Part shown: positions 1-64,000 of the stretch, in pieces
Layout of the letters: the number at the start of each line of letters is the position of its first letter
Numbering within the stretch: the first letter of the stretch is position 1
Origin: Prochlorococcus marinus str. MIT 9515
GTDB taxonomy: Bacteria > Cyanobacteriota > Cyanobacteriia > PCC-6307 > Cyanobiaceae
Direction: 5' to 3'
Assembly (NCBI RefSeq): GCF_000015665.1
Contig: NC_008817.1
Location: 1,302,001 to 1,366,000, forward strand
Length of the DNA stretch: 64,000 nucleotides
Notes under the pieces: model-generated
Database searches by the model: none
What the model was told of the DNA's origin: nothing
Seen by the model: the letters and a program-made list of their open reading frames with translations, nothing else
Position numbers and translations under genes: made by a program

Positions 1-56
1 TCTAAATTATCTATTTTTTTAAATTTTTCTATTAATTTTGTTTTTCTTGATGACAT
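1..56 (-). CDS. 5' end of an unidentified gene, cut by the window edge
   Basis: An open frame begins with ATG at 56 on the minus strand and runs off the left edge after about 18 codons (starting MSSRKTKLIEKF). An AGGA stretch lies roughly a dozen bases upstream of the ATG. The fragment is lysine-rich and too short to assign to a family. It points the same way as the amidohydrolase and could be downstream of it in one transcript. Confidence 0.4.
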   Translation of the reverse strand, partial: MSSRKTKLIEKFKKIDNL

Positions 57-93
57 TAATAATAATTTCCTAACTTAAATATAAACTAATTGA

Positions 94-1326
94 TTAGCTA
101 TACAATTCGCCTTTTATAATGACATCTTTTTTTAAATTACTTGAAAAAATATCTGCCCACTTTTCAGCATCTACTATTACAAAATCAGCAGGACAACCTT
201 TTTTAATTAACCCATCCCAACTTAGATTTAATAACCTGCTTGGTGCTAACAGCATAGAAGATAAAGTCAATCTTTCCCAAGGACTTAATTGAAGCATCGG
301 CATTGCACAAGTCATCAAGTAAAAAGGATCATAACTACCAAATGAATACCATGGATCTTGAACATTATCACTTCCAATGGATACATCAACTAATGATTTT
401 TGTAATTGCTTGATTGGTGCCACTGGTCTATTTAAGGAAGTACTTTTATCATTACGATTAAGCAACCAAAAATTTGTAAGAGGGAGTGCAATTACTTTAA
501 TATTCTTATCTGCAATTTTTCTTCCCAAATTTAATATTTCATTATCCTTTAGAGATAAAATACTACTTAAATGACTACAAGTTATGGGAACTTTAATATT
601 TAGTTTTTCAATAGTTTCCAATAATACTTTAATACCCGCTCCAGGCTCAATATTTGATTCATCTATATGAAGGTCAATTTCTAAATTATATTTATCTGCT
701 AGTAAGAGCATCTTAGAAAGAAAATATTTTACTTTTGCTTTTTTAAAAGGTGGAACAAGAACTCCTCCTAAAATACCATTTTCCTTAGAAAACTTTTTTG
801 CTAATTCCTCTCCGTTAGTGGTATCCCAAAATTCTAACGGTGATAAAGCTACAAATTGTAATTTCAACTTAGAAGAATATTTTTTTTGCAAATTAAAAAG
901 TTCACTCCAAATATCATTTTCAAAAGCATCGCTAGTATCAATATGACTTCTTATAGCTCTATAACCATTTTTAAGGGCAAGGTTTAACGATCTTTCAGCT
1001 CTATCTAAAACTTTTTCTGTAGTTCTAGTTATATGCTCTTCTAGATTCACAGATAATGCTTCTTCATAGTTTGATTTGAAATTAGGGAATTCTTGCCAAG
1101 TGAAAGATTTGTCAAGGTGTGAATGAGTTTCAACAAATCTTGGAAATAGAATTTTTTTTGGCTTTGTATTTTCGATATTTATAGGTTTTAATTCAGAAAC
1201 AATTCCCTTTTCCCAAGCAACAAAAACAGAAGCTAAATCCTCAAGATCTACATTGAGGTTATCGGTATATTCTATTTCGCAAAGGCATCTAGGAATAAGA
1301 ACCTCTGAATTCCCTGAAGTATTCAA
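94..1326 (-). CDS. Cytosine deaminase-like amidohydrolase
   Basis: This 410-residue protein looks like a metal-dependent amidohydrolase of the cytosine deaminase (CodA) branch, which hydrolyses an amino group from cytosine or related ring compounds. The expected motifs appear in order: HSH near residues 68-70 followed by LDKS, an HIDTSD segment, LHIDES with the expected catalytic Glu, a CSHLSS histidine motif, and a late GSDNVQDPWY segment with the metal-binding Asp. The length is close to that of CodA (about 425). The only start near the N-terminus is TTG; no in-frame ATG is close. Substrate is not decided by sequence alone, and other ring amidohydrolases remain possible. Confidence 0.75.
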   Translation of the reverse strand: MNTSGNSEVLIPRCLCEIEYTDNLNVDLEDLASVFVAWEKGIVSELKPINIENTKPKKILFPRFVETHSHLDKSFTWQEFPNFKSNYEEALSVNLEEHITRTTEKVLDRAERSLNLALKNGYRAIRSHIDTSDAFENDIWSELFNLQKKYSSKLKLQFVALSPLEFWDTTNGEELAKKFSKENGILGGVLVPPFKKAKVKYFLSKMLLLADKYNLEIDLHIDESNIEPGAGIKVLLETIEKLNIKVPITCSHLSSILSLKDNEILNLGRKIADKNIKVIALPLTNFWLLNRNDKSTSLNRPVAPIKQLQKSLVDVSIGSDNVQDPWYSFGSYDPFYLMTCAMPMLQLSPWERLTLSSMLLAPSRLLNLSWDGLIKKGCPADFVIVDAEKWADIFSSNLKKDVIIKGELYS

Positions 1327-1466
1327 AAAGACTTTTTTTTTTAAGTTAGTTTATTTTAAAACATTAATAAAAGTTAGATAGAAATAAGAAAATAATTAAA
1401 AATTTTCTTAAAAATTTAAATAAGCATGAAATTTTACACGTAAGTTGTTAAATTTATAGATGTGAG

Positions 1467-1539
1467 GCGGGCGTCGCCAAGTGGTTAAGGCAGTGGCTTG
1501 TGGCGCCGCTATTCGGGGGTTCGAATCCCCTCGCTCGCC
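1467..1539 (+). tRNA. tRNA-His (GTG)
   Basis: A full cloverleaf can be folded. The acceptor arm is GCGGGCG/CGCTCGC with one G-T pair, the anticodon stem is GTGGC/GCCGC, the loop is TTGTGGC with anticodon GTG, and the T-loop is GGTTCGAATCC. The base before the acceptor arm (1466) is G and the discriminator is C, so the G-1 specific to tRNA-His is encoded in the DNA. No CCA is encoded. Confidence 0.96.
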
Positions 1540-1612
1540 CTCAAAAATATGACCCCAAGATTATTTAACTTATAATTTTGAATTAACGAATCCCCACAAA
1601 ACTTTTTGCAAC

Positions 1613-3007
1613 GTGTTAACAAAAACAATTCAAGAAGAAAAAAAAACTCCCAAAGATGAGTCTATTGGTAGTTATTGGATTACAACATTCGGTTGTCAAA
1701 TGAATAAGGCTGATTCTGAAAGGATGGCTGGCACCTTAGAAAAAATGGGATATTCAAGAGCTATTGATGAATTAAAAGCTGATTTGGTCTTGTATAACAC
1801 TTGTACAATAAGAGATAGCGCTCAACAAAAAGTTTATAGTTTTTTAGGAAGGCAAATCAAAAGAAAGCATAGTTTACCAAAGTTAAAATTAGTTGTCGCC
1901 GGTTGCCTAGCTCAACAAGAGGGGGAGTCTCTTTTAAGAAGAGTTCCAGAACTAGATTTAATAATGGGGCCTCAACATGTTAATAATCTTGAAAATCTTT
2001 TAGAGAGAGTTGATTCAGGTAATCAAGTCGTTGCCACCGAAGAAACTTTTATATCTGAAGACATCACTAATGCAAGAAGAGATAGCACAATTTGTGGTTG
2101 GGTGAATATCATTTATGGTTGCAATGAAAGATGTTCTTATTGTGTCGTCCCCTCTGTTAGAGGGAAAGAACAGTCAAGATATCCAAAGGCAATTAAAAGT
2201 GAAATACAAACTTTAGCCCAAAATAATTATAAGGAAATTACTCTTTTAGGTCAGAATATTGATGCCTATGGAAGAGATCTTCCTGTCACAACAAAAGAAG
2301 GGAGGAAAGAAAATACCCTTACTGATCTCCTTTATTTTATTCATGATGTAGATGGAATTAGAAGAATAAGATTTTCTACTAGTCATCCAAAATATTTTTC
2401 AAAAAGACTTATAAAAGCTTGTTATGAATTAGATAAAGTTTGTGAGCATTTTCATATTCCTTTCCAAAGTGGAAATGATGAAATCCTGAGATTAATGGCA
2501 AGAGGTTACACAATCGATAAATATAAAAAAATAATTGAAAATATAAGATCATTAATGCCAAATGCATCAATTACTGCAGATGCAATAGTTGCTTTCCCCG
2601 GTGAAACAGAAAAACAATATCAAGATACGTTAAGGTTGATATCCGACGTTGGTTTTGATCAAGTGATGACCGCGGCATATTCTCCTAGACCAAATACTCC
2701 AGCAGCGATCTGGAATAATCAAATTGCTGAAGAAGTTAAAAAAGAAAGATTAAAAGAAATTAACGAATTAGTTGAAGCAACCTCAAGGAAAAGAAATCAA
2801 AGATATCTAAATAATACTGAAAGTGTTTTGATAGAAGGTTTGAATCCAAAAAACTCCATGCAAATGATGGGTAGGACAAGAACTAACAGACTTACTTTTG
2901 TAGAAATCCCCGAAAACATTGAATTTAATTATTCTTTTGGAGATGAACTAAATGTCAAAATAACGGAAGCGAGATCTTTTTCTTTAAGCGGTCAAATTTA
3001 TAAGTAA
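1613..3007 (+). CDS. miaB: tRNA-2-methylthio-N6-isopentenyladenosine synthase
   Basis: MiaB is a radical-SAM methylthiotransferase that adds a methylthio group to i6A37 of tRNAs reading UNN codons. The 464-residue protein has the N-terminal UPF0004 domain with three cysteines (TFGCQMN, NTCTIRD, VAGCLAQ) for one Fe-S cluster. A radical-SAM motif CNERCSYC near residues 170-177 binds the second cluster. A C-terminal TRAM domain ends the protein. The start is GTG. The gene follows tRNA-His and lies 9 bp upstream of ddl, so the two may be co-transcribed. The related enzymes RimO and MtaB are less likely given the overall match to the MiaB layout. Confidence 0.95.
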
Positions 3008-3016
3008 TCTTTCCAA

Positions 3017-4084
3017 ATGGTAAGAAACGAAAAAAAATGTATCGGAATAATATTTGGGGGCACTTCAAATGAACATTATGTATCAATATCTTCCGCCAAA
3101 ACAGTTTTTAAAGCTCTAATTTCAAGAACAAATAAAGAACTATTCAGGATTAAAGCTTTTTACATAAATAAACATGGAGTTTGGATTGATAGCGATTTAT
3201 CTCTAGAAATACTTAGAGAAAATAGTGGAAATAATATCTTCGAAAAATATCAAGAATTGCCTAACAGAAAAATAAACTTTCTCAACAATCTTGAATTCCA
3301 AAATATTGATATTTGGTTTCCTTTATTACATGGTTGCAACGGAGAAGATGGGGCTATTCATGGATTACTAAAATTCACCCAAAAACCTTTGATTGGATGT
3401 GGAATTTCAGGTTCTGCTATTGGAATGGATAAAATATTGATGAAACAAATATTTTCAAATTTGTCAATTCCACAAGTGAATTTTTTAGCCATCCAAAATT
3501 ATGATCTAAGTGATGATAATGTTAAAGATAATTTATCTGTTGAAATAATTGAGAAATTAAATTTACCAGTTTTTGTAAAACCTGCGAATTCAGGATCATC
3601 TCTTGGCATTTCTAAAGCTAAAAATAAATCAGAAATAATTAAAGCTTTACAAAAGGCTTGGGAAATAGATTCAAGAATTGTTATCGAAGAGGGATTGAAT
3701 GTTAGAGAACTTGAATGTGGAATAATTGGCAATCTAAAACTTTCTACATCAAAAATTGGGGAAGTTTCCTATTCATCAGATTGGTACGATTATGATTCAA
3801 AATACTCTACGGATAATAAAATAATTATTCCAGCTGATATTGATTCTCAAATCTCTGAACAAATTAAAGATCTAGCTATTCGAAGTTGTAGAGCATTAAA
3901 TATTTATGGTTTTGCAAGGGTAGATTTCTTTTTAGAAAAAATTTCAAGGAAAATCTTCTTAAATGAAATAAATACCATCCCTGGCTTTACTAGCAAAAGT
4001 ATGTTTCCAATGCTTTGGAAGGCCTCAGGTTTAAATATTGATCAACTTGTAGCTAAACTGATTGATATATCCTTAGATTCATAG
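3017..4084 (+). CDS. ddl: D-alanine--D-alanine ligase
   Basis: Ddl joins two D-alanines with ATP to make the dipeptide end of the peptidoglycan stem. The 355-residue ATP-grasp protein shows GGTSNEHYVS at the N-terminus, the PLLHGCNGEDG loop, the KPANSGSSLG nucleotide-binding segment and the LNEINTIPGFT metal/substrate segment near the C-terminus. It heads a likely operon with the next membrane protein, ftsQ and ftsZ, tying cell-wall precursor supply to division. Length and motifs are ordinary for the family. Confidence 0.95.
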   Translation: MVRNEKKCIGIIFGGTSNEHYVSISSAKTVFKALISRTNKELFRIKAFYINKHGVWIDSDLSLEILRENSGNNIFEKYQELPNRKINFLNNLEFQNIDIWFPLLHGCNGEDGAIHGLLKFTQKPLIGCGISGSAIGMDKILMKQIFSNLSIPQVNFLAIQNYDLSDDNVKDNLSVEIIEKLNLPVFVKPANSGSSLGISKAKNKSEIIKALQKAWEIDSRIVIEEGLNVRELECGIIGNLKLSTSKIGEVSYSSDWYDYDSKYSTDNKIIIPADIDSQISEQIKDLAIRSCRALNIYGFARVDFFLEKISRKIFLNEINTIPGFTSKSMFPMLWKASGLNIDQLVAKLIDISLDS

Positions 4085-4095
4085 AATAAAGTCAA

Positions 4096-4506
4096 ATGCT
4101 GCATGGACTACTTTGGTTACCATTACTTTTAATCTTCGTTCTATTAACTGCTCTTGGTTGGCTGGAAAGAAGAAGACAAAATCTTTTTAGAAATTGGGCT
4201 AATGGTTCTGAAATATGCAAATTAGATAGTTCTGGTGCCGCCTTTTTAAAAGATGGCGAATTAAAATGGAGTGCATTTGAAGCTGGAACATTTGAAGAGA
4301 AAGATAGCTTCACAATAAAAAAACTTGAATTAGTAGAATTAATGGCACTTACTTCAGGTGAAGCCCCTTTAACCAATGAATCACAAGGTAAATGTAGACT
4401 TAGGCTTGTAGGGGATGGGAAAGAGATGGATGTTCCTTTCTCAGATGCAGAGAGAGCTAGAGAATGGATGGAACAATTAATGGAAAAAGCTAGATGTGAT
4501 TTGTGA
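4096..4506 (+). CDS. Conserved membrane-anchored protein between ddl and ftsQ
   Basis: This 136-residue protein has one N-terminal membrane segment (about residues 4-22) followed by a soluble domain rich in Glu, Lys and Leu. I recognise no catalytic motif. It starts 11 bp after ddl and its TGA overlaps the GTG of ftsQ by 4 bp, so translation is probably coupled. The position suggests a division or envelope role, but this rests only on context. Confidence 0.75.
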   Translation: MLHGLLWLPLLLIFVLLTALGWLERRRQNLFRNWANGSEICKLDSSGAAFLKDGELKWSAFEAGTFEEKDSFTIKKLELVELMALTSGEAPLTNESQGKCRLRLVGDGKEMDVPFSDAERAREWMEQLMEKARCDL

Positions 4507-5222
4507 ACAAAAAAAAAAAAAAAAGAGGGACTTTTTTGTTGGTTACCTTTTTTTTCCTAACAACATACCTAAATACTAAAACTTTTCAAAAAGTTTATCC
4601 GCAAGATATTTTAATTTTTGGTAGCGATTTTTTCTCTAAGAACGATATCCTTAATAATTCATCCCTAAAGTTGCCAACCCCATTGATATTTGTCAAAACT
4701 ATATTTACGGAAAAAGAGTTGAAAAGGAATTTATCTCTTGAGAATGTTTCAGTTTCGAGGCAGATATTTCCTTTTGGTTTGAAAATCCTAATTCAAACTA
4801 GAACGCCAATAGCTTATGGGGATAAAATTTTAAAAGGAGAAAAAATAAATGGTTTTATTGATAAAGAAGGTTTTTTTATAGATGAAAAACATTCAGATAA
4901 AGAAAGTATTAAAAAATTGTCCGTTAAAGTTTTCGGTTGGAAAGAAAATTTTAAAGAGATATTATCAAAAATTTTTTATTTTCAAAAAAACAATAATGTT
5001 GAATTCGTTACGATAGAGTTTTCTCCGAATGGATTTTTAACTTTAGAAGAAAAAACCTTAAAAACGATACTATTAGGCATTGAACCAAAAAGAATCGAAA
5101 CTCAATTGCAAATAATCGAAGATATCAAAAATCAAATAAAAGATACTAAAGTTTTAAAAAAAATAGATAATATCGATCTTACTGATCCACATAATCCAAA
5201 AATTAAAGTGTTCAAACCCTAA
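4503..5222 (+). CDS. ftsQ: FtsQ/DivIB-like cell division protein
   Basis: FtsQ links the FtsZ ring to the septal wall machinery. The 239-residue protein has a basic N-terminal tail (MNKKKKKRG), one membrane helix at about residues 10-24, and a periplasmic part that fits a POTRA domain followed by the FtsQ beta domain. The identification rests on this topology, length and the place between ddl and ftsZ; primary sequence conservation in this family is weak. The start is GTG, overlapping the previous stop. Codons 2 to 7 contain a run of 16 A residues, which is unusual and could cause slippage. Confidence 0.78.
   Translation: MNKKKKKRGTFLLVTFFFLTTYLNTKTFQKVYPQDILIFGSDFFSKNDILNNSSLKLPTPLIFVKTIFTEKELKRNLSLENVSVSRQIFPFGLKILIQTRTPIAYGDKILKGEKINGFIDKEGFFIDEKHSDKESIKKLSVKVFGWKENFKEILSKIFYFQKNNNVEFVTIEFSPNGFLTLEEKTLKTILLGIEPKRIETQLQIIEDIKNQIKDTKVLKKIDNIDLTDPHNPKIKVFKP
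4509..4524 (+). repeat. 16-base poly(A) tract in the first codons of ftsQ
   Basis: Sixteen consecutive A residues follow GTGAAC and precede GAGGG. They encode the lysine run of the FtsQ cytoplasmic tail. Homopolymers of this length are prone to replication and transcription slippage, and a one-base change here would abolish the reading frame almost at its start. Confidence 0.95.
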
Positions 5223-5281
5223 TAATTGAAAACAAATTTTAAAAAAGTTTTTTTGATTACTACAGTATTTATAAGGGTTCT

Positions 5282-5339
5282 ACTTATTAACTCAAAAATT
5301 TAATAAGTTAATATTTAAGGATTTTCGTCAAGAAAATCC
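5282..5339 (+). promoter_or_regulatory. Two adjacent hairpins in the ftsZ leader
   Basis: The 177-bp gap between ftsQ and ftsZ holds two perfect inverted repeats. The first pairs ACTTATTAA (5282-5290) with TTAATAAGT (5300-5308) around a 9-base loop. The second pairs GGATTTTC (5319-5326) with GAAAATCC (5332-5339) around a 5-base loop. Neither is followed by a T tract, so neither looks like a simple intrinsic terminator. They could be RNA structures in the ftsZ leader or operator-like sites; the function is not known from sequence. Confidence 0.55.
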
Positions 5340-5399
5340 AACATATTTACTTAGTGAGTTCATAATGCACCCAATACTAGTATTTGATTTTATTTAGAG

Positions 5400-6515
5400 A
5401 TGAGCTTCGGAAACAATCCAAACTTTGATCAATCAAAAGACATCCTTCCAAGTCAAAGTGCCAAAATTGAAGTCATTGGTGTTGGGGGTGGTGGAAGTAA
5501 TGCTGTAAACAGGATGATTGATACTGATCTTGAAGGCGTTTCTTTCAGAGTTCTGAATACTGATGCCCAAGCATTATTACAGTCTTCTGCTGAAAAAAGA
5601 GTACAACTTGGTCAAAACTTGACAAGAGGATTGGGAGCAGGTGGAAATCCAAGCATTGGTCAAAAAGCCGCCGAAGAGTCTAAGGATGAACTTCAACAAG
5701 CTTTGGAAGGTTCTGACTTAGTTTTTATTGCTGCAGGCATGGGAGGAGGTACTGGTACAGGTGCAGCTCCAGTTGTTGCTGAGGTTGCAAAACAAAGTGG
5801 TGCCTTAACTGTAGGAATAGTTACAAAGCCGTTTTCTTTTGAAGGCAAAAGGAGAATGAGGCAAGCAGAAGAAGGTATTGCAAGACTAGCTGAAAATGTT
5901 GACACACTGATTGTTATTCCAAATGATCGATTAAAAGAAGTTACGGGAGGTGCTTCGATTCAAGAAGCCTTCAGAAACGCTGATGATGTTTTAAGAATGG
6001 GTGTTAAAGGCATTAGTGAAATAATCACTTGCCCAGGTGAAGTTAATGTTGATTTTGCTGATGTTCGATCTGTAATGACTGAAGCTGGGACAGCTCTTCT
6101 AGGTATGGGTATTGGTTCGGGGAGATCTAGAGCGCTAGAAGCAGCCCAAGCGGCGATGAATAGCCCATTACTAGAGGCAGGAAGAATTGATGGGGCCAAA
6201 GGTTGTGTTATTAACATCACTGGAGGTAAAGATTTAACTCTTGACGATGTAACCGCAGTTGGAGAAGTTATAAGTGATGTAGTAGCTCAAGATGCAAATA
6301 TAATCGTAGGTACAGCTGTTGATGAATCAATGGAAGGGGAGGTACAAGTAACTGTTATTGCAACAGGTTTCGAAACCAACCAACCATTAAAGCAACAAAG
6401 TTTAAAAAACAGATTATCTAATCAACCTTTTTATAATGTTTCCGATAATAAAGACACAGGAGCCAATATCCCAGAATTTTTAAGATTAAGGCAGAATAAA
6501 AAAAATATCGAATAA
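5400..6515 (+). CDS. ftsZ: Cell division protein FtsZ
   Basis: FtsZ is the tubulin-like GTPase that forms the division ring. The 371-residue protein has the glycine-rich GGGGSNAVN segment, the tubulin signature [14 protein letters not shown], and the T7 synergy loop NVDFADVR. The C-terminus carries IPEFLRLRQ, matching the conserved tail that binds membrane tethers. The linker before this tail is short. The gene follows ftsQ after a leader with two hairpins and is followed by the SRP RNA gene on the opposite strand. Confidence 0.98.
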
Positions 6516-6530
6516 TCGTTAGATTGGAGT

Positions 6531-6624
6531 GACTCGGTTATCTCGCCTGCCTCAAGCATCCCTTGTGGCTGCTACCTTCCGATCCTGACCAGGTTTGGGT
6601 GTTAAAACCGCGAAAGGCCGAGTC
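6531..6624 (-). ncRNA. ffs: Signal recognition particle RNA (4.5S type)
   Basis: On the minus strand this segment contains GGTCAGGATCGGAAGGTAGC, which fits the universally conserved Ffh-binding loop and asymmetric bulge of bacterial small SRP RNA (compare GGTCMGGnnnGGAAGGnAGCAGCC). The two ends, GACTCGG and CCGAGTC, pair to close one long hairpin. The RNA pairs with Ffh to target membrane proteins. It lies between ftsZ and panB and runs against both. The longest possible panB reading frame would begin inside this gene, so that start is rejected. Confidence 0.95.
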
Positions 6625-6669
6625 AAAATTATACTAGCAATTTTTGATAAAAAAAGATACATAACTCTT

Positions 6670-7443
6670 ATGTTGCCATCAGAACTCGTTAAATATAAAA
6701 AAAATTCTCAAAAAATCATTGCATTAACTGCTTGGGACTCCATATCAGGTTCTCTAGCTGAGCAATCAGGAGCAGATATTGTTCTAGTAGGAGACTCTTT
6801 AGCAATGGTGTGTTTAGGATACAAATCCACATTACCAGTAACTTTAGAGAATATGATTTATCACACAAATGCAGTTTCAAGAGGGTTCAGCAGAGAAATA
6901 GAAGAACATTCCTTATTAGTTTGTGATATGCCTTTTCTAACTTATCAATGCGGAGAAGATAAGGCAGTGGAATATGCCGGGAAAATAATTAAGAACACCT
7001 ATGCAAAGGCAGTAAAAATTGAAGGTGCTGAACCAGAGGTCCAAACTGTTATTTCAAGGCTAATAAGAATGGGGATTCCTGTCATGGGGCATTTAGGACT
7101 TACACCACAGAGTTATTTAAATCTAGGATTAAAAAAACAAGGGCTCAAGAAAGAAAGTTACGAAAAAATCAAAAGAGATGCTTTATCACTAGAAAAATTG
7201 GGATGCTTTTCTATAGTTTTGGAGCATATTCCGGAATTACTTGCTAAAGAAATTCAAACCGATTTAGAAATACCGACAATAGGAATAGGTGCAGGCGTCT
7301 TTTGTGATGGTCAGGTAAGAGTTACGGCTGATTTATTAGGCCTAAGTGATAAGCAGCCTCCATTTTGTAAACCAATTGTTGATGGGAAAAAATATTTTGG
7401 TGAAAAACTTAAAGAGTGGGTAACTTCTGAAAGGCTTAGTTAA
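6670..7443 (+). CDS. panB: 3-methyl-2-oxobutanoate hydroxymethyltransferase
   Basis: PanB makes ketopantoate from 2-oxoisovalerate and methylene-tetrahydrofolate, the first step towards pantothenate and CoA. From ATG at 6670 the product is 257 residues, normal for the family. Visible motifs are TAWDSISG, VLVGDSLAMV with a metal-binding Asp, AVKIEGA, MGHLGLTPQS and IGIGAG. An upstream GTG at 6595 keeps the frame open for 25 more codons but falls inside the SRP RNA gene and adds residues absent from the family, so 6670 is preferred. The 3' end overlaps the convergent hemW by 8 bp. Confidence 0.95.
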   Translation: MLPSELVKYKKNSQKIIALTAWDSISGSLAEQSGADIVLVGDSLAMVCLGYKSTLPVTLENMIYHTNAVSRGFSREIEEHSLLVCDMPFLTYQCGEDKAVEYAGKIIKNTYAKAVKIEGAEPEVQTVISRLIRMGIPVMGHLGLTPQSYLNLGLKKQGLKKESYEKIKRDALSLEKLGCFSIVLEHIPELLAKEIQTDLEIPTIGIGAGVFCDGQVRVTADLLGLSDKQPPFCKPIVDGKKYFGEKLKEWVTSERLS

Positions 7444-8659
7444 CTTTGTCCCACCATCTAAACATTGAGACAAGAATTTGATTGCTTAATTCCATACCTT
7501 TTGGATCACTCAAAAAAAATCTATTACCTCTTTTAATTAGAAGACCACTTTCTAAGAATCTTTCCCATTCTTTTAATAATTTTTTTAAAGCTATTTCAGA
7601 CTTTTTTTTATCCCAATTGTGTTCGTTTATCAATTTATAAATATTCACACCCTCTTTAAGTCTCATTCCTAACATGATTTTCTCATCTAATTCTTTATAA
7701 ATATTTTCTTTATTTTCTAGAGAAGTCTCTAATTTAATTTCGCATTGCTCAGCTACCCACTTTTTATAGTCTTTACTAATTCTTGGTCTTGTAAACTTTT
7801 CCCCCCAAGGAGAACTTGTAGAGCCTTGTCCAAAACTCCACCATCCTAGACCAGTCCAATAAACTCTATTATGCCTTGATTGATGACCAGGGAGAGCATA
7901 ATTAGAAATTTCATATCTTGAATAACCTGATGCTTTTAAAATAAAATGTGTCAGTTCACTATTTTTAAAAGATTCATCATCATTCGGTAATGATAGTTTG
8001 CCTAAATCAACTAATTTTTTAAAAACTGTTCCATTTTCAATACTTAAATCATAAATTGATATGTGTGGAGGGCAGAACTTTAACGATTTTTCTAAATCTT
8101 CTTGCCATTCTTTAAAACCACTACTTGGTAAATTTTGAATCAGATCTAAACTCCAACTTTTTATGAGACCATAATCATGTGCTCTCTTTAGCCAAGAACA
8201 AGATTTTTCAACATCTTCACCACAATGTCTTCTTCCCGCTTGATCAAGTATCTGATTATTAAAACTTTGAGCACCAAGACTAAATCTATTAATTCCGGCT
8301 TTTATAAAGCCATGAAGATCACCTTCATTAAAACTAGCTGGATCAACTTCCATTGTAATTTCAGCACCATAGTCAATTCTGTAATTCTCCTTAAAAAGAT
8401 TTATTAAATGTTCGATCTGAATAGGATCTAAAATTGAAGGAGTTCCTCCACCAAAATAAATTGTTGAAAGAGGAGTTTTATGTTTGATTGACAATATTTC
8501 TTTATCTAAATAGGTCAAATATTCTTTTACAGTATTACTTCCATAGCCATTTAAACTTTCAATATTGTTACCTAGAGGTACAACTGCAAAATCACAGTAG
8601 AAGCATCTTCTATGGCAAAAAGGTATATGTACGTAAGCACTTCTTGGAAACTTATTCAT
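7436..8659 (-). CDS. hemW: Radical-SAM protein HemW (HemN-like)
   Basis: The 407-residue protein has the radical-SAM motif CHRRCFYC near residues 15-22 followed by D-F, as in HemW and HemN, then YFGGGTPS for SAM binding. HemW is proposed to be a heme chaperone; HemN proper is the oxygen-independent coproporphyrinogen oxidase. The short N-terminus, in which the Fe-S motif starts almost at once, favours HemW over HemN. The gene is divergent from the PIN/TRAM gene and overlaps the end of panB. Confidence 0.88.
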   Translation of the reverse strand: MNKFPRSAYVHIPFCHRRCFYCDFAVVPLGNNIESLNGYGSNTVKEYLTYLDKEILSIKHKTPLSTIYFGGGTPSILDPIQIEHLINLFKENYRIDYGAEITMEVDPASFNEGDLHGFIKAGINRFSLGAQSFNNQILDQAGRRHCGEDVEKSCSWLKRAHDYGLIKSWSLDLIQNLPSSGFKEWQEDLEKSLKFCPPHISIYDLSIENGTVFKKLVDLGKLSLPNDDESFKNSELTHFILKASGYSRYEISNYALPGHQSRHNRVYWTGLGWWSFGQGSTSSPWGEKFTRPRISKDYKKWVAEQCEIKLETSLENKENIYKELDEKIMLGMRLKEGVNIYKLINEHNWDKKKSEIALKKLLKEWERFLESGLLIKRGNRFFLSDPKGMELSNQILVSMFRWWDKVN

Positions 8660-8756
8660 AATATAAATAAATTTTTAGGCTAAAAAAAATCTAGTTAGGG
8701 GTTTAAAAAATAAAATATTTATTTACTCAATTAATAAACCCTAGTAGATTGTATAT

Positions 8757-9866
8757 ATGACAGATATTTTAGTACTAATTTTATTTGTATTGTCTGGAGC
8801 AGCATCTGGATGGCTTGGGGTTGATCTTTTACCAGTAGACATACTTAAACAAGTCTCAAATATTGAAGGTTTTAGGGTTGTACTAGCAATTATAGGATTT
8901 TTTGTTGGATTAGCAGCAGGCTTCGTATTCCTGCAGCTTAGAAAGACATTTCTTGATCAAATACGCACAATGCCCACTGATCTACTCATCAGTAGATCAG
9001 TAGGGTTAATTTTAGGATTACTTGTTGCTAATTTACTACTAGCGCCAATATTGTTAATTCCATTTCCAAGAGAAGTATTTTTTGCAAAACCATTAGCAGC
9101 TATTCTTAGTAATTTTTTCTTTGGGGCACTTGGTTATAAATTAGCTGATACACATGGAAGAACACTTTTAAGATTGTTTAACCCAAATAATACTGATGCA
9201 TATCTAGTTAATGAAGGTATACTTCCAGCCGCAAGCCCAAAGATTCTTGATACAAGTGTAATTATAGATGGAAGAATTAATGGTTTATTGAGCTGCGGCT
9301 TACTTGAGGGACAATTAATTGTCGCTCAAAGTGTAATTGACGAGCTACAAACTTTGGCTGACTCTAGTAGTAATGAGAAAAGAGCTAAAGGGAGAAGAGG
9401 ACTTAAATTATTGAAAGAACTAAGAGAACTTTACGGAAGAAGACTTGTTATAAATCCAACAAAATATGAGGGGAACGGAGTAGATGAAAAACTTCTAAGA
9501 ATATCTGAAGATATGGCAGGTACGTTAATTACTGCAGATTATAATCTCTCTCAGATTGCGGAAGTAAAGGAATTAAAAGTTATGAATTTGAGCGATTTAG
9601 TGATTGCTTTGAGGCCAGAAGTACAACCCGGGGAATCACTTAATATTAAAATTGTTAGAGAGGGAAAAGAAAAAATGCAAGGGATTGGATATTTAGATGA
9701 CGGCACAATGGTAGTTATTGATGATGCAAAGAAATTTGTTGGAGATAGATTGGACATAGTTATAACTGGTGCATTGCAAACACCAACAGGAAGAATGGTA
9801 TTTGGAAAACTGATAAATGATCCTGAGTCAAACAAATCTTTTAAATCAACAGCGACACAGGGCTAA
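8757..9866 (+). CDS. Membrane protein with PIN and TRAM domains (YacL type)
   Basis: The 369-residue protein starts with about four membrane helices (residues 3-140). A PIN nuclease-like domain follows, beginning LDTSVIIDGRI and including TADYNLSQ with the conserved acidic residues. A C-terminal TRAM domain (about 295-355) gives predicted RNA binding. The arrangement matches the YacL family found in Gram-positives and cyanobacteria. A membrane-tethered RNA-cleaving or RNA-binding role is inferred from domains only. It lies 31 bp upstream of the clpR GTG codon. Confidence 0.88.
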   Translation: MTDILVLILFVLSGAASGWLGVDLLPVDILKQVSNIEGFRVVLAIIGFFVGLAAGFVFLQLRKTFLDQIRTMPTDLLISRSVGLILGLLVANLLLAPILLIPFPREVFFAKPLAAILSNFFFGALGYKLADTHGRTLLRLFNPNNTDAYLVNEGILPAASPKILDTSVIIDGRINGLLSCGLLEGQLIVAQSVIDELQTLADSSSNEKRAKGRRGLKLLKELRELYGRRLVINPTKYEGNGVDEKLLRISEDMAGTLITADYNLSQIAEVKELKVMNLSDLVIALRPEVQPGESLNIKIVREGKEKMQGIGYLDDGTMVVIDDAKKFVGDRLDIVITGALQTPTGRMVFGKLINDPESNKSFKSTATQG

Positions 9867-9906
9867 ATCTAGCTAGAATCATTCCAGTATTTATTTTGTG
9901 GAACAT

Positions 9907-10569
9907 ATGACTGTATCTGCTCCTTATTATGGCGAAAATACCGCTATGAGGACTCCGCCCCCAGATTTACCTTCTCTTCTTTTAAAGGAAAGAATTGTCT
10001 ATCTTGGATTGCCGTTATTTTCAGATGATGACGCTAAAAGGCAATTAGGAATGGATGTTACTGAGCTCATTATTGCTCAACTCCTTTATCTAGAGTTTGA
10101 TGATCCTGATAAACCTATCTACTTTTATATCAATTCAACAGGTACTAGTTGGTACACTGGAGATGCTGTTGGTTTTGAAACAGAAGCTTTCGCCATCTGC
10201 GATACTATCAACTACATCAAACCACCTATTCATACAATTTGTATTGGACAAGCCATGGGTACAGCAGCAGTTATCCTATCTTCTGGGACAAAAGGTCATA
10301 GAGCAGCTCTCCCGCATGCTTCTATTGTTCTCCACCAACCTATTAGTGGCGCAAGAGGGCAAGCAACCGATATCCAGATAAGAGCCGAAGAAGTGTTAAA
10401 AAATAAAAAATCAATGCTTGAGATATTATCACGCAACACTGGGAAAAGTATTGAAGATCTCTCCAAAGACTCTGACAGGATGAGTTATCTAAATCCTCAA
10501 GAAGCTTTAGATTACGGAGTAATCGATAGAATACTTACAAGTCAAAAAGATTTGCCAAATAAAATTTAA
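9907..10569 (+). CDS. clpR: ClpR, inactive ClpP-like subunit
   Basis: This ClpP-fold protein lacks the catalytic serine. Where the downstream ClpP has [11 protein letters not shown], this one has GQAMGTAAVIL, placing Gly at the nucleophile position. The histidine region (ASIVLHQP) is kept. Cyanobacterial ClpR forms a mixed ring with ClpP3, and the clpR-clpP3 order here fits this exactly. ATG at 9907 gives about 220 residues; an in-frame GTG at 9898 is the alternative, and no strong ribosome site separates the two. The insertion around TGTSWYTGDAVGFETE is typical of this subfamily. Confidence 0.92.
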   Translation: MTVSAPYYGENTAMRTPPPDLPSLLLKERIVYLGLPLFSDDDAKRQLGMDVTELIIAQLLYLEFDDPDKPIYFYINSTGTSWYTGDAVGFETEAFAICDTINYIKPPIHTICIGQAMGTAAVILSSGTKGHRAALPHASIVLHQPISGARGQATDIQIRAEEVLKNKKSMLEILSRNTGKSIEDLSKDSDRMSYLNPQEALDYGVIDRILTSQKDLPNKI

Positions 10570-10602
10570 CTCTTACTTTTAATTAACTATTTTTCTAAAA
10601 TT

Positions 10603-11208
10603 ATGCCAATAGGAACTCCAAGCGTGCCTTATAGACTTCCAGGAAGTCAATATGAAAGATGGGTAGACATTTATACAAGATTAGGTGTAGAAAGAATTTT
10701 ATTTCTCGGACAAGAAGTCAATGATGGCATTGCTAATAGCCTTGTTGCTCAAATGCTTTACCTCGATTCTGATGATAATACAAAACCTATTTATCTTTAT
10801 ATAAATAGTCCGGGGGGATCCGTTACTGCTGGATTAGCGATATATGACACTATCAAATACGTAAAAAGTGACGTAGTTACTATATGTGTTGGGCTAGCAG
10901 CCTCTATGGGAGCATTTTTATTAGGAGCTGGGACTAAGGGTAAAAGAGTTGCTCTTCCTCACAGTAGAATCATGATTCATCAACCATTAGGGGGCACCTC
11001 ACAACGTCAGGCGAGTGATATTGAGATAGAAGCTCGAGAAATACTTAGAATCAAAGATATGTTGAACAAATCCATGGCAGATATGACTGGTCAATCTTTC
11101 GAAAAAATAGAGAAAGATACAGACAGAGATTATTTTCTTAGTGCTGAAGAAGCTAAAAACTATGGACTTATCGATAGAGTAATTTCACACCCAAGTGAGG
11201 CAAATTAG
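10603..11208 (+). CDS. clpP3: ATP-dependent Clp protease proteolytic subunit ClpP3
   Basis: This is an active-type ClpP of 201 residues. The catalytic Ser lies in GLAASMGAF and the His in [10 protein letters not shown]; an Asp follows further on. It starts 33 bp after clpR and is very likely co-transcribed with it, giving the ClpP3/R core that works with an AAA+ partner (ClpC in cyanobacteria). The number 3 comes from operon position; cyanobacteria carry several clpP genes. Confidence 0.93.
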
Positions 11209-11296
11209 ATCAAATATACGAAAATAATATTTAAATATTAATTTTTAAATGAGCAATTATATGGTTTATTTACACATTTAATGTCTAAAATAATAA

Positions 11297-13314
<2,018 letters not shown>

Positions 13315-13369
13315 GTTTATATTCAATAAAATTTGTTTAAAATAGCTATTACTAATATAAACATTTTTC

Positions 13370-13648
13370 ATGAAAGAAGAAATTCCTAAAATAGAAAATA
13401 AAAATGAGAATTCAGATAATACCTCTACTGAAAATCTAAATCAAGATATAAATAATAAATCTTCTGATAGTGAATATTCTAAGTGGGTTGATAATCAAGG
13501 TGATGAAGTTAAAAATGTTTTTGGATTTAATAGTAGTGCCGAACTTGTAAATGGTAGAGCTGCTATGGTTGGGTTCTTTATGCTTTTATTAACCGAATTA
13601 GTTTTAAAAGGGAGACCTGTAACCTCCTCAATCTTTGGTATAAATTAA
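13370..13648 (+). CDS. hli: High-light-inducible (HLIP/SCP-type) chlorophyll-binding protein
   Basis: The 92-residue protein ends in one membrane helix carrying ELVNGRAAMVGFFMLLLTE, the chlorophyll-binding signature of HLIPs and light-harvesting antenna proteins (Glu and Asn/Arg as ligands). The N-terminal half is Asn/Ser/Glu-rich and probably disordered. HLIPs protect photosystem assembly and bind pigments under stress. This is a longer form than the short, island-type HLIPs of about 40-70 residues. It is 2 bp from the next small membrane protein. Confidence 0.93.
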   Translation: MKEEIPKIENKNENSDNTSTENLNQDINNKSSDSEYSKWVDNQGDEVKNVFGFNSSAELVNGRAAMVGFFMLLLTELVLKGRPVTSSIFGIN

Positions 13649-13650
13649 AA

Positions 13651-13863
13651 ATGGAAGACAAAAAAACTAATCCAATAAAAATTTTCCTCTACATCTCAGT
13701 TTGGGTAATAATTTGGGGAACGTTTGGTTCCCTCGTAGATTATCCTCTCTATAAAAATAATATCTATTTAGAAGGGAGCGTATATCAATATCTTACTTTT
13801 ACAATCACCGCAATCATTTCATTTTTGATTGCCAAATTCTTTTATAAAAAATTTAAGTTATAA
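13651..13863 (+). CDS. Small two-helix membrane protein next to the HLIP
   Basis: A 70-residue protein with two membrane segments, about residues 12-29 and 44-62. It starts 2 bp after the HLIP stop, so it is very likely co-expressed with it. I do not recognise a family. A thylakoid or photosystem-related role is possible only by association. Its 3' end overlaps the convergent gene by 6 bp. Confidence 0.65.
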   Translation: MEDKKTNPIKIFLYISVWVIIWGTFGSLVDYPLYKNNIYLEGSVYQYLTFTITAIISFLIAKFFYKKFKL

Positions 13864-14115
13864 AAACTTATACCTAAATCTCTTCATTATTTTTGCTGGT
13901 TCAGAACTATCTTGAGTTTCATAGAGTATCCACTGATGAGTTTCAGTATCATGATCACAACCTAAATTTCCAGATTGGGAAGGGAAATTGGACATAGATG
14001 AATGACATAATTGATCAGCCTCAAAAGCAGAATCGTAACCTGTTAAAAAGTATATTAAAAATCCAATAACTATTAGCGATAGAACCACTTGAAAAAATAG
14101 GCTTACTATCTTCAT
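13858..14115 (-). CDS. Small membrane-anchored or exported protein, unknown
   Basis: From ATG at 14115 the product is 85 residues, with a hydrophobic N-terminal segment of about 20 residues and a polar domain with two cysteines (DQLCHSS, NLGCDHD). The frame is open for 10 more codons upstream, but CAGGAA just upstream of 14115 looks like a ribosome site for the internal ATG. No family recognised. The hydrophobic segment could be a signal peptide or an anchor. Confidence 0.55.
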   Translation of the reverse strand: MKIVSLFFQVVLSLIVIGFLIYFLTGYDSAFEADQLCHSSMSNFPSQSGNLGCDHDTETHQWILYETQDSSEPAKIMKRFRYKFL

Positions 14116-14176
14116 GAATTTCCTGTCAAAATCTAAATATATCACTTCTGAAAATATTTAGATCTAAAAATTAAGC

Positions 14177-14422
14177 TTATCGCCCAACATTAAAAATAAA
14201 GTCATGAAATTTCGGATTATTAAGATACAAAATAACAAGAAGAACTAAAACCACATTTAAACCTAATACTGTTATCCCAAATATATTTATCTGTTTTTTA
14301 CCCGGTAAGGTATAAGTAAACTTTTTTCCTTTAAGAAAAGCAGCTAATCCTTTTTTCTCTTTTTTTACTTCCTTAATAGACTTATCATTTTTAACTTCAC
14401 TTTCAGAAAACCCTTTTACCAT
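14177..14422 (-). CDS. Small single-helix membrane protein, unknown
   Basis: An 81-residue protein with a lysine-rich cytoplasmic N-terminal half and one membrane helix at about residues 48-68 followed by a short tail. No family recognised. It stands in a group of minus-strand small secreted or membrane proteins between the HLIP and HU. Confidence 0.6.
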   Translation of the reverse strand: MVKGFSESEVKNDKSIKEVKKEKKGLAAFLKGKKFTYTLPGKKQINIFGITVLGLNVVLVLLVILYLNNPKFHDFIFNVGR

Positions 14423-14476
14423 TTCAACCTAAATAACAACTCAATAATATTATAAATTTAAAATAATTCTCAAGAA

Positions 14477-14836
14477 TTAACAATTTTTAATCACATATGG
14501 AATCATAATAGCTTTCTTATTTTTCTTTGACTTTTTAAAGTAATAAGCTTCAATAAGTTCCGTCTGTAAACCCAAAAGGCTTCCCTGACATTTATATCTA
14601 TTTTGATCAGACTCTAATAACTGTATTTTCTCAATTTCGAAAAATAAGTGACTACACTTCTTATAGCGAAAATCTTTTAAACATTCACTAGATTTTTTTA
14701 AAATCTCCCTTTTAGTCATTAACTGTTCAGCGACACAATGATTTGGTAATAAGAAAAACAAAAGTGTTGAGAAACTGATAAATTTCTTATAACTAAAAAG
14801 AGTCAAAAATTTAAAATCCCCCCACATAAAAATCAT
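14477..14836 (-). CDS. Secreted or periplasmic small protein with several cysteines
   Basis: A 119-residue protein with an N-terminal signal-like hydrophobic stretch (about residues 17-31, ending near HCVAEQ). The mature part would be about 82 residues, lysine-rich with several cysteines including one at the C-terminus. The cysteine content fits a disulfide-stabilised exported protein. The start may be residue 1 or Met4. No family recognised. Confidence 0.5.
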   Translation of the reverse strand: MIFMWGDFKFLTLFSYKKFISFSTLLFFLLPNHCVAEQLMTKREILKKSSECLKDFRYKKCSHLFFEIEKIQLLESDQNRYKCQGSLLGLQTELIEAYYFKKSKKNKKAIMIPYVIKNC

Positions 14837-14872
14837 GTTAATAATATTAAAAAAATAATTAATCCTTTTTTC

Positions 14873-14904
14873 TAAAAAAAAAGGTGCTCCTTTTGAGCAC
14901 CTTT
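14873..14904 (-). terminator. Intrinsic terminator after HU
   Basis: On the minus strand AAAGGTGCTC pairs perfectly with GAGCACCTTT around a 5-base loop and is followed by a run of T. It lies 29 bp after the HU stop codon. It is one of the clearest intrinsic terminators in the window. Confidence 0.92.
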
Positions 14905-14932
14905 AATAAGGACAAATTAAGCTATTAAAATA

Positions 14933-15208
14933 TTAGCCTTGAACTCTATCCTTAAAAAGTTTTCCTGCTGAAAATGTTGGAACTCTTTTAGCAGGAATCG
15001 CTATTTTTTCACCTGTCTTTGGGTTTAAGCCCTGTCTAGCAGAGCGGTCCCTTGGTTCAAAAGAACCAAATCCTAGTATGGAGACTTTTTTGCCTTCCAC
15101 TACTGAATCAACAATCGTTTCAATAGCTGCATCAACAACTAAAGATACATCTGTTTTTGTGAGCTCAGTACGAGCAGCTACAAGATTTACTAAATCAGCT
15201 TTGTTCAT
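14933..15208 (-). CDS. hup: DNA-binding protein HU
   Basis: HU is a small histone-like protein that bends and compacts DNA. The 91-residue product has the usual layout: N-terminal helices beginning MNKADLVNLVAA, the GFGSFEPRDRSARQGLNP region, and the beta-arm segment ending VPTFSAGKLFK. A strong terminator follows. A gap of about 600 bp lies upstream of its start. Confidence 0.97.
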   Translation of the reverse strand: MNKADLVNLVAARTELTKTDVSLVVDAAIETIVDSVVEGKKVSILGFGSFEPRDRSARQGLNPKTGEKIAIPAKRVPTFSAGKLFKDRVQG

Positions 15209-15823
15209 TGAATTGTTTGTATAGCAGAGATTTGAAAGACAAGAGTTTTGAAATCAAGTCTAATTACCTCGAACTTGCATATCATATGGAGCAAACACGA
15301 ATACGGCAACCGAAAATGCCGGTGGCGCAAAGCTTTATACAAAATTTAATGACATTTTTAGCAATTCAAAAATATAATTTAGATCTAAAACTTTAATAAT
15401 GACAAAAGTGATCAAGCCTAATTATCAATGCAGAAGTATTGCAATAACTGCTTTTCCCGGGAAAGTTTATTCTCTAATAATTGAAAGAATTAAATTTAAA
15501 AGTAATTAATTAAAGAATTTCAAATATTTATTATTTTTTATTAACTTTCAGATATATTTCCTTCTCAGCACATGAGGAAACATTATTTCTACTTCAAAAT
15601 CAAAAAATTCAGTAACATCGCAATGTTTGAACTAAGGAATTAAACATAAAAAAAAGAGGGGAAAGATCTTTTAACAATCTTATTAAGAACTTTATATTTA
15701 AAATATTGATGAGTGAAACATCAAATTTGATTTTTTTTTTAAACTTTGGACTTATGATTCAGATGTCTGGATAATTTTATTAAATTTGTTCATTCATAAA
15801 AATATCAAAGAAATAACGACACA
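15209..15823. other. 615-bp gap with no convincing gene
   Basis: This is the longest gene-poor stretch in the window. Two short plus-strand frames exist, one ending at 15396 and a 36-codon one from ATG 15399 to 15509, but neither resembles a known protein. Around 15290-15335 the sequence is locally GC-richer (CGG, CCG and GCG triplets) and CGGCA (15304-15308) can pair with TGCCG (15317-15321). This could mark an RNA gene, a remnant or a real small ORF; I cannot decide. Confidence 0.35.
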
Positions 15824-17857
15824 GTGAATGATATAAAGCTTGGGAACCCATTGCCTCTAGGAAGTTCAATAACATCAAAAGGAGTCAATTTCTCTTTAAT
15901 AGCTACAAACGCAGAATATATAGAAATTTTAGTATTTGAGAAAGAAGATTCAGTTGCTCCAAAAGCAATCTTCAAATTAGATCAAAATCATAAGACTGGG
16001 CCTTACTGGCATGCGGAAATAAACGATCTCAAGGAAGGATCTATCTACGCCTTCAGAATAAAGCAGAAGGTAAACGAGCCTAATAAAGATTATTCTAAAA
16101 CAGTTTTAATTGATCCTTGTTCAAGAGGCATTACAGGATGGAGTAAATACTCTAGAAAAAATGCGCTAAATAATTTTGATAACATGGATTCATGTCTCAA
16201 AAGTGTTGTTTGTGATAGGAAAGTTTTTAATTTTAAAAATTTCCCTAGACCAAAACACTCTTGGGAAGAAACAATAATTTATGAGCTCCATATCAAAGCA
16301 TTTACTCAATCCTCTAATGAAGATGAAAGTTGCTTTAAAAAATTTTTAAAAAAAATTCCATATCTAAAAGAACTTGGCATAACAAGTATTGAATTACTTC
16401 CAGTATTTTGTTTTGACCCAAATGATGCTCCTAATGGATTAGAAAATTTTTGGGGTTATAGTCCTATTAACTGGTTTACTCCTCATTTTCAATATCTTTC
16501 AAATAAATCTGCCGAACAAAATAGAGAAGAATTTAGAAAATTTGTGGAAGAATGCCATAAAGAAAATATTGAGGTTATTTTAGATGTGGTATACAACCAT
16601 ACCTCTGAAGGCGATTCCGGGGGGCCAGCAATATCTTGGAAAGGAATAGATGAAAATCTTTACTATTTCATCGATAAAGATAAAAATTATCAGGATGTTA
16701 CTGGTTGTGGCAATACAATTGCAGCAAATAGAGGGTTAGTTAGAAAATTAATAATAGAGTCATTAAAGTGCTGGGCAAATGAATTTGGCGTTGATGGTTT
16801 TAGATTTGATTTAGGAATTGCCTTATCTAGAGGAGAAGATCTTGTCCCACTTGATAATCCACCAATTTTTGAAGATATTGAATGTGAGCCTGAACTTGCC
16901 GATATAAAACTAATTAGTGAGCCTTGGGATTGTGGAGGATTATACAAATTAAATAATTTCCCTTCAAAGAAAACGTTTACATGGAACGGTCATTTCAGAG
17001 ATGATTTAAGAAGATTTTGGAGAGGGGATAAAGATTCGGCTTGGAATATGAGTGACAAAATCAAAGGCAGTCCATCACATTACAAAGAGAATATTTCTTT
17101 CCCAAAGTCTATTAATTTCATAACTTCTCACGATGGATTTACACTAAAAGATTTAGTTTCTTTTAATAAAAAGCATAATTTTGCAAATAAAGAACAAAAT
17201 AGAGATGGAGATAACCACAACAATTCATGGAATCATGGAGTGGAAGGACCTACATCAAACTTATTTATTAAAAAATTAAGAAAGCGGCAACAAAAAAATT
17301 TCCTTTTAAGTTTATTAATCTCAAAAGGAGTCCCTATGATACTAATGGGTGATGAAATCGGAAGATCTCAGGGCGGTAATAACAATTCTTGGTGCCAAAA
17401 TAATTCCTTGGGTTGGATGAATTGGGATGAAAGCCAACAAGATTTAGAGTTATTAACTTATCTTAAATATCTAATAAAAATCAGAAAAAAATTTATTAAA
17501 TTTTTTAATCCTATCTCTCCACAAAATAGAAAAGATATTGATAATTTAGTTAATTACTACTGGCATGGTGCAAAGTTAGAAAGCCCAGATTGGAGTAGCT
17601 GGTCACATACAATTGCTTTTAGTATGAATAAAGGTAAAAATAATCCTTTAATATGGGCAGGCCTAAATGCATATACAAAAAGTATTGATTTTCACCTGCC
17701 AGAATCTAAAAGCAAATGGCTTAAAGTTGTTGATACTAACGAGTCTGGAACTATCATGCCTATTCCCCTAGAACATAAATCTATTACAGTAGAAAATAGG
17801 AGCTCTGTATTAATTATTTCAGAAGAAGTATTTGGAACAAAAAATATTATATTCTAA
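15824..17857 (+). CDS. glgX: Glycogen debranching enzyme (isoamylase type)
   Basis: The 677-residue GH13 protein has an N-terminal CBM48-like domain followed by the catalytic barrel. The conserved segments are DVVYNHTSEGD, GFRFDLG with the nucleophile Asp, LISEPWDCGG with the acid/base Glu, and TSHDGFT with the third acidic residue. It hydrolyses alpha-1,6 branches, freeing glucan chains during night-time glycogen breakdown. The start is GTG. A GPH-type sugar transporter lies downstream after a convergent tRNA gene. Confidence 0.95.
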   Translation: MNDIKLGNPLPLGSSITSKGVNFSLIATNAEYIEILVFEKEDSVAPKAIFKLDQNHKTGPYWHAEINDLKEGSIYAFRIKQKVNEPNKDYSKTVLIDPCSRGITGWSKYSRKNALNNFDNMDSCLKSVVCDRKVFNFKNFPRPKHSWEETIIYELHIKAFTQSSNEDESCFKKFLKKIPYLKELGITSIELLPVFCFDPNDAPNGLENFWGYSPINWFTPHFQYLSNKSAEQNREEFRKFVEECHKENIEVILDVVYNHTSEGDSGGPAISWKGIDENLYYFIDKDKNYQDVTGCGNTIAANRGLVRKLIIESLKCWANEFGVDGFRFDLGIALSRGEDLVPLDNPPIFEDIECEPELADIKLISEPWDCGGLYKLNNFPSKKTFTWNGHFRDDLRRFWRGDKDSAWNMSDKIKGSPSHYKENISFPKSINFITSHDGFTLKDLVSFNKKHNFANKEQNRDGDNHNNSWNHGVEGPTSNLFIKKLRKRQQKNFLLSLLISKGVPMILMGDEIGRSQGGNNNSWCQNNSLGWMNWDESQQDLELLTYLKYLIKIRKKFIKFFNPISPQNRKDIDNLVNYYWHGAKLESPDWSSWSHTIAFSMNKGKNNPLIWAGLNAYTKSIDFHLPESKSKWLKVVDTNESGTIMPIPLEHKSITVENRSSVLIISEEVFGTKNIIF

Positions 17858-17858
17858 A

Positions 17859-17929
17859 AGCGGGCGGCGGGAATCGAACCCGCATCTTCAGCTTGGAAGG
17901 CTGAGGTTTTACCACTAAACCACGCCCGC
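17859..17929 (-). tRNA. tRNA-Gly (TCC)
   Basis: The minus strand folds as a cloverleaf with a perfect acceptor arm GCGGGCG/CGCCCGC, anticodon loop CTTCCAA giving TCC, and T-loop GGTTCGATTCC. Discriminator T, no CCA encoded. The 3' end is one base from the glgX stop on the opposite strand, leaving no room for a separate glgX terminator. Confidence 0.96.
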
Positions 17930-17990
17930 AATAAGTAATAGAATTACATTTGCAATAATACATTATCAAACAATCAACAAACAAAAAAGA

Positions 17991-19388
17991 TTGGAAAATT
18001 CACACTCAAAAAATATAACAGGATCAAGAACAAGATTAATGCTCTCTTATGGACTTGGAGATGCTGGTACAGGCTTAGCAGCCACACAATTTGGATTCTT
18101 TCTCTTTAGGTTCTTTATTTGTTCGGCAGGTTTACCAGTTTTAATTGCGGGTTCATTATTAATGTTGATAAAGATATGGGATGCGATAAATGATCCATTA
18201 ATTGGATGGTTAAGTGATAGGACAAAATCTAAATGGGGACCAAGAATACCTTGGATGCTTGTTGCAGCTTTACCTCTTGGGCTTTCTTTAGCGGCAATAT
18301 GGTGGATACCTGCAGGTTCTGTCATAAACAAAACACTTTATTATACTTTAATTTCAATAATCGTAATGACTGCTTATACAAGCATCAATCTTCCTTTCGC
18401 CGCTTTATCTACTGAAATTTCAGAAAAAACTTCAATCAGAACTAGATTAAATGCCGCGAGATTTACTGGATCAATAATAGCTGGTTTAACTGGATTAATA
18501 ATAGCTGGAGTGGTTTTAAATTCAAAAGGATTGGCTAATAACGAATATTTCTTAATGGGTAAAATCAGTGGGTTTATAGCGGTAACAACAACCTTAATAT
18601 CTTGTTGGGGATTAGCTCCATATGCCAAAAAAGCTAGGAAACCATCTGGGAAGGTCGAACCAATTAAACTCCAATTTAAAAGAATATTTAATAATAAAAA
18701 ATTTCTCAAAGTGATTTCTTTATATATTTTACTTTGGTGCGCCTTACAGTTAATGCAAACAGTTGCCTTAATTTATGTAGAAGATGTACTGAATGTGCCT
18801 TCAGAAATTGCTAACTGGGTTCCAATACCCTTCCAAATAAGTGCATTATTAGGATTACAAATATGGGCAAGAGTTTCAAATAAATTAAACAGAATTTCAG
18901 CTTTTAACTATGGGGCAATTATTTGGATAGTTTCATGTACAGCAGCATTATTTTTACCTTCTTTATCCAAAGTTTCATCTTTGGGAGATGGTGTATTTCT
19001 AAATACTAATAACTTTATTCTATTTATAGTTTTAATTATCATTATTTGTCTAATTGGTATAGGTGCTTCAACTGCTTACCTAATTCCATGGTCACTTCTT
19101 CCTGATGCGATAGATGAAGATCCAGAAAAACCAGCAGGACTATATACCGCTTGGATGGTTCTTATTCAGAAAATTGGTATTGGTCTAAGTGTTCAAATAC
19201 TAGGCTTATTACTATACATATCTGGTTATCAATCATGCATTGTCGACAATTCCAGTTTTAATATTATTGAACAATCATCTTTAGCTCAATTAACCATAAG
19301 ATTATGCATTGGTTTTATACCTTCTTTATTAGTAATTACTGGAGTACTTATAATGCGAAAATGGGATCAAAAATTATTGCCCAACTAA
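17991..19388 (+). CDS. GPH-type (melibiose-carrier-like) sugar:cation symporter
   Basis: The 465-residue protein has about twelve hydrophobic segments. The segment around residues 60-85 (DAINDPLIGWLSDRTKSKWGPR) is the hallmark of the GPH family, which moves glycosides and related solutes with a cation. A matching late segment, LPDAIDEDPEKPAG, is also family-typical. The start is TTG at 17991; ATG at 18039 would drop 16 residues and is the alternative. Closeness to glgX suggests a sugar substrate, but the substrate cannot be read from sequence. Confidence 0.85.
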   Translation: MENSHSKNITGSRTRLMLSYGLGDAGTGLAATQFGFFLFRFFICSAGLPVLIAGSLLMLIKIWDAINDPLIGWLSDRTKSKWGPRIPWMLVAALPLGLSLAAIWWIPAGSVINKTLYYTLISIIVMTAYTSINLPFAALSTEISEKTSIRTRLNAARFTGSIIAGLTGLIIAGVVLNSKGLANNEYFLMGKISGFIAVTTTLISCWGLAPYAKKARKPSGKVEPIKLQFKRIFNNKKFLKVISLYILLWCALQLMQTVALIYVEDVLNVPSEIANWVPIPFQISALLGLQIWARVSNKLNRISAFNYGAIIWIVSCTAALFLPSLSKVSSLGDGVFLNTNNFILFIVLIIIICLIGIGASTAYLIPWSLLPDAIDEDPEKPAGLYTAWMVLIQKIGIGLSVQILGLLLYISGYQSCIVDNSSFNIIEQSSLAQLTIRLCIGFIPSLLVITGVLIMRKWDQKLLPN

Positions 19389-19397
19389 TATAAATAT

Positions 19398-20153
19398 ATG
19401 TATTATCCAAAATTTTTTAAAAGACTTGTAAACAGCCTCATAATTGGAGGGCAAGCAATTAATTATATTTTCAAAGGGAAAATTTCCAAAAATGACCTTT
19501 TTGAACAACTGATGGAATCAGGCCCTGGAAGTTTATTAATTGTATTAATAACAGGTGTCGCTGCTGGTACAGTTTTTAATATTCAAGTCGCTTCTCAGTT
19601 AACAAGCATGGGGGTTTCAAGTGAAATAGGCGGCTTGCTAGCTGTAGGAATGGCAAGAGAAATGGCTCCTCTTCTAACAGCCACTTTAATGACAGGCAAA
19701 GTAGCCACTGCCTATGCAGCCCAACTTGGAACCATGAAAGTTACTGAACAAATAGAAGCTATAACAATGTTAAGAACTGAACCAATTCAATATTTAGTAG
19801 TTCCAAGATTACTTTCCATGATAATTATGTCACCAATACAATGTCTTTTATTTTTATCAGTTGCTTTATGGAGTGGCCAAATCTGGAGCACAATTTTTTA
19901 TAACGTTCCCCCCTCAGTTTTTTGGACTTCTGTACGTTCTGGTAATGTAAGTTTAAGCAGTTCAGACTTATCCTCTATGATAATAAAATCCGTAGTATTC
20001 GGATTATTAATATCAATTATTGCTTGTGGATATGGCCTTACTACAAAAGGAGGACCCAAAGAAGTCGGGACAAGTACAACAGGTGCAGTTGTAATGACTC
20101 TTGTTACTGTATCTTTAATGGATGTAGTACTAACACAAATATTATTTGGATAA
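19398..20153 (+). CDS. MlaE-type ABC transporter permease
   Basis: The 251-residue integral membrane protein matches the MlaE/Ycf63 family of lipid-transport permeases, with GMAREMAPLLTATLMTGKVATAYAAQLGTM as the conserved central region (quoted here only to mark residues about 94-125) and GYGLTTKGGPKEVG near the C-terminus. In cyanobacteria and plastids such permeases move lipids between membranes together with MlaD- and MlaF-like partners, which are not next to it here. It is 9 bp after the sugar transporter and 4 bp before the next gene. Confidence 0.88.
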   Translation: MYYPKFFKRLVNSLIIGGQAINYIFKGKISKNDLFEQLMESGPGSLLIVLITGVAAGTVFNIQVASQLTSMGVSSEIGGLLAVGMAREMAPLLTATLMTGKVATAYAAQLGTMKVTEQIEAITMLRTEPIQYLVVPRLLSMIIMSPIQCLLFLSVALWSGQIWSTIFYNVPPSVFWTSVRSGNVSLSSSDLSSMIIKSVVFGLLISIIACGYGLTTKGGPKEVGTSTTGAVVMTLVTVSLMDVVLTQILFG

Positions 20154-20157
20154 ATCT

Positions 20158-20568
20158 ATGTTTAATACTAAATCAAAGATGCAAGAACCAGTAACAATCT
20201 CACCATCATTTCAATTACCAATAATCCTTATAATTTTGAGTTTTATGCTCCTATTTCTAAATATTGGTTATTGGCCAACAATAGTATTTGCTTCGTTTAG
20301 CTTTTTTTTACTGCTTCAATCATTCACCTTAAGAATAAAAATTACGGATGAAGATTTCGTTGTTTTGCAACTAGGAAAAGAAATTAGGACATTTCCATTT
20401 AAAAATTGGATCTCTTGGAAATTCTTTTTCCCCATAATCCCTGGTATTTTTTACTTTAGAGAAAAGTCTAGTCCTCATTTATTACCTATACTATTTAATC
20501 CACAACAATTAAAAAGTGAACTTATAAAGAAAGTTGAATCTCTGGAAATTAAAAACCTTGAAAACTAA
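20158..20568 (+). CDS. DUF3119-like membrane protein
   Basis: From ATG at 20158 the protein has about 136 residues with two close membrane segments (about residues 18-55) followed by a cytoplasmic part that resembles a small PH-like domain (LRIKITDEDFVVLQLGKE). I believe it belongs to DUF3119, a cyanobacterial family often found after the MlaE-type permease, but this is from memory of the pattern. A TTG at 20146 would overlap the previous gene; ATG is preferred. Confidence 0.65.
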   Translation: MFNTKSKMQEPVTISPSFQLPIILIILSFMLLFLNIGYWPTIVFASFSFFLLLQSFTLRIKITDEDFVVLQLGKEIRTFPFKNWISWKFFFPIIPGIFYFREKSSPHLLPILFNPQQLKSELIKKVESLEIKNLEN

Positions 20569-20596
20569 ATTTTTGATTAAACACCATTTTATTTAA

Positions 20597-21607
20597 ATGA
20601 CTAATACCAAAGTTTCTAATAATAATCCTGAAAAGGAACCAATAATTAATAAATCGATTACAAAAACAAATGCTGATCCAAATATCAAAAATAAAACGAC
20701 TCAAAGTAGAAAGGTTGATTCGGTAAGCAAAAAAAGCAATAAATCTCTAGATGATATTTCTAATGAAATCTTTAGCGAGCTTATTTCAAAAAAAATCTCT
20801 TTACTTAGAGAAATAAAAGAGTTAGAAACAAAAAAAAATGAATTAGACAAAGAAATAGAATCAAATTTTAAGGGGCAATCAGATAATATAGCCAAAAGAG
20901 TAAAGGGATTCCAAGAATATTTAACCGGCTCTTTACAGAACCTCTCACAAAATGTTGAAAAACTGGAATTAGTATCACAACCGATAGTTGTTAAGCCTTC
21001 TCCTCTTGATGAGAAAAAAGAAGTTTCAAACAAAAATGAATTTATTAGTATTCCTGCTTTATCTGAAACATTTAAACCCGATGAAAAAATAATTAGAAAT
21101 TGTTTATCAACTTTTACTGAACAGCCTGATTTTTATTCAGAACCTTGGAAATTAAGACGAAGCCTTGATTCCTCAGATATAGAAGTAATGAACGATTGGT
21201 TCTTTAATATGGGTGGGAGAGGTTCATTAGAAAGTAGAGGTTCAAGACAAAAAAATGCTTTATTGTCTGCTGGATTAATAGCTATTCTTGGTGAATTATA
21301 TGGCGATCAGTTTCAGACTTTAATTTTAGCTTCTGAACCTGAAAGATTAGGAGAATGGAGAAGAATTTTACAAGATTCCTTGGGTCTTACAAGAGATGAT
21401 TTTGGACCTAATAGTGGCATTGTCCTTTTTGAGAGGTCTGAAGGCGTTATTGAAAGAGCTGATAGATTAGAGGCCAATGAGGAATTACCATTCATTATTG
21501 TCGATGCCGCTGAAACATCTGTAGAAATTCCAATTCTTCAATTTCCATTATGGCTTGCCTTTGAGGGCTCAAATGATGAAATATATGATGATCTAGAACT
21601 AAACTAA
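20597..21607 (+). CDS. DUF3086-family cyanobacterial protein
   Basis: The 336-residue protein has a disordered, Asn/Lys-rich N-terminus (about 1-60), a coiled-coil stretch of Lys and Glu (about 62-115), and a conserved C-terminal domain of about 170 residues (from about residue 165). The last includes [18 protein letters not shown] and [19 protein letters not shown]. This layout matches DUF3086, known from cyanobacteria, with no established function. It lies 5 bp ahead of plsY. Confidence 0.8.
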
Positions 21608-21612
21608 AATCT

Positions 21613-22209
21613 ATGACAATTATTATTATCGTTCTCAGTTATTTTTTAGGATCAATTCCAACAGGATTTTTATTTGGAAAATTTCTAAAAAATATAGATT
21701 TAAGACTTATTGGGTCTGGATCTACAGGAGCAACTAATGTTTTAAGAAACGTGGGCAAATGGCCTGCTTTTTTCGTTTTTATTATTGATGTAGGCAAAGG
21801 TCTTCTTGCGGTGAAACTTTCTCAAAGTTATACAAATCAACACTTATTTGAAGTTTTGGCAGGAATTTCTGCTGTTTCCGGACATATATGGCCAATATGG
21901 TTAAAAGGAAAAGGTGGTAAGGCTGTAGCCACTGGATTAGGAATGTTTATCGCTCTTTCATGGAAGGTAGGATTTGCATCTTTGGGAATTTTTTTAATAA
22001 TTCTTTCAAAATCTAAGATAGTCTCTTTATCAAGTATTTTAGCTGCATTTTTTTTACCGCTTTTCATGTTTTTGGATATCGGAGTAACTAATCATCCTTA
22101 CTTCTTAATTAGTTTAGTTGTATCAATATTAGTTATTTTGAAGCATAGAACAAATATCAGACGTCTTATTAAAGGAGAAGAATCAAAGATTAATAGCCTT
22201 AATAAATAG
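21613..22209 (+). CDS. plsY: Acyl-phosphate:glycerol-3-phosphate acyltransferase
   Basis: PlsY makes lysophosphatidic acid from acyl-phosphate, starting phospholipid and glycolipid synthesis. The 198-residue membrane protein has the three conserved loops: [31 protein letters not shown] and [14 protein letters not shown]. Length and motifs are standard. Its 3' end overlaps the convergent pyrF by 11 bp. Confidence 0.96.
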
Positions 22210-22918
22210 AATTACAGATATCTAAAAAAACCTTATTAGGATCTTTAGCTTTTGAAATAGCTCTTCCAATAACCAATCTAGAAGCTCCATTTTTTAACGC
22301 TTCATAGGGAGTCATTATTCTATTCTGATCATCTTTATTTTGAGTCTTAGTTCTTATACCAGGTGTAATCAACTCGAAATTATTTTTATAAATTGATCTC
22401 AATCTTTTTGCCTCCCATGGGGAACAAACGCATCCATCTAATCCTGCATCAAAACATAATTTTGCGAGCCTAACAACATTCTCTTCAATAGAGTTCTTCC
22501 TATCAAGATCATTTCTAAATTCTTCACTAGAGAAACTAGTTAAAACAGTTATACCTACAATATTGGGAGGATTCACACTAGCTAAATTTGCTCCATCTAA
22601 AGATGCATTTTTTGATGAGGTGAGTGCTTTATAACCTGAAGAAGCGTGAACAGATATAATATCAACTCCTAATTTGGAAACCTCATAACAAGCAGCCTCC
22701 ATAGTATTTGGAATATCGTGAAATTTAAGATCTAAAAAAATTTTTTTATTTAAATCTTTCAAAAATTTTATTACATTAGGGCCTTCCCTTGTAAACAGTT
22801 CTAATCCAACTTTTACCCATTTAATATTGGGACATCTCTCAAGAAATAATTTTGCTTCTTGAATATTTAATCCGTCAATAGCTAATATTATTTTATCTTC
22901 TAAATTAATTTTGTTCAT
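22199..22918 (-). CDS. pyrF: Orotidine 5'-phosphate decarboxylase
   Basis: PyrF makes UMP from OMP in pyrimidine synthesis. The 239-residue barrel has [10 protein letters not shown] with the catalytic Lys-Asp array near residues 62-71 and the phosphate-binding C-terminal segment LVIGRAIS. It is 6 bp downstream of tyrS on the same strand, so the two are probably co-transcribed. Confidence 0.96.
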
Positions 22919-22924
22919 TTAAAA

Positions 22925-24163
22925 TCAATTCTCAAATCTTTTAATTATTTTTTTGCCAATTTGCAAAATTTTACCTTTTAAAGCTTCTTTCGAATCAAAA
23001 ACAAGGTCTGGATTTACTAATTTATTACTATCAATTTTCACACCACCACCTTTAATAGATCTTTTTGATTCACTGCTTGATTTAAATAAATTTAATGAGC
23101 TAAGCAAATAAAAAAGCTTTACAGGAAATACTATCTCTTTTAAAGAAATTATTGGAATATCTCCAACTTTTTCTTTAAGGCCTAGAAAAATTTTTTCACA
23201 ATTAGATTGTGCTTTTAATGCTTCTTTCTTCCCATGGTACAAAGATGTAACTTCCAAAGCCATAAGTCTTTGTAAATCTCGAGGATTGGTTTCTTTAATG
23301 AAACTTAAATCTAATTCTGTAAGCAATTCGAAATATGATGGAATAAGTTGATCAGGTACTTTTTCTAATTTTGAATACATAGATAGTGAATCCTCGCTCA
23401 AGCCAACAGTATTGAATTCTGATTTACTCATTTTTTTAATTCCATCTAAGCCAGTTAAAATCGGTAGCAATATTCCATATTGAGGTTCTTTTTTAAAGTG
23501 CCTTTGCAAATCCCTTCCTATGGCAATATTAAATTTCTGATCAGTTCCACCTAGTTCAATATCCGAATTCACGATCACTGAATCATAGCCTTGTAGTAAT
23601 GGGTATAGAAATTCATGTAATGCAATTGGGGTTTGATCGTTATATCTTTTATTAAATTCTTCCTTAGCAAGCATTTGGCTAACTGTAGATCTTCCCATTA
23701 GTTCAATAATTGAATTAAGGTCTAGATTTTTTAACCATTCGCTATTGTATCTAATTTCTATCCTATCTTCTGATTCAAAATCCAAAATAGATTTATCAGA
23801 AGATTTACCCATACCAAGTTGATTCAAATAAGTTTTTGAGTTTTCTTTAACCTCTTCTTCGGATAATTGAACTCTTGTTTTGTTTTTTCCTGTTGGATCT
23901 CCTATTTGTGCAGTAAAATCTCCAATTATTAGTACCGCTACATGACCATTATCTTGGAATGCTCTAAGTTTTCTGAATAAAATGCTATGACCAAGATGAA
24001 TATCAGTTCCAGTTGGATCAATACCAAGTTTTACTCTTAATTTTTTTTTATTTTTATTTGCCTCATCAATTTTATATGCAAGTGTTTGATCAAAGTTTTT
24101 GAGTGGGAATGATTCTTCTATTCCCCTCGTGAGCCATTTTGGCAATTCAAATTTATCTACCAT
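22925..24163 (-). CDS. tyrS: Tyrosyl-tRNA synthetase
   Basis: A class I synthetase of 412 residues. HLGHS matches the HIGH motif near residue 57 and KMSKS lies near residue 243. The C-terminus carries an S4-like RNA-binding domain ([14 protein letters not shown]). The order and length match the TyrZ-like bacterial form. It lies 21 bp downstream of the DUF1825 gene. Confidence 0.96.
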
Positions 24164-24184
24164 GAAAATTTCAATTTTAGGAAG

Positions 24185-24508
24185 TTAAGAAGACTTATCA
24201 AGCTCTTCCTTCATTCTTATCAATGTTTTGTTCATTTGATCAAACATTTGATCAGGAGTAATACCAAATTGACTTAATTGTGTTTTTAATTGTTCTACAG
24301 TCATTTTAGCTTGAAAATCTTCTGATAATTCAAATCTTTTCATAAAAACTTTATAACGCTCCATAAGTGATTCCATTTTTTTTATAAACATTTTTTTTCC
24401 TTCTCTATCAAATTTTCCATAATCAGAACCAAGTTTCATCAGTTCTTGATAATCTGTAAAAAGCTTTTTAGCTTCTTCTTGAACTATATCTGACTCGAAA
24501 AAGCTCAT
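24185..24508 (-). CDS. DUF1825 protein
   Basis: A 107-residue, all-alpha, charged protein beginning MSFFESDIVQEEAKKLF, a pattern I recognise as DUF1825, a family restricted to cyanobacteria and relatives. No enzymatic motif is visible. It may be the first gene of a DUF1825-tyrS-pyrF transcript. Function unknown. Confidence 0.82.
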   Translation of the reverse strand: MSFFESDIVQEEAKKLFTDYQELMKLGSDYGKFDREGKKMFIKKMESLMERYKVFMKRFELSEDFQAKMTVEQLKTQLSQFGITPDQMFDQMNKTLIRMKEELDKSS

Positions 24509-24659
24509 TTTTTATTTTAATTTCATCAATAGTTTACTTCTATACCAAGATAACAAGAATCTTGTTGATTGATTATAAGATTAATAAAATTTTAGTTTAT
24601 AAATAATTCTATGTATAATTTTGATTCAGAATTAAAATTCTTAGACGCAATAAATAAAT

Positions 24660-25271
24660 TTGGAAAACTCTAATAACAAAAAAATTTCTAATCAAAATAA
24701 GCAATTTGAATTATTTAGTTCCTCAGTGGATACTTCAATCACTTTGCCTTTATCAAATATTCTCAAAGTCAAAAGTAAAACCCTAATGATCTGGCGAAAT
24801 AGAATTTATAAGTATCAATCAAAAATTGAGGAAGATAACCAAAATAATATTTCTCAACAGTCGGTCATACCCGATAATGAAAATATTGATCCTAAAAAAA
24901 TTTATCCATTCTCACTACAAGGATTATCCTTAAATTTTTGGAGAACAAATCAATCAGTGCACAATGGTCCAGCCATGTATTTTGTAATTGATAATATGAA
25001 AAATTCTCAAATAATTCTCTATATAGGGGAAACCAATTCAGCTAATAAAAGATGGAAGGGTGAGCATGACTGCAAAAATTACCTTAGTAACTATAAAGAA
25101 GCGCTAGCATATAACAATCTAACTAGTCAGTTAGATATACGTTTTTTTTTAGATGTTCCCAAAAATGCTAAATCAAGACGTAAATTAGAACAGAAACTAA
25201 TATATCTATGGATGCCGCCATTTAATAAGGAAACTAGAGATAGGTGGTCAACAACTTTTACAAACAACTAA
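24660..25271 (+). CDS. GIY-YIG-like nuclease domain protein
   Basis: The 203-residue protein has a low-complexity N-terminal half and a C-terminal GIY-YIG-like domain. The pattern is AMYFVID near 105-111, LYIGET near 120-125, conserved Arg131 and His136, and a Glu/Asn-containing end (RRKLEQKLIYLW...FNKET). All expected catalytic positions seem filled. GIY-YIG domains cleave nucleic acids, but this is not UvrC nor an obvious homing enzyme; the role is unknown. The start is TTG and lacks a strong ribosome site. It lies 23 bp ahead of pepA. Confidence 0.72.
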   Translation: MENSNNKKISNQNKQFELFSSSVDTSITLPLSNILKVKSKTLMIWRNRIYKYQSKIEEDNQNNISQQSVIPDNENIDPKKIYPFSLQGLSLNFWRTNQSVHNGPAMYFVIDNMKNSQIILYIGETNSANKRWKGEHDCKNYLSNYKEALAYNNLTSQLDIRFFLDVPKNAKSRRKLEQKLIYLWMPPFNKETRDRWSTTFTNN

Positions 25272-25294
25272 AAATTAATTAAATCTTTTTAAAA

Positions 25295-26782
25295 ATGCAA
25301 TTTTCAAATTTCCAACAAGATCTTAATACTTGGCAAGGTTCTATTTTAATATTTGGAATTGTTGAAGAGGATCTTAAGAGCCAATTAGAAAAAATTTCTT
25401 GCATTATTGATTCAAAGTTGTTATTGGAAAAAATTAATCAAAAAAAATTCATAGGAGAAAAGGGAAAGATCTTAAACTTCGATTTTTTTGATCAAAAATT
25501 ACAATCTCTGAAGATTATTGGTCTTGGTAAAGGAAAAAATATAAATATTAATGATATAAAAAATTTATTAGCAGACGTCATAAGAAAAAACGATGATAAA
25601 GATGAAAAAGTTAGTATCATGTTTCCTTGGAATTTAATAAATTCTCCAGAAGAAATTAGATCTTTGGGAGAATCAGCAAGATTATCAGCCTATAAAGATA
25701 ATCGATTTAATAGCAAAAAGGATGATAAAAAAGTTCTAAAGGAAATTGAATTTTTGAATTTAAATAAATTTGAAAATATAAACTTCAATGAGACAGAATA
25801 TATTTGTGAAGGTGTTGAGCTTGCAAGGAGGCTGGTGGCTGCCCCCCCAAATAGTCTTACTCCACTAGAAATGTCTAGACAAGCATCAATAATAGCTAAA
25901 GAACATGGTTTAGAAATTAAAATCCTCGATAGAAAAGAATGTGAAGATTTAGGAATGGGTGCATATTTAGCAGTAGCTAAAGGTTCTGATTTAGAACCTA
26001 AATTTATTCACTTAACTTTAAAGTCAAAAAGTCCCATAAAAGAAAAGATTGCATTAGTGGGAAAAGGTTTAACCTTTGACTCAGGAGGATACAACCTAAA
26101 AGTTGGAGCTTCTCAAATTGAAATGATGAAATATGATATGGGTGGTAGCGCGTCGGTTTTAGGAGCCGCCAAAGCACTCGGGGCTATAAAGCCAGACGGA
26201 TTAGAAATACATTTCATTGTGGCAGCTTGCGAGAATATGATCAATGGATCCGCTGTTCATCCAGGGGACGTAATAAAAGCTTCAAATGGCAAGACAATTG
26301 AGATTAACAATACTGATGCTGAGGGTAGGCTTACATTGGCCGATGCATTAACCTATGCCTCAAATTTAAAACCTGATTCAATAATTGATCTTGCTACTTT
26401 GACTGGAGCTATTGTTGTCGCATTAGGAAATGATGTAGCTGGTTTTTGGACCAACAACCATTTGATGGCAGAGGACTTAAAAATAGCATCATCCCAAGCT
26501 GGAGAAGCATTGTGGCAAATGCCTTTACAAAAATCTTATAAGGATGGTCTTAAGTCTCATATTGCCGACATGAAAAATACTGGGCCAAGGGCAGGCGGAT
26601 CAATAACTGCTGCATTATTTCTAGAAGAATTTTTTGATAACAAAATAAAATGGGCTCACATAGACATAGCTGGAACTTGTTGGACTGACAAAAGTAAAGG
26701 AATTAACCCCTTAGGAGCTACAGGATTCGGAGTTAAAACTTTAGTCCAATGGATTAAAAATAAACGTCAAGATAATAAATAA
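25295..26782 (+). CDS. pepA: Leucyl aminopeptidase
   Basis: An M17 metalloaminopeptidase of 495 residues that removes N-terminal residues from peptides. The C-terminal catalytic domain carries [14 protein letters not shown] with metal-binding Lys and Asp, and [14 protein letters not shown], the family signature. The N-terminal domain is less conserved, as usual. It ends exactly where the convergent msrA ends. Confidence 0.96.
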
Positions 26783-27388
26783 TTATTCTTGAGACCAAGC
26801 ATTCATTGATCTAGCATTGTCTTTCCATATTTTATCTAATTTCTGATCTCTGCCACAAGAGAATCTATAGAACTTATATTTTAATTCATTCCTAATAGCA
26901 AAATCTTGATGATAATCCTCCGCTTCCCAAAACTGACTTTTTGGTTTTAGTTCAACATTAATTTGTTCTAATTTGACGCCTAATTCTTTTGAAGCAGAAA
27001 GGAGGGATTTACTTGCTTCATTCTTTTCATCTGAAGTTTCAAAAAAAATTACAGGTCTATAAGAGTTCCCTCTATCGCAAAATTGACCTTCTCCATCAAG
27101 TGGATCAATATTTCTTAGGTATATTCTGTATATTTCTGATAAAGCCACCTCTTCAGAGTCATAATCTACTAAAACAACTTCTTGGTGTCCATCATGATTT
27201 TCATAAGTAGGGTTTTGTAAATTCCCTCCGGAGTATCCACTAATAACTGAATTAACCCCTTTTAATGACTCTAAATCATGCTCTAAACACCAAAAACATC
27301 CTCCAGCGAGGGTTACTTCTTCAGCGAAAGTATTTATAGGATTTACTATTATTGAAAATACAATAATTAGTGAGAAAAAATAAGTCAT
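26783..27388 (-). CDS. msrA: Peptide methionine sulfoxide reductase MsrA with signal peptide
   Basis: MsrA reduces methionine-S-sulfoxide in proteins. The catalytic GGCFWC motif lies near residues 29-34, followed by GYSGG and the GHQEVV segment. A hydrophobic N-terminal stretch (about residues 3-21, ending TFAEE) looks like a signal peptide, so this copy may act in the periplasm or thylakoid lumen rather than the cytosol. The 201-residue length reflects this extension. It is 16 bp upstream of lpxB on the same strand. Confidence 0.92.
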   Translation of the reverse strand: MTYFFSLIIVFSIIVNPINTFAEEVTLAGGCFWCLEHDLESLKGVNSVISGYSGGNLQNPTYENHDGHQEVVLVDYDSEEVALSEIYRIYLRNIDPLDGEGQFCDRGNSYRPVIFFETSDEKNEASKSLLSASKELGVKLEQINVELKPKSQFWEAEDYHQDFAIRNELKYKFYRFSCGRDQKLDKIWKDNARSMNAWSQE

Positions 27389-27404
27389 TTTTCAATTATA
27401 AGCA

Positions 27405-28583
27405 TCAAATTAAAGAATTAATAATCTCTTCAGCAGCTCTTTTGGCCACACCTTGTTGTCCTAACTCTTTCTTTAATTGAGCATAACCTTTTAAGATTTT
27501 TGCTTTTTCTGATTTTTGATCTATAACCAGACAAGCTTTATCGTATATTTTTTTTACATCAAATTCTTTTTGAACGAATTCAGGAATAATTAACTTTTTA
27601 ACTAATAAATTTACTGGCGAAATAAATTTCACTTTGAAATTGAGAATCTTTTTTGCAATAAATGCTGTAACTCTACTCACTCTATATCCAACGATTTGAG
27701 GTATCCCATATAAAGCCAATTCCATATTTACCGTTCCTGATTTACATAAGGCTAATTTACTTAATGAATAAATATGAGTTTTAAATTTATCGATATCTTT
27801 TTGAGATACTACCTTTCCTTTAACTTTGTATTTATCTAAAGCTTGTTCGAATTTAGCATCAAAAACAGCTCTACACGATGGGATATAAACGATTAGATTT
27901 GGATATTTTTGTTGTAATTTTCTGGCTGCCTGCATAAAAACGGGTAGAACATATCTTAATTCTTGAGGTCTTGATGCTGGCATTAATAGTAAAATATTTT
28001 CATTTGCACGAAGTTCAAGAATTTTTCTAGATTCTTTTTTAGTAGGTAGTTTTTTTATAAGATCGATCATTGGATGTCCAATCCATAAAACATTACCGCC
28101 TCTTCTTTTATAAAAATTTGCTTCTTGTTTAAAAATTGCAAAAATTCTATCAGAAAAACTTATAAGATCCGTCGTCGAATTATTCCCAACTCGCCAAGCC
28201 CACTCTTGAGGAGCGATATAATAATAAATTGGGATTTTATTCTTCTCAATTTTTAATTGTCGTCCAATTTTAATATTAGGACCCATATAGTCAATTAATA
28301 TTAAGCAATTCGGGGAAAAGTTTTTAAGTGATTTATAAAATTTTTTTTGTATTTTTATTGTAGGAATGATGAGTGGCAAAGCCTCCCAAATACCAATAGC
28401 ACTTATTGAAGTAGTATCTTGTAAAATTTCTACACCCTCTTTTCTCATCCTTTCCCCACCCAAGCCATATATTTTTAAATTAACAGAACGTTTTTCAGCC
28501 TCATTAAATAATGCATTAGCTAATAAACTTCCATGTAAATCTCCTGAAACTTCTCCAGTACTTATGAATATCTTTTTATTCAT
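27405..28583 (-). CDS. lpxB: Lipid-A-disaccharide synthase
   Basis: LpxB joins UDP-diacylglucosamine and lipid X in lipid A assembly. The 392-residue GT19 protein has STGEVSGDLHGSLLA at the N-terminus, YYIAPQEWAWR in the middle, and CKSGTVNMELALYGIPQIVGYR in the C-terminal donor-binding half. It overlaps lpxA by 4 bp. The cluster shows that this cell makes a lipid A-type glycolipid. Confidence 0.96.
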   Translation of the reverse strand: MNKKIFISTGEVSGDLHGSLLANALFNEAEKRSVNLKIYGLGGERMRKEGVEILQDTTSISAIGIWEALPLIIPTIKIQKKFYKSLKNFSPNCLILIDYMGPNIKIGRQLKIEKNKIPIYYYIAPQEWAWRVGNNSTTDLISFSDRIFAIFKQEANFYKRRGGNVLWIGHPMIDLIKKLPTKKESRKILELRANENILLLMPASRPQELRYVLPVFMQAARKLQQKYPNLIVYIPSCRAVFDAKFEQALDKYKVKGKVVSQKDIDKFKTHIYSLSKLALCKSGTVNMELALYGIPQIVGYRVSRVTAFIAKKILNFKVKFISPVNLLVKKLIIPEFVQKEFDVKKIYDKACLVIDQKSEKAKILKGYAQLKKELGQQGVAKRAAEEIINSLI

Positions 28584-29434
28584 AAATTAACGGAAGGCAT
28601 TGGTCCTCTTCTTTGCTTTGATATTGAATCTTTTACAAATTCACAAAGTTTAGCAGAAGAAATATCTAATTTTCCTTTCATCGCCATACCCAATGAAATA
28701 GAAATTACATCATTAGACTTAAATAAAAGATTCCATGTATTTTGCAATAATTTCAAATCAAATTCTTCATTTTCCATCAGCCCACTCCTCTTAATTCCTA
28801 CTCTATTTAAACCTCTCAATCTACCAGGATGTCCTTCTGCCAAGCAAAAAGGAGGAACGTCTCTATCTACTCTTGTCATTCCTCCAATCATTGCGAGATA
28901 TCCCACATGTACAAATTGATGAATACCTAAACAACCTCCAATAATTGCATTATCTTCAATTTTTACATGACCAGCAACCTGGACACTATTTGATAAAACA
29001 ATCCCATTACCAAGTACGCAATTATGACCAATATGAGTGTATGCCATTAATAAATTATTATTCCCAATAATTGTTTTTTCTCCTTCGTCAGTTGCCTTAT
29101 TAATAGTTACGCACTCTCTAAATGTATTGTTATCTCCAATAATCACCTCCGTAGATGCACCTTGATATTTAAGGTCTTGGGGCTCAAGTCCTATAAAAAC
29201 ATTTGGAAAAACTTTATTATCTTTACCTATTTTGGTTTTCCCTTCAATTACAGCATTAGATCCTATTTTGGTGCCTGATTCTATTATTACGTTTGGTCCA
29301 ACGATAGCTCCACTAGCGATAGAAACTCCATCATGCAATTCTGCACTTGAATCGACAACTGCATTGGGGTGCACTCTCGCACCTCGAAAATCTGGATTTC
29401 GTTTGGTATTTTTAATCTCCATTTTATTAATCAA
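28580..29434 (-). CDS. lpxA: UDP-N-acetylglucosamine acyltransferase
   Basis: LpxA transfers a 3-hydroxyacyl chain to UDP-GlcNAc, the first step of lipid A synthesis. The 284-residue protein is mostly hexapeptide repeats forming a left-handed helix, with the catalytic His in [14 protein letters not shown] and the C-terminal helical region. The start may be Met1, overlapping fabZ by 8 bp, or Met5 (MEIKNTK), which does not overlap it. Confidence 0.96.
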
Positions 29435-29885
29435 CTAATGAAAACATCAATTCGCCTGAGCAAACTAATTTCCCATCAACATGTGCTTCACCTTTTACCT
29501 TCCCAAACCTTTGTCTTTTAATGCTTAATAACTCACAGGTAATCACTAATTGATCGCCAGGTAGCACCGGTCTTCTAAATTTGACATTATTAATTCCTGC
29601 AAAAACAAAGAGTCCTTTTGGGAGGTCGGGCATTTGAGTTACAATAATTCCTCCTACTTGAGCCATTGATTCAACAATAAGCACTCCTGGCATTAAAGGT
29701 CTTTCTGGGAAGTGACCTTGGAATTGAGGTTCATTTATAGTTACATTTTTCAATGCAACAGCTTTGTGTCCCGGAATATGTTCTATAACTCTATCTACCA
29801 GAGCGAAAGGGAATCTATGTGGCAAAAGACCAAGTATTTCCTCAGAAGATAGTTGATTATTTTCACTTAGTAATTGCTTGTCCAA
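29427..29885 (-). CDS. fabZ: 3-hydroxyacyl-ACP dehydratase FabZ
   Basis: FabZ dehydrates hydroxyacyl-ACP in fatty acid synthesis and competes with LpxA for the same substrate. The 152-residue hotdog-fold protein has [34 protein letters not shown] with the catalytic His/Glu pair. It lies between lpxC and lpxA, the usual clustering of lipid A and fatty acid steps. Confidence 0.96.
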
Positions 29886-29903
29886 AACTTAAAAAAGATA
29901 AAA

Positions 29904-30740
29904 TTAATTTTTTAATGATGAGGCCAATAAAGCATTTAAAGAATGTGATCCCTTATATACTAAAATTTGTGCCTTTGGTAAGCCTACCAAAGCCAAGTCC
30001 CCAATAAGGTCTAAAATTTTATGTCTTATAGGTTCATTACTAAATCTTAATGGAGGATTAACCCATTTATCACCATCACAGACAAGAGCATTTTCTAAAC
30101 TCCCTCCTTTAATTAATCCAAGTTCACTTAACTCTTGAAATTGGTCCTTAAAACCAAATGTCCTAGCGGGAGCTATATTTTCAACAAAACATTTCGGACT
30201 CAAATCTATTACATAAGTTTGATTTCCAATTGCTTTATACGAAAAACTTATTGTTGAAATAATTGTAATTTTATTAGATGGAGTTAAAGCAATAACTGAA
30301 TTGTTTTTATTAAAAATGATCGATTTATTTATTTCTCTTATAAAGTTTGCTGGTTTAGGAACTTTTTTAATGCCAACTTCTTCAAAGGCCTTGACCCATT
30401 GAATTGCTGATCCATCTAGTAGTGGTATTTCTCTTCCATCAACTTCAATATGTATATAGCTCAATCCACAGCCTGCAAGTGAGGCTAATAAGTGCTCAAT
30501 AGTATATAAATTTCTACCTGCTAATTTGACTGCAGTACATAACATAGTACTTCCAATTAAATTTTGATCTAGCTTAAAAATCTCATCAGGATTATCTGCA
30601 AAGGAAACATAAAATCCCTCTTTTTCATAAGGGGAAATTTTAACTCTTGTCTTTTCTCCACTATGCAGTCCTATTCCCTCTTTAGTGATAACACCAGAGA
30701 GCGTATAACAGAAATCATAATTAGGAGGCCATGAAAACAC
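29904..30740 (-). CDS. lpxC: UDP-3-O-acyl-N-acetylglucosamine deacetylase
   Basis: LpxC removes the acetyl group, the committed step of lipid A synthesis. The 278-residue zinc enzyme has GIGLHSG near the N-terminus, TIEHLLASL with a zinc-binding His, PIRHKILDLIGDLAL with a zinc-binding His and Asp, and SHSLNALL at the end. The start is GTG, and its first base abuts the bamA stop codon, suggesting coupled translation. Confidence 0.95.
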   Translation of the reverse strand: MFSWPPNYDFCYTLSGVITKEGIGLHSGEKTRVKISPYEKEGFYVSFADNPDEIFKLDQNLIGSTMLCTAVKLAGRNLYTIEHLLASLAGCGLSYIHIEVDGREIPLLDGSAIQWVKAFEEVGIKKVPKPANFIREINKSIIFNKNNSVIALTPSNKITIISTISFSYKAIGNQTYVIDLSPKCFVENIAPARTFGFKDQFQELSELGLIKGGSLENALVCDGDKWVNPPLRFSNEPIRHKILDLIGDLALVGLPKAQILVYKGSHSLNALLASSLKN

Positions 30741-32885
30741 TTAAAATTTCCATCCAACTCCGAGAGTATATCTCCAATCACCACTTAATTCTTTACTAGC
30801 TACATCTAATCTTAATGGTCCAACTGGGGTCTTAACACCCACTCCTCCTCCCAGAGAATAACCAGTCCCAGCTTTTCGTAATAATTGACCAGGCTTTCCC
30901 GGAACGGCATTCTGCGACCATAGATGACTTCCAATATCAGCAAATAATGCTCCTGATATCATTCTCCAGACAGGGAATCGATATTCAGCAGTTGCTTCCA
31001 CAAAACTTTTACTTACTGCCAGATCACAGGAGCTCCAGCCTCTGACAGAGGAAGGACCTCCAAGACAAAATGCTTCATACGGAGGCAATTCTCCAACAAT
31101 TGTTCCAGCCTTAAATTCGAATCCAATAGTTTGAGGGCAATCACTATTAACAACATCAGTGCTCCTACATCCTTTTGACAGGTTTAAAAATTTTGTTGGA
31201 ATGAAAAATGAGTATGTAGCTCTAACTCTATTAAAAGTTGGAGAGTTTTTTCCTACTGAAATAAACTGTTCACTTCCAAGGGTAAATCTATTTCCTGAAG
31301 TTGGATTAATTGTATTGTTTAAGTTATTCCGCGAGGTAGAGCCAATAAAACTAACTAATGTATTTGCAGATGGACAAGAACCATCCTCAGGGGTATATCC
31401 AATGCAAATGATTTCATTAATATTACCAGTCGTCGGAGTTATATCCCCATAAGGTTTTACATTACCACTACTATCAATCATTTCTACTTTTTTAAAATTC
31501 ATCCCTGCAAGAACTCTCCACTTAGATTCTTTAAAAGGATCTCCACCGTTTAGAGGCCTAGAGAATGAGAATCCACCTCCTGTTTTTTCCAAAACTATTG
31601 ATGACAAAGTATCAGTACTAGCTGTTGTTGTATCGTTGACAGCATATATTCTTCCATTCTTTTCACTTTTGAATTCTTGAGGATAATCTCGACTTAGAAA
31701 AACATTTGTTCTAAAAGAAGTCTTATGTTTATCTCCTTTAATCCAAGGATCAGCTAATGAGAAATTATAAGTTGTTGAGTATTCTCCAAAATTGAGATTT
31801 ATGCTTGTTGACCAAGCCCTTCCTAAAGTATTAGTCTCTTGAAGACCAATTTGTGCAAAGATACCAGAAGTAGTACTGTAACCAAGACCACCTGTTAGAG
31901 ATCCTGTTCGTTGTTCACTAAAATCCAAGATTATTCTGACTTGTCCGGGATTTTTATTATCAGGTCCAAGAGAAACTTTAATATCATCAAACAACGAAGT
32001 GGCATAAAGTCTTTTAATATCTGCTTCTAATATTTTTCTATTAAATATTGAACCTGGGATTGTCTTCAATTCTCTCTTGATAACCCAATCCTTTGTTTTT
32101 CCTTTTCTAGGTTTTCCATCAACATTAGGTTCTCCATCTGATCCAAGAAACCTTAATTCAATATCAGAAACGATACCTTCATCTACATTTAAACTGACAA
32201 CTCCCGCCCCAGAGATTCTTTCAGGACCATTAATTCTTGAGAGGGAATAACCTTTTTCTTCATACCATTTTTTAATTAAATTTATTCTATTTTGGAGTTC
32301 ATTTAAATTAAGAGTGGTTCCGTAATAATTAGTAAAAATATCATCCACAATTTCATTAGGAATAATTAAATTTTTGGGATTAAGTTCAACTTTTTTAAAG
32401 ATTGGATTAGGCACAACGCTTACTATTATTCTTACTCCTAATGGGCCATCTTGAGATTTAATCTTTACGCCTGCGAACCATCCGCTGGCATAAATTGAAT
32501 TTAAATCATCCTTTAAAATTTGATTATTAATAACGCTTCCCGGCTTAATTGTCATAGAGTCATAAGCAGCTAGTTCTAGCTTTCTCCCTTCCGGATGATT
32601 TTCCCATCCTTCAATAATTATTTCTGAAATAAGTACATTCTTTTCAGCATTATCTCCGCTATTGTCTACTATTAATACATTATTTTTTTGAACAAACTCA
32701 AACGCTGATGTTGAATCATTTGAATATTGATTTGTATTTTGAGGATTGTTTTTAATTTTATTGTGGTCTTCTTCTTTATCAGGTAGAAACTTAGCAGCTA
32801 ATTCAGAATTATTTGAAATCAATAATAAAGAGAAGCAAGCTATGCTTGTAAATACTTTTGTATATTTTGAAAGATTATTTCGCAT
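30741..32885 (-). CDS. bamA: BamA/Omp85 outer-membrane protein assembly factor
   Basis: The protein of 714 residues begins with a signal peptide, carries POTRA-like repeats (about residues 80-330), and ends in a 16-stranded barrel with the terminal aromatic residue of outer-membrane proteins (YTLGVGWKF). The conserved SVRGWSSCDL segment is the VRGF/Y-type motif of lid loop 6. It inserts beta-barrel proteins in the outer membrane. ATG at 32885 is preferred; an upstream start adds five residues. It heads the lpxC-fabZ-lpxA-lpxB string. Confidence 0.94.
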   Translation of the reverse strand: MRNNLSKYTKVFTSIACFSLLLISNNSELAAKFLPDKEEDHNKIKNNPQNTNQYSNDSTSAFEFVQKNNVLIVDNSGDNAEKNVLISEIIIEGWENHPEGRKLELAAYDSMTIKPGSVINNQILKDDLNSIYASGWFAGVKIKSQDGPLGVRIIVSVVPNPIFKKVELNPKNLIIPNEIVDDIFTNYYGTTLNLNELQNRINLIKKWYEEKGYSLSRINGPERISGAGVVSLNVDEGIVSDIELRFLGSDGEPNVDGKPRKGKTKDWVIKRELKTIPGSIFNRKILEADIKRLYATSLFDDIKVSLGPDNKNPGQVRIILDFSEQRTGSLTGGLGYSTTSGIFAQIGLQETNTLGRAWSTSINLNFGEYSTTYNFSLADPWIKGDKHKTSFRTNVFLSRDYPQEFKSEKNGRIYAVNDTTTASTDTLSSIVLEKTGGGFSFSRPLNGGDPFKESKWRVLAGMNFKKVEMIDSSGNVKPYGDITPTTGNINEIICIGYTPEDGSCPSANTLVSFIGSTSRNNLNNTINPTSGNRFTLGSEQFISVGKNSPTFNRVRATYSFFIPTKFLNLSKGCRSTDVVNSDCPQTIGFEFKAGTIVGELPPYEAFCLGGPSSVRGWSSCDLAVSKSFVEATAEYRFPVWRMISGALFADIGSHLWSQNAVPGKPGQLLRKAGTGYSLGGGVGVKTPVGPLRLDVASKELSGDWRYTLGVGWKF

Positions 32886-32927
32886 AGTAATGTGAATCAA
32901 GATAAATAAATAGAATCGTGTTTGGGA

Positions 32928-33656
32928 CTAAATGAAATCGTTTATTCGTTTATTAATTTCACCATAAGCTTCAATAAAGCCTCCTAAATCATTTCTAAAT
33001 CTATCTTTATCTAGGCTTACTATTGTACCATTACTTTGATTTAAGTCCCATAATCTACAATTATCAGGACTAATTTCATCACCTAAAACGATTTCACCCT
33101 TAGAGTTATAACCAAATTCTAATTTAAAATCTACTAACTTTAGGTTGATATTAAAGAAAAATTTTTTGAGTAGTTTATTAATTCTTAAAGTCATACCACT
33201 AATAAATTCTAACTCTTTATTATCGATTATTTTTAATAAATTTATTCTATCTTTTGTGAGGAGAGGATCGTTGAGATTATCATTTTTAAGATAAATATCA
33301 ATCAAAGGTCTTTCCAAAACTGATCCGGGTTTAATCGTGGTCTGCTTACAAAGAGAACCATATGCAATATTTCTTAAAACAACTTCAAGGGGGATAATTT
33401 TTATTTTCTGAGCAATCATTGAATTATTATTTTTTAACTCAAGAAAATGTGTTGGTATATTATTTTTGATAAGGAACTCAAATATTTTTGAACTAATAAG
33501 GCAGTTTAATTCTCCTTTACCTTCAAATTTAGCTTTCTTTAATGCATTAAAAGCCGTGGCATCATCCTTGAATTCAATAATTACTTTATCTGAATCTTTA
33601 TGAGCAAATATTTTCTTTGCTTTCCCTTCATAAATCAACCCAAATTTACTATTCAT
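32928..33656 (-). CDS. purC: Phosphoribosylaminoimidazole-succinocarboxamide synthase
   Basis: PurC joins CAIR and aspartate with ATP in purine synthesis. The 242-residue protein has the family start LIYEGKAKKIF, PLEVVLRNIAYGS, and LVDFKLEFGY...IVLGDEISPDNCRLWD. It is divergent from purD across 133 bp, so two steps of one pathway may share a promoter region. Confidence 0.97.
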   Translation of the reverse strand: MNSKFGLIYEGKAKKIFAHKDSDKVIIEFKDDATAFNALKKAKFEGKGELNCLISSKIFEFLIKNNIPTHFLELKNNNSMIAQKIKIIPLEVVLRNIAYGSLCKQTTIKPGSVLERPLIDIYLKNDNLNDPLLTKDRINLLKIIDNKELEFISGMTLRINKLLKKFFFNINLKLVDFKLEFGYNSKGEIVLGDEISPDNCRLWDLNQSNGTIVSLDKDRFRNDLGGFIEAYGEINKRINDFI

Positions 33657-33789
33657 GAAAAAATCCTTTGCAATTTAAAAATAGAATATAATTAGACTGT
33701 TTACTGGCATTAGAAACGTTTTATAGTTTTATTAATACAATTTTAACTGATTTTTCTTCCAAACCTTAATATATTTAATAAACGAATTC

Positions 33790-35127
33790 ATGAGTATTAA
33801 TTCAAACAACTCTAAAAATTCTAATAAATTAGAAAATATTTTAATAATTGGTAATGGTGGAAGAGAAAATGCATTGGCATGGGCCATTCAAAAAAACGAA
33901 TTAATCAAAAGAATTTATTTACTTCCAGGAAATGCTGGCTCAAAAAATATAAATAAATCTGAGAGAATAAATTTAGATTTAAATAATATTGAAGCATTAA
34001 TAAAAAAACTGAAATCACTAAATATTGATTTAGTAGTAATAGGTCCAGAGACTTATTTAGCAGATGGATTAGGAGGAATTCTTCGAAAAAACAATTTTGA
34101 TGTATTTGGACCTGGCTCAGATGGAGCCAAATTAGAATCAAGCAAATCTTGGGCGAAGGAATTTATGAGAGAGGCAAAAATCCCTACTGCAAATTTCTGG
34201 AAAATTAAATCATTAGAGGAAGCAAAAGAAATTATTTTTAAATCTCCAAATCCATTAGTAGTAAAAGCTGATGGATTAGCTTCAGGGAAAGGAGTTTATA
34301 TCCCTGAGACAAAAGAGTCATCTCTTCAAGCTACGGAAGAAATATTTAAAGGTAAGTTTGGCAATGCTGGAAAAACAATTGTTTTGGAAGAAAAAATTGA
34401 AGGTCCAGAAGTCTCAGTTTTTGCTCTTTGTGATGGGAAAAAATACGTTTTACTTCCTACAGCACAAGATCATAAAAGACTTAACGAGAATGATAAAGGG
34501 CCTAATACAGGGGGTATGGGAGCCTATTCTCCTACTCCACTCATAACAAAAACTAATCTTGAAAAGATTACAAATGAAATCATTGAGCCAACAATTAATA
34601 CATTGTTGAAAAAGAATATTGACTACAGAGGCGTTTTATATTTTGGACTAATGATCACAAAATCAGGTCCGAAAGTTATAGAATACAATTGTAGGTTTGG
34701 TGATCCGGAATGCCAAACGATAATGCCTTTATTGGATGAAAATTTTGTGATTCTTTTACAAAAATGTTCAAAAGGCAATCTTATCGGTAACGAAACAATT
34801 AAAATGCCTGATAAATTTAGTGGTTGTGTAATCGCAACTTCAAAAGGTTATCCTCTTAAATACGAAATTGGTTTTCCTATAGATTTCGGGAATATTGATA
34901 AAGAAGATTGTCAAATTTTTGATTCGGGCACATCTTTAAATTCAAATGGTGAAGTTATAACTAATGGTGGAAGAGTACTTAGTATTGTTTGTCAAGGTAA
35001 GGATTTCGACAAAGTTTTTGAAAAAGCATACAAAAATTTGAAAGAGATAAGTTTTGAAGGGATTTTTTATAGAAAAGATATTGGTCATCAAGTCAGAACA
35101 AAAACTTTAGATGACGAGATTAATTAA
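33790..35127 (+). CDS. purD: Phosphoribosylamine--glycine ligase
   Basis: PurD makes glycinamide ribonucleotide. The 445-residue ATP-grasp enzyme has IGNGGRENALAWA at the N-terminus, KADGLASGKGV, GPNTGGMGAYSPTP and YNCRFGDPE segments. It directly abuts nblS with no intervening base, a gene neighbourhood shared among cyanobacteria. Confidence 0.97.
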   Translation: MSINSNNSKNSNKLENILIIGNGGRENALAWAIQKNELIKRIYLLPGNAGSKNINKSERINLDLNNIEALIKKLKSLNIDLVVIGPETYLADGLGGILRKNNFDVFGPGSDGAKLESSKSWAKEFMREAKIPTANFWKIKSLEEAKEIIFKSPNPLVVKADGLASGKGVYIPETKESSLQATEEIFKGKFGNAGKTIVLEEKIEGPEVSVFALCDGKKYVLLPTAQDHKRLNENDKGPNTGGMGAYSPTPLITKTNLEKITNEIIEPTINTLLKKNIDYRGVLYFGLMITKSGPKVIEYNCRFGDPECQTIMPLLDENFVILLQKCSKGNLIGNETIKMPDKFSGCVIATSKGYPLKYEIGFPIDFGNIDKEDCQIFDSGTSLNSNGEVITNGGRVLSIVCQGKDFDKVFEKAYKNLKEISFEGIFYRKDIGHQVRTKTLDDEIN

Positions 35128-37197
35128 ATGATAAATAGCAATGAAACTAAAAAAATAGAAGTAAGTTCCTCAAACCAAACTATTGAGGATGATAGTTACG
35201 AATCTCTTTCAAATAGAGTTTTAACATGGTGGAGTGGTTTCAGCTTAAGAACAAAATTATTAGCAATAGCAACCCTTGTTGTAAGTCTATTAATGACTGG
35301 TATTACTTTTTTTGCTCTTAATAGTATTCAAAGAGATGCAGGTATGAATGACACAAGATACGCAAGAGATTTGGGTCTATTACTTTCAGGGAACGTTACA
35401 GAACTAGTTGCGAATAATCAAAAGCAAGAAATATCAAATGTTGCAGAAAAGTTTTGGAGATCCAGTAGAAATTTGCGTTATATTTTTTTTACCAATGCTG
35501 ATGATATTGTTCAACTTGGTATTCCAATTAGTGCTACTCCCACAAGTTCAGATAATCAATTTCAATTAACTAGAAAATTAAAGTTACCAAAGGAATTAAA
35601 GAAAAGGCCTCAATTTCCATTAGTGAGACAACATACCACTCCCCAAGGCCAAGTTACTGATGTATTTGTGCCTATGTTATGGAAAGGCAAGTATCTAGGA
35701 ACATTAGCTTTAGGAGTTACACCTAACAAAAAAGCTTTAGCCAGTGCTGCTCTAACTAGGGAAGTAACAATAGCAGTTTTCATTTCTATTTGGGTTTTAG
35801 TGATACTTGGAGCAGTATTTAATGCTTTAACTATTACGAGACCAGTAAGAGAATTAGTAAGAGGTGTTAGAGAAATATCAAAAGGTAATTTCAAATCGAG
35901 GATCTCTTTACCGATGACCGGAGATCTAGGCGAATTACTTACTGGCTTTAACAGAATGGCTTCTCAATTAGAGAATTATGATGAAGCAAATATTGAAGAG
36001 CTTAAAGCCGCCCAAGTAAAACAACAGTCACTTATAGCCACAATGGCTGATGGAGCAATATTGCTGGACTCAAAAGGCAAAATTGTTCTCACTAATCCAA
36101 CTGCAAAAAGACTATTTCGATGGGAAGGAAGATTTTTAGAAGGTAAATATCTTTTAAATGAAATCCCTGAAATCCTATCTAATGACTTACACACAAATAT
36201 TGAATCAATCTTAAATAGAGAAAAAGAAAGTGATGATTTAAGGTGTAGCTTAGGGGAACCTGCAAGAACTTTAAGAATTGTTTTACAATCTGTTTTAGAT
36301 ACAAATAAAATCGAATTAAAAGGAATAGCAGTAACTATCCAAGATTTAACAAGAGAGGTTGAGCTTAATGCGGCACAAAATAGATTTATTAGCAATGTTT
36401 CTCATGAATTAAGAACTCCACTTTTTAATATTAAAAGTTATGTAGAGACTTTATACGATTTAAAAGATCAACTTTCTAATGAGGAGCAACTAGAATTTCT
36501 GGGAATTGCCAATTCAGAGACTGACAGATTGACAAGACTAGTTAATGATGTACTTGATTTATCAAGATTAGAGTCAGGTAAAATTATTCAATTAGAACCA
36601 ATGGAAATAAAGCCAGCGATAGAACAAACTCTTAGAAATTATAGACTTAATGCTTCTGAAAAAAATGTTGCCTTAGCTCATGACATAGAGGAAAACATCC
36701 CATTAATTCTGGGAAATTTTGACTTGCTTTTACAAGTGTTTGATAATTTATTGGGTAACGGTTTGAAATTCAGTCCGAAAAATAGCACTCTTAAAATTAG
36801 GGCTTATACTTGGCCTGATTCTTGCCCAGCCTTTCCTCCTAACGACAATAATGAAGCGCCTCAATGTGAATTGGTCTCACCTTTACCTAAGGTAAGAATT
36901 GAGATTGCTGATACAGGTTCCGGTATATCTCAGCCCGATCAAGAGAAAATATTTGATCGTTTTTATAGAGTTGAAAATGCTGTTCATACAGAACAAGGTA
37001 CAGGATTAGGTCTATCAATTGTCAGAGGGATAATTGAGAAACATGGTGGTGAAATTAGAATGGCTAGTGAGCTGGGTATTGGTACAACATTTTGGTTTGA
37101 TTTACCTCTAGAACAATCAGATAAAGATGAACTTATTACTCAAACAATTAATACTACAGAAAATTTTTCTGATTCTCAAGTAAGTGAAATTATCTAA
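35128..37197 (+). CDS. nblS: Sensor histidine kinase NblS (Hik33/DspA type)
   Basis: NblS/Hik33 is the membrane sensor kinase controlling cyanobacterial responses to high light, cold and other stress. The 689-residue protein has two membrane segments (about residues 45-65 and 210-230) enclosing a sensor region, a HAMP domain, a PAS domain (from about 295), the H-box FISNVSHELRTPL, and an ATPase domain with DTGSGISQPDQEKIFDRFYR and GLGLSIV. The long form with PAS and the position between purD and kaiC support the NblS call over other kinases. It converges with kaiC with a 4-bp overlap. Confidence 0.94.
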   Translation: MINSNETKKIEVSSSNQTIEDDSYESLSNRVLTWWSGFSLRTKLLAIATLVVSLLMTGITFFALNSIQRDAGMNDTRYARDLGLLLSGNVTELVANNQKQEISNVAEKFWRSSRNLRYIFFTNADDIVQLGIPISATPTSSDNQFQLTRKLKLPKELKKRPQFPLVRQHTTPQGQVTDVFVPMLWKGKYLGTLALGVTPNKKALASAALTREVTIAVFISIWVLVILGAVFNALTITRPVRELVRGVREISKGNFKSRISLPMTGDLGELLTGFNRMASQLENYDEANIEELKAAQVKQQSLIATMADGAILLDSKGKIVLTNPTAKRLFRWEGRFLEGKYLLNEIPEILSNDLHTNIESILNREKESDDLRCSLGEPARTLRIVLQSVLDTNKIELKGIAVTIQDLTREVELNAAQNRFISNVSHELRTPLFNIKSYVETLYDLKDQLSNEEQLEFLGIANSETDRLTRLVNDVLDLSRLESGKIIQLEPMEIKPAIEQTLRNYRLNASEKNVALAHDIEENIPLILGNFDLLLQVFDNLLGNGLKFSPKNSTLKIRAYTWPDSCPAFPPNDNNEAPQCELVSPLPKVRIEIADTGSGISQPDQEKIFDRFYRVENAVHTEQGTGLGLSIVRGIIEKHGGEIRMASELGIGTTFWFDLPLEQSDKDELITQTINTTENFSDSQVSEII

Positions 37198-38723
37198 ATT
37201 TTATCAATTCCTTTAAATACGTTCTGTATATTTTGATCAGAAATAACTCTATGAGGGGCACCGCTAAATATTTGTTCAAAATTTGAAAATGAATCTTTTA
37301 TTTCAGGACCTCTACTTGTAATTATATATTCTCTAATCCTTTTATCATGCCATGAGCCTCTCATTTTAAATACATTTATTGCTCTTGCCATTTCTCCTTT
37401 AATCTCTACATACTGCAGTAATAATATAGTGTCTGTAATAGTTGATATGTGAGAGTCTGTAATGGAATGACTTCCCATAAATTCCTCAGCAGTATTTGTG
37501 AAGAAACCTGCTATCTCCTCTTGCTTTGAATACCCCGTAACTCCAATCACAAACTGTCTAAAAGCATTCAAACTTACACCTCTAGCTAATGCTGAGAGGG
37601 AGTCGATTGCCAATCTCTTAGGTTTGAATTGATTTATTTGCGTTTTTATAATCTGTAAGTGATCTTCTAAACCCGTTGATTCAGGATATGCACAAATAAT
37701 TTTTAATAACCCATCACTTTCCATTTTTTCAAAATCAATTCCCCAACTAGTAGCATTTCTATTTAGTTGAGCTCTAGATTCTTCATAGGCAAAGAGTATT
37801 GCTCTTTCATTATTGTTATAAGCATCCTCAATAAACTTTGATACCAGCATAGTTTTACCTGTGCCAGTGGCACCAGTAGCCAGAATTATTGAATCTTGGA
37901 AATAACCACCTCCACACATTTCATCTAGATCTTTAACTCCTGAACTTATTCTGATATTTGAGGATCTTTGAGTTAATCTCATCGCTCCTAAGGCAAAAAC
38001 ACTTATACCATCATCTCCCATCGTAAACGGGAATTCTCCCTTCATATGAACTGTACCTCTTAATTTCAAGACTTCTAGTGTTCTTCTTCTCTTTTCTGAC
38101 TCGAGTACATTTCTAAGCAGTACTACATTATCAGATACAAATTCCTCAACTCCATAACGAGCTATTGGACCATAATCATCCACTCTTTCTGTTGTCATTA
38201 CAGTAGTAACACCAATTTCTTTTAATCTTGCAATAAGTCTGAAAATCTCTCTTCTTACAACATAAATAGCATCATATTGCTGAAAAACCGCCGTTATTGA
38301 GTCTATGGCCACTCTCTTTGCTTTATATTTTCTTATCGCGTAACTAATCCTTTCAATCAAACCAGAAAGATCGAAATTGCCCGCAACATCTTGTCCATCA
38401 GGATCAGGTGATGCGTCCAAAATAAAAAGTTTATTTTGATCAATTAATTTTTGTAAATCCCATCCGAAGCTAGCGGCATTTCTGATTATGTCTAAAGGTG
38501 ATTCTTCAAAGGTAATAAAAATCCCTGGTTCATCGAAATTACAAATCCCATGATGTAAATATTGTAAAGAAAAAACAGTTTTACCAGTGCCAGAGGTGCC
38601 ACTAACAAGAGTACTTCTCGAAGCCGGCAAGCCTCCCCTACAAACATCATCAAAGCCATCTATACCCGTAGGTAATTTCTGGACTTGCATTTTATTTGAT
38701 TTGTTAATTTTTTTTTCTTTCAT
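37194..38723 (-). CDS. kaiC: Circadian clock ATPase/kinase KaiC
   Basis: KaiC is the hexameric ATPase and autokinase at the centre of the cyanobacterial clock. The 509-residue protein has two RecA-like halves with Walker A GTSGTGKT (near residue 42) and GATGTGKT, and paired catalytic Glu in each half (FEES, YEES). The phospho-site pair Ser-Thr in DSHISTITDT lies near residues 427-428 and is intact. The C-terminal tail is a few residues shorter than the 519-residue S. elongatus protein, beyond the segment that KaiA grips. KaiB follows upstream; KaiA is absent. Confidence 0.97.
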   Translation of the reverse strand: MKEKKINKSNKMQVQKLPTGIDGFDDVCRGGLPASRSTLVSGTSGTGKTVFSLQYLHHGICNFDEPGIFITFEESPLDIIRNAASFGWDLQKLIDQNKLFILDASPDPDGQDVAGNFDLSGLIERISYAIRKYKAKRVAIDSITAVFQQYDAIYVVRREIFRLIARLKEIGVTTVMTTERVDDYGPIARYGVEEFVSDNVVLLRNVLESEKRRRTLEVLKLRGTVHMKGEFPFTMGDDGISVFALGAMRLTQRSSNIRISSGVKDLDEMCGGGYFQDSIILATGATGTGKTMLVSKFIEDAYNNNERAILFAYEESRAQLNRNATSWGIDFEKMESDGLLKIICAYPESTGLEDHLQIIKTQINQFKPKRLAIDSLSALARGVSLNAFRQFVIGVTGYSKQEEIAGFFTNTAEEFMGSHSITDSHISTITDTILLLQYVEIKGEMARAINVFKMRGSWHDKRIREYIITSRGPEIKDSFSNFEQIFSGAPHRVISDQNIQNVFKGIDKI

Positions 38724-38784
38724 AGATGTTTTTCGAAAATAGCTATTTTTAACTTATTTATTATTTAACTTTATTATAAAAGTT

Positions 38785-39111
38785 TTATTTATTTTTTTTA
38801 CCCCCATTCAATTCACTCTCTGATAATTCATCAAAAAGTAAATCTAAACCTATTAAAACCTTTTCTCTATCTGACAGATCACCAATTATTCTTCTAACAG
38901 GCGGAGGTAAAATCTTGGCAAGAGTTGGAGTAGCCAAAATTTTATCTTCTTCTGCAAGTTGTGGTTGTTTAAGGACATCTATTACTTTTAAAGCATAAAC
39001 TCCTTTAAATTCATTTTCTAGAATTTCTTTAAGAGTATTTAGAGCTCTCATTGAATTAGGAGTATTACCTGCTACGTAAAGTTTTAGAATATAAGTTTTT
39101 CTTGCCGCCAT
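38785..39111 (-). CDS. kaiB: Circadian clock protein KaiB
   Basis: The 108-residue thioredoxin-like, fold-switching protein binds the KaiC CI ring during the dephosphorylation phase. It begins [18 protein letters not shown] and contains [21 protein letters not shown], both strongly typical. It lies 61 bp upstream of kaiC. The next gene on its other side is rplU, divergent at 142 bp; in cyanobacteria with a full clock kaiA fills this position. Confidence 0.97.
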
Positions 39112-39205
39112 TTGTTAGTTCTCCAAATTTAATAAAGAATTTAATAAAAACCTTGACTAATTACACTATAAAATAAGAAAATGAAAAAACCTTACGACTG
39201 CTTAT

Positions 39206-39237
39206 CAGGCTGAATCAAATTAAAACATTTGAGCCTG
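39206..39237 (+). promoter_or_regulatory. Hairpin in the rplU leader
   Basis: CAGGCT (39206-39211) pairs with AGCCTG (39232-39237), and after a 4-base bulge CAAAT (39216-39220) pairs with ATTTG (39227-39231) around a 6-base loop. It lies 16 bp before the rplU ATG with no T tract. Ribosomal protein operons often carry leader structures for autoregulation, so this may be an L21-type leader; that is an inference. Confidence 0.45.
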
Positions 39238-39253
39238 GGTGCGTCCCTAATAT

Positions 39254-39694
39254 ATGACTTCTTCAAAAAAATCTTCAGATAACTCCTCTTCGAGTAACGA
39301 TTTGTATGCAATAGCTGAGACTTCGGGCCAACAATTCTGGTTTGAAGTTGATAGATACTACGATATTGATAGATTAAATGCAAAGGAAAAAGATAAAATT
39401 ACTATTGATAAAATTCTCCTAATAAAAGATAAAGAAAATGTTTCTATTGGAAAGCCCTACATAAAAAATGCAAAAATTGAGCTAGAAGTCGTTTCTCATA
39501 AAAGAGATAAAAAAATAATCGTATATAAAATGCGTCCTAAAAAAAAGACCCGTAGAAAAATGGGTCACAGACAAGAACTGACAAGAGTTATGGTAAAATC
39601 TATATCAATATCCAAAAGTACTCCAAAATCTTCTCCAAAAACAGAAGCAACAAAAAAGAGTACTAGCTCTAAAGCATCAAAACCCGAAAACTAA
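39254..39694 (+). CDS. rplU: 50S ribosomal protein L21
   Basis: L21 binds 23S rRNA. The conserved core (about residues 15-115) has YAIAETSGQQFWFEVDRYYDI and KKKTRRKMGHRQELTRV at its end. The protein has 146 residues against about 103 in E. coli, owing to a short Ser-rich N-terminal extension and a Lys/Ser/Thr-rich C-terminal tail. It lies 9 bp upstream of rpmA. Confidence 0.97.
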   Translation: MTSSKKSSDNSSSSNDLYAIAETSGQQFWFEVDRYYDIDRLNAKEKDKITIDKILLIKDKENVSIGKPYIKNAKIELEVVSHKRDKKIIVYKMRPKKKTRRKMGHRQELTRVMVKSISISKSTPKSSPKTEATKKSTSSKASKPEN

Positions 39695-39703
39695 TTTTTA
39701 CTA

Positions 39704-39964
39704 ATGGCACATAAAAAAGGGACCGGATCAACCAGAAATGGAAGAGATTCAAATTCTAAAAGACTTGGTGTAAAAGCCTTTGGGGGGGAAAAAGTGTCTG
39801 CAGGATCTATAATAATCCGTCAGAGAGGTACTTCTTTTTTGCCAGGAATCAACGTCGGCAAGGGTAAGGATGATACACTTTTTGCACTTAAAGAAGGCAC
39901 TGTAAGCTTTGATAGTATTAAAAGGAATTTAAGAAATAGGAAAAGAGTAAATATTATTCTCTAA
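39704..39964 (+). CDS. rpmA: 50S ribosomal protein L27
   Basis: An 86-residue L27 with the classical [16 protein letters not shown] start, whose N-terminus reaches the peptidyl transferase centre. No N-terminal cleavage extension of the Firmicutes type is present. It follows rplU as in most bacteria and overlaps the convergent methyltransferase gene by 11 bp. Confidence 0.98.
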
Positions 39965-40697
39965 ATTTTTTATAGGTTCTTGTTGTAATTAAAATAGGAT
40001 GAAAAACTTCTACAAATTTTGATTGAAGAGTCTTAAAAAATTTTTCAACTATTTGTTCATCATCAATATGGAAAGGATACTCATTTTTTTCTCCTTTATA
40101 AAAGTACCAATTAAATAATCCTATAGATTTTGGGCCCATAATTTCGTAAAAGGTATTTAGCTGAAATGCCGGATCAGATAAATGCTCCAAGACATCAAGA
40201 CATACGATCGTATCAAATCTAGAAATTTCAGTTTCATCAATTGTTTTACAAAAAGTGAGTTTATTACTCACACCTAGTTTTTGAGCTCTATATTCAACAA
40301 AATTTCTATTTGTTTGATTAATATCAACAAAAAAAACATGTTCGACCTTAGGAGACATTGCATTTGCCAAAGCATGTGTGCCAATCCCTCCTCCAAAATC
40401 AAGGACTAATTTCTGTGAAAATAACTGCTGAAGTTTTAACGTATCAGAAATATAATCTTTACTTGAAATATGCCAAGCGGCCAAATCAGCCAAATGTTTA
40501 TCACCTACAATTTCTTTATAAAAATCTTCAGCCTCATTTAAATTATTTCCGGGATGAAGATTTGCCAAATCCATCTTTGCGTTTTCTAGGAACCCATCCA
40601 AATCACTTTCATCAATAGATAAGAATTCTATTAAGTGTGATTTCAAATCAAAAGCATGATCTCTAAACTCTTTTAATATAAAATCATCTTTTTTCAA
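39954..40697 (-). CDS. Class I SAM-dependent methyltransferase, unknown target
   Basis: The 247-residue protein has a Rossmann-type methyltransferase core from about residue 90: [12 protein letters not shown] (motif I), [10 protein letters not shown] (motif II acidic residue), and [13 protein letters not shown] (motif IV/V). The N-terminal 85 residues are helical and not typical. The motif I Gly-rich loop and acidic residue are intact, so SAM binding is likely. The target cannot be read from the sequence. It sits between the convergent rpmA and the divergent truB. Confidence 0.82.
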
Positions 40698-40774
40698 TTT
40701 CTTGCCTAAATAATTCCTTATTTAAAAATAATAAAATAGTAAGAAATAGTTCACATAGTAATCTTAATATTAAA

Positions 40775-41692
40775 ATGGAAATCAAAGATGGATTTATAAT
40801 AATAAATAAAGAGAAAGGGTATACTTCTCATGATTGTGTTCAACAAATAAGAAAATTATTAGGTACAAAAAAAGTTGGGCATACAGGGACTTTAGATCCA
40901 GGAGTAACAGGTACATTACCAATTGCCATTGGAAGTGCCACTAGATTTATTCAATACTTACCACAAGGAAAAACCTATATTGGGCAAATCCAATTAGGCA
41001 TAAGAACAAAAACTGATGATATACAAGGAGAAATCATTAATAAAAAAGAGTGGCCTATTTTGAGCAATGCTCAATTAGATAAATTTTTAAATAAATTTAG
41101 AGGGATAATTCAACAAATACCTCCAAAAGTATCTAGCGTTCACGTAAATGGAGAAAGAGCTTACAAAAAATTTTTTAAGAATGAGGAATTCGAATTAAAA
41201 CCAAGAGAAGTAAAAATAGAAGAATTAGTTCTGAAAAAATGGGACCAAATTAATGGAATATTAGAAATAAAAATTTCATGTTCAACAGGTACTTATATAA
41301 GATCTATAGCTAGAGATTTAGGGGGGGTATTAGACTCTGAAGGTTGTCTATTAAATCTTAAAAGAATTTCAGCTTGTGGATTCCATGAAAAAAATTCTAT
41401 TAAAATATCTGATCTAGTTAATCTGAACAAAAACTGTTCCACCTTTATTATTCCTACAATTTATGCACTTGATCACATTTCAACACTTATTTTAAATAAC
41501 CAAGAGGAAATTAATTTTTGGGAAACAGGAAGATTAATTAAATTAGATGAAGAAAATTTGATTAAAAGCTCCAAATTTGATTACAAAAAACCGATTAAAA
41601 TTATCAATAATCAAAAAATGCTGTTAGGAATTGGTTTTATTAATGAAGATAAAAATAAATTACATCCCAAATTAGTTCTCAATGCAAAATAA
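40775..41692 (+). CDS. truB: tRNA pseudouridine-55 synthase
   Basis: TruB makes pseudouridine 55 in tRNA T-loops. The 305-residue protein starts with [15 protein letters not shown], has the catalytic Asp in [12 protein letters not shown] near residue 43, and [14 protein letters not shown] further on. It ends 3 bp before the convergent SpoIID-like gene. Confidence 0.96.
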
Positions 41693-41695
41693 TAT

Positions 41696-42889
41696 TTATA
41701 AAAATTTTTTATTAAATGGTTCAATCCTTACACCCTTATAAAAATGCTTTAATATTCTTTCTGCTTTTATACCTTTGGAGGCCATAAAATTTGCTCCCCA
41801 TTGACTCATGCCAACACCATGACCAGATCCTCGACCTATAACTATTAAATTTTTTTCAATAGGAAAAGAGGAATTATCATTATCAGAAAGATTTTTTTTA
41901 TCTTCTATAAGTTTAAACCTAATAAAATTACTTTTAAGATTAAGTTTTTTTCTAAAATCAACTCCTGATATCTTATTAGAACCATAATTACCAATAAGTT
42001 TTATATTTTTTACTCTTCCAGAATTAGTTATATCTATTATCTCAATTTTCTTTATCCCACCAATTTCAGGGAAAAAGCGTTCTAAATCTTGATGCGAGAA
42101 TTTTTTCTGCCATCTCAATTTTGGATTATATGTATCAAAATCTTTAACGCTAGATAAATAAGGGTATTCATTATTCCAGACATCTTGACTATTTTCTGTC
42201 ATTCCTCCTGAACTACTATGAAATAAAGCATTTATTAATTTATTTTTATATGTCAAAACTAATGATCTAGTAGTTCTTACTGCCCTTAAAGTTTTAAAAG
42301 TTCTTGATTCCAATCCATTATAAACTTGATTTTTCTGCGTAGAATCAATATCATAAAGCTCATTTCCTTTCTGTTTTAATGCATAAGTTCTCGAGGCAAT
42401 AGCTTGCGCTTTTAATGCCTCCAATGGCCATTTAGTTGGCATCTCTGAGCCGACAACACTACTTAGGTACTTTTCAATTCCAAGGATATTAATTACTAAT
42501 ATCTCAGAATCAAGAATCAATACACTTATTATTCCAGAATATCTTTTCTGACCGACCCAAATACCTCTTTCATCTGTAGATTTAACTATAATTTTTGATT
42601 CATTGTTTAAATCGTAAATTTTTTGTTTATTCTTATCAAAAAATATTTTTGTTCTATTACTTTCCTTTTTTAAAGTTAAACCCTTAACTTTTTTATTTGA
42701 GAAGTTTTGTCCTTTGATAGTTAATGGAATTGATCTATCAGATCTTATCCTTAAATTATTGCCTTTTGATATAAGAACCCTCATTAGTGGCTCTCTGGAG
42801 GCAGATACTGAGTTATTTTGAAAAACAAAAAAACCTATAATGACGACCAAAAAAAATTTATGAGGAATTTTTATAGTTTTAAAAATCAC
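41696..42889 (-). CDS. SpoIID/LytB-domain protein, exported
   Basis: The 397-residue protein begins with a hydrophobic segment (residues about 11-25) that fits a signal peptide or anchor. The conserved SpoIID core is visible: VVGSEMPTKWPLEALKAQAIASRTYAL, the SSGGMTENSQDVW segment, and the C-terminal GRGSGHGVGMSQWGAN. Family members are lytic transglycosylases or amidase enhancers acting on peptidoglycan. Cyanobacteria do not sporulate, so here it probably remodels cell wall. Confidence 0.88.
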   Translation of the reverse strand: MIFKTIKIPHKFFLVVIIGFFVFQNNSVSASREPLMRVLISKGNNLRIRSDRSIPLTIKGQNFSNKKVKGLTLKKESNRTKIFFDKNKQKIYDLNNESKIIVKSTDERGIWVGQKRYSGIISVLILDSEILVINILGIEKYLSSVVGSEMPTKWPLEALKAQAIASRTYALKQKGNELYDIDSTQKNQVYNGLESRTFKTLRAVRTTRSLVLTYKNKLINALFHSSSGGMTENSQDVWNNEYPYLSSVKDFDTYNPKLRWQKKFSHQDLERFFPEIGGIKKIEIIDITNSGRVKNIKLIGNYGSNKISGVDFRKKLNLKSNFIRFKLIEDKKNLSDNDNSSFPIEKNLIVIGRGSGHGVGMSQWGANFMASKGIKAERILKHFYKGVRIEPFNKKFL

Positions 42890-42977
42890 TATGTCTGAGA
42901 AACAAATTTTGTATTTGCCTTAGTTTGACTAAAAGTCTAGATTTAATCTAGATATAAAAATAAAAATATTATAATAA

Positions 42978-43916
42978 GTGAATGTAACTTTCTTAGGAAC
43001 CAGCTCGGGGGTTCCCACCTTAACAAGAAATGTCTCCTCTTTAGCCCTTAAATTATCACAAACGGCGGAAGTTTGGCTTTTTGACTGCGGAGAAGGGACT
43101 CAGCATCAATTAATGAAAAGTAATATTAAGTCTTCGCAAATTAAGAAGATATTTATTACGCACATGCATGGTGATCACATATATGGTTTGCCAGGCCTTT
43201 TAGCCACCTTAGGGCTATCAGGAAACAGTAATGGTATTGAACTTTATGGCCCTTCAGAGTTAAAATTTTTTGTACTTTCTGCACTTAAAAGCAGCTATTG
43301 CAAGTTGTCATTTCCGTTGCGTTTTAAAGAAGTTGAAGATAAGGCCTCATTTAATAAAATTTTATTCGAAAACGATAAGTTAAAAGTTCATTGTGCGTGT
43401 CTCAAACATAGACTACCTGCATATGGTTATCGTGTAAGCGAAAAAGATAAGCCTGGTATATTTGATATAAAAAAAGCAACAGATTTAAATATTCCGCCTG
43501 GACCTATATATTCAGAATTACAAGCCGGCAAAACAGTTAAATTGAAGGATGGAAGATCTTTTAATGGGCAAGAGTTCTGTGGTCCTCCTCGAAAAGGTGA
43601 AAGTTTTGTTTATTGCACAGATACAGTTTTTAGTGAGTCGGCAATTAACCTATCAAAAAATGCTGATTTATTGGTCCATGAATCTACATTTTCAAAGGAA
43701 GATGAAAAAATGGCTTACGAAAAATTACATTCGACAACAATAATGGCAGCAAAAACTGCACTCTTGGCCAACGCAAAGAAATTAATTATCACACATATAA
43801 GTCCTAGATATACTCAAAAAAGCCTAATAAAGCCAAGCACTTTACTATTAGAAGCTCAAAAAATTTTCCCCAATACTTATCTTGCAAAAGATTTCTTGAC
43901 CGCAAAAATTAAATAA
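42978..43916 (+). CDS. rnz: Ribonuclease Z
   Basis: RNase Z trims tRNA 3' ends where no CCA is encoded, in line with the three tRNA genes here. The 312-residue metallo-beta-lactamase-fold protein has [10 protein letters not shown] at the start, the [15 protein letters not shown] metal site near residues 60-74, and ITHISPRY near the C-terminus. The start is GTG. Length matches the short bacterial form. Confidence 0.96.
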
Positions 43917-43975
43917 ACTGCAACAGTTCGTGAGCAGTAGGGTTGTAAATGGCCAACCCATGAAATAATAGTCTT

Positions 43976-44554
43976 ATGGTTTTTTTTAATTTGATGTCGA
44001 TCGAAATGGTTTCTATTTTTTCATCACTAAAAAAGTCTTTCAAAAGACTTCTTATTTTTCTCCCATTGATTATTGGTTTACTTATTAATCCAATATCTGC
44101 AAATGCGCTTTATCCCAGCGATCCATCCTCGGTAGATGTACTAAAAGACGATCTTCATGGTGCCGATCTTCAAAATACTGAATACGTAAAATATGACTTA
44201 TCTAATCAAGATTTAGGTGAAGCCAACCTTCAGGGAGCATATATGAGCGTAACAACTGCAAAAAATTCTAGTTTCAAAGGTGCCAACATGAAAGACCTTA
44301 TTGCATATGCAACTCGTTTTGATAATGCTGATTTTTCAGATGCTAATTTGACAAATGGAGAACTAATGAAAAGTGTTTTTGATGGAGCAATTATAGATGG
44401 AGCAGATTTTACTGATGCAAATCTTGATTTAAAAACAAGAAAATCATTATGCGAAAGGGCAACTGGAACAAATTCAAGAACAGGTGTTGATACTTTTGAG
44501 AGCCTTGAATGCTCAGGTCTAAAAGGTTATATGCCTCCAAAGCCAAAAGCTTAA
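43976..44554 (+). CDS. Exported pentapeptide-repeat protein
   Basis: An N-terminal hydrophobic stretch ends with SANALYPSD, a likely signal peptide cleavage region, so the protein is probably in the thylakoid lumen or periplasm. Residues about 60-155 contain A(D/N)LXX-type pentapeptide repeats (GADLQ, GEANLQGAYM, KGANMKD, NADFSDANLTNGE). The C-terminus has two cysteines and a Pro/Lys tail. Three in-frame ATGs (43976, 43994, 44006) can start it; the last gives the cleanest signal peptide. Lumenal pentapeptide proteins are common in cyanobacteria; function unknown. Confidence 0.83.
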   Translation: MVFFNLMSIEMVSIFSSLKKSFKRLLIFLPLIIGLLINPISANALYPSDPSSVDVLKDDLHGADLQNTEYVKYDLSNQDLGEANLQGAYMSVTTAKNSSFKGANMKDLIAYATRFDNADFSDANLTNGELMKSVFDGAIIDGADFTDANLDLKTRKSLCERATGTNSRTGVDTFESLECSGLKGYMPPKPKA

Positions 44555-44557
44555 AAA

Positions 44558-44926
44558 CTAATTTACACAATTAGGATATACATTACCAGCTTCTTTTGAA
44601 GCTGGTTTTTTGCTGTACCACCATTCTTGGATTTCTGCTGAAAATTTCTTAGAAAATAGTGTTATTACAGTTTCTACAGGTTTTGATCCTGGTTCTAAAA
44701 TCTGAACTGAATATGAAGGACATTTCCTTGAGGCCATATCCGCTACAAATCTTGAACCTATTCTTCTCCAACTAGGTTCTTTACTACGCCAAGCAAGTCT
44801 AGAGCATGGCCAAGGCAGCTCTTCTCTATCATATAGCCTACAACACGGTCCAATTACTTTATAGCTAAATTGTCCACCATAACTTGATTGAATTGCATCA
44901 GTTTTAAAAAATTCAAATTTATTCAT
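44558..44926 (-). CDS. Conserved small protein, unknown
   Basis: A 122-residue soluble protein with a Cys-rich centre (GPCCRLYDREELPWPCSRLAWR) and aromatic residues. No known family comes to mind. Its last codons contain the palindrome that serves as a terminator for the opposite gene, so its C-terminal sequence may be constrained by RNA structure. It is next to petF on the same strand. Confidence 0.65.
   Translation of the reverse strand: MNKFEFFKTDAIQSSYGGQFSYKVIGPCCRLYDREELPWPCSRLAWRSKEPSWRRIGSRFVADMASRKCPSYSVQILEPGSKPVETVITLFSKKFSAEIQEWWYSKKPASKEAGNVYPNCVN
44585..44611 (+). terminator. Intrinsic terminator of the pentapeptide gene, inside the convergent coding region
   Basis: ACCAGCTTC (44585-44593) pairs perfectly with GAAGCTGGT (44598-44606) around TTTT, followed by further T residues on the plus strand. 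It is 30 bp after the pentapeptide gene. It lies within codons near the 3' end of the opposite gene (44558-44926). Confidence 0.88.
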
Positions 44927-44931
44927 TTCGC

Positions 44932-44962
44932 AAAAAAAAAAGCCACCTCATTAGAGAGTGGC
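44932..44962 (-). terminator. Intrinsic terminator of petF
   Basis: On the minus strand GCCAC-t-CTC pairs with GAG-GTGGC around TAAT, with one bulged T, followed by about ten T residues. It is 45 bp after the ferredoxin stop codon and lies just before the next gene's start. Confidence 0.92.
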
Positions 44963-45007
44963 AGAAATAATTCTATATATCAACTAATTAAAATTAATTT
45001 TTATAAA

Positions 45008-45307
45008 TTAGTAAAGCTCTTCTTCAGCGTGAGTATTAATTGTTACATCTGAAGATGGATAAGCGACACAAGTAAGCACAAAGCCGGCTTCAAGTTGATC
45101 ATCATCTAAAAAACTTTGGTCTGACTGATCAACAGTACCCGTAGTAATCTTTCCCGCACATGTTGAGCAAGCTCCTGCTCTACAAGAATATGGTAAATCT
45201 ACACCCTGCTCTTCAGCAGCATCTAGAATATACTGGTCATCTGGAACTTCAATAGTAGAATTGAGACCTTCACTTTCGCTGATAAGTGTAACTTTGTAGG
45301 AAGCCAT
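45008..45307 (-). CDS. petF: Plant-type [2Fe-2S] ferredoxin
   Basis: PetF carries electrons from photosystem I to FNR and other reductases. The 99-residue protein has [15 protein letters not shown] with three of the cluster cysteines and [11 protein letters not shown] with the fourth. It is acidic and ends EEELY as in photosynthetic ferredoxins. It has its own terminator and so probably forms a single-gene transcript. Confidence 0.97.
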
Positions 45308-45450
45308 TTAAATAAGAGATTGTTAGTAAATAAATTACTTATAATACTTTTTTAACATTGATCATAACCATTTGTGAGTTTTTGGCGTAAAAAATGAAAC
45401 AATGAAATGTAAAAAGAGGGTTAGATCAGGAAAACTTATATGTTTTCAGT

Positions 45451-46353
45451 TCAGATGATTTTTTGTGCTGTAATGCACACCCAGCCTTGTTTAGAAGATA
45501 CATCATTTATTTGTAAATTACTAGCATTTAATAATTTAATAATTTCATCTTTTTGAGAATTCAAAATTCCACTAAAAATCACTTCTCCATTTATTTTTAA
45601 ACAGTTACGAATATCAGGGATTATGCCTTTTATCACTTCTGCAAGAATATTACATAAAATCAAATCAAAATTCTTTAAAGAATATTTTGAAACCAACTCA
45701 TCGAATCTTCCTAGATATGTCTTTAAATCATCTAAATCACCAAAATTTAGCCGAAAATTAGATTCAGTAGAATTGATTGCCAGATAATCATTATCAATAG
45801 AATAAACCTTGCTAGCTCCAAAATATCTAGCAGCAATACTTAAAATACCGCTTCCTGAACCTATATCTAATATTTTCTTATTCGATAATGAAAATTTTTC
45901 CAATTCTTCTAAGCAAAGAGATGTCGTGGGATGACTGCCAGTACCAAAAGCTGCTCCTGGATCTATTTTAATAACTTTCTTATTTTTAAATTTCTCTGGC
46001 AATTCAAGCCAACAAGGCAATACAAGTAATTTTTTGCCTACAAGTTCTGGTCCCCAATACTTTTTCCAACTTGACATCCAATCTTCCTGCTCAATAACAA
46101 TCCACTCAAAACAATTAGTTCGATAATTATTTTTATCTAAAACCTCTTTAATATTTCTCTCAAGTTTAATTCTTAAACTTTTTGGCCAATTTAAATTTGG
46201 AAGCCAAATTAAAACTTTTTTATTATTTTTATTATTTAATAAAATTTCTAATGCATAACTAGATATACCTAATTCGTTTAATTTCCAAATAATGATCTCT
46301 TCTAAATTAGCTTCTATTTCAAAGGTGAGTTTATACCAATAATTTATTTCCAT
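45451..46353 (-). CDS. prmA: Ribosomal protein L11 methyltransferase
   Basis: PrmA methylates lysines of L11. The 300-residue protein has the PrmA signature [21 protein letters not shown], motif [15 protein letters not shown] and NILAEVI, in the expected order, with a divergent N-terminal substrate-binding domain. It lies 16 bp downstream of serA on the same strand. Confidence 0.95.
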
Positions 46354-46369
46354 TAAACTCTTAGAGTAT

Positions 46370-47956
46370 TTACAAAGTTACTGGATCGGAACTAGTAATA
46401 CCCTCAACTTCAAGAATCGATTCAAGCAAATTTGTGGGGATCGGATCATCAATACTTAAAACCATAACAGCTTCTCCTCTGACAATTTTTCTACCAACTT
46501 GCATTGAAGCAATATTGACATTGTGGTCCCCCAAGAGGGAACCTAACTTTCCAATAATGCCAGGCATATCTCTATGCCTAGTTATAAGCATAAATCTACT
46601 TGGAGAAACATTAACTGGATACTGATCAATGCTAATTATTCTTAATTCACCATCGGCAAAAATACTTCCTGCAACACTATGCTCTCCATTATCTCCGAAT
46701 GTAGTTAATTGGAGTGAGCCGCTAGCAAATTCAGGTCTAGCCTCATCTTTACTTTCAACCACTGAAATACCCCTTGATTCCGCCTCAAGAGACGCGTTAA
46801 CATAATTAATTCGATCTCCAAGCGCTTTACTTAATAGGCCTTTTAAACTTGCTATAATTAAGGGCTGAGAAGGGTGCTGTACAAATTCGCCTTGAAGCCT
46901 TAGGTCTAACTTTTGAATTTTTCCTCCAGAAAGTTGGCTTATTAAAAGACCCATTGTTTCAGCTAATTGTAAATGAGGTTTAAGGCTATCCATAATATCA
47001 GGACTTAAACCAGGAATATTTACTGCTGTTCTTGCAGAAAGGCCCAAAAGAACATCTCTTATTTGTTCCGCAACATCTACTGCAACATTCTCTTGAGCCT
47101 CCCTTGTTGAGGCTCCTAAATGAGGAGTAAGGATTAAATTTTTATCAACTTTAAGTAATGGTGAATTAGAATCTAATGGCTCTTCAGCAAACACATCAAT
47201 AGCTGCTCCTCCAATCAATGACTTATTAAGCGCCTCAGCTAAAGCTTCTTCATCAATTATTCCCCCTCGAGCACAGTTTATTAATTTCGCATTATCTTTC
47301 ATACTTTTTAACACTTTCATATCTACCAAGTTTTCTGTTTCTGAAGTCCTCGGCAAATGTAAACTTACATAATCAGATTCAGCAAACAATGTTTTCAATT
47401 CGGACAATTTGACCTGTAATTGTTGTGCTCTCTCTGAGGAAACAAAAGGATCATATCCATAAACATCCATTCCAAGCGCATTAGCAACTTTTGCGACATG
47501 AGTACCTATTTTTCCCAAACCCACAACACCTAGCTTTTTCTTAAAGAGTTCATTACCAACAAACTTTTTCCTTTCCCATTTACCTAAAAAAGTACTACTG
47601 TTAGCAATCGGTATATTTCTAGATAATGCCAACATCATTGCAATTGTATGCTCGGCAGCAGCTATTGTATTTCCTCCTGGAGAATTAACAACCAATACAC
47701 CCTTCTGAGTAGCAGCCTTAACATCAACATTATCTACACCAACCCCAGCCCTGCCAATTATTCTTAGTTTTTTAGAAGAATTAATAATATCTCCTGTAAC
47801 TTGAGTCCCAGAACGTATCATAAGAGCATCATAGTCTTGGATAATAGATGCCAATTCAAGGTTGGAGATTCCTATTCTCTGATCAACTTGAGCGACTTGG
47901 GAAAGAATATCAATTCCAGTTTGATCAATTGGATCGGTAATTAGAACTTTTGTCAT
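46370..47956 (-). CDS. serA: D-3-phosphoglycerate dehydrogenase
   Basis: SerA oxidises 3-phosphoglycerate for serine synthesis. The 528-residue protein is the long form: catalytic and NAD-binding domains ([29 protein letters not shown]; catalytic HLGAST His), an intervening ASB-type domain, and a C-terminal ACT domain (about residues 455-525, [14 protein letters not shown]) that can sense serine. Confidence 0.97.
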
Positions 47957-48057
47957 TTAAAGAGTTGTTCTTTAATTTTTTACTTTAACTTAATCTATAG
48001 TAGAGATATCTTATTTTTTTTATTTGAATCAACAAACCAACATTTGAGGAATGAAAA

Positions 48058-48624
48058 TTGACTAAAAGTATAGTGATATTTAATGAGCTAGAAAAATGCC
48101 TTGATCTTTTAAATGTTTTTAAAGATAAGTCAGTATTTCTTGAAGAAACTTTATTAATAGTGCCATCTAAAGAAAAAATAACTCCCGATCAACAACAATT
48201 ATTAAATTCATCGAAAAATAGCTTTTTTAGATCTGATGAAATAGAAAACATAAGAATCCTAAATCCAAAACTTGATAGAAAGATTAGACAAAAAAACATG
48301 AGCATCTGGCTTATGCCATTTGGATTTATAGCAGGCATAGCATTTTCCAACATGACAAACTTATCCACTTTTAGCTTCCTAGGATTAAATAATATAGGCG
48401 AATCCTTCATAGGGGGTATTTTGGGTATGGGCTCAGGATATTTAGGTAGCATTGTATCTTCAGCAAGTATCAATCTTAATAGGAATAAAGAGTTGAAATC
48501 TATTATTGATTTCAATAAAGAGGGGAAATGGCTTGTTCTTCTCGAAAACCAAATAGGTACTGAATTACCTTGGGCTTTAATAAAACAATCAGAACCAAGA
48601 GACATAATTTTTATAGAAAGCTAA
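48058..48624 (+). CDS. Glycine-rich hydrophobic domain protein, unknown
   Basis: The 188-residue protein has a soluble N-terminal domain, a middle section of hydrophobic glycine-rich segments (about residues 82-145), and a short soluble tail. The start is TTG at 48058 with GAGGA about 8 bp upstream; an ATG 7 bp upstream is out of frame and hits a stop after four codons. No family recognised. It lies directly upstream of the S4-domain gene with no gap. Confidence 0.72.
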   Translation: MTKSIVIFNELEKCLDLLNVFKDKSVFLEETLLIVPSKEKITPDQQQLLNSSKNSFFRSDEIENIRILNPKLDRKIRQKNMSIWLMPFGFIAGIAFSNMTNLSTFSFLGLNNIGESFIGGILGMGSGYLGSIVSSASINLNRNKELKSIIDFNKEGKWLVLLENQIGTELPWALIKQSEPRDIIFIES

Positions 48625-49416
48625 ATGATTGACTTAAAGGAATTATTAATAAACTCAAATTACAAAAAAGAAATTGAGGAATTAATAAATATTTCTAATT
48701 TATCTTTAAAACATTGGGTAACGTATTGGACAGGGTTTAATTCAACATTTGTATGTGAAGAGATTTTGAAAGAATTTGAAAATTTAAATGATTTTAAATT
48801 TTTTGTTTTTGGAGGATATCCCTCAGCCCAAAAATCCAAGATTGCATGTTTCAGAGAAGATAATGTCCCAGATGAAAATGAACTAATAAAAAATTTTCCC
48901 GCAAAAGGTATTCTAATGAAAGGCAATTTTTTATTTGATAATGCAACTCAGGATGATTTCAGATCTTTACTAAGGGATAACGGTCTAATTGAAGAGAGAA
49001 TTGGTGATATTTGGACTACAGGAGACAGAGGAGCTCAAGGAATAATCGATGATTCAAAAATTGAAGACTTAAATGAAAAAGTTTTCTTCCTAAGAGATGT
49101 AAAAGTAAAAATACAAATAGTTGATTTAGATTCATTACAAATACCGGTTGGAAGATCACAAAAACTAATTAATACCGTAGAGGCTTCAACAAGATTAGAT
49201 GCAATAGCTTCAGCAGGTTTTAGGATCTCTCGGACCAAAATATTAGAAAGAATAGAAACTGGAATGCTTAAATTAAATGGTAAGACTGTTAAGAAAGGTA
49301 CTATTAGTTTAAAGGTTGGAGACAAAGTTCAGCTTGATAACAAGGGGTTTGTTGAAATTCTAGATTTGGAAATGACAAAAAGAGAAAGATGGAAAATTAA
49401 GTTAATTAGAAAATGA
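48625..49416 (+). CDS. S4-domain RNA-binding protein (YlmH-like; photosystem II S4 domain protein)
   Basis: The 263-residue protein has an N-terminal YlmH-type region and a C-terminal S4 RNA-binding domain (about 185-245, STRLDAIASAGFRISRTKILERI...GKTV). This cyanobacterial/plant family is commonly annotated as photosystem II S4 domain protein. In Firmicutes YlmH is a ribosome-associated factor. A translation or RNA-quality role is more likely than a structural PSII role. Confidence 0.86.
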   Translation: MIDLKELLINSNYKKEIEELINISNLSLKHWVTYWTGFNSTFVCEEILKEFENLNDFKFFVFGGYPSAQKSKIACFREDNVPDENELIKNFPAKGILMKGNFLFDNATQDDFRSLLRDNGLIEERIGDIWTTGDRGAQGIIDDSKIEDLNEKVFFLRDVKVKIQIVDLDSLQIPVGRSQKLINTVEASTRLDAIASAGFRISRTKILERIETGMLKLNGKTVKKGTISLKVGDKVQLDNKGFVEILDLEMTKRERWKIKLIRK

Positions 49417-49471
49417 ATACTCAAGCTGCTATTTTCATATAGGGAGCTCAAATATTTGACTTTTGCTAAAA

Positions 49472-49543
49472 GGGCGATTAGCTCAGCGGTAGAGCATTAC
49501 CTCGACAAGGTAGTGGTCACTGGTTCGAATCCAGTATCGCCCA
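49472..49543 (+). tRNA. tRNA-Val (GAC)
   Basis: A cloverleaf with a perfect acceptor arm GGGCGAT/ATCGCCC, D-arm GCTCAGCGGTAGAGC, anticodon loop TCGACAA giving GAC, and T-loop GGTTCGAATCC. Discriminator A, no CCA encoded. Confidence 0.96.
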
Positions 49544-49608
49544 TTAAACTATTTATGAACTAAAGATAATCCACAAATAATGCTTTCGTTTTTTAGATTA
49601 ATTAAAAA

Positions 49609-50232
49609 ATGAAACTCAACCAAATAATTAACCTGCATAAAGGTTTAACTCTTTTTGTTGTTGCGGGGTTGATGATATTTTATGAAAACTATTCAATAGC
49701 AGCATGGGTTTACTTATCCTTGCATGGCACATATGGGATTCTTTGGCTATTAAAAGAAAAAATATTTCCGGATCCTTATTTTAAAGAAAAAATAAATCTT
49801 ATCACCTCAATTACAGGGTTTCTTTTCCTTGGTAGTTACTGGATAGCCCCATTTATTCTAATATCTTCGCAAAAATCAGTTCCATATCCAATAATTGCAG
49901 CTTCTATTTCAATAAATATAGTTGGTGTTTTTCTTCATTTTGCTAGTGATGCTCAAAAATATTTCACTCTTAGAATTAAAAAAGAACTTATTAAAGATGG
50001 ATTTTTCAAGAAAATACGAAACACTAATTACCTTGGGGAAGTACTAATTTATTTATCATTTGCTATTCTCTCTATGAGTTTTATACCTTTTTTAATTCTT
50101 GCTTTATTTTTCGTTGTAGTCTTTCTACCAAGAATGCTAAAAAAGGACAAATCACTGACAAAATACGATTCATTTAAGGAGTATCAACAAATTAGTGGTT
50201 TAATCTTTCCTAAATTCAATGACAGAAAATAA
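49609..50232 (+). CDS. Isoprenylcysteine/phospholipid methyltransferase-like membrane protein
   Basis: The 207-residue protein has about five membrane segments and a C-terminal region typical of ICMT, PEMT and the related DUF1295 steroid-reductase-like family: DGFFKKIRNTNYLGEVLIYLSF...FLPRMLKKDKSL. The RNTNYLGE segment corresponds to the R-H-P-x-Y-x-G substrate/cofactor motif, in altered form. The substrate is unknown; a lipid or quinone is plausible. It overlaps the next gene by 14 bp. Confidence 0.75.
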   Translation: MKLNQIINLHKGLTLFVVAGLMIFYENYSIAAWVYLSLHGTYGILWLLKEKIFPDPYFKEKINLITSITGFLFLGSYWIAPFILISSQKSVPYPIIAASISINIVGVFLHFASDAQKYFTLRIKKELIKDGFFKKIRNTNYLGEVLIYLSFAILSMSFIPFLILALFFVVVFLPRMLKKDKSLTKYDSFKEYQQISGLIFPKFNDRK

Positions 50233-50770
50233 AATTCCAATATGGAGACAAGAATTAAAATCTGCGAGAATTAAAGAGGGTAAATTACCCTCAAGCAGAT
50301 GGATTCAGTTGTGTACAGTTAATAATAATAACGAGCCTAGATTGCGGACAGTTGTCTTTAGAGGATGGAAAACAGAAAGTTCAATCCTTGTTTTTACTGA
50401 TCAACTTAGTGAAAAATTTTCTCATTTACAATTTAATTCCAATGCGGAGGTTTTATGGCTTTTTTTTAGAAGCAAATCGCAATTTAGATTTAAAGGAAAG
50501 ATGAAGGAAGTGAAGGAAAACATAAAATATTGGGATTCATTATCAGATAGCGCAAAATCAACTTGGTTTTGGCCGCATCCAGGAAAAGAGATTGATCACA
50601 AAATTCAACAACCTCAAATGATTTCTAATAATTTGAATAAACCAGAAAGATTCGTTGTACTTGAAATTGAAATATATTCTGTAGATCTTCTCAAATTAGT
50701 TAAGCCAATACACAAGAGATATGTCTGGAATAAAGAAGATAATTGGAAAAAAATAGAAATATATCCTTAA
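50219..50770 (+). CDS. FMN-binding pyridoxamine 5'-phosphate oxidase-like protein
   Basis: The 183-residue protein has the split-barrel FMN-binding fold (LPSSRWIQLCTVNNNNEPRLRTVVFRGW) seen in the Alr4036-like group, followed by FWPHPGKEIDH-type segments. It lacks the full PdxH substrate-binding set, so it is likely a related flavoprotein rather than PdxH itself. It is translated from a start inside the previous gene. Confidence 0.8.
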   Translation: MTENKIPIWRQELKSARIKEGKLPSSRWIQLCTVNNNNEPRLRTVVFRGWKTESSILVFTDQLSEKFSHLQFNSNAEVLWLFFRSKSQFRFKGKMKEVKENIKYWDSLSDSAKSTWFWPHPGKEIDHKIQQPQMISNNLNKPERFVVLEIEIYSVDLLKLVKPIHKRYVWNKEDNWKKIEIYP

Positions 50771-50846
50771 AAATATTTCTAATTTGTTTACTTAGGTTGA
50801 AAAAGCTATATAGATCGGTCAGTTTGGTTAAAGAAACATTATCCTT

Positions 50847-51014
50847 ATGAATTTCTCAGAAATTCCAGAAAATTCCTTTATCTTGTTATCTTGGGTAACA
50901 GCCTTTGGATTGTTTTTAAGTTTAACTGAAGCAACTTTAAAAATAAGGTTTGAAAGGTTAAGTTCTATTAGAAGAAGACAAGAACTTGTTAGTAATCTCT
51001 ATCCTAAGGTTTAG
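50847..51014 (+). CDS. Small single-helix membrane protein (55 aa)
   Basis: ATG at 50847 opens a 55-residue frame: an acidic N-terminus, one membrane helix (about residues 12-28) and a basic Arg-rich tail (RFERLSSIRRRQEL). The amphipathic layout looks like a real protein, not a chance frame. Its stop overlaps the convergent DoxX gene by 4 bp. No family recognised. Confidence 0.6.
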   Translation: MNFSEIPENSFILLSWVTAFGLFLSLTEATLKIRFERLSSIRRRQELVSNLYPKV

Positions 51015-51577
51015 TTAGATGTATCTGAAAGTAAATTAGCTTGTAAGAATTGAAAAATACCACCTTTGTTGGGTTCCTCTTCATCTTTAACTGTAGATTT
51101 TCCAATTTTAGCTTTTGATTTTACAGACACCTGTTGAACTTCTTCGTCCTCAGATTCAGATCTCAATATTCTAATTATAACCTCATCAATCGAGAAATCC
51201 CCAGGACCGGTTAAAGCAATACAAGTTGAAGAGGCAAAATATAAAAGCAAAAGTTCTAATAAAAAAATATTAAAACCTGCTGTGACGAGCGCATGATAAA
51301 TGGCTACTGATATAGTGCCAACGATTGCGAGCGCACCAAATCTTGTGGCTAAACCAAGAATTAGTAGCCAGCTGCCTCCTATCTCTGAAAATGCGGCCAC
51401 GTATGACAAGAATATTGGGAAAGGTAGGTGTAAAGGTCTGACAAAGGCATCAGCAAAATTTTCAATATTTGCAAGCTTTTCAAAACCATGATGAATTAAA
51501 ACTGTACCAGTTATAACTCTTAAAATTAATAAAGCTGTATCTTTGCTGAATGATTTTGTAAGAATTGTTGAAAGCAC
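51011..51577 (-). CDS. DoxX-family membrane protein
   Basis: The 188-residue protein has four membrane helices in the first 135 residues with the DoxX signature (LRVITGTVLIHHGFEKL; AAFSEIGGSWLLILGLATRFGAL). A polar tail of about 55 residues follows. DoxX proteins are linked to redox and thiol-stress systems, but no function is firmly assigned in cyanobacteria. Confidence 0.85.
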   Translation of the reverse strand: MLSTILTKSFSKDTALLILRVITGTVLIHHGFEKLANIENFADAFVRPLHLPFPIFLSYVAAFSEIGGSWLLILGLATRFGALAIVGTISVAIYHALVTAGFNIFLLELLLLYFASSTCIALTGPGDFSIDEVIIRILRSESEDEEVQQVSVKSKAKIGKSTVKDEEEPNKGGIFQFLQANLLSDTSN

Positions 51578-51654
51578 TATAAAACGTATTTCTTAAGTAA
51601 AAATAACTAGCCACATTATCCATCGTGGATTAAACCACCAAACTGATCCTTAAT

Positions 51655-51670
51655 TAAGTATATATACTTA
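51655..51670. repeat. 16-bp perfect palindrome upstream of the DoxX gene
   Basis: TAAGTATATATACTTA reads the same on both strands. It lies 78 bp upstream of the DoxX start, between it and the end of the photolyase-like gene. A protein-binding site or promoter element is possible; AT richness lowers its weight. Confidence 0.4.
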
Positions 51671-51735
51671 GATGGCAATGAATATTAAATGTTCAAGTTT
51701 ATAAAAATATATTACCTTTCAAAAATCTTCAATTA

Positions 51736-52872
51736 TTAATTTTGAAAAATATATTTATTGATTTTTGGAATGTTTTCTTTAAATTTAAAAAATCCTTTTT
51801 TGGCAAACTTCCAAGCAAATAAGTCTTGATCTCTTACTAAGTTAAAGATAACTTTATTATTTGAAATTTTAAAATTTTTTATAAAATCGTTATTATCTCC
51901 TATGCCGGGATAAATCATATCTAACTGATTAATATCTTTAAAGTTTTCTTGAAGTCTTATAGTATTAAGTTGAGTAACATTATCAAATTGCGCTACAAAT
52001 TCGGAAACTATTTGTTGTTTGAAACTCATAACTGCTGAAGATAATTTTATCTTTCTTTGTTCGTTTCCTAGCAGGATAATGAATACTCGTTTGTAATTTT
52101 GAAAGATATTTTTAAGGGTTGGAGCATGTAAATCGTTTTCAAATAATATGAGTGATTCTGACTTTTGTTCCATATTGCTCTTATAAATCTCATCTGTTAA
52201 TGGAATTTGATTTAGTTCTTCTAGAAAGATTTGTTTATTATTAATTTTTTCAACATTAAACCTATTATTTGAAAATTTCCTAAGATTTGAGGGGGAAAAA
52301 AGATATTGCTTCCCTTTTGTTTGTAATCCAGCAACCCATCTCCAACTCAAAATATTGGAGGCAGAATCCCCATCATATAAATGTTTAAAGAAAAAATTCG
52401 CACCTAATTCCCAAGGCAGTCCAAAATTAAATATCCAAGTACTAGCAAACCACATCCGAGTATGGTTGTGTAAATAGTTATGAGTCTTTAACTCATTAAC
52501 CCATGAATTAAAAAAGCTTAAATCTGTATCTCCATTAATTGCTTTTTCATAGGCTTCAAAATCATATTTAAAATTTTTTTCTGAAATAAAATCAACCCAA
52601 ACATTCGGTCTATTCTCCATCCAACCTTTCCAATAAATTCTCCAATAAATTTCTTCTATAAATTTATTAATTTTTTGAGATTGATATTTCTTCTTAACTT
52701 CCTCAATTAATTCGTACTCTAATAAAATCCTATGCGAAACGTAAGGGGATAATTTCGAAACCGAGCTAACATTCTCTGGTCCATAATCAAAATTACGAAA
52801 TTTTTCATAGTTTTGAATTTTATTCTCTAAAAAATCGACCCACTTTTCTTGAGCATCCTGAAATTGTGTCAT
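51736..52872 (-). CDS. Photolyase/cryptochrome-like protein with FAD domain first
   Basis: The first 210 residues match the helical FAD-binding domain of photolyases: SKLSPYVSHRILLEYELIEEV (about 37-57), IEEIYWRIYWKGW (72-84), HNYLHNHTRMWFAS (131-144), and LYDGDSASNILSWRWVAGLQTKGK (165-188). The normal N-terminal alpha/beta domain is missing. Instead, residues about 239-378 begin with an alpha/beta pattern (LILFENDLH...KRVFIILLG) like that domain's start, suggesting a swapped order. The enzyme may repair DNA or sense light; this is an inference. Length 378 versus about 470 for usual photolyases. Confidence 0.78.
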   Translation of the reverse strand: MTQFQDAQEKWVDFLENKIQNYEKFRNFDYGPENVSSVSKLSPYVSHRILLEYELIEEVKKKYQSQKINKFIEEIYWRIYWKGWMENRPNVWVDFISEKNFKYDFEAYEKAINGDTDLSFFNSWVNELKTHNYLHNHTRMWFASTWIFNFGLPWELGANFFFKHLYDGDSASNILSWRWVAGLQTKGKQYLFSPSNLRKFSNNRFNVEKINNKQIFLEELNQIPLTDEIYKSNMEQKSESLILFENDLHAPTLKNIFQNYKRVFIILLGNEQRKIKLSSAVMSFKQQIVSEFVAQFDNVTQLNTIRLQENFKDINQLDMIYPGIGDNNDFIKNFKISNNKVIFNLVRDQDLFAWKFAKKGFFKFKENIPKINKYIFQN

Positions 52873-53170
52873 TTTTACATAAGCTAGAACATATTTTTCT
52901 TAATTGTAACTAGGTAAATACTAAATTTTTTTAGGGAATCACTTAACGAATAGAAGTTCATAAAATTTTTTTTGAAAAAATGTTTTATTGAAGTATTTAA
53001 TTTAAGCATTCAATAAGTACATTTTATACCTTTCGAATCAACTCCCCATAGGAAAATATTTATGGACAAATGAATTTTTACGGAATCATAAAGTTAAATT
53101 TTTATTTATGAAAACTTAACTTTAATAAAAATTCTCCTCAAAAATATTTATAAATTATTCAAGAAATATT
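52873..53170. other. 298-bp AT-rich gap
   Basis: This divergent gap contains promoters for both flanking genes but no ORF. AAAGTTAA (53090-53097) can pair with TTAACTTT (53116-53123) across an 18-base loop, about 50 bp upstream of the ligase-like gene. I see no terminator or clear -35/-10 pair. Confidence 0.3.
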
Positions 53171-53920
53171 ATGGGTTCGTTATTAGAAAAAAATGTTAAA
53201 CATCTTGATGAACAATATAGAATAGGCAACGCTCTAATATCAGATAAAGCTTTTGATCAACTTGAAAAAAACTTACTCCGAACAGATCCACAATGTGATT
53301 ACTTTAATCAAAAAAATAATTTATTACTTCCCTCATTGGCTAATGAAAACCATATAGAGTTTTTAGCGAGCTTGTTAAAAAACACAAGATTGAGCATTCA
53401 ACCAAAAATTGATGGATGTGCTATTGCAATTAATTATATAAATGGCAAGTTTAATAAAGCCATTACAAGAACAGGATTTGATGTCACAAGCAAAATTAAA
53501 AAGATTAAAGATGTCCCCAGTCGCCTTCCTATCCAACGAGATTTTCAAGTTAGAGGTGAGCTTTACTCCCCAAACCAAACTCCCTATTTTTCCCAAAAAA
53601 TTACAAGCGAATTCCTCAACAATAAAAAAAGGATTGCAAAAAGTTTCAGCTTTTGCTGTTTCCAAATACTTAATGGAAGACTTAACCAGTATGAAACCCT
53701 TAACTATCTTAAAAAATGTGGCTTTAACACCCCTCACAGTTACTTCACTAATTTTACAAGCCAAGTCGAGTTATTTAGAAAAAGATGGTTAGATGGAAAA
53801 ATTTTTTCAAAATACCCAACTGATGGAATTGTCATCAAAATAAATAGTAGAAAATTGCAGTTGCTTAGAGAAACAAATCTTTCAAAATATAATGAATGGC
53901 AATATGCAATTAAAAAATAA
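53171..53920 (+). CDS. LigA-like protein limited to the NAD-binding and adenylation domains
   Basis: The 249-residue protein resembles the first part of NAD-dependent DNA ligase (about 670 residues). A short Ia-like region (DEQYRIGNALISDKAFDQLE) is followed by the nucleotidyl motifs: KIDG at residues 79-82 with the lysine that takes AMP, RGE at 128-130, DGIVIK at 218-223, and a terminal EWQYAIKK like motif V. OB-fold, zinc finger, HhH and BRCT domains are all absent. It may still bind NAD and adenylate itself; whether it joins DNA is unknown. The gene reads intact to its own stop. Confidence 0.78.
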   Translation: MGSLLEKNVKHLDEQYRIGNALISDKAFDQLEKNLLRTDPQCDYFNQKNNLLLPSLANENHIEFLASLLKNTRLSIQPKIDGCAIAINYINGKFNKAITRTGFDVTSKIKKIKDVPSRLPIQRDFQVRGELYSPNQTPYFSQKITSEFLNNKKRIAKSFSFCCFQILNGRLNQYETLNYLKKCGFNTPHSYFTNFTSQVELFRKRWLDGKIFSKYPTDGIVIKINSRKLQLLRETNLSKYNEWQYAIKK

Positions 53921-54091
53921 TTTAATTTCGAAAATAATTAATAAATTAATTAAATCCTAAAAAAATTTTCAAATTAGAAAAAGGAGTAACTTTTTAAGTG
54001 GTCACGATCCTTCTGATTAGTATTTACGATAAAAATAATAAATAAGATTAATTCTTAATTAAGTTTCAACAATCTAGATAAGTTTTCAAAA

Positions 54092-55021
54092 ATGACTGCA
54101 ACTAATCTTAAGAATAGAAATTCCAATTGGACCATATCAGATATTCCCAATCTAGATGGCAAAACAGTTTTCATCACAGGAGCGAATAGTGGTCTTGGCT
54201 ATTACACAGCTAAAGCTTTAGCAGAAAAAAATGCCCATGTTGTACTTGCTTGCAGAACTTTAGAAAAGGCTAATTCAGCCTTACACAAATTGAAGTCACT
54301 TAATCCTGAAGGAAAATTCACCCCCATTGAATTAGACTTGGCAGATTTAAATAAAGTGAGTGAAATTGGATCAAAAATTTCAACTGAGTTTGAGAAGTTA
54401 GACTTGCTAATTAACAATGCAGGAATAATGCATCCACCGAAAACATTAAGTCCACAAGGTTTTGAAATACAATTTGCGGTGAATCATTTAGCTCATATGC
54501 TTTTAACATTAAAATTTCTTCCTTTAATTGAAAAGCAAAAAGGATCTAGAATAGTAACAGTAACTTCTGGCGCCCAGTTTTTTGGAAAAGTTGGATGGAA
54601 TAATCTAAAAGCAGAAAATTACTACAACAAATGGGAATCATACGCTAACAGTAAATTAGCTAATGTAATGTTTGCTTTAGAATTAAACGAAAAACTTGAG
54701 CAAAAACATATTCTATCTTTAGCAGCTCATCCAGGTATTGCAAAAACAAATCTTTTTTCTGCCCAGAAACCAAAGCCTAATCCAATTGAAATTTTCTCTT
54801 TAGAATTATTTAGCCCAATTTTTCAATCTGCCGAAATGGGTGCTTTACCACAATTATTTGCTGCTACTTCGCCTCAGGCAAAAGGGGGTGAACATTACGG
54901 GCCTAAATTTAATTTTAGAGGTCACCCAAAATTATCTCCAGCTTCACCATTTGCTACAAATAAGAAAGAAAGAAAAAGTCTTTGGGAAAAGAGTATGGAA
55001 ATACTTAGTAATTTTTTATGA
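54092..55021 (+). CDS. Short-chain dehydrogenase/reductase (retinol dehydrogenase/POR-like)
   Basis: The 309-residue SDR has TGANSGLGYYTAKALAEKNAHVVLACR for NADP binding, NNAG, and a YANSKLAN (YxxxK) catalytic segment. It resembles the WW-domain oxidoreductase/retinol dehydrogenase group and the protochlorophyllide reductase fold, but lacks POR-specific cysteines, so POR is unlikely. The substrate is unknown. Its 3' end overlaps the convergent small gene by 6 bp. Confidence 0.83.
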   Translation: MTATNLKNRNSNWTISDIPNLDGKTVFITGANSGLGYYTAKALAEKNAHVVLACRTLEKANSALHKLKSLNPEGKFTPIELDLADLNKVSEIGSKISTEFEKLDLLINNAGIMHPPKTLSPQGFEIQFAVNHLAHMLLTLKFLPLIEKQKGSRIVTVTSGAQFFGKVGWNNLKAENYYNKWESYANSKLANVMFALELNEKLEQKHILSLAAHPGIAKTNLFSAQKPKPNPIEIFSLELFSPIFQSAEMGALPQLFAATSPQAKGGEHYGPKFNFRGHPKLSPASPFATNKKERKSLWEKSMEILSNFL

Positions 55022-55282
55022 GTTTTTTAGTTTTATTAACTTCAAAAAATATTTCAAGATATGCAATTCACTTTCTGAAAGTTTCATAAATTCAATTAAT
55101 GCCTGATAATTTTCTTCATCAAATTCTTTGGCCAATTCAAACAAATTATTATGATTTTCATTCACAAATCTCTCCGCTATTTGCGATGGAGATAAGCCCT
55201 TCTCAATTAAATCACCAGGAGCATTTTTCTCCCAATTCTTATAAAACCAAGAAAACCATAGTTCAGAAATATTTTCTCTCAT
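55016..55282 (-). CDS. Small helical protein, unknown
   Basis: An 88-residue acidic protein, probably all-alpha, with a Trp/Phe-rich start (SELWFSWFYKNWEK) and a region LSPSQIAERFVNENHNN. No family recognised. It precedes the decayed pair at 55.3-55.8 kb on the same strand and may have been part of the same group. Confidence 0.6.
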   Translation of the reverse strand: MRENISELWFSWFYKNWEKNAPGDLIEKGLSPSQIAERFVNENHNNLFELAKEFDEENYQALIEFMKLSESELHILKYFLKLIKLKNS

Positions 55283-55294
55283 AAATTTAATTAA

Positions 55295-55553
55295 CTAATC
55301 TGGATATTTAAGTTTAGATCTAGGAAATCAAAATAAACCAGAAATTATTGCAAATATTGTTAGAAAACCTAAAACTGGCGAATAAAGATGTTGCAAATTT
55401 ATAAAGAAAAAATCTCCTTTATGAATTTTAATGAGCAAAAAAATCCAATCTAAAATAATAAAATATTGAATATAAGTTTCCACTAACAACTGTTAAAAAT
55501 AATGGTATTAAGGCTAATAGAGTAGTAAATCTATGAAGTTTTCTTATTTTAAT
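55295..55553 (-). pseudogene. Decayed small PepSY-TM-like membrane protein
   Basis: Reading from 55553, a frame without ATG (ATT where a start would be) gives IKIRKLHRFTTLLALIPLFL and continues to a stop at TTTTGCTCATTAA. Removing one T from the seven-T run at 55437-55443 restores the frame: LLIKIHKGDFFFINLQ, then VLGFLTIFAIISGLF. An in-frame TGA (55328-55330) interrupts it before FPRSKLKYPD and a final TAG. The two-helix layout with RKLHR and IHKGDF resembles PepSY-associated membrane proteins. Lost start, frameshift and stop argue for true decay. The annotation is from pattern only. Confidence 0.68.
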
Positions 55554-55561
55554 TTTTAATA

Positions 55562-55812
55562 TTATTTATTTTTCCTTAGATATTTATGAAGTTCTTTTTC
55601 ACTTTCACAAGGCATCCAAGTTTCCTTTAATTTATGTGTTCCAATGCAACCCACATCTTTAGCTTTTTTTCTTTGGCTTCACCTTCAGTAGAATAACAAC
55701 CTCTAAAATGAGCTTTTGATTCCATATAAGTAGAATTAAATCCAAAACTGATTAAAAAGACATTTATTAATTTTAATTTAGAAATGATATTAGTTTTTAA
55801 AGAATTTTTCAT
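55562..55812 (-). pseudogene. Frameshifted DUF3721-like secreted protein
   Basis: From ATG 55812 (an upstream start adds five residues) the frame gives a signal-like N-terminus and HFRGCYSTEGEAKEKK, then drifts and stops at 55627. Adding one base in the seven-A run (minus strand of 55664-55670) restores KAKDVGCIGTHKLKETWMPC and then ESEKELHKYLRKNK to a stop at 55562-55564. The restored 83-residue protein has the C-G-H/W-M-P-C pattern of the small DUF3721 family common in marine cyanobacteria. The lesion may be a real mutation, a slippage site, or a sequencing error. Confidence 0.72.
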
Positions 55813-55861
55813 AATTAAATAGAACAATTACTTTAGAAACCTCAATTTAATTATAAATTTA

Positions 55862-57295
55862 ATGCCTATTAAAAATAATTCAAAAAACGAAAAAAAAATT
55901 TATTTTGTAATTGGGTTAGGTAGATCTGGCTTTTGGGCAGCAAAGTATTTAAGAAGTCTGGGAAAGAAAGTTATAGTTTGGGAAAGTAATGAAAACGAAG
56001 AACTCTCAGAAACAAAAGAGATACTAGAGAAACTCGACATATCGGTTTGTCTAAATAAACAATTTTTATTTGAAGAGTTTTCTGAGTGTCTTAATCAGAT
56101 TGAAGCTGTTGTTATAAGTCCAGCTATACCCATCGACCATAAAACAATAATCAAACTTAAAGAAAAAGGAATCGAGGTATTAGGAGAAGTCAATATCGCA
56201 TGGGAAAGTTTAAAGAATATAAATTGGATTGGAATTACAGGTACCAATGGAAAAACCACAGTCACACACTTATTAAGTCATATACTTAGAACGAATAATT
56301 TATTAGCTCCATTTGCTGGCAATATTGGGACCCCATTATGCAAAATTGCGTACTCAATTAAAAGCAAAAATATTGATTGGTTAGTAGCTGAATTAAGCAG
56401 TTATCAAATAGAAATAGCGACACTTTGCATAAAACCAAAAATTGGAATTTGGACAACATTTACTGCCGACCATCTGGACCGTCACAAAACCCTTGATAAT
56501 TATTTCAAGATAAAAAATAGCTTACTAAAACAATCCGAATTTAGAATTTATAATTATGACGATATACATTTAAGAGAAAATTTCAAATCTCTTTCAAAGG
56601 GGATTTGGATCACCACCAGTTCTAAACAATCAGATTTAGATCATTGTGATTACTGGATAAATAATGAAGACTTTATAGTAGAAAGACAGGAAAATTTATT
56701 GAGTTTAAAAAACTTTAAATTAAAAGGTAATCATAATACTCAAAATCTATTACTAGCCATAGCAGCAGCAAGAAAAATTGGATTATCACCTGAAAAAATA
56801 AAGAATGCTTTACTTAGTTATGAACAACTTCCTCATAGAATGGAGACGATCTATCAAAGCAATAAGCTTGAAATAATCAATGATAGCAAGGCTACCAATT
56901 TTGACTCTTCTACAGCAGGGATAAAGGCAATTAAAGGTGCTCCCATAATAATTTCCGGGGGAAAGTTAAAAAGTGGCAGTTATATTGAGTGGGTAAATAT
57001 TATTAATAAAAAAGCAAAAGCCGTATTTCTTTTTGGCGAAAGCTCCCAAACTTTAAAAAAATTAATCCTTGAGGGAGGATTTAAGAAAGATATTTTCATT
57101 TTTAATGATCTTTCAGAGGTAATCAACTATGTCTACTCTTATATAGAAAATAATCAAATAGAAACTTTATTGTTTTCTCCGTCATGTTCAAGTTTTGATC
57201 AATTTAGAAACTATGAAGAAAGAGGAGATATTTTTAAAAAATTAATCCATGAAAAATTCAATCTCAAACTTTTCGCGCACAAAGAATTTAGTTAA
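55862..57295 (+). CDS. murD: UDP-N-acetylmuramoyl-L-alanine--D-glutamate ligase
   Basis: MurD adds D-glutamate to UDP-MurNAc-L-Ala in peptidoglycan synthesis. The 477-residue protein has [13 protein letters not shown] at the N-terminus, the ATP loop [35 protein letters not shown] (about residues 323-346) and the C-terminal domain. Length is normal. Confidence 0.95.
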
Positions 57296-57384
57296 AAGAA
57301 TTGCTAGGTCGGTCATTACAACCAATTCACCACTAGCAAATATTGTCTTATTTAGTTAGTTTTAAACAAGAAATAGTAAGAAAC

Positions 57385-57693
57385 ATGAGTGAATCTAACA
57401 ATTTACCTCAAGCTATAAGTCATAAAAAATTAACTTATTTGATGCTAAATGCTCAAAAAGATATTAATTCAATTAATGAGGAAAAAGACTTTATTAGCCA
57501 AGAAAAACAAGAATTTGATGAATTAATTAATAAATGGGAGATAATTTCCAAAGACGTCATTAAGACAATTTCTAAGAGAAATAAAGATTTATTAAAAGAT
57601 AAATCTTCTAATTCCTTAATTGCGTTAGGTGCTATGGAAGTTCACGTAAATATGGCATTACAAGCTCTAAACGCATTTAAAAAAGATTCTTAA
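57385..57693 (+). CDS. Coiled-coil protein, unknown
   Basis: ATG at 57385 gives 102 residues of mostly helical, Lys/Glu/Asn-rich sequence (QKDINSINEEKDFISQEKQ; SKRNKDLLKDKSS). A TTG at 57343 would add 14 residues and is less likely. No family recognised. It ends 8 bp before the convergent pirin gene. Confidence 0.62.
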   Translation: MSESNNLPQAISHKKLTYLMLNAQKDINSINEEKDFISQEKQEFDELINKWEIISKDVIKTISKRNKDLLKDKSSNSLIALGAMEVHVNMALQALNAFKKDS

Positions 57694-57701
57694 GACAATT
57701 T

Positions 57702-58433
57702 CTATATACTTTTCATAGAAAATAAAAGCATATCCACCTTCTTATCCGACTGAATATTTATATCGCAAAAATCAGATATCTCAAATCCCAAACCGTCACC
57801 AGAGAAAAGAGTTTTAATTAAATTATTATTTTTATCTCTTACTAACAAATTACCCTCTATTATTTGAATCCAATTAAATCTTTCTAGTTCTGAAGGCAAA
57901 TATTTTTTGTCGCAAGTATTATATTTACATCGCCATATAGATATATCTTGATTAATAAGGAGTTGAGAGTTATTTTTTTTTGAAGAATTAATAATTAAAT
58001 TATTTCCGGACAAACTTTTAATCGAAATTTGTCTATATGAAGGTTTCAGATCTTGAATATCCGGATATATCCATATCTGAAACAACTTGCAGTCTGAATT
58101 TTTTTCATTTTTCTCACTATGAGAAATTCCTGTTCCTGCTGACATGATCTGAACCTCATCCTCATGTATTATCCCCACATTATTTAGTGAATCTCTATGT
58201 GAAATCTCACCTTTTGTGACTATTGTCACTATCTCCATATTTGAATGGGAGTGAGTTCCAAAGCCGGAATTAGGAGAAATTATATCTTCATTAATTACTC
58301 TAATTTTTCCAAAGTTATCCCAAGATGGATCCCTATGTTCTGCGAAAGAAAAAGAATGTTTAGAATCTAGCCATTCTCTTTTTGATTTAAATCTTTCATT
58401 AGATTTTCTAAATTTAAGAATATTTAAAGCCAT
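57702..58433 (-). CDS. Pirin-family protein
   Basis: The 243-residue cupin protein has the pirin metal-site segments GFGTHSHSNMEIVTIVTKGEISHRDSL and MSAGTGISHSEKN with the His and Glu ligands. Related proteins include YhhW, a quercetin dioxygenase. The physiological role is unknown. It lies alone on the minus strand. Confidence 0.9.
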   Translation of the reverse strand: MALNILKFRKSNERFKSKREWLDSKHSFSFAEHRDPSWDNFGKIRVINEDIISPNSGFGTHSHSNMEIVTIVTKGEISHRDSLNNVGIIHEDEVQIMSAGTGISHSEKNEKNSDCKLFQIWIYPDIQDLKPSYRQISIKSLSGNNLIINSSKKNNSQLLINQDISIWRCKYNTCDKKYLPSELERFNWIQIIEGNLLVRDKNNNLIKTLFSGDGLGFEISDFCDINIQSDKKVDMLLFSMKSI

Positions 58434-58529
58434 GCAATAAGTTTTAATGTCTTAGACACTTTTTATTTATCTTTAAGTAGAAGTGCAATTGATCAGAGAG
58501 ATAGAAATTAAAACCAAATAAAAATTATT

Positions 58530-58691
58530 TTAAAAAGTTATTTTACTTTGAGCCTTAATTGCTTTATTAATAATTTTTTTTGCCTCATCTCTCGTTAAAC
58601 AGTTTTCTGCTTCAACGTTTAAATTCTTTAATTTTTTTAATTGTTTAGAGATTTTCATCTCAGATTTAAGTATATTTTTAAAAATTAACAT
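58530..58691 (-). CDS. Small basic ORF (53 aa), unknown
   Basis: ATG at 58691 opens a 53-residue frame, with an internal ATG giving 42 residues (MKISKQLKKLKNLNVEAENC). It is Lys-rich and helix-forming with one Cys (NCLTRDEAKKIINKAIKAQ). It has plausible coding composition and a clean stop. No family recognised. Confidence 0.5.
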   Translation of the reverse strand: MLIFKNILKSEMKISKQLKKLKNLNVEAENCLTRDEAKKIINKAIKAQSKITF

Positions 58692-58740
58692 ACTTTTTAA
58701 ACAAAAGCATTAGTTTTTTACCTTACGAGAAATTAAATGA

Positions 58741-59274
58741 CTATTTTGCTTTTAGAACAGAATTATCAGAACAATATAAAGGGTGTATGGGATTTTGCTT
58801 TTTTGTTTTTTTTATAAAAAGGGGGCCTAAAGGATTATTAAATTTATCTTTTTTAATTGAATAAGAATTTGATATTTTTTTAGAAATTTTGTTATTCCTA
58901 TTAAAGTAGATCCCGTTGTTACCCCAGCCCAACCACAAATGACAATTTTTATTTTCAGACCAATATTTTAAATTTTTATTTATGAACTTATTATTTAAAT
59001 ATCCAATGGGTTTTTGATGGATTAATAATTCATGAGGATTTTTGGCAATCAAGGCAAATAAATTTATTATTTTAAGATTGCCATAATTATTGTTTTTGCA
59101 AATTTTGATTATTTTTCTTGTTGTATTATCAATGTAATTCGTATCTGAAAGAGATGGATTTAGACCTATGAAAATTATCTCTTTTATGGATTTAGTTAAT
59201 TTGAAACTTAAACTCCATCTATATTCTCTATTTGTGCTTATTAGGCAACTTCTTTCAATGAAAAGATTTTTCAA
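58741..59274 (-). CDS. DUF1643-family protein
   Basis: The 177-residue protein has FIGLNPSLSDTNYIDNTTRKI and LKIINLFALIAKNP, with LWLGWGNNG later, which I recognise as DUF1643, a family of unknown function found in bacteria and phages. It overlaps the DUF2214 gene by 4 bp, so translation is probably coupled. Confidence 0.82.
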   Translation of the reverse strand: MKNLFIERSCLISTNREYRWSLSFKLTKSIKEIIFIGLNPSLSDTNYIDNTTRKIIKICKNNNYGNLKIINLFALIAKNPHELLIHQKPIGYLNNKFINKNLKYWSENKNCHLWLGWGNNGIYFNRNNKISKKISNSYSIKKDKFNNPLGPLFIKKTKKQNPIHPLYCSDNSVLKAK

Positions 59275-59756
59275 ACAAGCCCCACACCCCTAGCCATTAA
59301 GGTTGCAAAAATTGGGATAGTTGCAAAACCAACTAATTCAGTTGTAATGATGAATCTAAATCTTTTTACAAGTTTTTCAGGGATGTCAGGTAATTTGTTT
59401 TTACTCAGTGGTATCGCCCACAAAATATAAGTTGTTGTTGGGTATAAAGACAACAATCCAACCACAATATAAAGGGTAACTTTGATCCAAAAAATTGGAT
59501 TATGTGTATAAAAATCTCCCCCTTGTCCAAAATATTTTACTCTTAGAATTCCAGTAACCAATATTGCAACCCCAGCCAAACCATAAATAACATCTGCAAC
59601 AATCATAGATACAGTCTCGTTTCTATTAAGACCAACCTTTAAAGTTAACCTTTCGAATAAAAGAGATCCAAAGCAAAGTATGATCCCCAAGTAGTGGATA
59701 TAAGCAACTAATGCACTTTTAGCTATTTCACCGATAAATAAAGTCCCTAGTAACAT
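59271..59756 (-). CDS. DUF2214 membrane protein
   Basis: The 161-residue protein has four membrane segments with the pattern AYIHYLGIILCFGSLLFERL and DVIYGLAGVAILVTGILRVKYFGQG. I recognise it as DUF2214, a predicted cyanobacterial and proteobacterial membrane family with no assigned function. It precedes the DUF1643 gene. Confidence 0.82.
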   Translation of the reverse strand: MLLGTLFIGEIAKSALVAYIHYLGIILCFGSLLFERLTLKVGLNRNETVSMIVADVIYGLAGVAILVTGILRVKYFGQGGDFYTHNPIFWIKVTLYIVVGLLSLYPTTTYILWAIPLSKNKLPDIPEKLVKRFRFIITTELVGFATIPIFATLMARGVGLV

Positions 59757-59850
59757 CTGCGAGTCTAATTTTATACAATACTAACTACTTAAATATCTAT
59801 TCGTCCAAAAATGCTTTCAATAAAATCGAGATTTTTTAAATTTCAGCATT

Positions 59851-60588
59851 TTAAGAACCTTTTTTATTCCAGACCTCAACCACATCTGGGAAATGCTTTT
59901 CCATACAAACATCACAAACACCATGACTAAATCTAATATCACTTATTTTCGAAAGATACTTTTCTAAATGCATCCAATTGCCATCATCATTTTTAACTTC
60001 TCTGCAGTAAGAACAGACGGATAATATTCCTTCTTGTCTATGCAAATTAGACAAAGCCTCTAATAAATTTAGAGATTTTTTTCTTAATTCCAAAAAAGAA
60101 ACTATTTGCTTAGATAATAATTCCATTACATTGTATTGATTAGAGGAAAGATTACCTGGTTTTCTATCAATAACACATAGAGTTCCAAGTTTATTTCCAT
60201 CACTATTTTTAAGAGGAAACCCTGCATAAAACCTGATTTTAGGGTCACCAGTTACTAAGGGATTATTGATAAATCTTTCATCCTGAAAAGCATCCTCAAT
60301 AATCAATGGACTATTCTCTTGTATGGCATGAGTACAAAAAGACCAATCCCTTTTTGTTTCACTAATTTCGAGGCCAACTTTTGACTTAAACCATTGCTTA
60401 TCTCTATCAACTAAGGTCATTAAAGATATTGGGACATTACAAGTTGAGGCTGCTATTTTTGTAATATCGTCATAACACGATTCTGGTTTAGTTCCCAATA
60501 TTCGATATTCGGCTAATGCTTTTAACCTCCTTTCTTCTTCTTCCTTTTTAGGAATTAGATTTTGCATTACATTTTTTAAGTTTTTCAA
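59851..60588 (-). CDS. GAF-domain protein with a C-terminal cysteine motif
   Basis: The 245-residue protein has a GAF domain (about residues 30-175): ASTCNVPISLMTLVDRDKQW, FCTHAIQENSPLIIEDAFQD and RFYAGFPLKNSDGNKLGTLCVID. It has no output domain of kinase or cyclase type. A short tail carries CSYCREVKNDDGNW and HGVCDVCMEKH, the two-CxxC pattern otherwise often found at the C-terminus of sensory proteins. The protein may bind a small molecule or a metal and act as a redox or light-linked sensor; this is inferred. Confidence 0.85.
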   Translation of the reverse strand: MKNLKNVMQNLIPKKEEEERRLKALAEYRILGTKPESCYDDITKIAASTCNVPISLMTLVDRDKQWFKSKVGLEISETKRDWSFCTHAIQENSPLIIEDAFQDERFINNPLVTGDPKIRFYAGFPLKNSDGNKLGTLCVIDRKPGNLSSNQYNVMELLSKQIVSFLELRKKSLNLLEALSNLHRQEGILSVCSYCREVKNDDGNWMHLEKYLSKISDIRFSHGVCDVCMEKHFPDVVEVWNKKGS

Positions 60589-60663
60589 CTTTAAAATTAA
60601 TCTTTCTTTAAAAAACTTTTTTTGATTAATACTTAATAAAAAGAAGTTAAACTTATTGATTTG

Positions 60664-61899
60664 TTACTTTACTAATTGTTTTGAGACAGCTTTACCTGCA
60701 ATCCATCCGCTAGTCCAACAATGTTGAAAATTGAATCCCCCAGTAATTCCATCAACGTCTAGAACTTCTCCTGAAAAAAACAAACCTGGGCATATTAAAC
60801 TTTCCATGCTTTTAAAATTAACTTCATCAATTGATACTCCTCCCGACGTGACAAATTCCTCACCAAAGGGGCCTTTACTAGAAATATTATAAATATCTTT
60901 CATAAGGCTATTTATCATTTTCTCTCTTTCATTAGCCAAAAGATCTGACCACTTTTTTTCTTTATTAATTTCCATTTTATTTAATAAGAAAACCCACAAC
61001 CTTTTTGGCAAAAGAGGTAGAGGTCTTAAATTAATTAATTTTAATTTTCCATTATTAAATTTAAGGTTATCAATTTTTTCTTTTAGTTCTTTGTATTCTA
61101 AATCTGACCATCTAATTAGTAAGTTAAATTTATACTTTTGGTCAAATAATTCTCTAGCGGCTATTGAAGAGAGCTTTAGGACCGCAGGGCCGCTAAAACC
61201 CCAATGAGTAATAAGTAAATCTCCTCTATTTTTAAAAGATTTGTTATTTAGTTGAATTTCAATATCTATATTCTTAATAGAAACGCCACTACACTCATTC
61301 AATTTAGTTTTTTCTGTAGTGAAAGTAAAAAGAGATGGAACAGGCCTTATTATTCTATGACCAAAATTTTTGGCTAATTTATGTCCGCTAGGATGGCCTC
61401 CAGTAGAAAGAATAAGATTTTTTGCAATTATCAAATTTTTTTTACTATCAAAAATATTAAACAGGTTATCTGCGGTTTTTACAATTTCTTTAACAAAAAA
61501 TCTTGTCGATATTTCTACTCCTTTAGTAATTGCACTTTTTTTTAGGCAACTTATTACATCTAAAGATGAATCCGACACTGGAAATACTCTATTGTCAGAT
61601 TCAATCTTTAAATTCAATCCTCTTTTCTCAAACCAATCAAATACATCTCCAGCAGCAAAACGATTAAATGATTCCAAAAGTTTAATTCCACCTCGAGGAT
61701 AATTTTCTACCAACTCATTCGGTATCCATGATGCGTTTGTCACATTGCATCTCCCTCCTCCACTTATTCTTACTTTTTCCATAAGTTTTGAGGAACCTTC
61801 AAGAATTATTATTCTTTTAACTCCGTTTTCAGCGGCTATTACTGCTGTCATAAAACCTGCTGCTCCACCACCAACCACTACTAAATTAAAAGGGTCCAA
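60664..61899 (-). CDS. BaiN/HI0933-type NAD(P)/FAD-dependent oxidoreductase
   Basis: The 411-residue flavoprotein has VVGGGAAGFMTAVIAAENG near residue 10, SGGGRCNVTNA near 47, and a C-terminal GEVLDVDGITGGFNFQHCWTSGWIAG. These are diagnostic of the HI0933/BaiN family. The physiological substrate is unknown in cyanobacteria. Confidence 0.9.
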   Translation of the reverse strand: MDPFNLVVVGGGAAGFMTAVIAAENGVKRIIILEGSSKLMEKVRISGGGRCNVTNASWIPNELVENYPRGGIKLLESFNRFAAGDVFDWFEKRGLNLKIESDNRVFPVSDSSLDVISCLKKSAITKGVEISTRFFVKEIVKTADNLFNIFDSKKNLIIAKNLILSTGGHPSGHKLAKNFGHRIIRPVPSLFTFTTEKTKLNECSGVSIKNIDIEIQLNNKSFKNRGDLLITHWGFSGPAVLKLSSIAARELFDQKYKFNLLIRWSDLEYKELKEKIDNLKFNNGKLKLINLRPLPLLPKRLWVFLLNKMEINKEKKWSDLLANEREKMINSLMKDIYNISSKGPFGEEFVTSGGVSIDEVNFKSMESLICPGLFFSGEVLDVDGITGGFNFQHCWTSGWIAGKAVSKQLVK

Positions 61900-61957
61900 A
61901 AATGTAGGCTCACAATTTTTCCTTGATTTGATAATAGCAATACAATTTATTAAAAAA

Positions 61958-61972
61958 TTGATTTCAAATCAA
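61958..61972. repeat. Inverted repeat in the divergent promoter region
   Basis: TTGATTT (61958-61964), one spacer base, and AAATCAA (61966-61972) form a near-perfect palindrome 59 bp upstream of the flavoprotein gene. It may be an operator; its high AT content reduces the weight. Confidence 0.3.
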
Positions 61973-62080
61973 AATTTCAAAGCTCGTATTAAAACATCCC
62001 GAAATATGAATAATAAATACACTTTAAATTTTTTGGTTCATATGAACACGCAACTATCTTTTATACATTATTTTAGTTAG

Positions 62081-62311
62081 ATGATACTTTTATTTTCCTA
62101 CGTTAAATATTCTGAAGCTAGTTTTCCCATGACGGGTCAGTATACGGCTCTTTTACTTTTAACTACAGTTATTTGGATACTTCTTTGGTTTGGTTATAGA
62201 CAAAACAAAATAAATGATGAAATAAAGAAAAAAGAAAAGGAAGAGAGAATTAACGCGAAAATCGAAAGGAGAAAAAAGTTAGAAAATTTGTATCCAAACA
62301 GAAAAAAATAA
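62081..62311 (+). CDS. Small single-helix membrane protein with charged tail
   Basis: The 76-residue protein has one or two hydrophobic segments (residues 1-10 and about 21-38) followed by a strongly charged coiled-coil-like tail (NDEIKKKEKEERINAK). An internal ATG at 62129 would give 60 residues with one helix. No family recognised. Confidence 0.55.
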   Translation: MILLFSYVKYSEASFPMTGQYTALLLLTTVIWILLWFGYRQNKINDEIKKKEKEERINAKIERRKKLENLYPNRKK

Positions 62312-62343
62312 TTTTTAAAGCTATAAATTAATTGCTAAAAATA

Positions 62344-62496
62344 TTAATTAGATTTTACTTTAGTTTTAGTTTTGAATTCGCTTCTAATTTCAATCAGCTT
62401 TGAAATTTCTTCATTAAGTTCTTCTTCCGAATTGAAGCCTAATATATCGAAAGGCGTTAGACCTAAAGAAGCATCATTTTTATTAATTATTTCCAT
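62344..62496 (-). CDS. Small acidic/basic ORF (50 aa), unknown
   Basis: ATG at 62496 opens a 50-residue frame with LGLTPFDILGFNSEEELNEEISKLI, a soluble helical composition, and a Lys/Thr tail. The codon composition looks real. No family recognised. Confidence 0.5.
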   Translation of the reverse strand: MEIINKNDASLGLTPFDILGFNSEEELNEEISKLIEIRSEFKTKTKVKSN

Positions 62497-62757
62497 TTTA
62501 TTGATAATTTATTTTTATAGTAGATAGTTATTAAATTAAAGTAATTGCTTGGTGATTGATTCAAGATAATACTTACTGCTTTTGGATATAAACATGAAAT
62601 ATAAATTTTTTGATAAATTACTTATGAATTCTCTTACCAATAAATCTCTTTACTAATTTTTAGAATCAAATCTTACGTTAGTTTCTTGATTCATCAGCTT
62701 CTAATGACTACATAGAGACGGTATATTATTTAAATATAAATTTCAAATTTAAATATC
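62497..62757. other. 261-bp gap between two small ORFs
   Basis: AT-rich sequence without an ORF of note or a clear RNA structure. It presumably holds promoters for the flanking small genes. Confidence 0.3.
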
Positions 62758-62856
62758 ATGGAAACTAACAAATTAAAGTCTCTCATGCAATATCTACCAG
62801 GTTTTATTATTCTTTTATACGTGTTATTTTTAGCAGTAACAACATTTATAAAGTAA
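62758..62856 (+). CDS. Very small membrane protein (32 aa)
   Basis: ATG at 62758 opens a 32-residue frame with a short polar start (METNKLKSLMQ) and one hydrophobic helix (YLPGFIILLYVLFLAVTTF). Its size and layout are like those of small photosystem or cytochrome complex subunits, but I do not recognise it as one. It lies just upstream of the EamA gene. Confidence 0.45.
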   Translation: METNKLKSLMQYLPGFIILLYVLFLAVTTFIK

Positions 62857-62877
62857 AAATTTTAAATATAATTCATT

Positions 62878-63753
62878 TTGATTGGAATCATTTCCGCCTT
62901 TGGAGCAGCAATATCTTGGACTTATGCATGCTTCATATGGCGATCTCAGACAACAAAGTATAAATCCATTGATATAAATTTAATTAAAAATATAATCGCA
63001 TTTTTAATTTTTTTACCTGCATTTTTCAATATCAGCATTTTAACTAATTCAAAATCTATACTTACTCTTTTACTAAGTGGAGTTGTAGGAATAGGTTTAG
63101 GAGATACTTTTTATATAAAGTCATTACAGATAATTGGCACTAGAAGAACTCTATCTATTGAAACATTATCTCCACTATTAGCAGCACTATCTGGTGAAAT
63201 TTTTATTAATGAAAATTTAGCACTTAGATCTTATGTAGGGATTGCAATAATATCAACTTCACTTTTCATTTTACTTAGACAAAGAACTAACCTTGTAGTT
63301 GATAATATGAACCCCATTACAGAACACAATAATTTTAAAATTTATATATTTCCTTTTTTATCAGTTTTGTTTGCTGTATCAGGGGGGCTTTTATCTAGAA
63401 TAGTATTTTTATATAGCGATCTATCCCCTTTCCAAACAACAGAGATAAGGTTACTTGGGGCAATAATATTTTTAATAATAATAAAAAATTTTAGAATTAA
63501 TTTTTTCCTTAAGAAATTAAATAACAATGATCAAAAAAGATTTTTACTCTCAATATTTTTAGGAACAAATTTAGGCATACTACTACAACAAATTGTTTTC
63601 AAGACTCTTCCTTTAGGTATAGGGTGGACTTTGCTTAGTACCTCTCCAGTGATTTCTCTTTTTTTCGCCAATAAAGAAGAAGGAAAGATAACAAAAAGCA
63701 TAATATTGTTTACTACATTATTATTTTTAGGTTTATGTTTAATAATTCTATGA
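62878..63753 (+). CDS. EamA/DMT-family transporter
   Basis: The 291-residue protein has about ten membrane segments in two repeats typical of drug/metabolite transporters (WTYACFIWRSQ; GIGLGDTFYIKSLQIIGTRRTLSIETLSPLLAAL). The second repeat ends GIGWTLLSTSPVISLFFANKEE. The start is TTG, with no closer ATG. The substrate is unknown. Confidence 0.82.
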   Translation: MIGIISAFGAAISWTYACFIWRSQTTKYKSIDINLIKNIIAFLIFLPAFFNISILTNSKSILTLLLSGVVGIGLGDTFYIKSLQIIGTRRTLSIETLSPLLAALSGEIFINENLALRSYVGIAIISTSLFILLRQRTNLVVDNMNPITEHNNFKIYIFPFLSVLFAVSGGLLSRIVFLYSDLSPFQTTEIRLLGAIIFLIIIKNFRINFFLKKLNNNDQKRFLLSIFLGTNLGILLQQIVFKTLPLGIGWTLLSTSPVISLFFANKEEGKITKSIILFTTLLFLGLCLIIL

Positions 63754-63827
63754 GATAAATACATGTAATAAATACTCATGTTATTAAAAAAAACAATCAA
63801 TAAAATTATTTTAGAAATGTCTTTAAT

Positions 63828-63944
63828 ATGAAAATCCTAAAGAAAAAGAGACTTGGTATTTTTGAAGTGTATATTATTTTCTTATCATGCATATATACGG
63901 GCTATATAGGTTATAAAGCTTTATTGAGTACATTATTTACCTAA
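63828..63944 (+). CDS. Very small membrane protein (38 aa)
   Basis: ATG at 63828 opens a 38-residue frame: a basic start (MKILKKKRLG), one hydrophobic helix (EVYIIFLSCIYTGYIGY) and a short tail. It overlaps the end of the next partial gene on the opposite strand by 8 bp. No family recognised. Confidence 0.45.
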   Translation: MKILKKKRLGIFEVYIIFLSCIYTGYIGYKALLSTLFT

Positions 63945-64000
63945 ATTGATTTATCTCTTGAACTGACTTTATCAAGTGGCCTCCATCTTGATCATCATCA
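63937..64000 (-). CDS. 3' end of an unidentified gene, cut by the window edge
   Basis: A minus-strand frame enters from the right edge and ends with TAA at 63937-63939, giving DDDQDGGHLIKSVQEINQFR at its C-terminus. The composition looks coding, but the fragment is too short to identify. Confidence 0.35.
   Translation of the reverse strand, partial: DDDQDGGHLIKSVQEINQFR

Follow-up and report, generated by a model that had tools for sequence, protein, structure and literature searches.

Photolyases of inverted domain order are reportedly the subject of Emmerich et al. 2020 (NAR 48:12845), where the NewPHLs are said to be CPD photolyases that act on single-stranded DNA. The short photolyase-like proteins (SPL) of Xu et al. 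2021 are reportedly without the alpha/beta domain altogether. In the passages found, SPL are also named in PMC9498864 and PMC9178010, and PMC13274461 gives the NewPHL class an inverted domain topology and treats NewPHL and SPL as one. The Prochlorococcus representative, Phr7, and its occurrence in the genus are already published: Haney et al. 2022 (mBio, PMC9426592), in the passages at hand, name the gene phr7, describe an N-terminal FAD domain followed by a C-terminal Z-domain (termed an atypical, short photolyase domain), assign the protein to the NewPHLs of Emmerich et al. 2020, report the gene from every LLI strain and the majority of HL strains, and state that Phr7 is without the cysteines of an Fe-S cluster. 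The same passages equate Phr7 with two proteins, one from Dinoroseobacter shibae and one from Methylobacterium mesophilicum, for which they report light-dependent CPD repair specific to single-stranded DNA. Among the passages found, homology of the Z-domain to the photolyase domain is stated in PMC9426592 alone. A passage of PMC3441193 concerns PMM1360, a Prochlorococcus protein that has an FAD domain and lacks a partner domain, with diel expression like that of phrA at a much lower level; PMM1360 is presumably the phr7 orthologue of strain MED4.

The window analysed here, a 64,000-nucleotide stretch of the genome of Prochlorococcus marinus str. MIT 9515 (bases 1,302,001–1,366,000), contains a gene (Table 1) at 1,353.7–1,354.9 kb of the single-contig genome of 1,704,176 bases. 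The product of this gene is very probably Phr7, the NewPHL of Prochlorococcus, with the FAD domain first, an antenna-type domain at the C-terminus and a role in light-driven CPD repair. Full-length copies free of internal stops are present in 32 of the 37 genomes of a genus set, the own genome counted and several of the genomes being incomplete. Both halves are under purifying selection, as judged from nine pairs of relatives to which the window phr7 does not belong: dN/dS is 0.08–0.22 in the FAD part and 0.04–0.24 in the C-terminal part (in one pair, L007/L008, the domain borders are moved by an extension at the N-terminus). The intact copies and the selection on both halves argue that the open reading frame is not a chance one. 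The own genome has four photolyase-family genes, phr7 among them, and TIGR02765, below its cut-off, picks out the identical four places. The earlier note had allowed that an N-terminal domain might be encoded just upstream behind a frameshift; a genome-wide search with PF00875 finds only the two places listed in Table 1 and nothing upstream of or near phr7, which rules this out.

Table 1. Features of the phr7 locus, with Pfam matches elsewhere in the own genome; positions refer to the window unless given in kb of the genome
Feature	Position	Strand	Basis or remark
phr7 / NewPHL-type photolyase gene	51736..52872	(-)	378 codons + stop (51736-51738); open frame, full-length genus copies, colinear alphaproteobacterial relatives
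N-terminal helical FAD / catalytic domain, residues 1-222	52207..52872	(-)	PF03441, model helices, Z 13-16 to photolyase FAD domains
Linker, residues 223-239	52156..52206	(-)	without secondary structure; mean pLDDT 73-85 in 10-residue blocks 211-240 (model)
C-terminal alpha/beta 'Z-domain', residues 240-378	51739..52155	(-)	models, structural match, profile link, column conservation in 68 rows
DoxX family protein	51011-51577	same as phr7	downstream of phr7
249-aa ORF	53171-53920		adjoins phr7; best match is part of the NAD-dependent DNA ligase adenylation domain
PF00875 matches in own genome	294.8-295.3 kb and 362.7-363.0 kb		
PF04244 match in own genome	433.7 kb		

Relatives of Phr7 are numerous outside the genus. 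A pattern scan of genome_contigs yielded at least 590 confirmed relatives among the 595 matches listed, and most of the 80 loci kept come from Alphaproteobacteria; a few bear the labels Beta- or Gammaproteobacteria, and one is from a metagenome bin that is labelled as a cyanobacterium and that the tree groups with sphingomonads. The alphaproteobacterial full-length relatives are colinear with Phr7 and comprise 388–410 amino acids; TM1040_RS02270 of Ruegeria sp. TM1040 is one example and is also the best match (E 6e-66, 83% of the query) in a set of 65 matching plasmid records. This architecture, identical in Alphaproteobacteria and in the 32 intact genus copies, bears out the domain order that the earlier note had read from one sequence. 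For alignments A2 and A3, 67 of the 80 kept loci were used; Phr7 is 29–35% identical to the relatives in A2 (68 rows), and 11–24% identical in the C-terminal part. An alignment of seven proteins, four of them alphaproteobacterial and three from the genus or family of the window, runs from end to end and takes in the C-terminal motif. Of 386 genomes sampled across the phylum, 100 give a match to Phr7 at E ≤1e-15. In 19 of them the match is nearly full length (17 from the genus, and two from another genus of the same family at 40–42% identity), and in the other 81 it comprises the FAD part alone, ending by query residue 215. Ten phage records match, the best at 30% identity in the FAD part only and none of the ten covering 80% of the query, and none of six matched stretches in viral_contigs encodes a relative. 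Within the PDB, no structure of the class was seen among 32 distinct profile-matched sequences, whose best stretches all lie within position 240 of 401.

The N-terminal half is a photolyase FAD domain. PF03441 (FAD_binding_7) matches residues 71–232 (E 6.5e-15), and no other Pfam family is found anywhere in the protein up to E 1. Photolyase FAD domains of the PDB align by phmmer to residues 7–201 over several rows, the best being 4u63 (E 2.2e-13), and the NCBIfam matches all fall far under their cut-offs (46.9 of 317 bits for the CRY-DASH model TIGR02765). In the AlphaFold2 model (built with 68 sequences; pLDDT 92.3, pTM 0.91), helices occupy the region between residues 3 and 200, and five strands alternate with helices from residue 240 onward. 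Aligned with VIA-align, residues 1–222 of the whole model match photolyases with Z values of 13.2–16.2 in the best 50 rows, of which 49 are photolyases or cryptochromes and one is the mitoribosomal assembly chain 7pub_Ff; three insect cryptochrome rows extend to residues 362–365, and the lack of a family in this list carries no meaning. The earlier note had placed the FAD domain first, with its motifs in normal order and no alpha/beta domain before it, and had proposed a structure prediction; these claims hold, and both the FAD part of this model and the C-terminal part modelled alone align with photolyases.

The residues of the repair site are retained. In the phmmer alignment, E274, W277, R278, N341, M345 and W359 of E. 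coli photolyase correspond to E74, W77, R78, N136, M140 and W154 of Phr7, and D372, D374, N378, W382 and W384 correspond to D167, D169, N173, W177 and W179. These eleven residues, which we take to be FAD-binding, electron-transfer or CPD-contacting, are invariant throughout the 68 rows of A2. W306 of the E. coli enzyme, presumably a member of the electron-transfer chain, is paired with E98 in the same alignment, and the distal tryptophan is not kept there; either photoreduction takes another route, or the alignment is locally wrong. No cysteine is present among the 378 residues, and a four-cysteine Fe-S cluster is therefore absent.

The second domain is an alpha/beta domain of different size and position from that of ordinary photolyases. 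In the model, its strands are formed by residues 240–244, 262–266, 299–302, 316–320 and 341–345, followed by helices that carry the family motif R-x-x-D-x-x-x-W...GFF-x-[FVL]-[KR]. The stretches LILFENDLH (residues 241–249) and RVFIILLG (residues 262–269) coincide with the first two of these strands, and the window protein deviates from the family consensus at the otherwise well-kept positions 295, 326, 355 and 356. Modelled separately, the C-terminal 147 residues reach a pLDDT of 88.9. With this model, Foldseek ranks phosphopantetheine adenylyltransferases at the top and the photolyase PhrB twelfth, none of them at E ≤1e-3, a result that favours an unrelated Rossmann-like domain merely resembling an antenna domain. 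The same explanation gains from the Pfam and HMM searches: PF00875 is detected in the C-terminal part of one of 68 family members (E 0.058), no Pfam family matches that part of the window protein, and a PDB search with the Z-domain HMM returns no photolyase up to E 10, the best matches being short-chain-dehydrogenase-like BdcA entries (E 0.008).

The structural alignment points the other way. Run over the Foldseek candidates, VIA-align returns as its top matches for the C-terminal model the N-terminal antenna domains of (6-4) photolyases (8ijy residues 2–123, Z 9.1 over 107 residues, rmsd 2.7; 4dja residues 2–165, Z 8.2 over 141 residues, rmsd 3.9). All of the first 14 rows are photolyases or cryptochromes, eight aligned inside chain residues 1–167 and six starting at residues 1–14 and ending at residues 265–283. 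VIA-align warns that Z values of 7–8 are reachable by common arrangements, and the fold alone is therefore insufficient to identify an antenna domain.

A second line of evidence comes from profile comparison, by way of Phr5, the separate alpha/beta partner protein of Phr4. The C-terminal profile of the family (111 rows, leaving out the Prochlorococcus row L020, which the selecting motif missed, and L056, a duplicate of L031) aligns with the Phr5 profile (9 rows) at an hhalign score of 38.4, a probability of 79.5% and a single-pair E of 1.5e-5, and the Phr5 profile in turn aligns with residues 1–200 from a set of 20 photolyases at a score of 81.9, 97.6% and E 2.8e-12. Phr5 also gives weak PF00875 matches in all three proteins tested, at 14–23 of 26.6 bits, each under the curated cut-off. 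The direct comparison of the C-terminal profile with photolyase N-termini is weak (score 29.0, probability 18%, single-pair E 1.3e-3), as an unrelated domain would have it; its alignment is colinear, with LILFENDL placed on the first strand and its D-L. The scores of 38.4 and 29.0 exceed those of the reversed profiles (16.4 and 10.4), the best of 100 column shuffles (18.8 for Phr5 and 21.1 for the N-termini) and those of five unrelated alpha/beta sets (10–13; two sets scored identically and evidently consist of the same sequences). When three Deinococcus C-terminal domains are added to Phr5, the link rises to a score of 43.1 and 88%, in a comparison made without the shuffle control. At the level of sequence profiles, Phr5 thus connects the C-terminal domain to the N-terminal antenna domain of photolyases. 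Together with the photolyase and cryptochrome rows of VIA-align, and with the equal placement of the Phr7 domain, Phr5 and the fused Phr6 domain after the FAD domain, these controls make an unrelated Rossmann-like domain unlikely. On balance, the domain is best read, from profiles and models, as a reduced antenna-type domain in reversed position. The resemblance to a photolyase N-terminus and the swapped order suggested in the earlier note are thereby upheld, the former by the VIA-align matches and both by the link that runs through Phr5.

Photolyases with the FAD domain first are also encoded on Deinococcus plasmids (L063 2309–3679, L169 1321–2739, L170 1348–2639). Two records hold fused forms of 456 and 472 amino acids, and Deinococcus sp. 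QL22 has a split form, with genes for 257 and 173 amino acids that overlap by 4 bases. Of the fused proteins, one has a PF00875 match in its C-terminal part and the other, of 472 residues, has none; the second gene of the split pair also matches, and both matches are under the curated cut-off. Tree 1 was built from 78 FAD-domain rows, among them 35 of the 67 aligned loci and 19 of the 20 photolyases chosen for comparison. In it, the nine Phr7 rows and the 35 NewPHL-like rows constitute one side of a 100/99 branch, and with midpoint rooting the neighbouring group consists of Phr4/Phr6 and one Deinococcus row (89/70); long branches meet in this tree, and the letter make-up of the Prochlorococcus rows deviates. 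The NewPHL rows and Phr7 are not split by one branch (two changes; 32% of the bootstrap trees have one). In tree 2 (44 rows, with Phr2 and Phr1 added), a 100/99 split separates class I and Phr1 from the FAD-first rows and Phr2, where Phr2 has a branch length of 4.97 beside one Deinococcus row (98/93; long-branch warning) and Phr1 a branch of 4.4. The labels class I, Phr1, Phr2 and Phr3 were assigned from Pfam match, length and PMC9426592.

It is conceivable, though we lean somewhat against it, that a single ancient change of domain order gave rise to all FAD-first photolyases (NewPHL/Phr7, Phr4-Phr5, Phr6 and the Deinococcus forms), and that the NewPHL C-terminal domain is a stripped, pigmentless antenna domain covering the FAD pocket. 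If so, the NewPHLs would be derived and not ancestral photolyases, a question for which the sequence link of their C-terminal domain to the antenna domain is relevant.

Two further sets of loci were seen in the course of this survey. On two Persicobacter plasmids (L171 1324–2535 and L172 1192–2532, stop-to-stop frames), a FAD-first photolyase-like protein has a short C-terminal domain, and the frame directly after it resembles, by eye, an ordinary photolyase or cryptochrome N-terminus; both stretches are without annotation. Five loci of one cyanobacterial genus (L050, L051, L053, L054 and L057; genus g45, family f28) encode a Phr4-like protein of about 280 amino acids, with no Phr5-like ORF (≥90 amino acids, phmmer E 1e-3) within the stretch, unlike the picocyanobacterial loci.

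We observe the domain order, the predicted fold, the homology, the conserved repair residues and the conservation of the gene; by analogy, the job of Phr7 is most likely light-driven CPD repair in single-stranded DNA. In the FAD domain, light-excited reduced FAD would give an electron to the cyclobutane pyrimidine dimer, and the specificity for CPD and for single strands would be that of the published family members. The alpha/beta domain, which in ordinary photolyases is N-terminal and able to hold an antenna pigment, would in Phr7 be shortened, C-terminal and probably free of pigment. Its conserved helices at the C-terminus (R..D...W...GFF.FK) are probably packed against the FAD domain, in place of C-terminal helices that are missing from this short FAD domain. 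Such an FAD-covering role is reportedly in part described by Emmerich et al. 2020.

The earlier note had spoken of a distinct light-dependent repair or sensor protein. A cryptochrome-like blue-light sensor or regulator would share its fold with the cryptochromes among the structural alignment rows, and the passage of PMC3441193 reports PMM1360 solely as diel-expressed; the eleven mapped residues, invariant in 68 relatives, and the characterised family members, reported as CPD photolyases in passages of PMC9426592 and PMC13274461, make a sensor very unlikely, and it is the repair half of that suggestion that stands. That the gene is an ordinary photolyase decayed or frameshifted after loss of its N-terminal domain would explain an open reading frame without such a domain, and is refuted by the intact copies in the genus, the purifying selection on both parts among relatives, the architecture shared with Alphaproteobacteria and the lack of PF00875 near phr7.

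The adjoining 249-residue ORF looks like a stand-alone or truncated ligase, and neither it nor the DoxX protein has a counterpart beside any of the 80 kept loci, surveyed up to 4 kb on each side. A short-chain dehydrogenase resembling one near phr7 occurs at three of the 80 loci. The query for an Asticcacaulis NAD(P)-binding protein matches at 14 loci, AarF at three, a hemolysin-family protein at one, two DUF3429 queries at one and none, and PdxJ at none; no functional operon emerged around the relatives within this range.

NewPHLs reportedly stand in for DASH proteins, according to Emmerich et al. 2020. In line with this, no match exceeds the curated DASH cut-off in any of 41 genus genomes, the absence being judged by that cut-off alone; a second family member of the own genome scores 165 of 317 bits. 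The cryptochrome gene of Vibrio cholerae is, we presume, of the DASH type. It is to this gene that the passages of PMC9426592 liken phr1.

In Phr7, an abundant ocean phototroph has a member of a class that is published but has received little study. The present analysis makes two modest additions: a sequence link of the C-terminal domain to the antenna domain, backed by controls, and the reversed-order photolyases, fused and split, of Deinococcus plasmids; we claim no priority for either.

Among known systems, the class I/III CPD photolyases (1dnp, 1owl, 4u63) share with Phr7 the FAD fold and the repair residues, and differ in their opposite domain order, longer FAD domain and full antenna domain; the succession of PF00875 and FAD domain that characterizes class I is not found in Phr7. 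SPL likewise are without an N-terminal alpha/beta domain, whereas Phr7 has a C-terminal one. In Phr4/Phr5 and the fused Phr6 of marine Synechococcus and Cyanobium, the FAD domain also comes first and the alpha/beta domain second, in two genes or one; these proteins have four Fe-S cysteines and are predicted (6-4) photolyases according to the passages of PMC9426592, unlike the cysteine-free Phr7. With the NewPHL class, Phr7 has in common the leading FAD domain, the small C-terminal domain, a length of about 380–410 amino acids and a colinear alignment with the alphaproteobacterial proteins; it differs in some well-kept C-terminal positions and in the level of identity to these relatives given above, and the D. 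shibae and M. mesophilicum proteins were matched by description. The closest system is Phr7 itself: compared by description with the passages of PMC9426592, no difference was found, and the window gene has the same architecture and occurrence.
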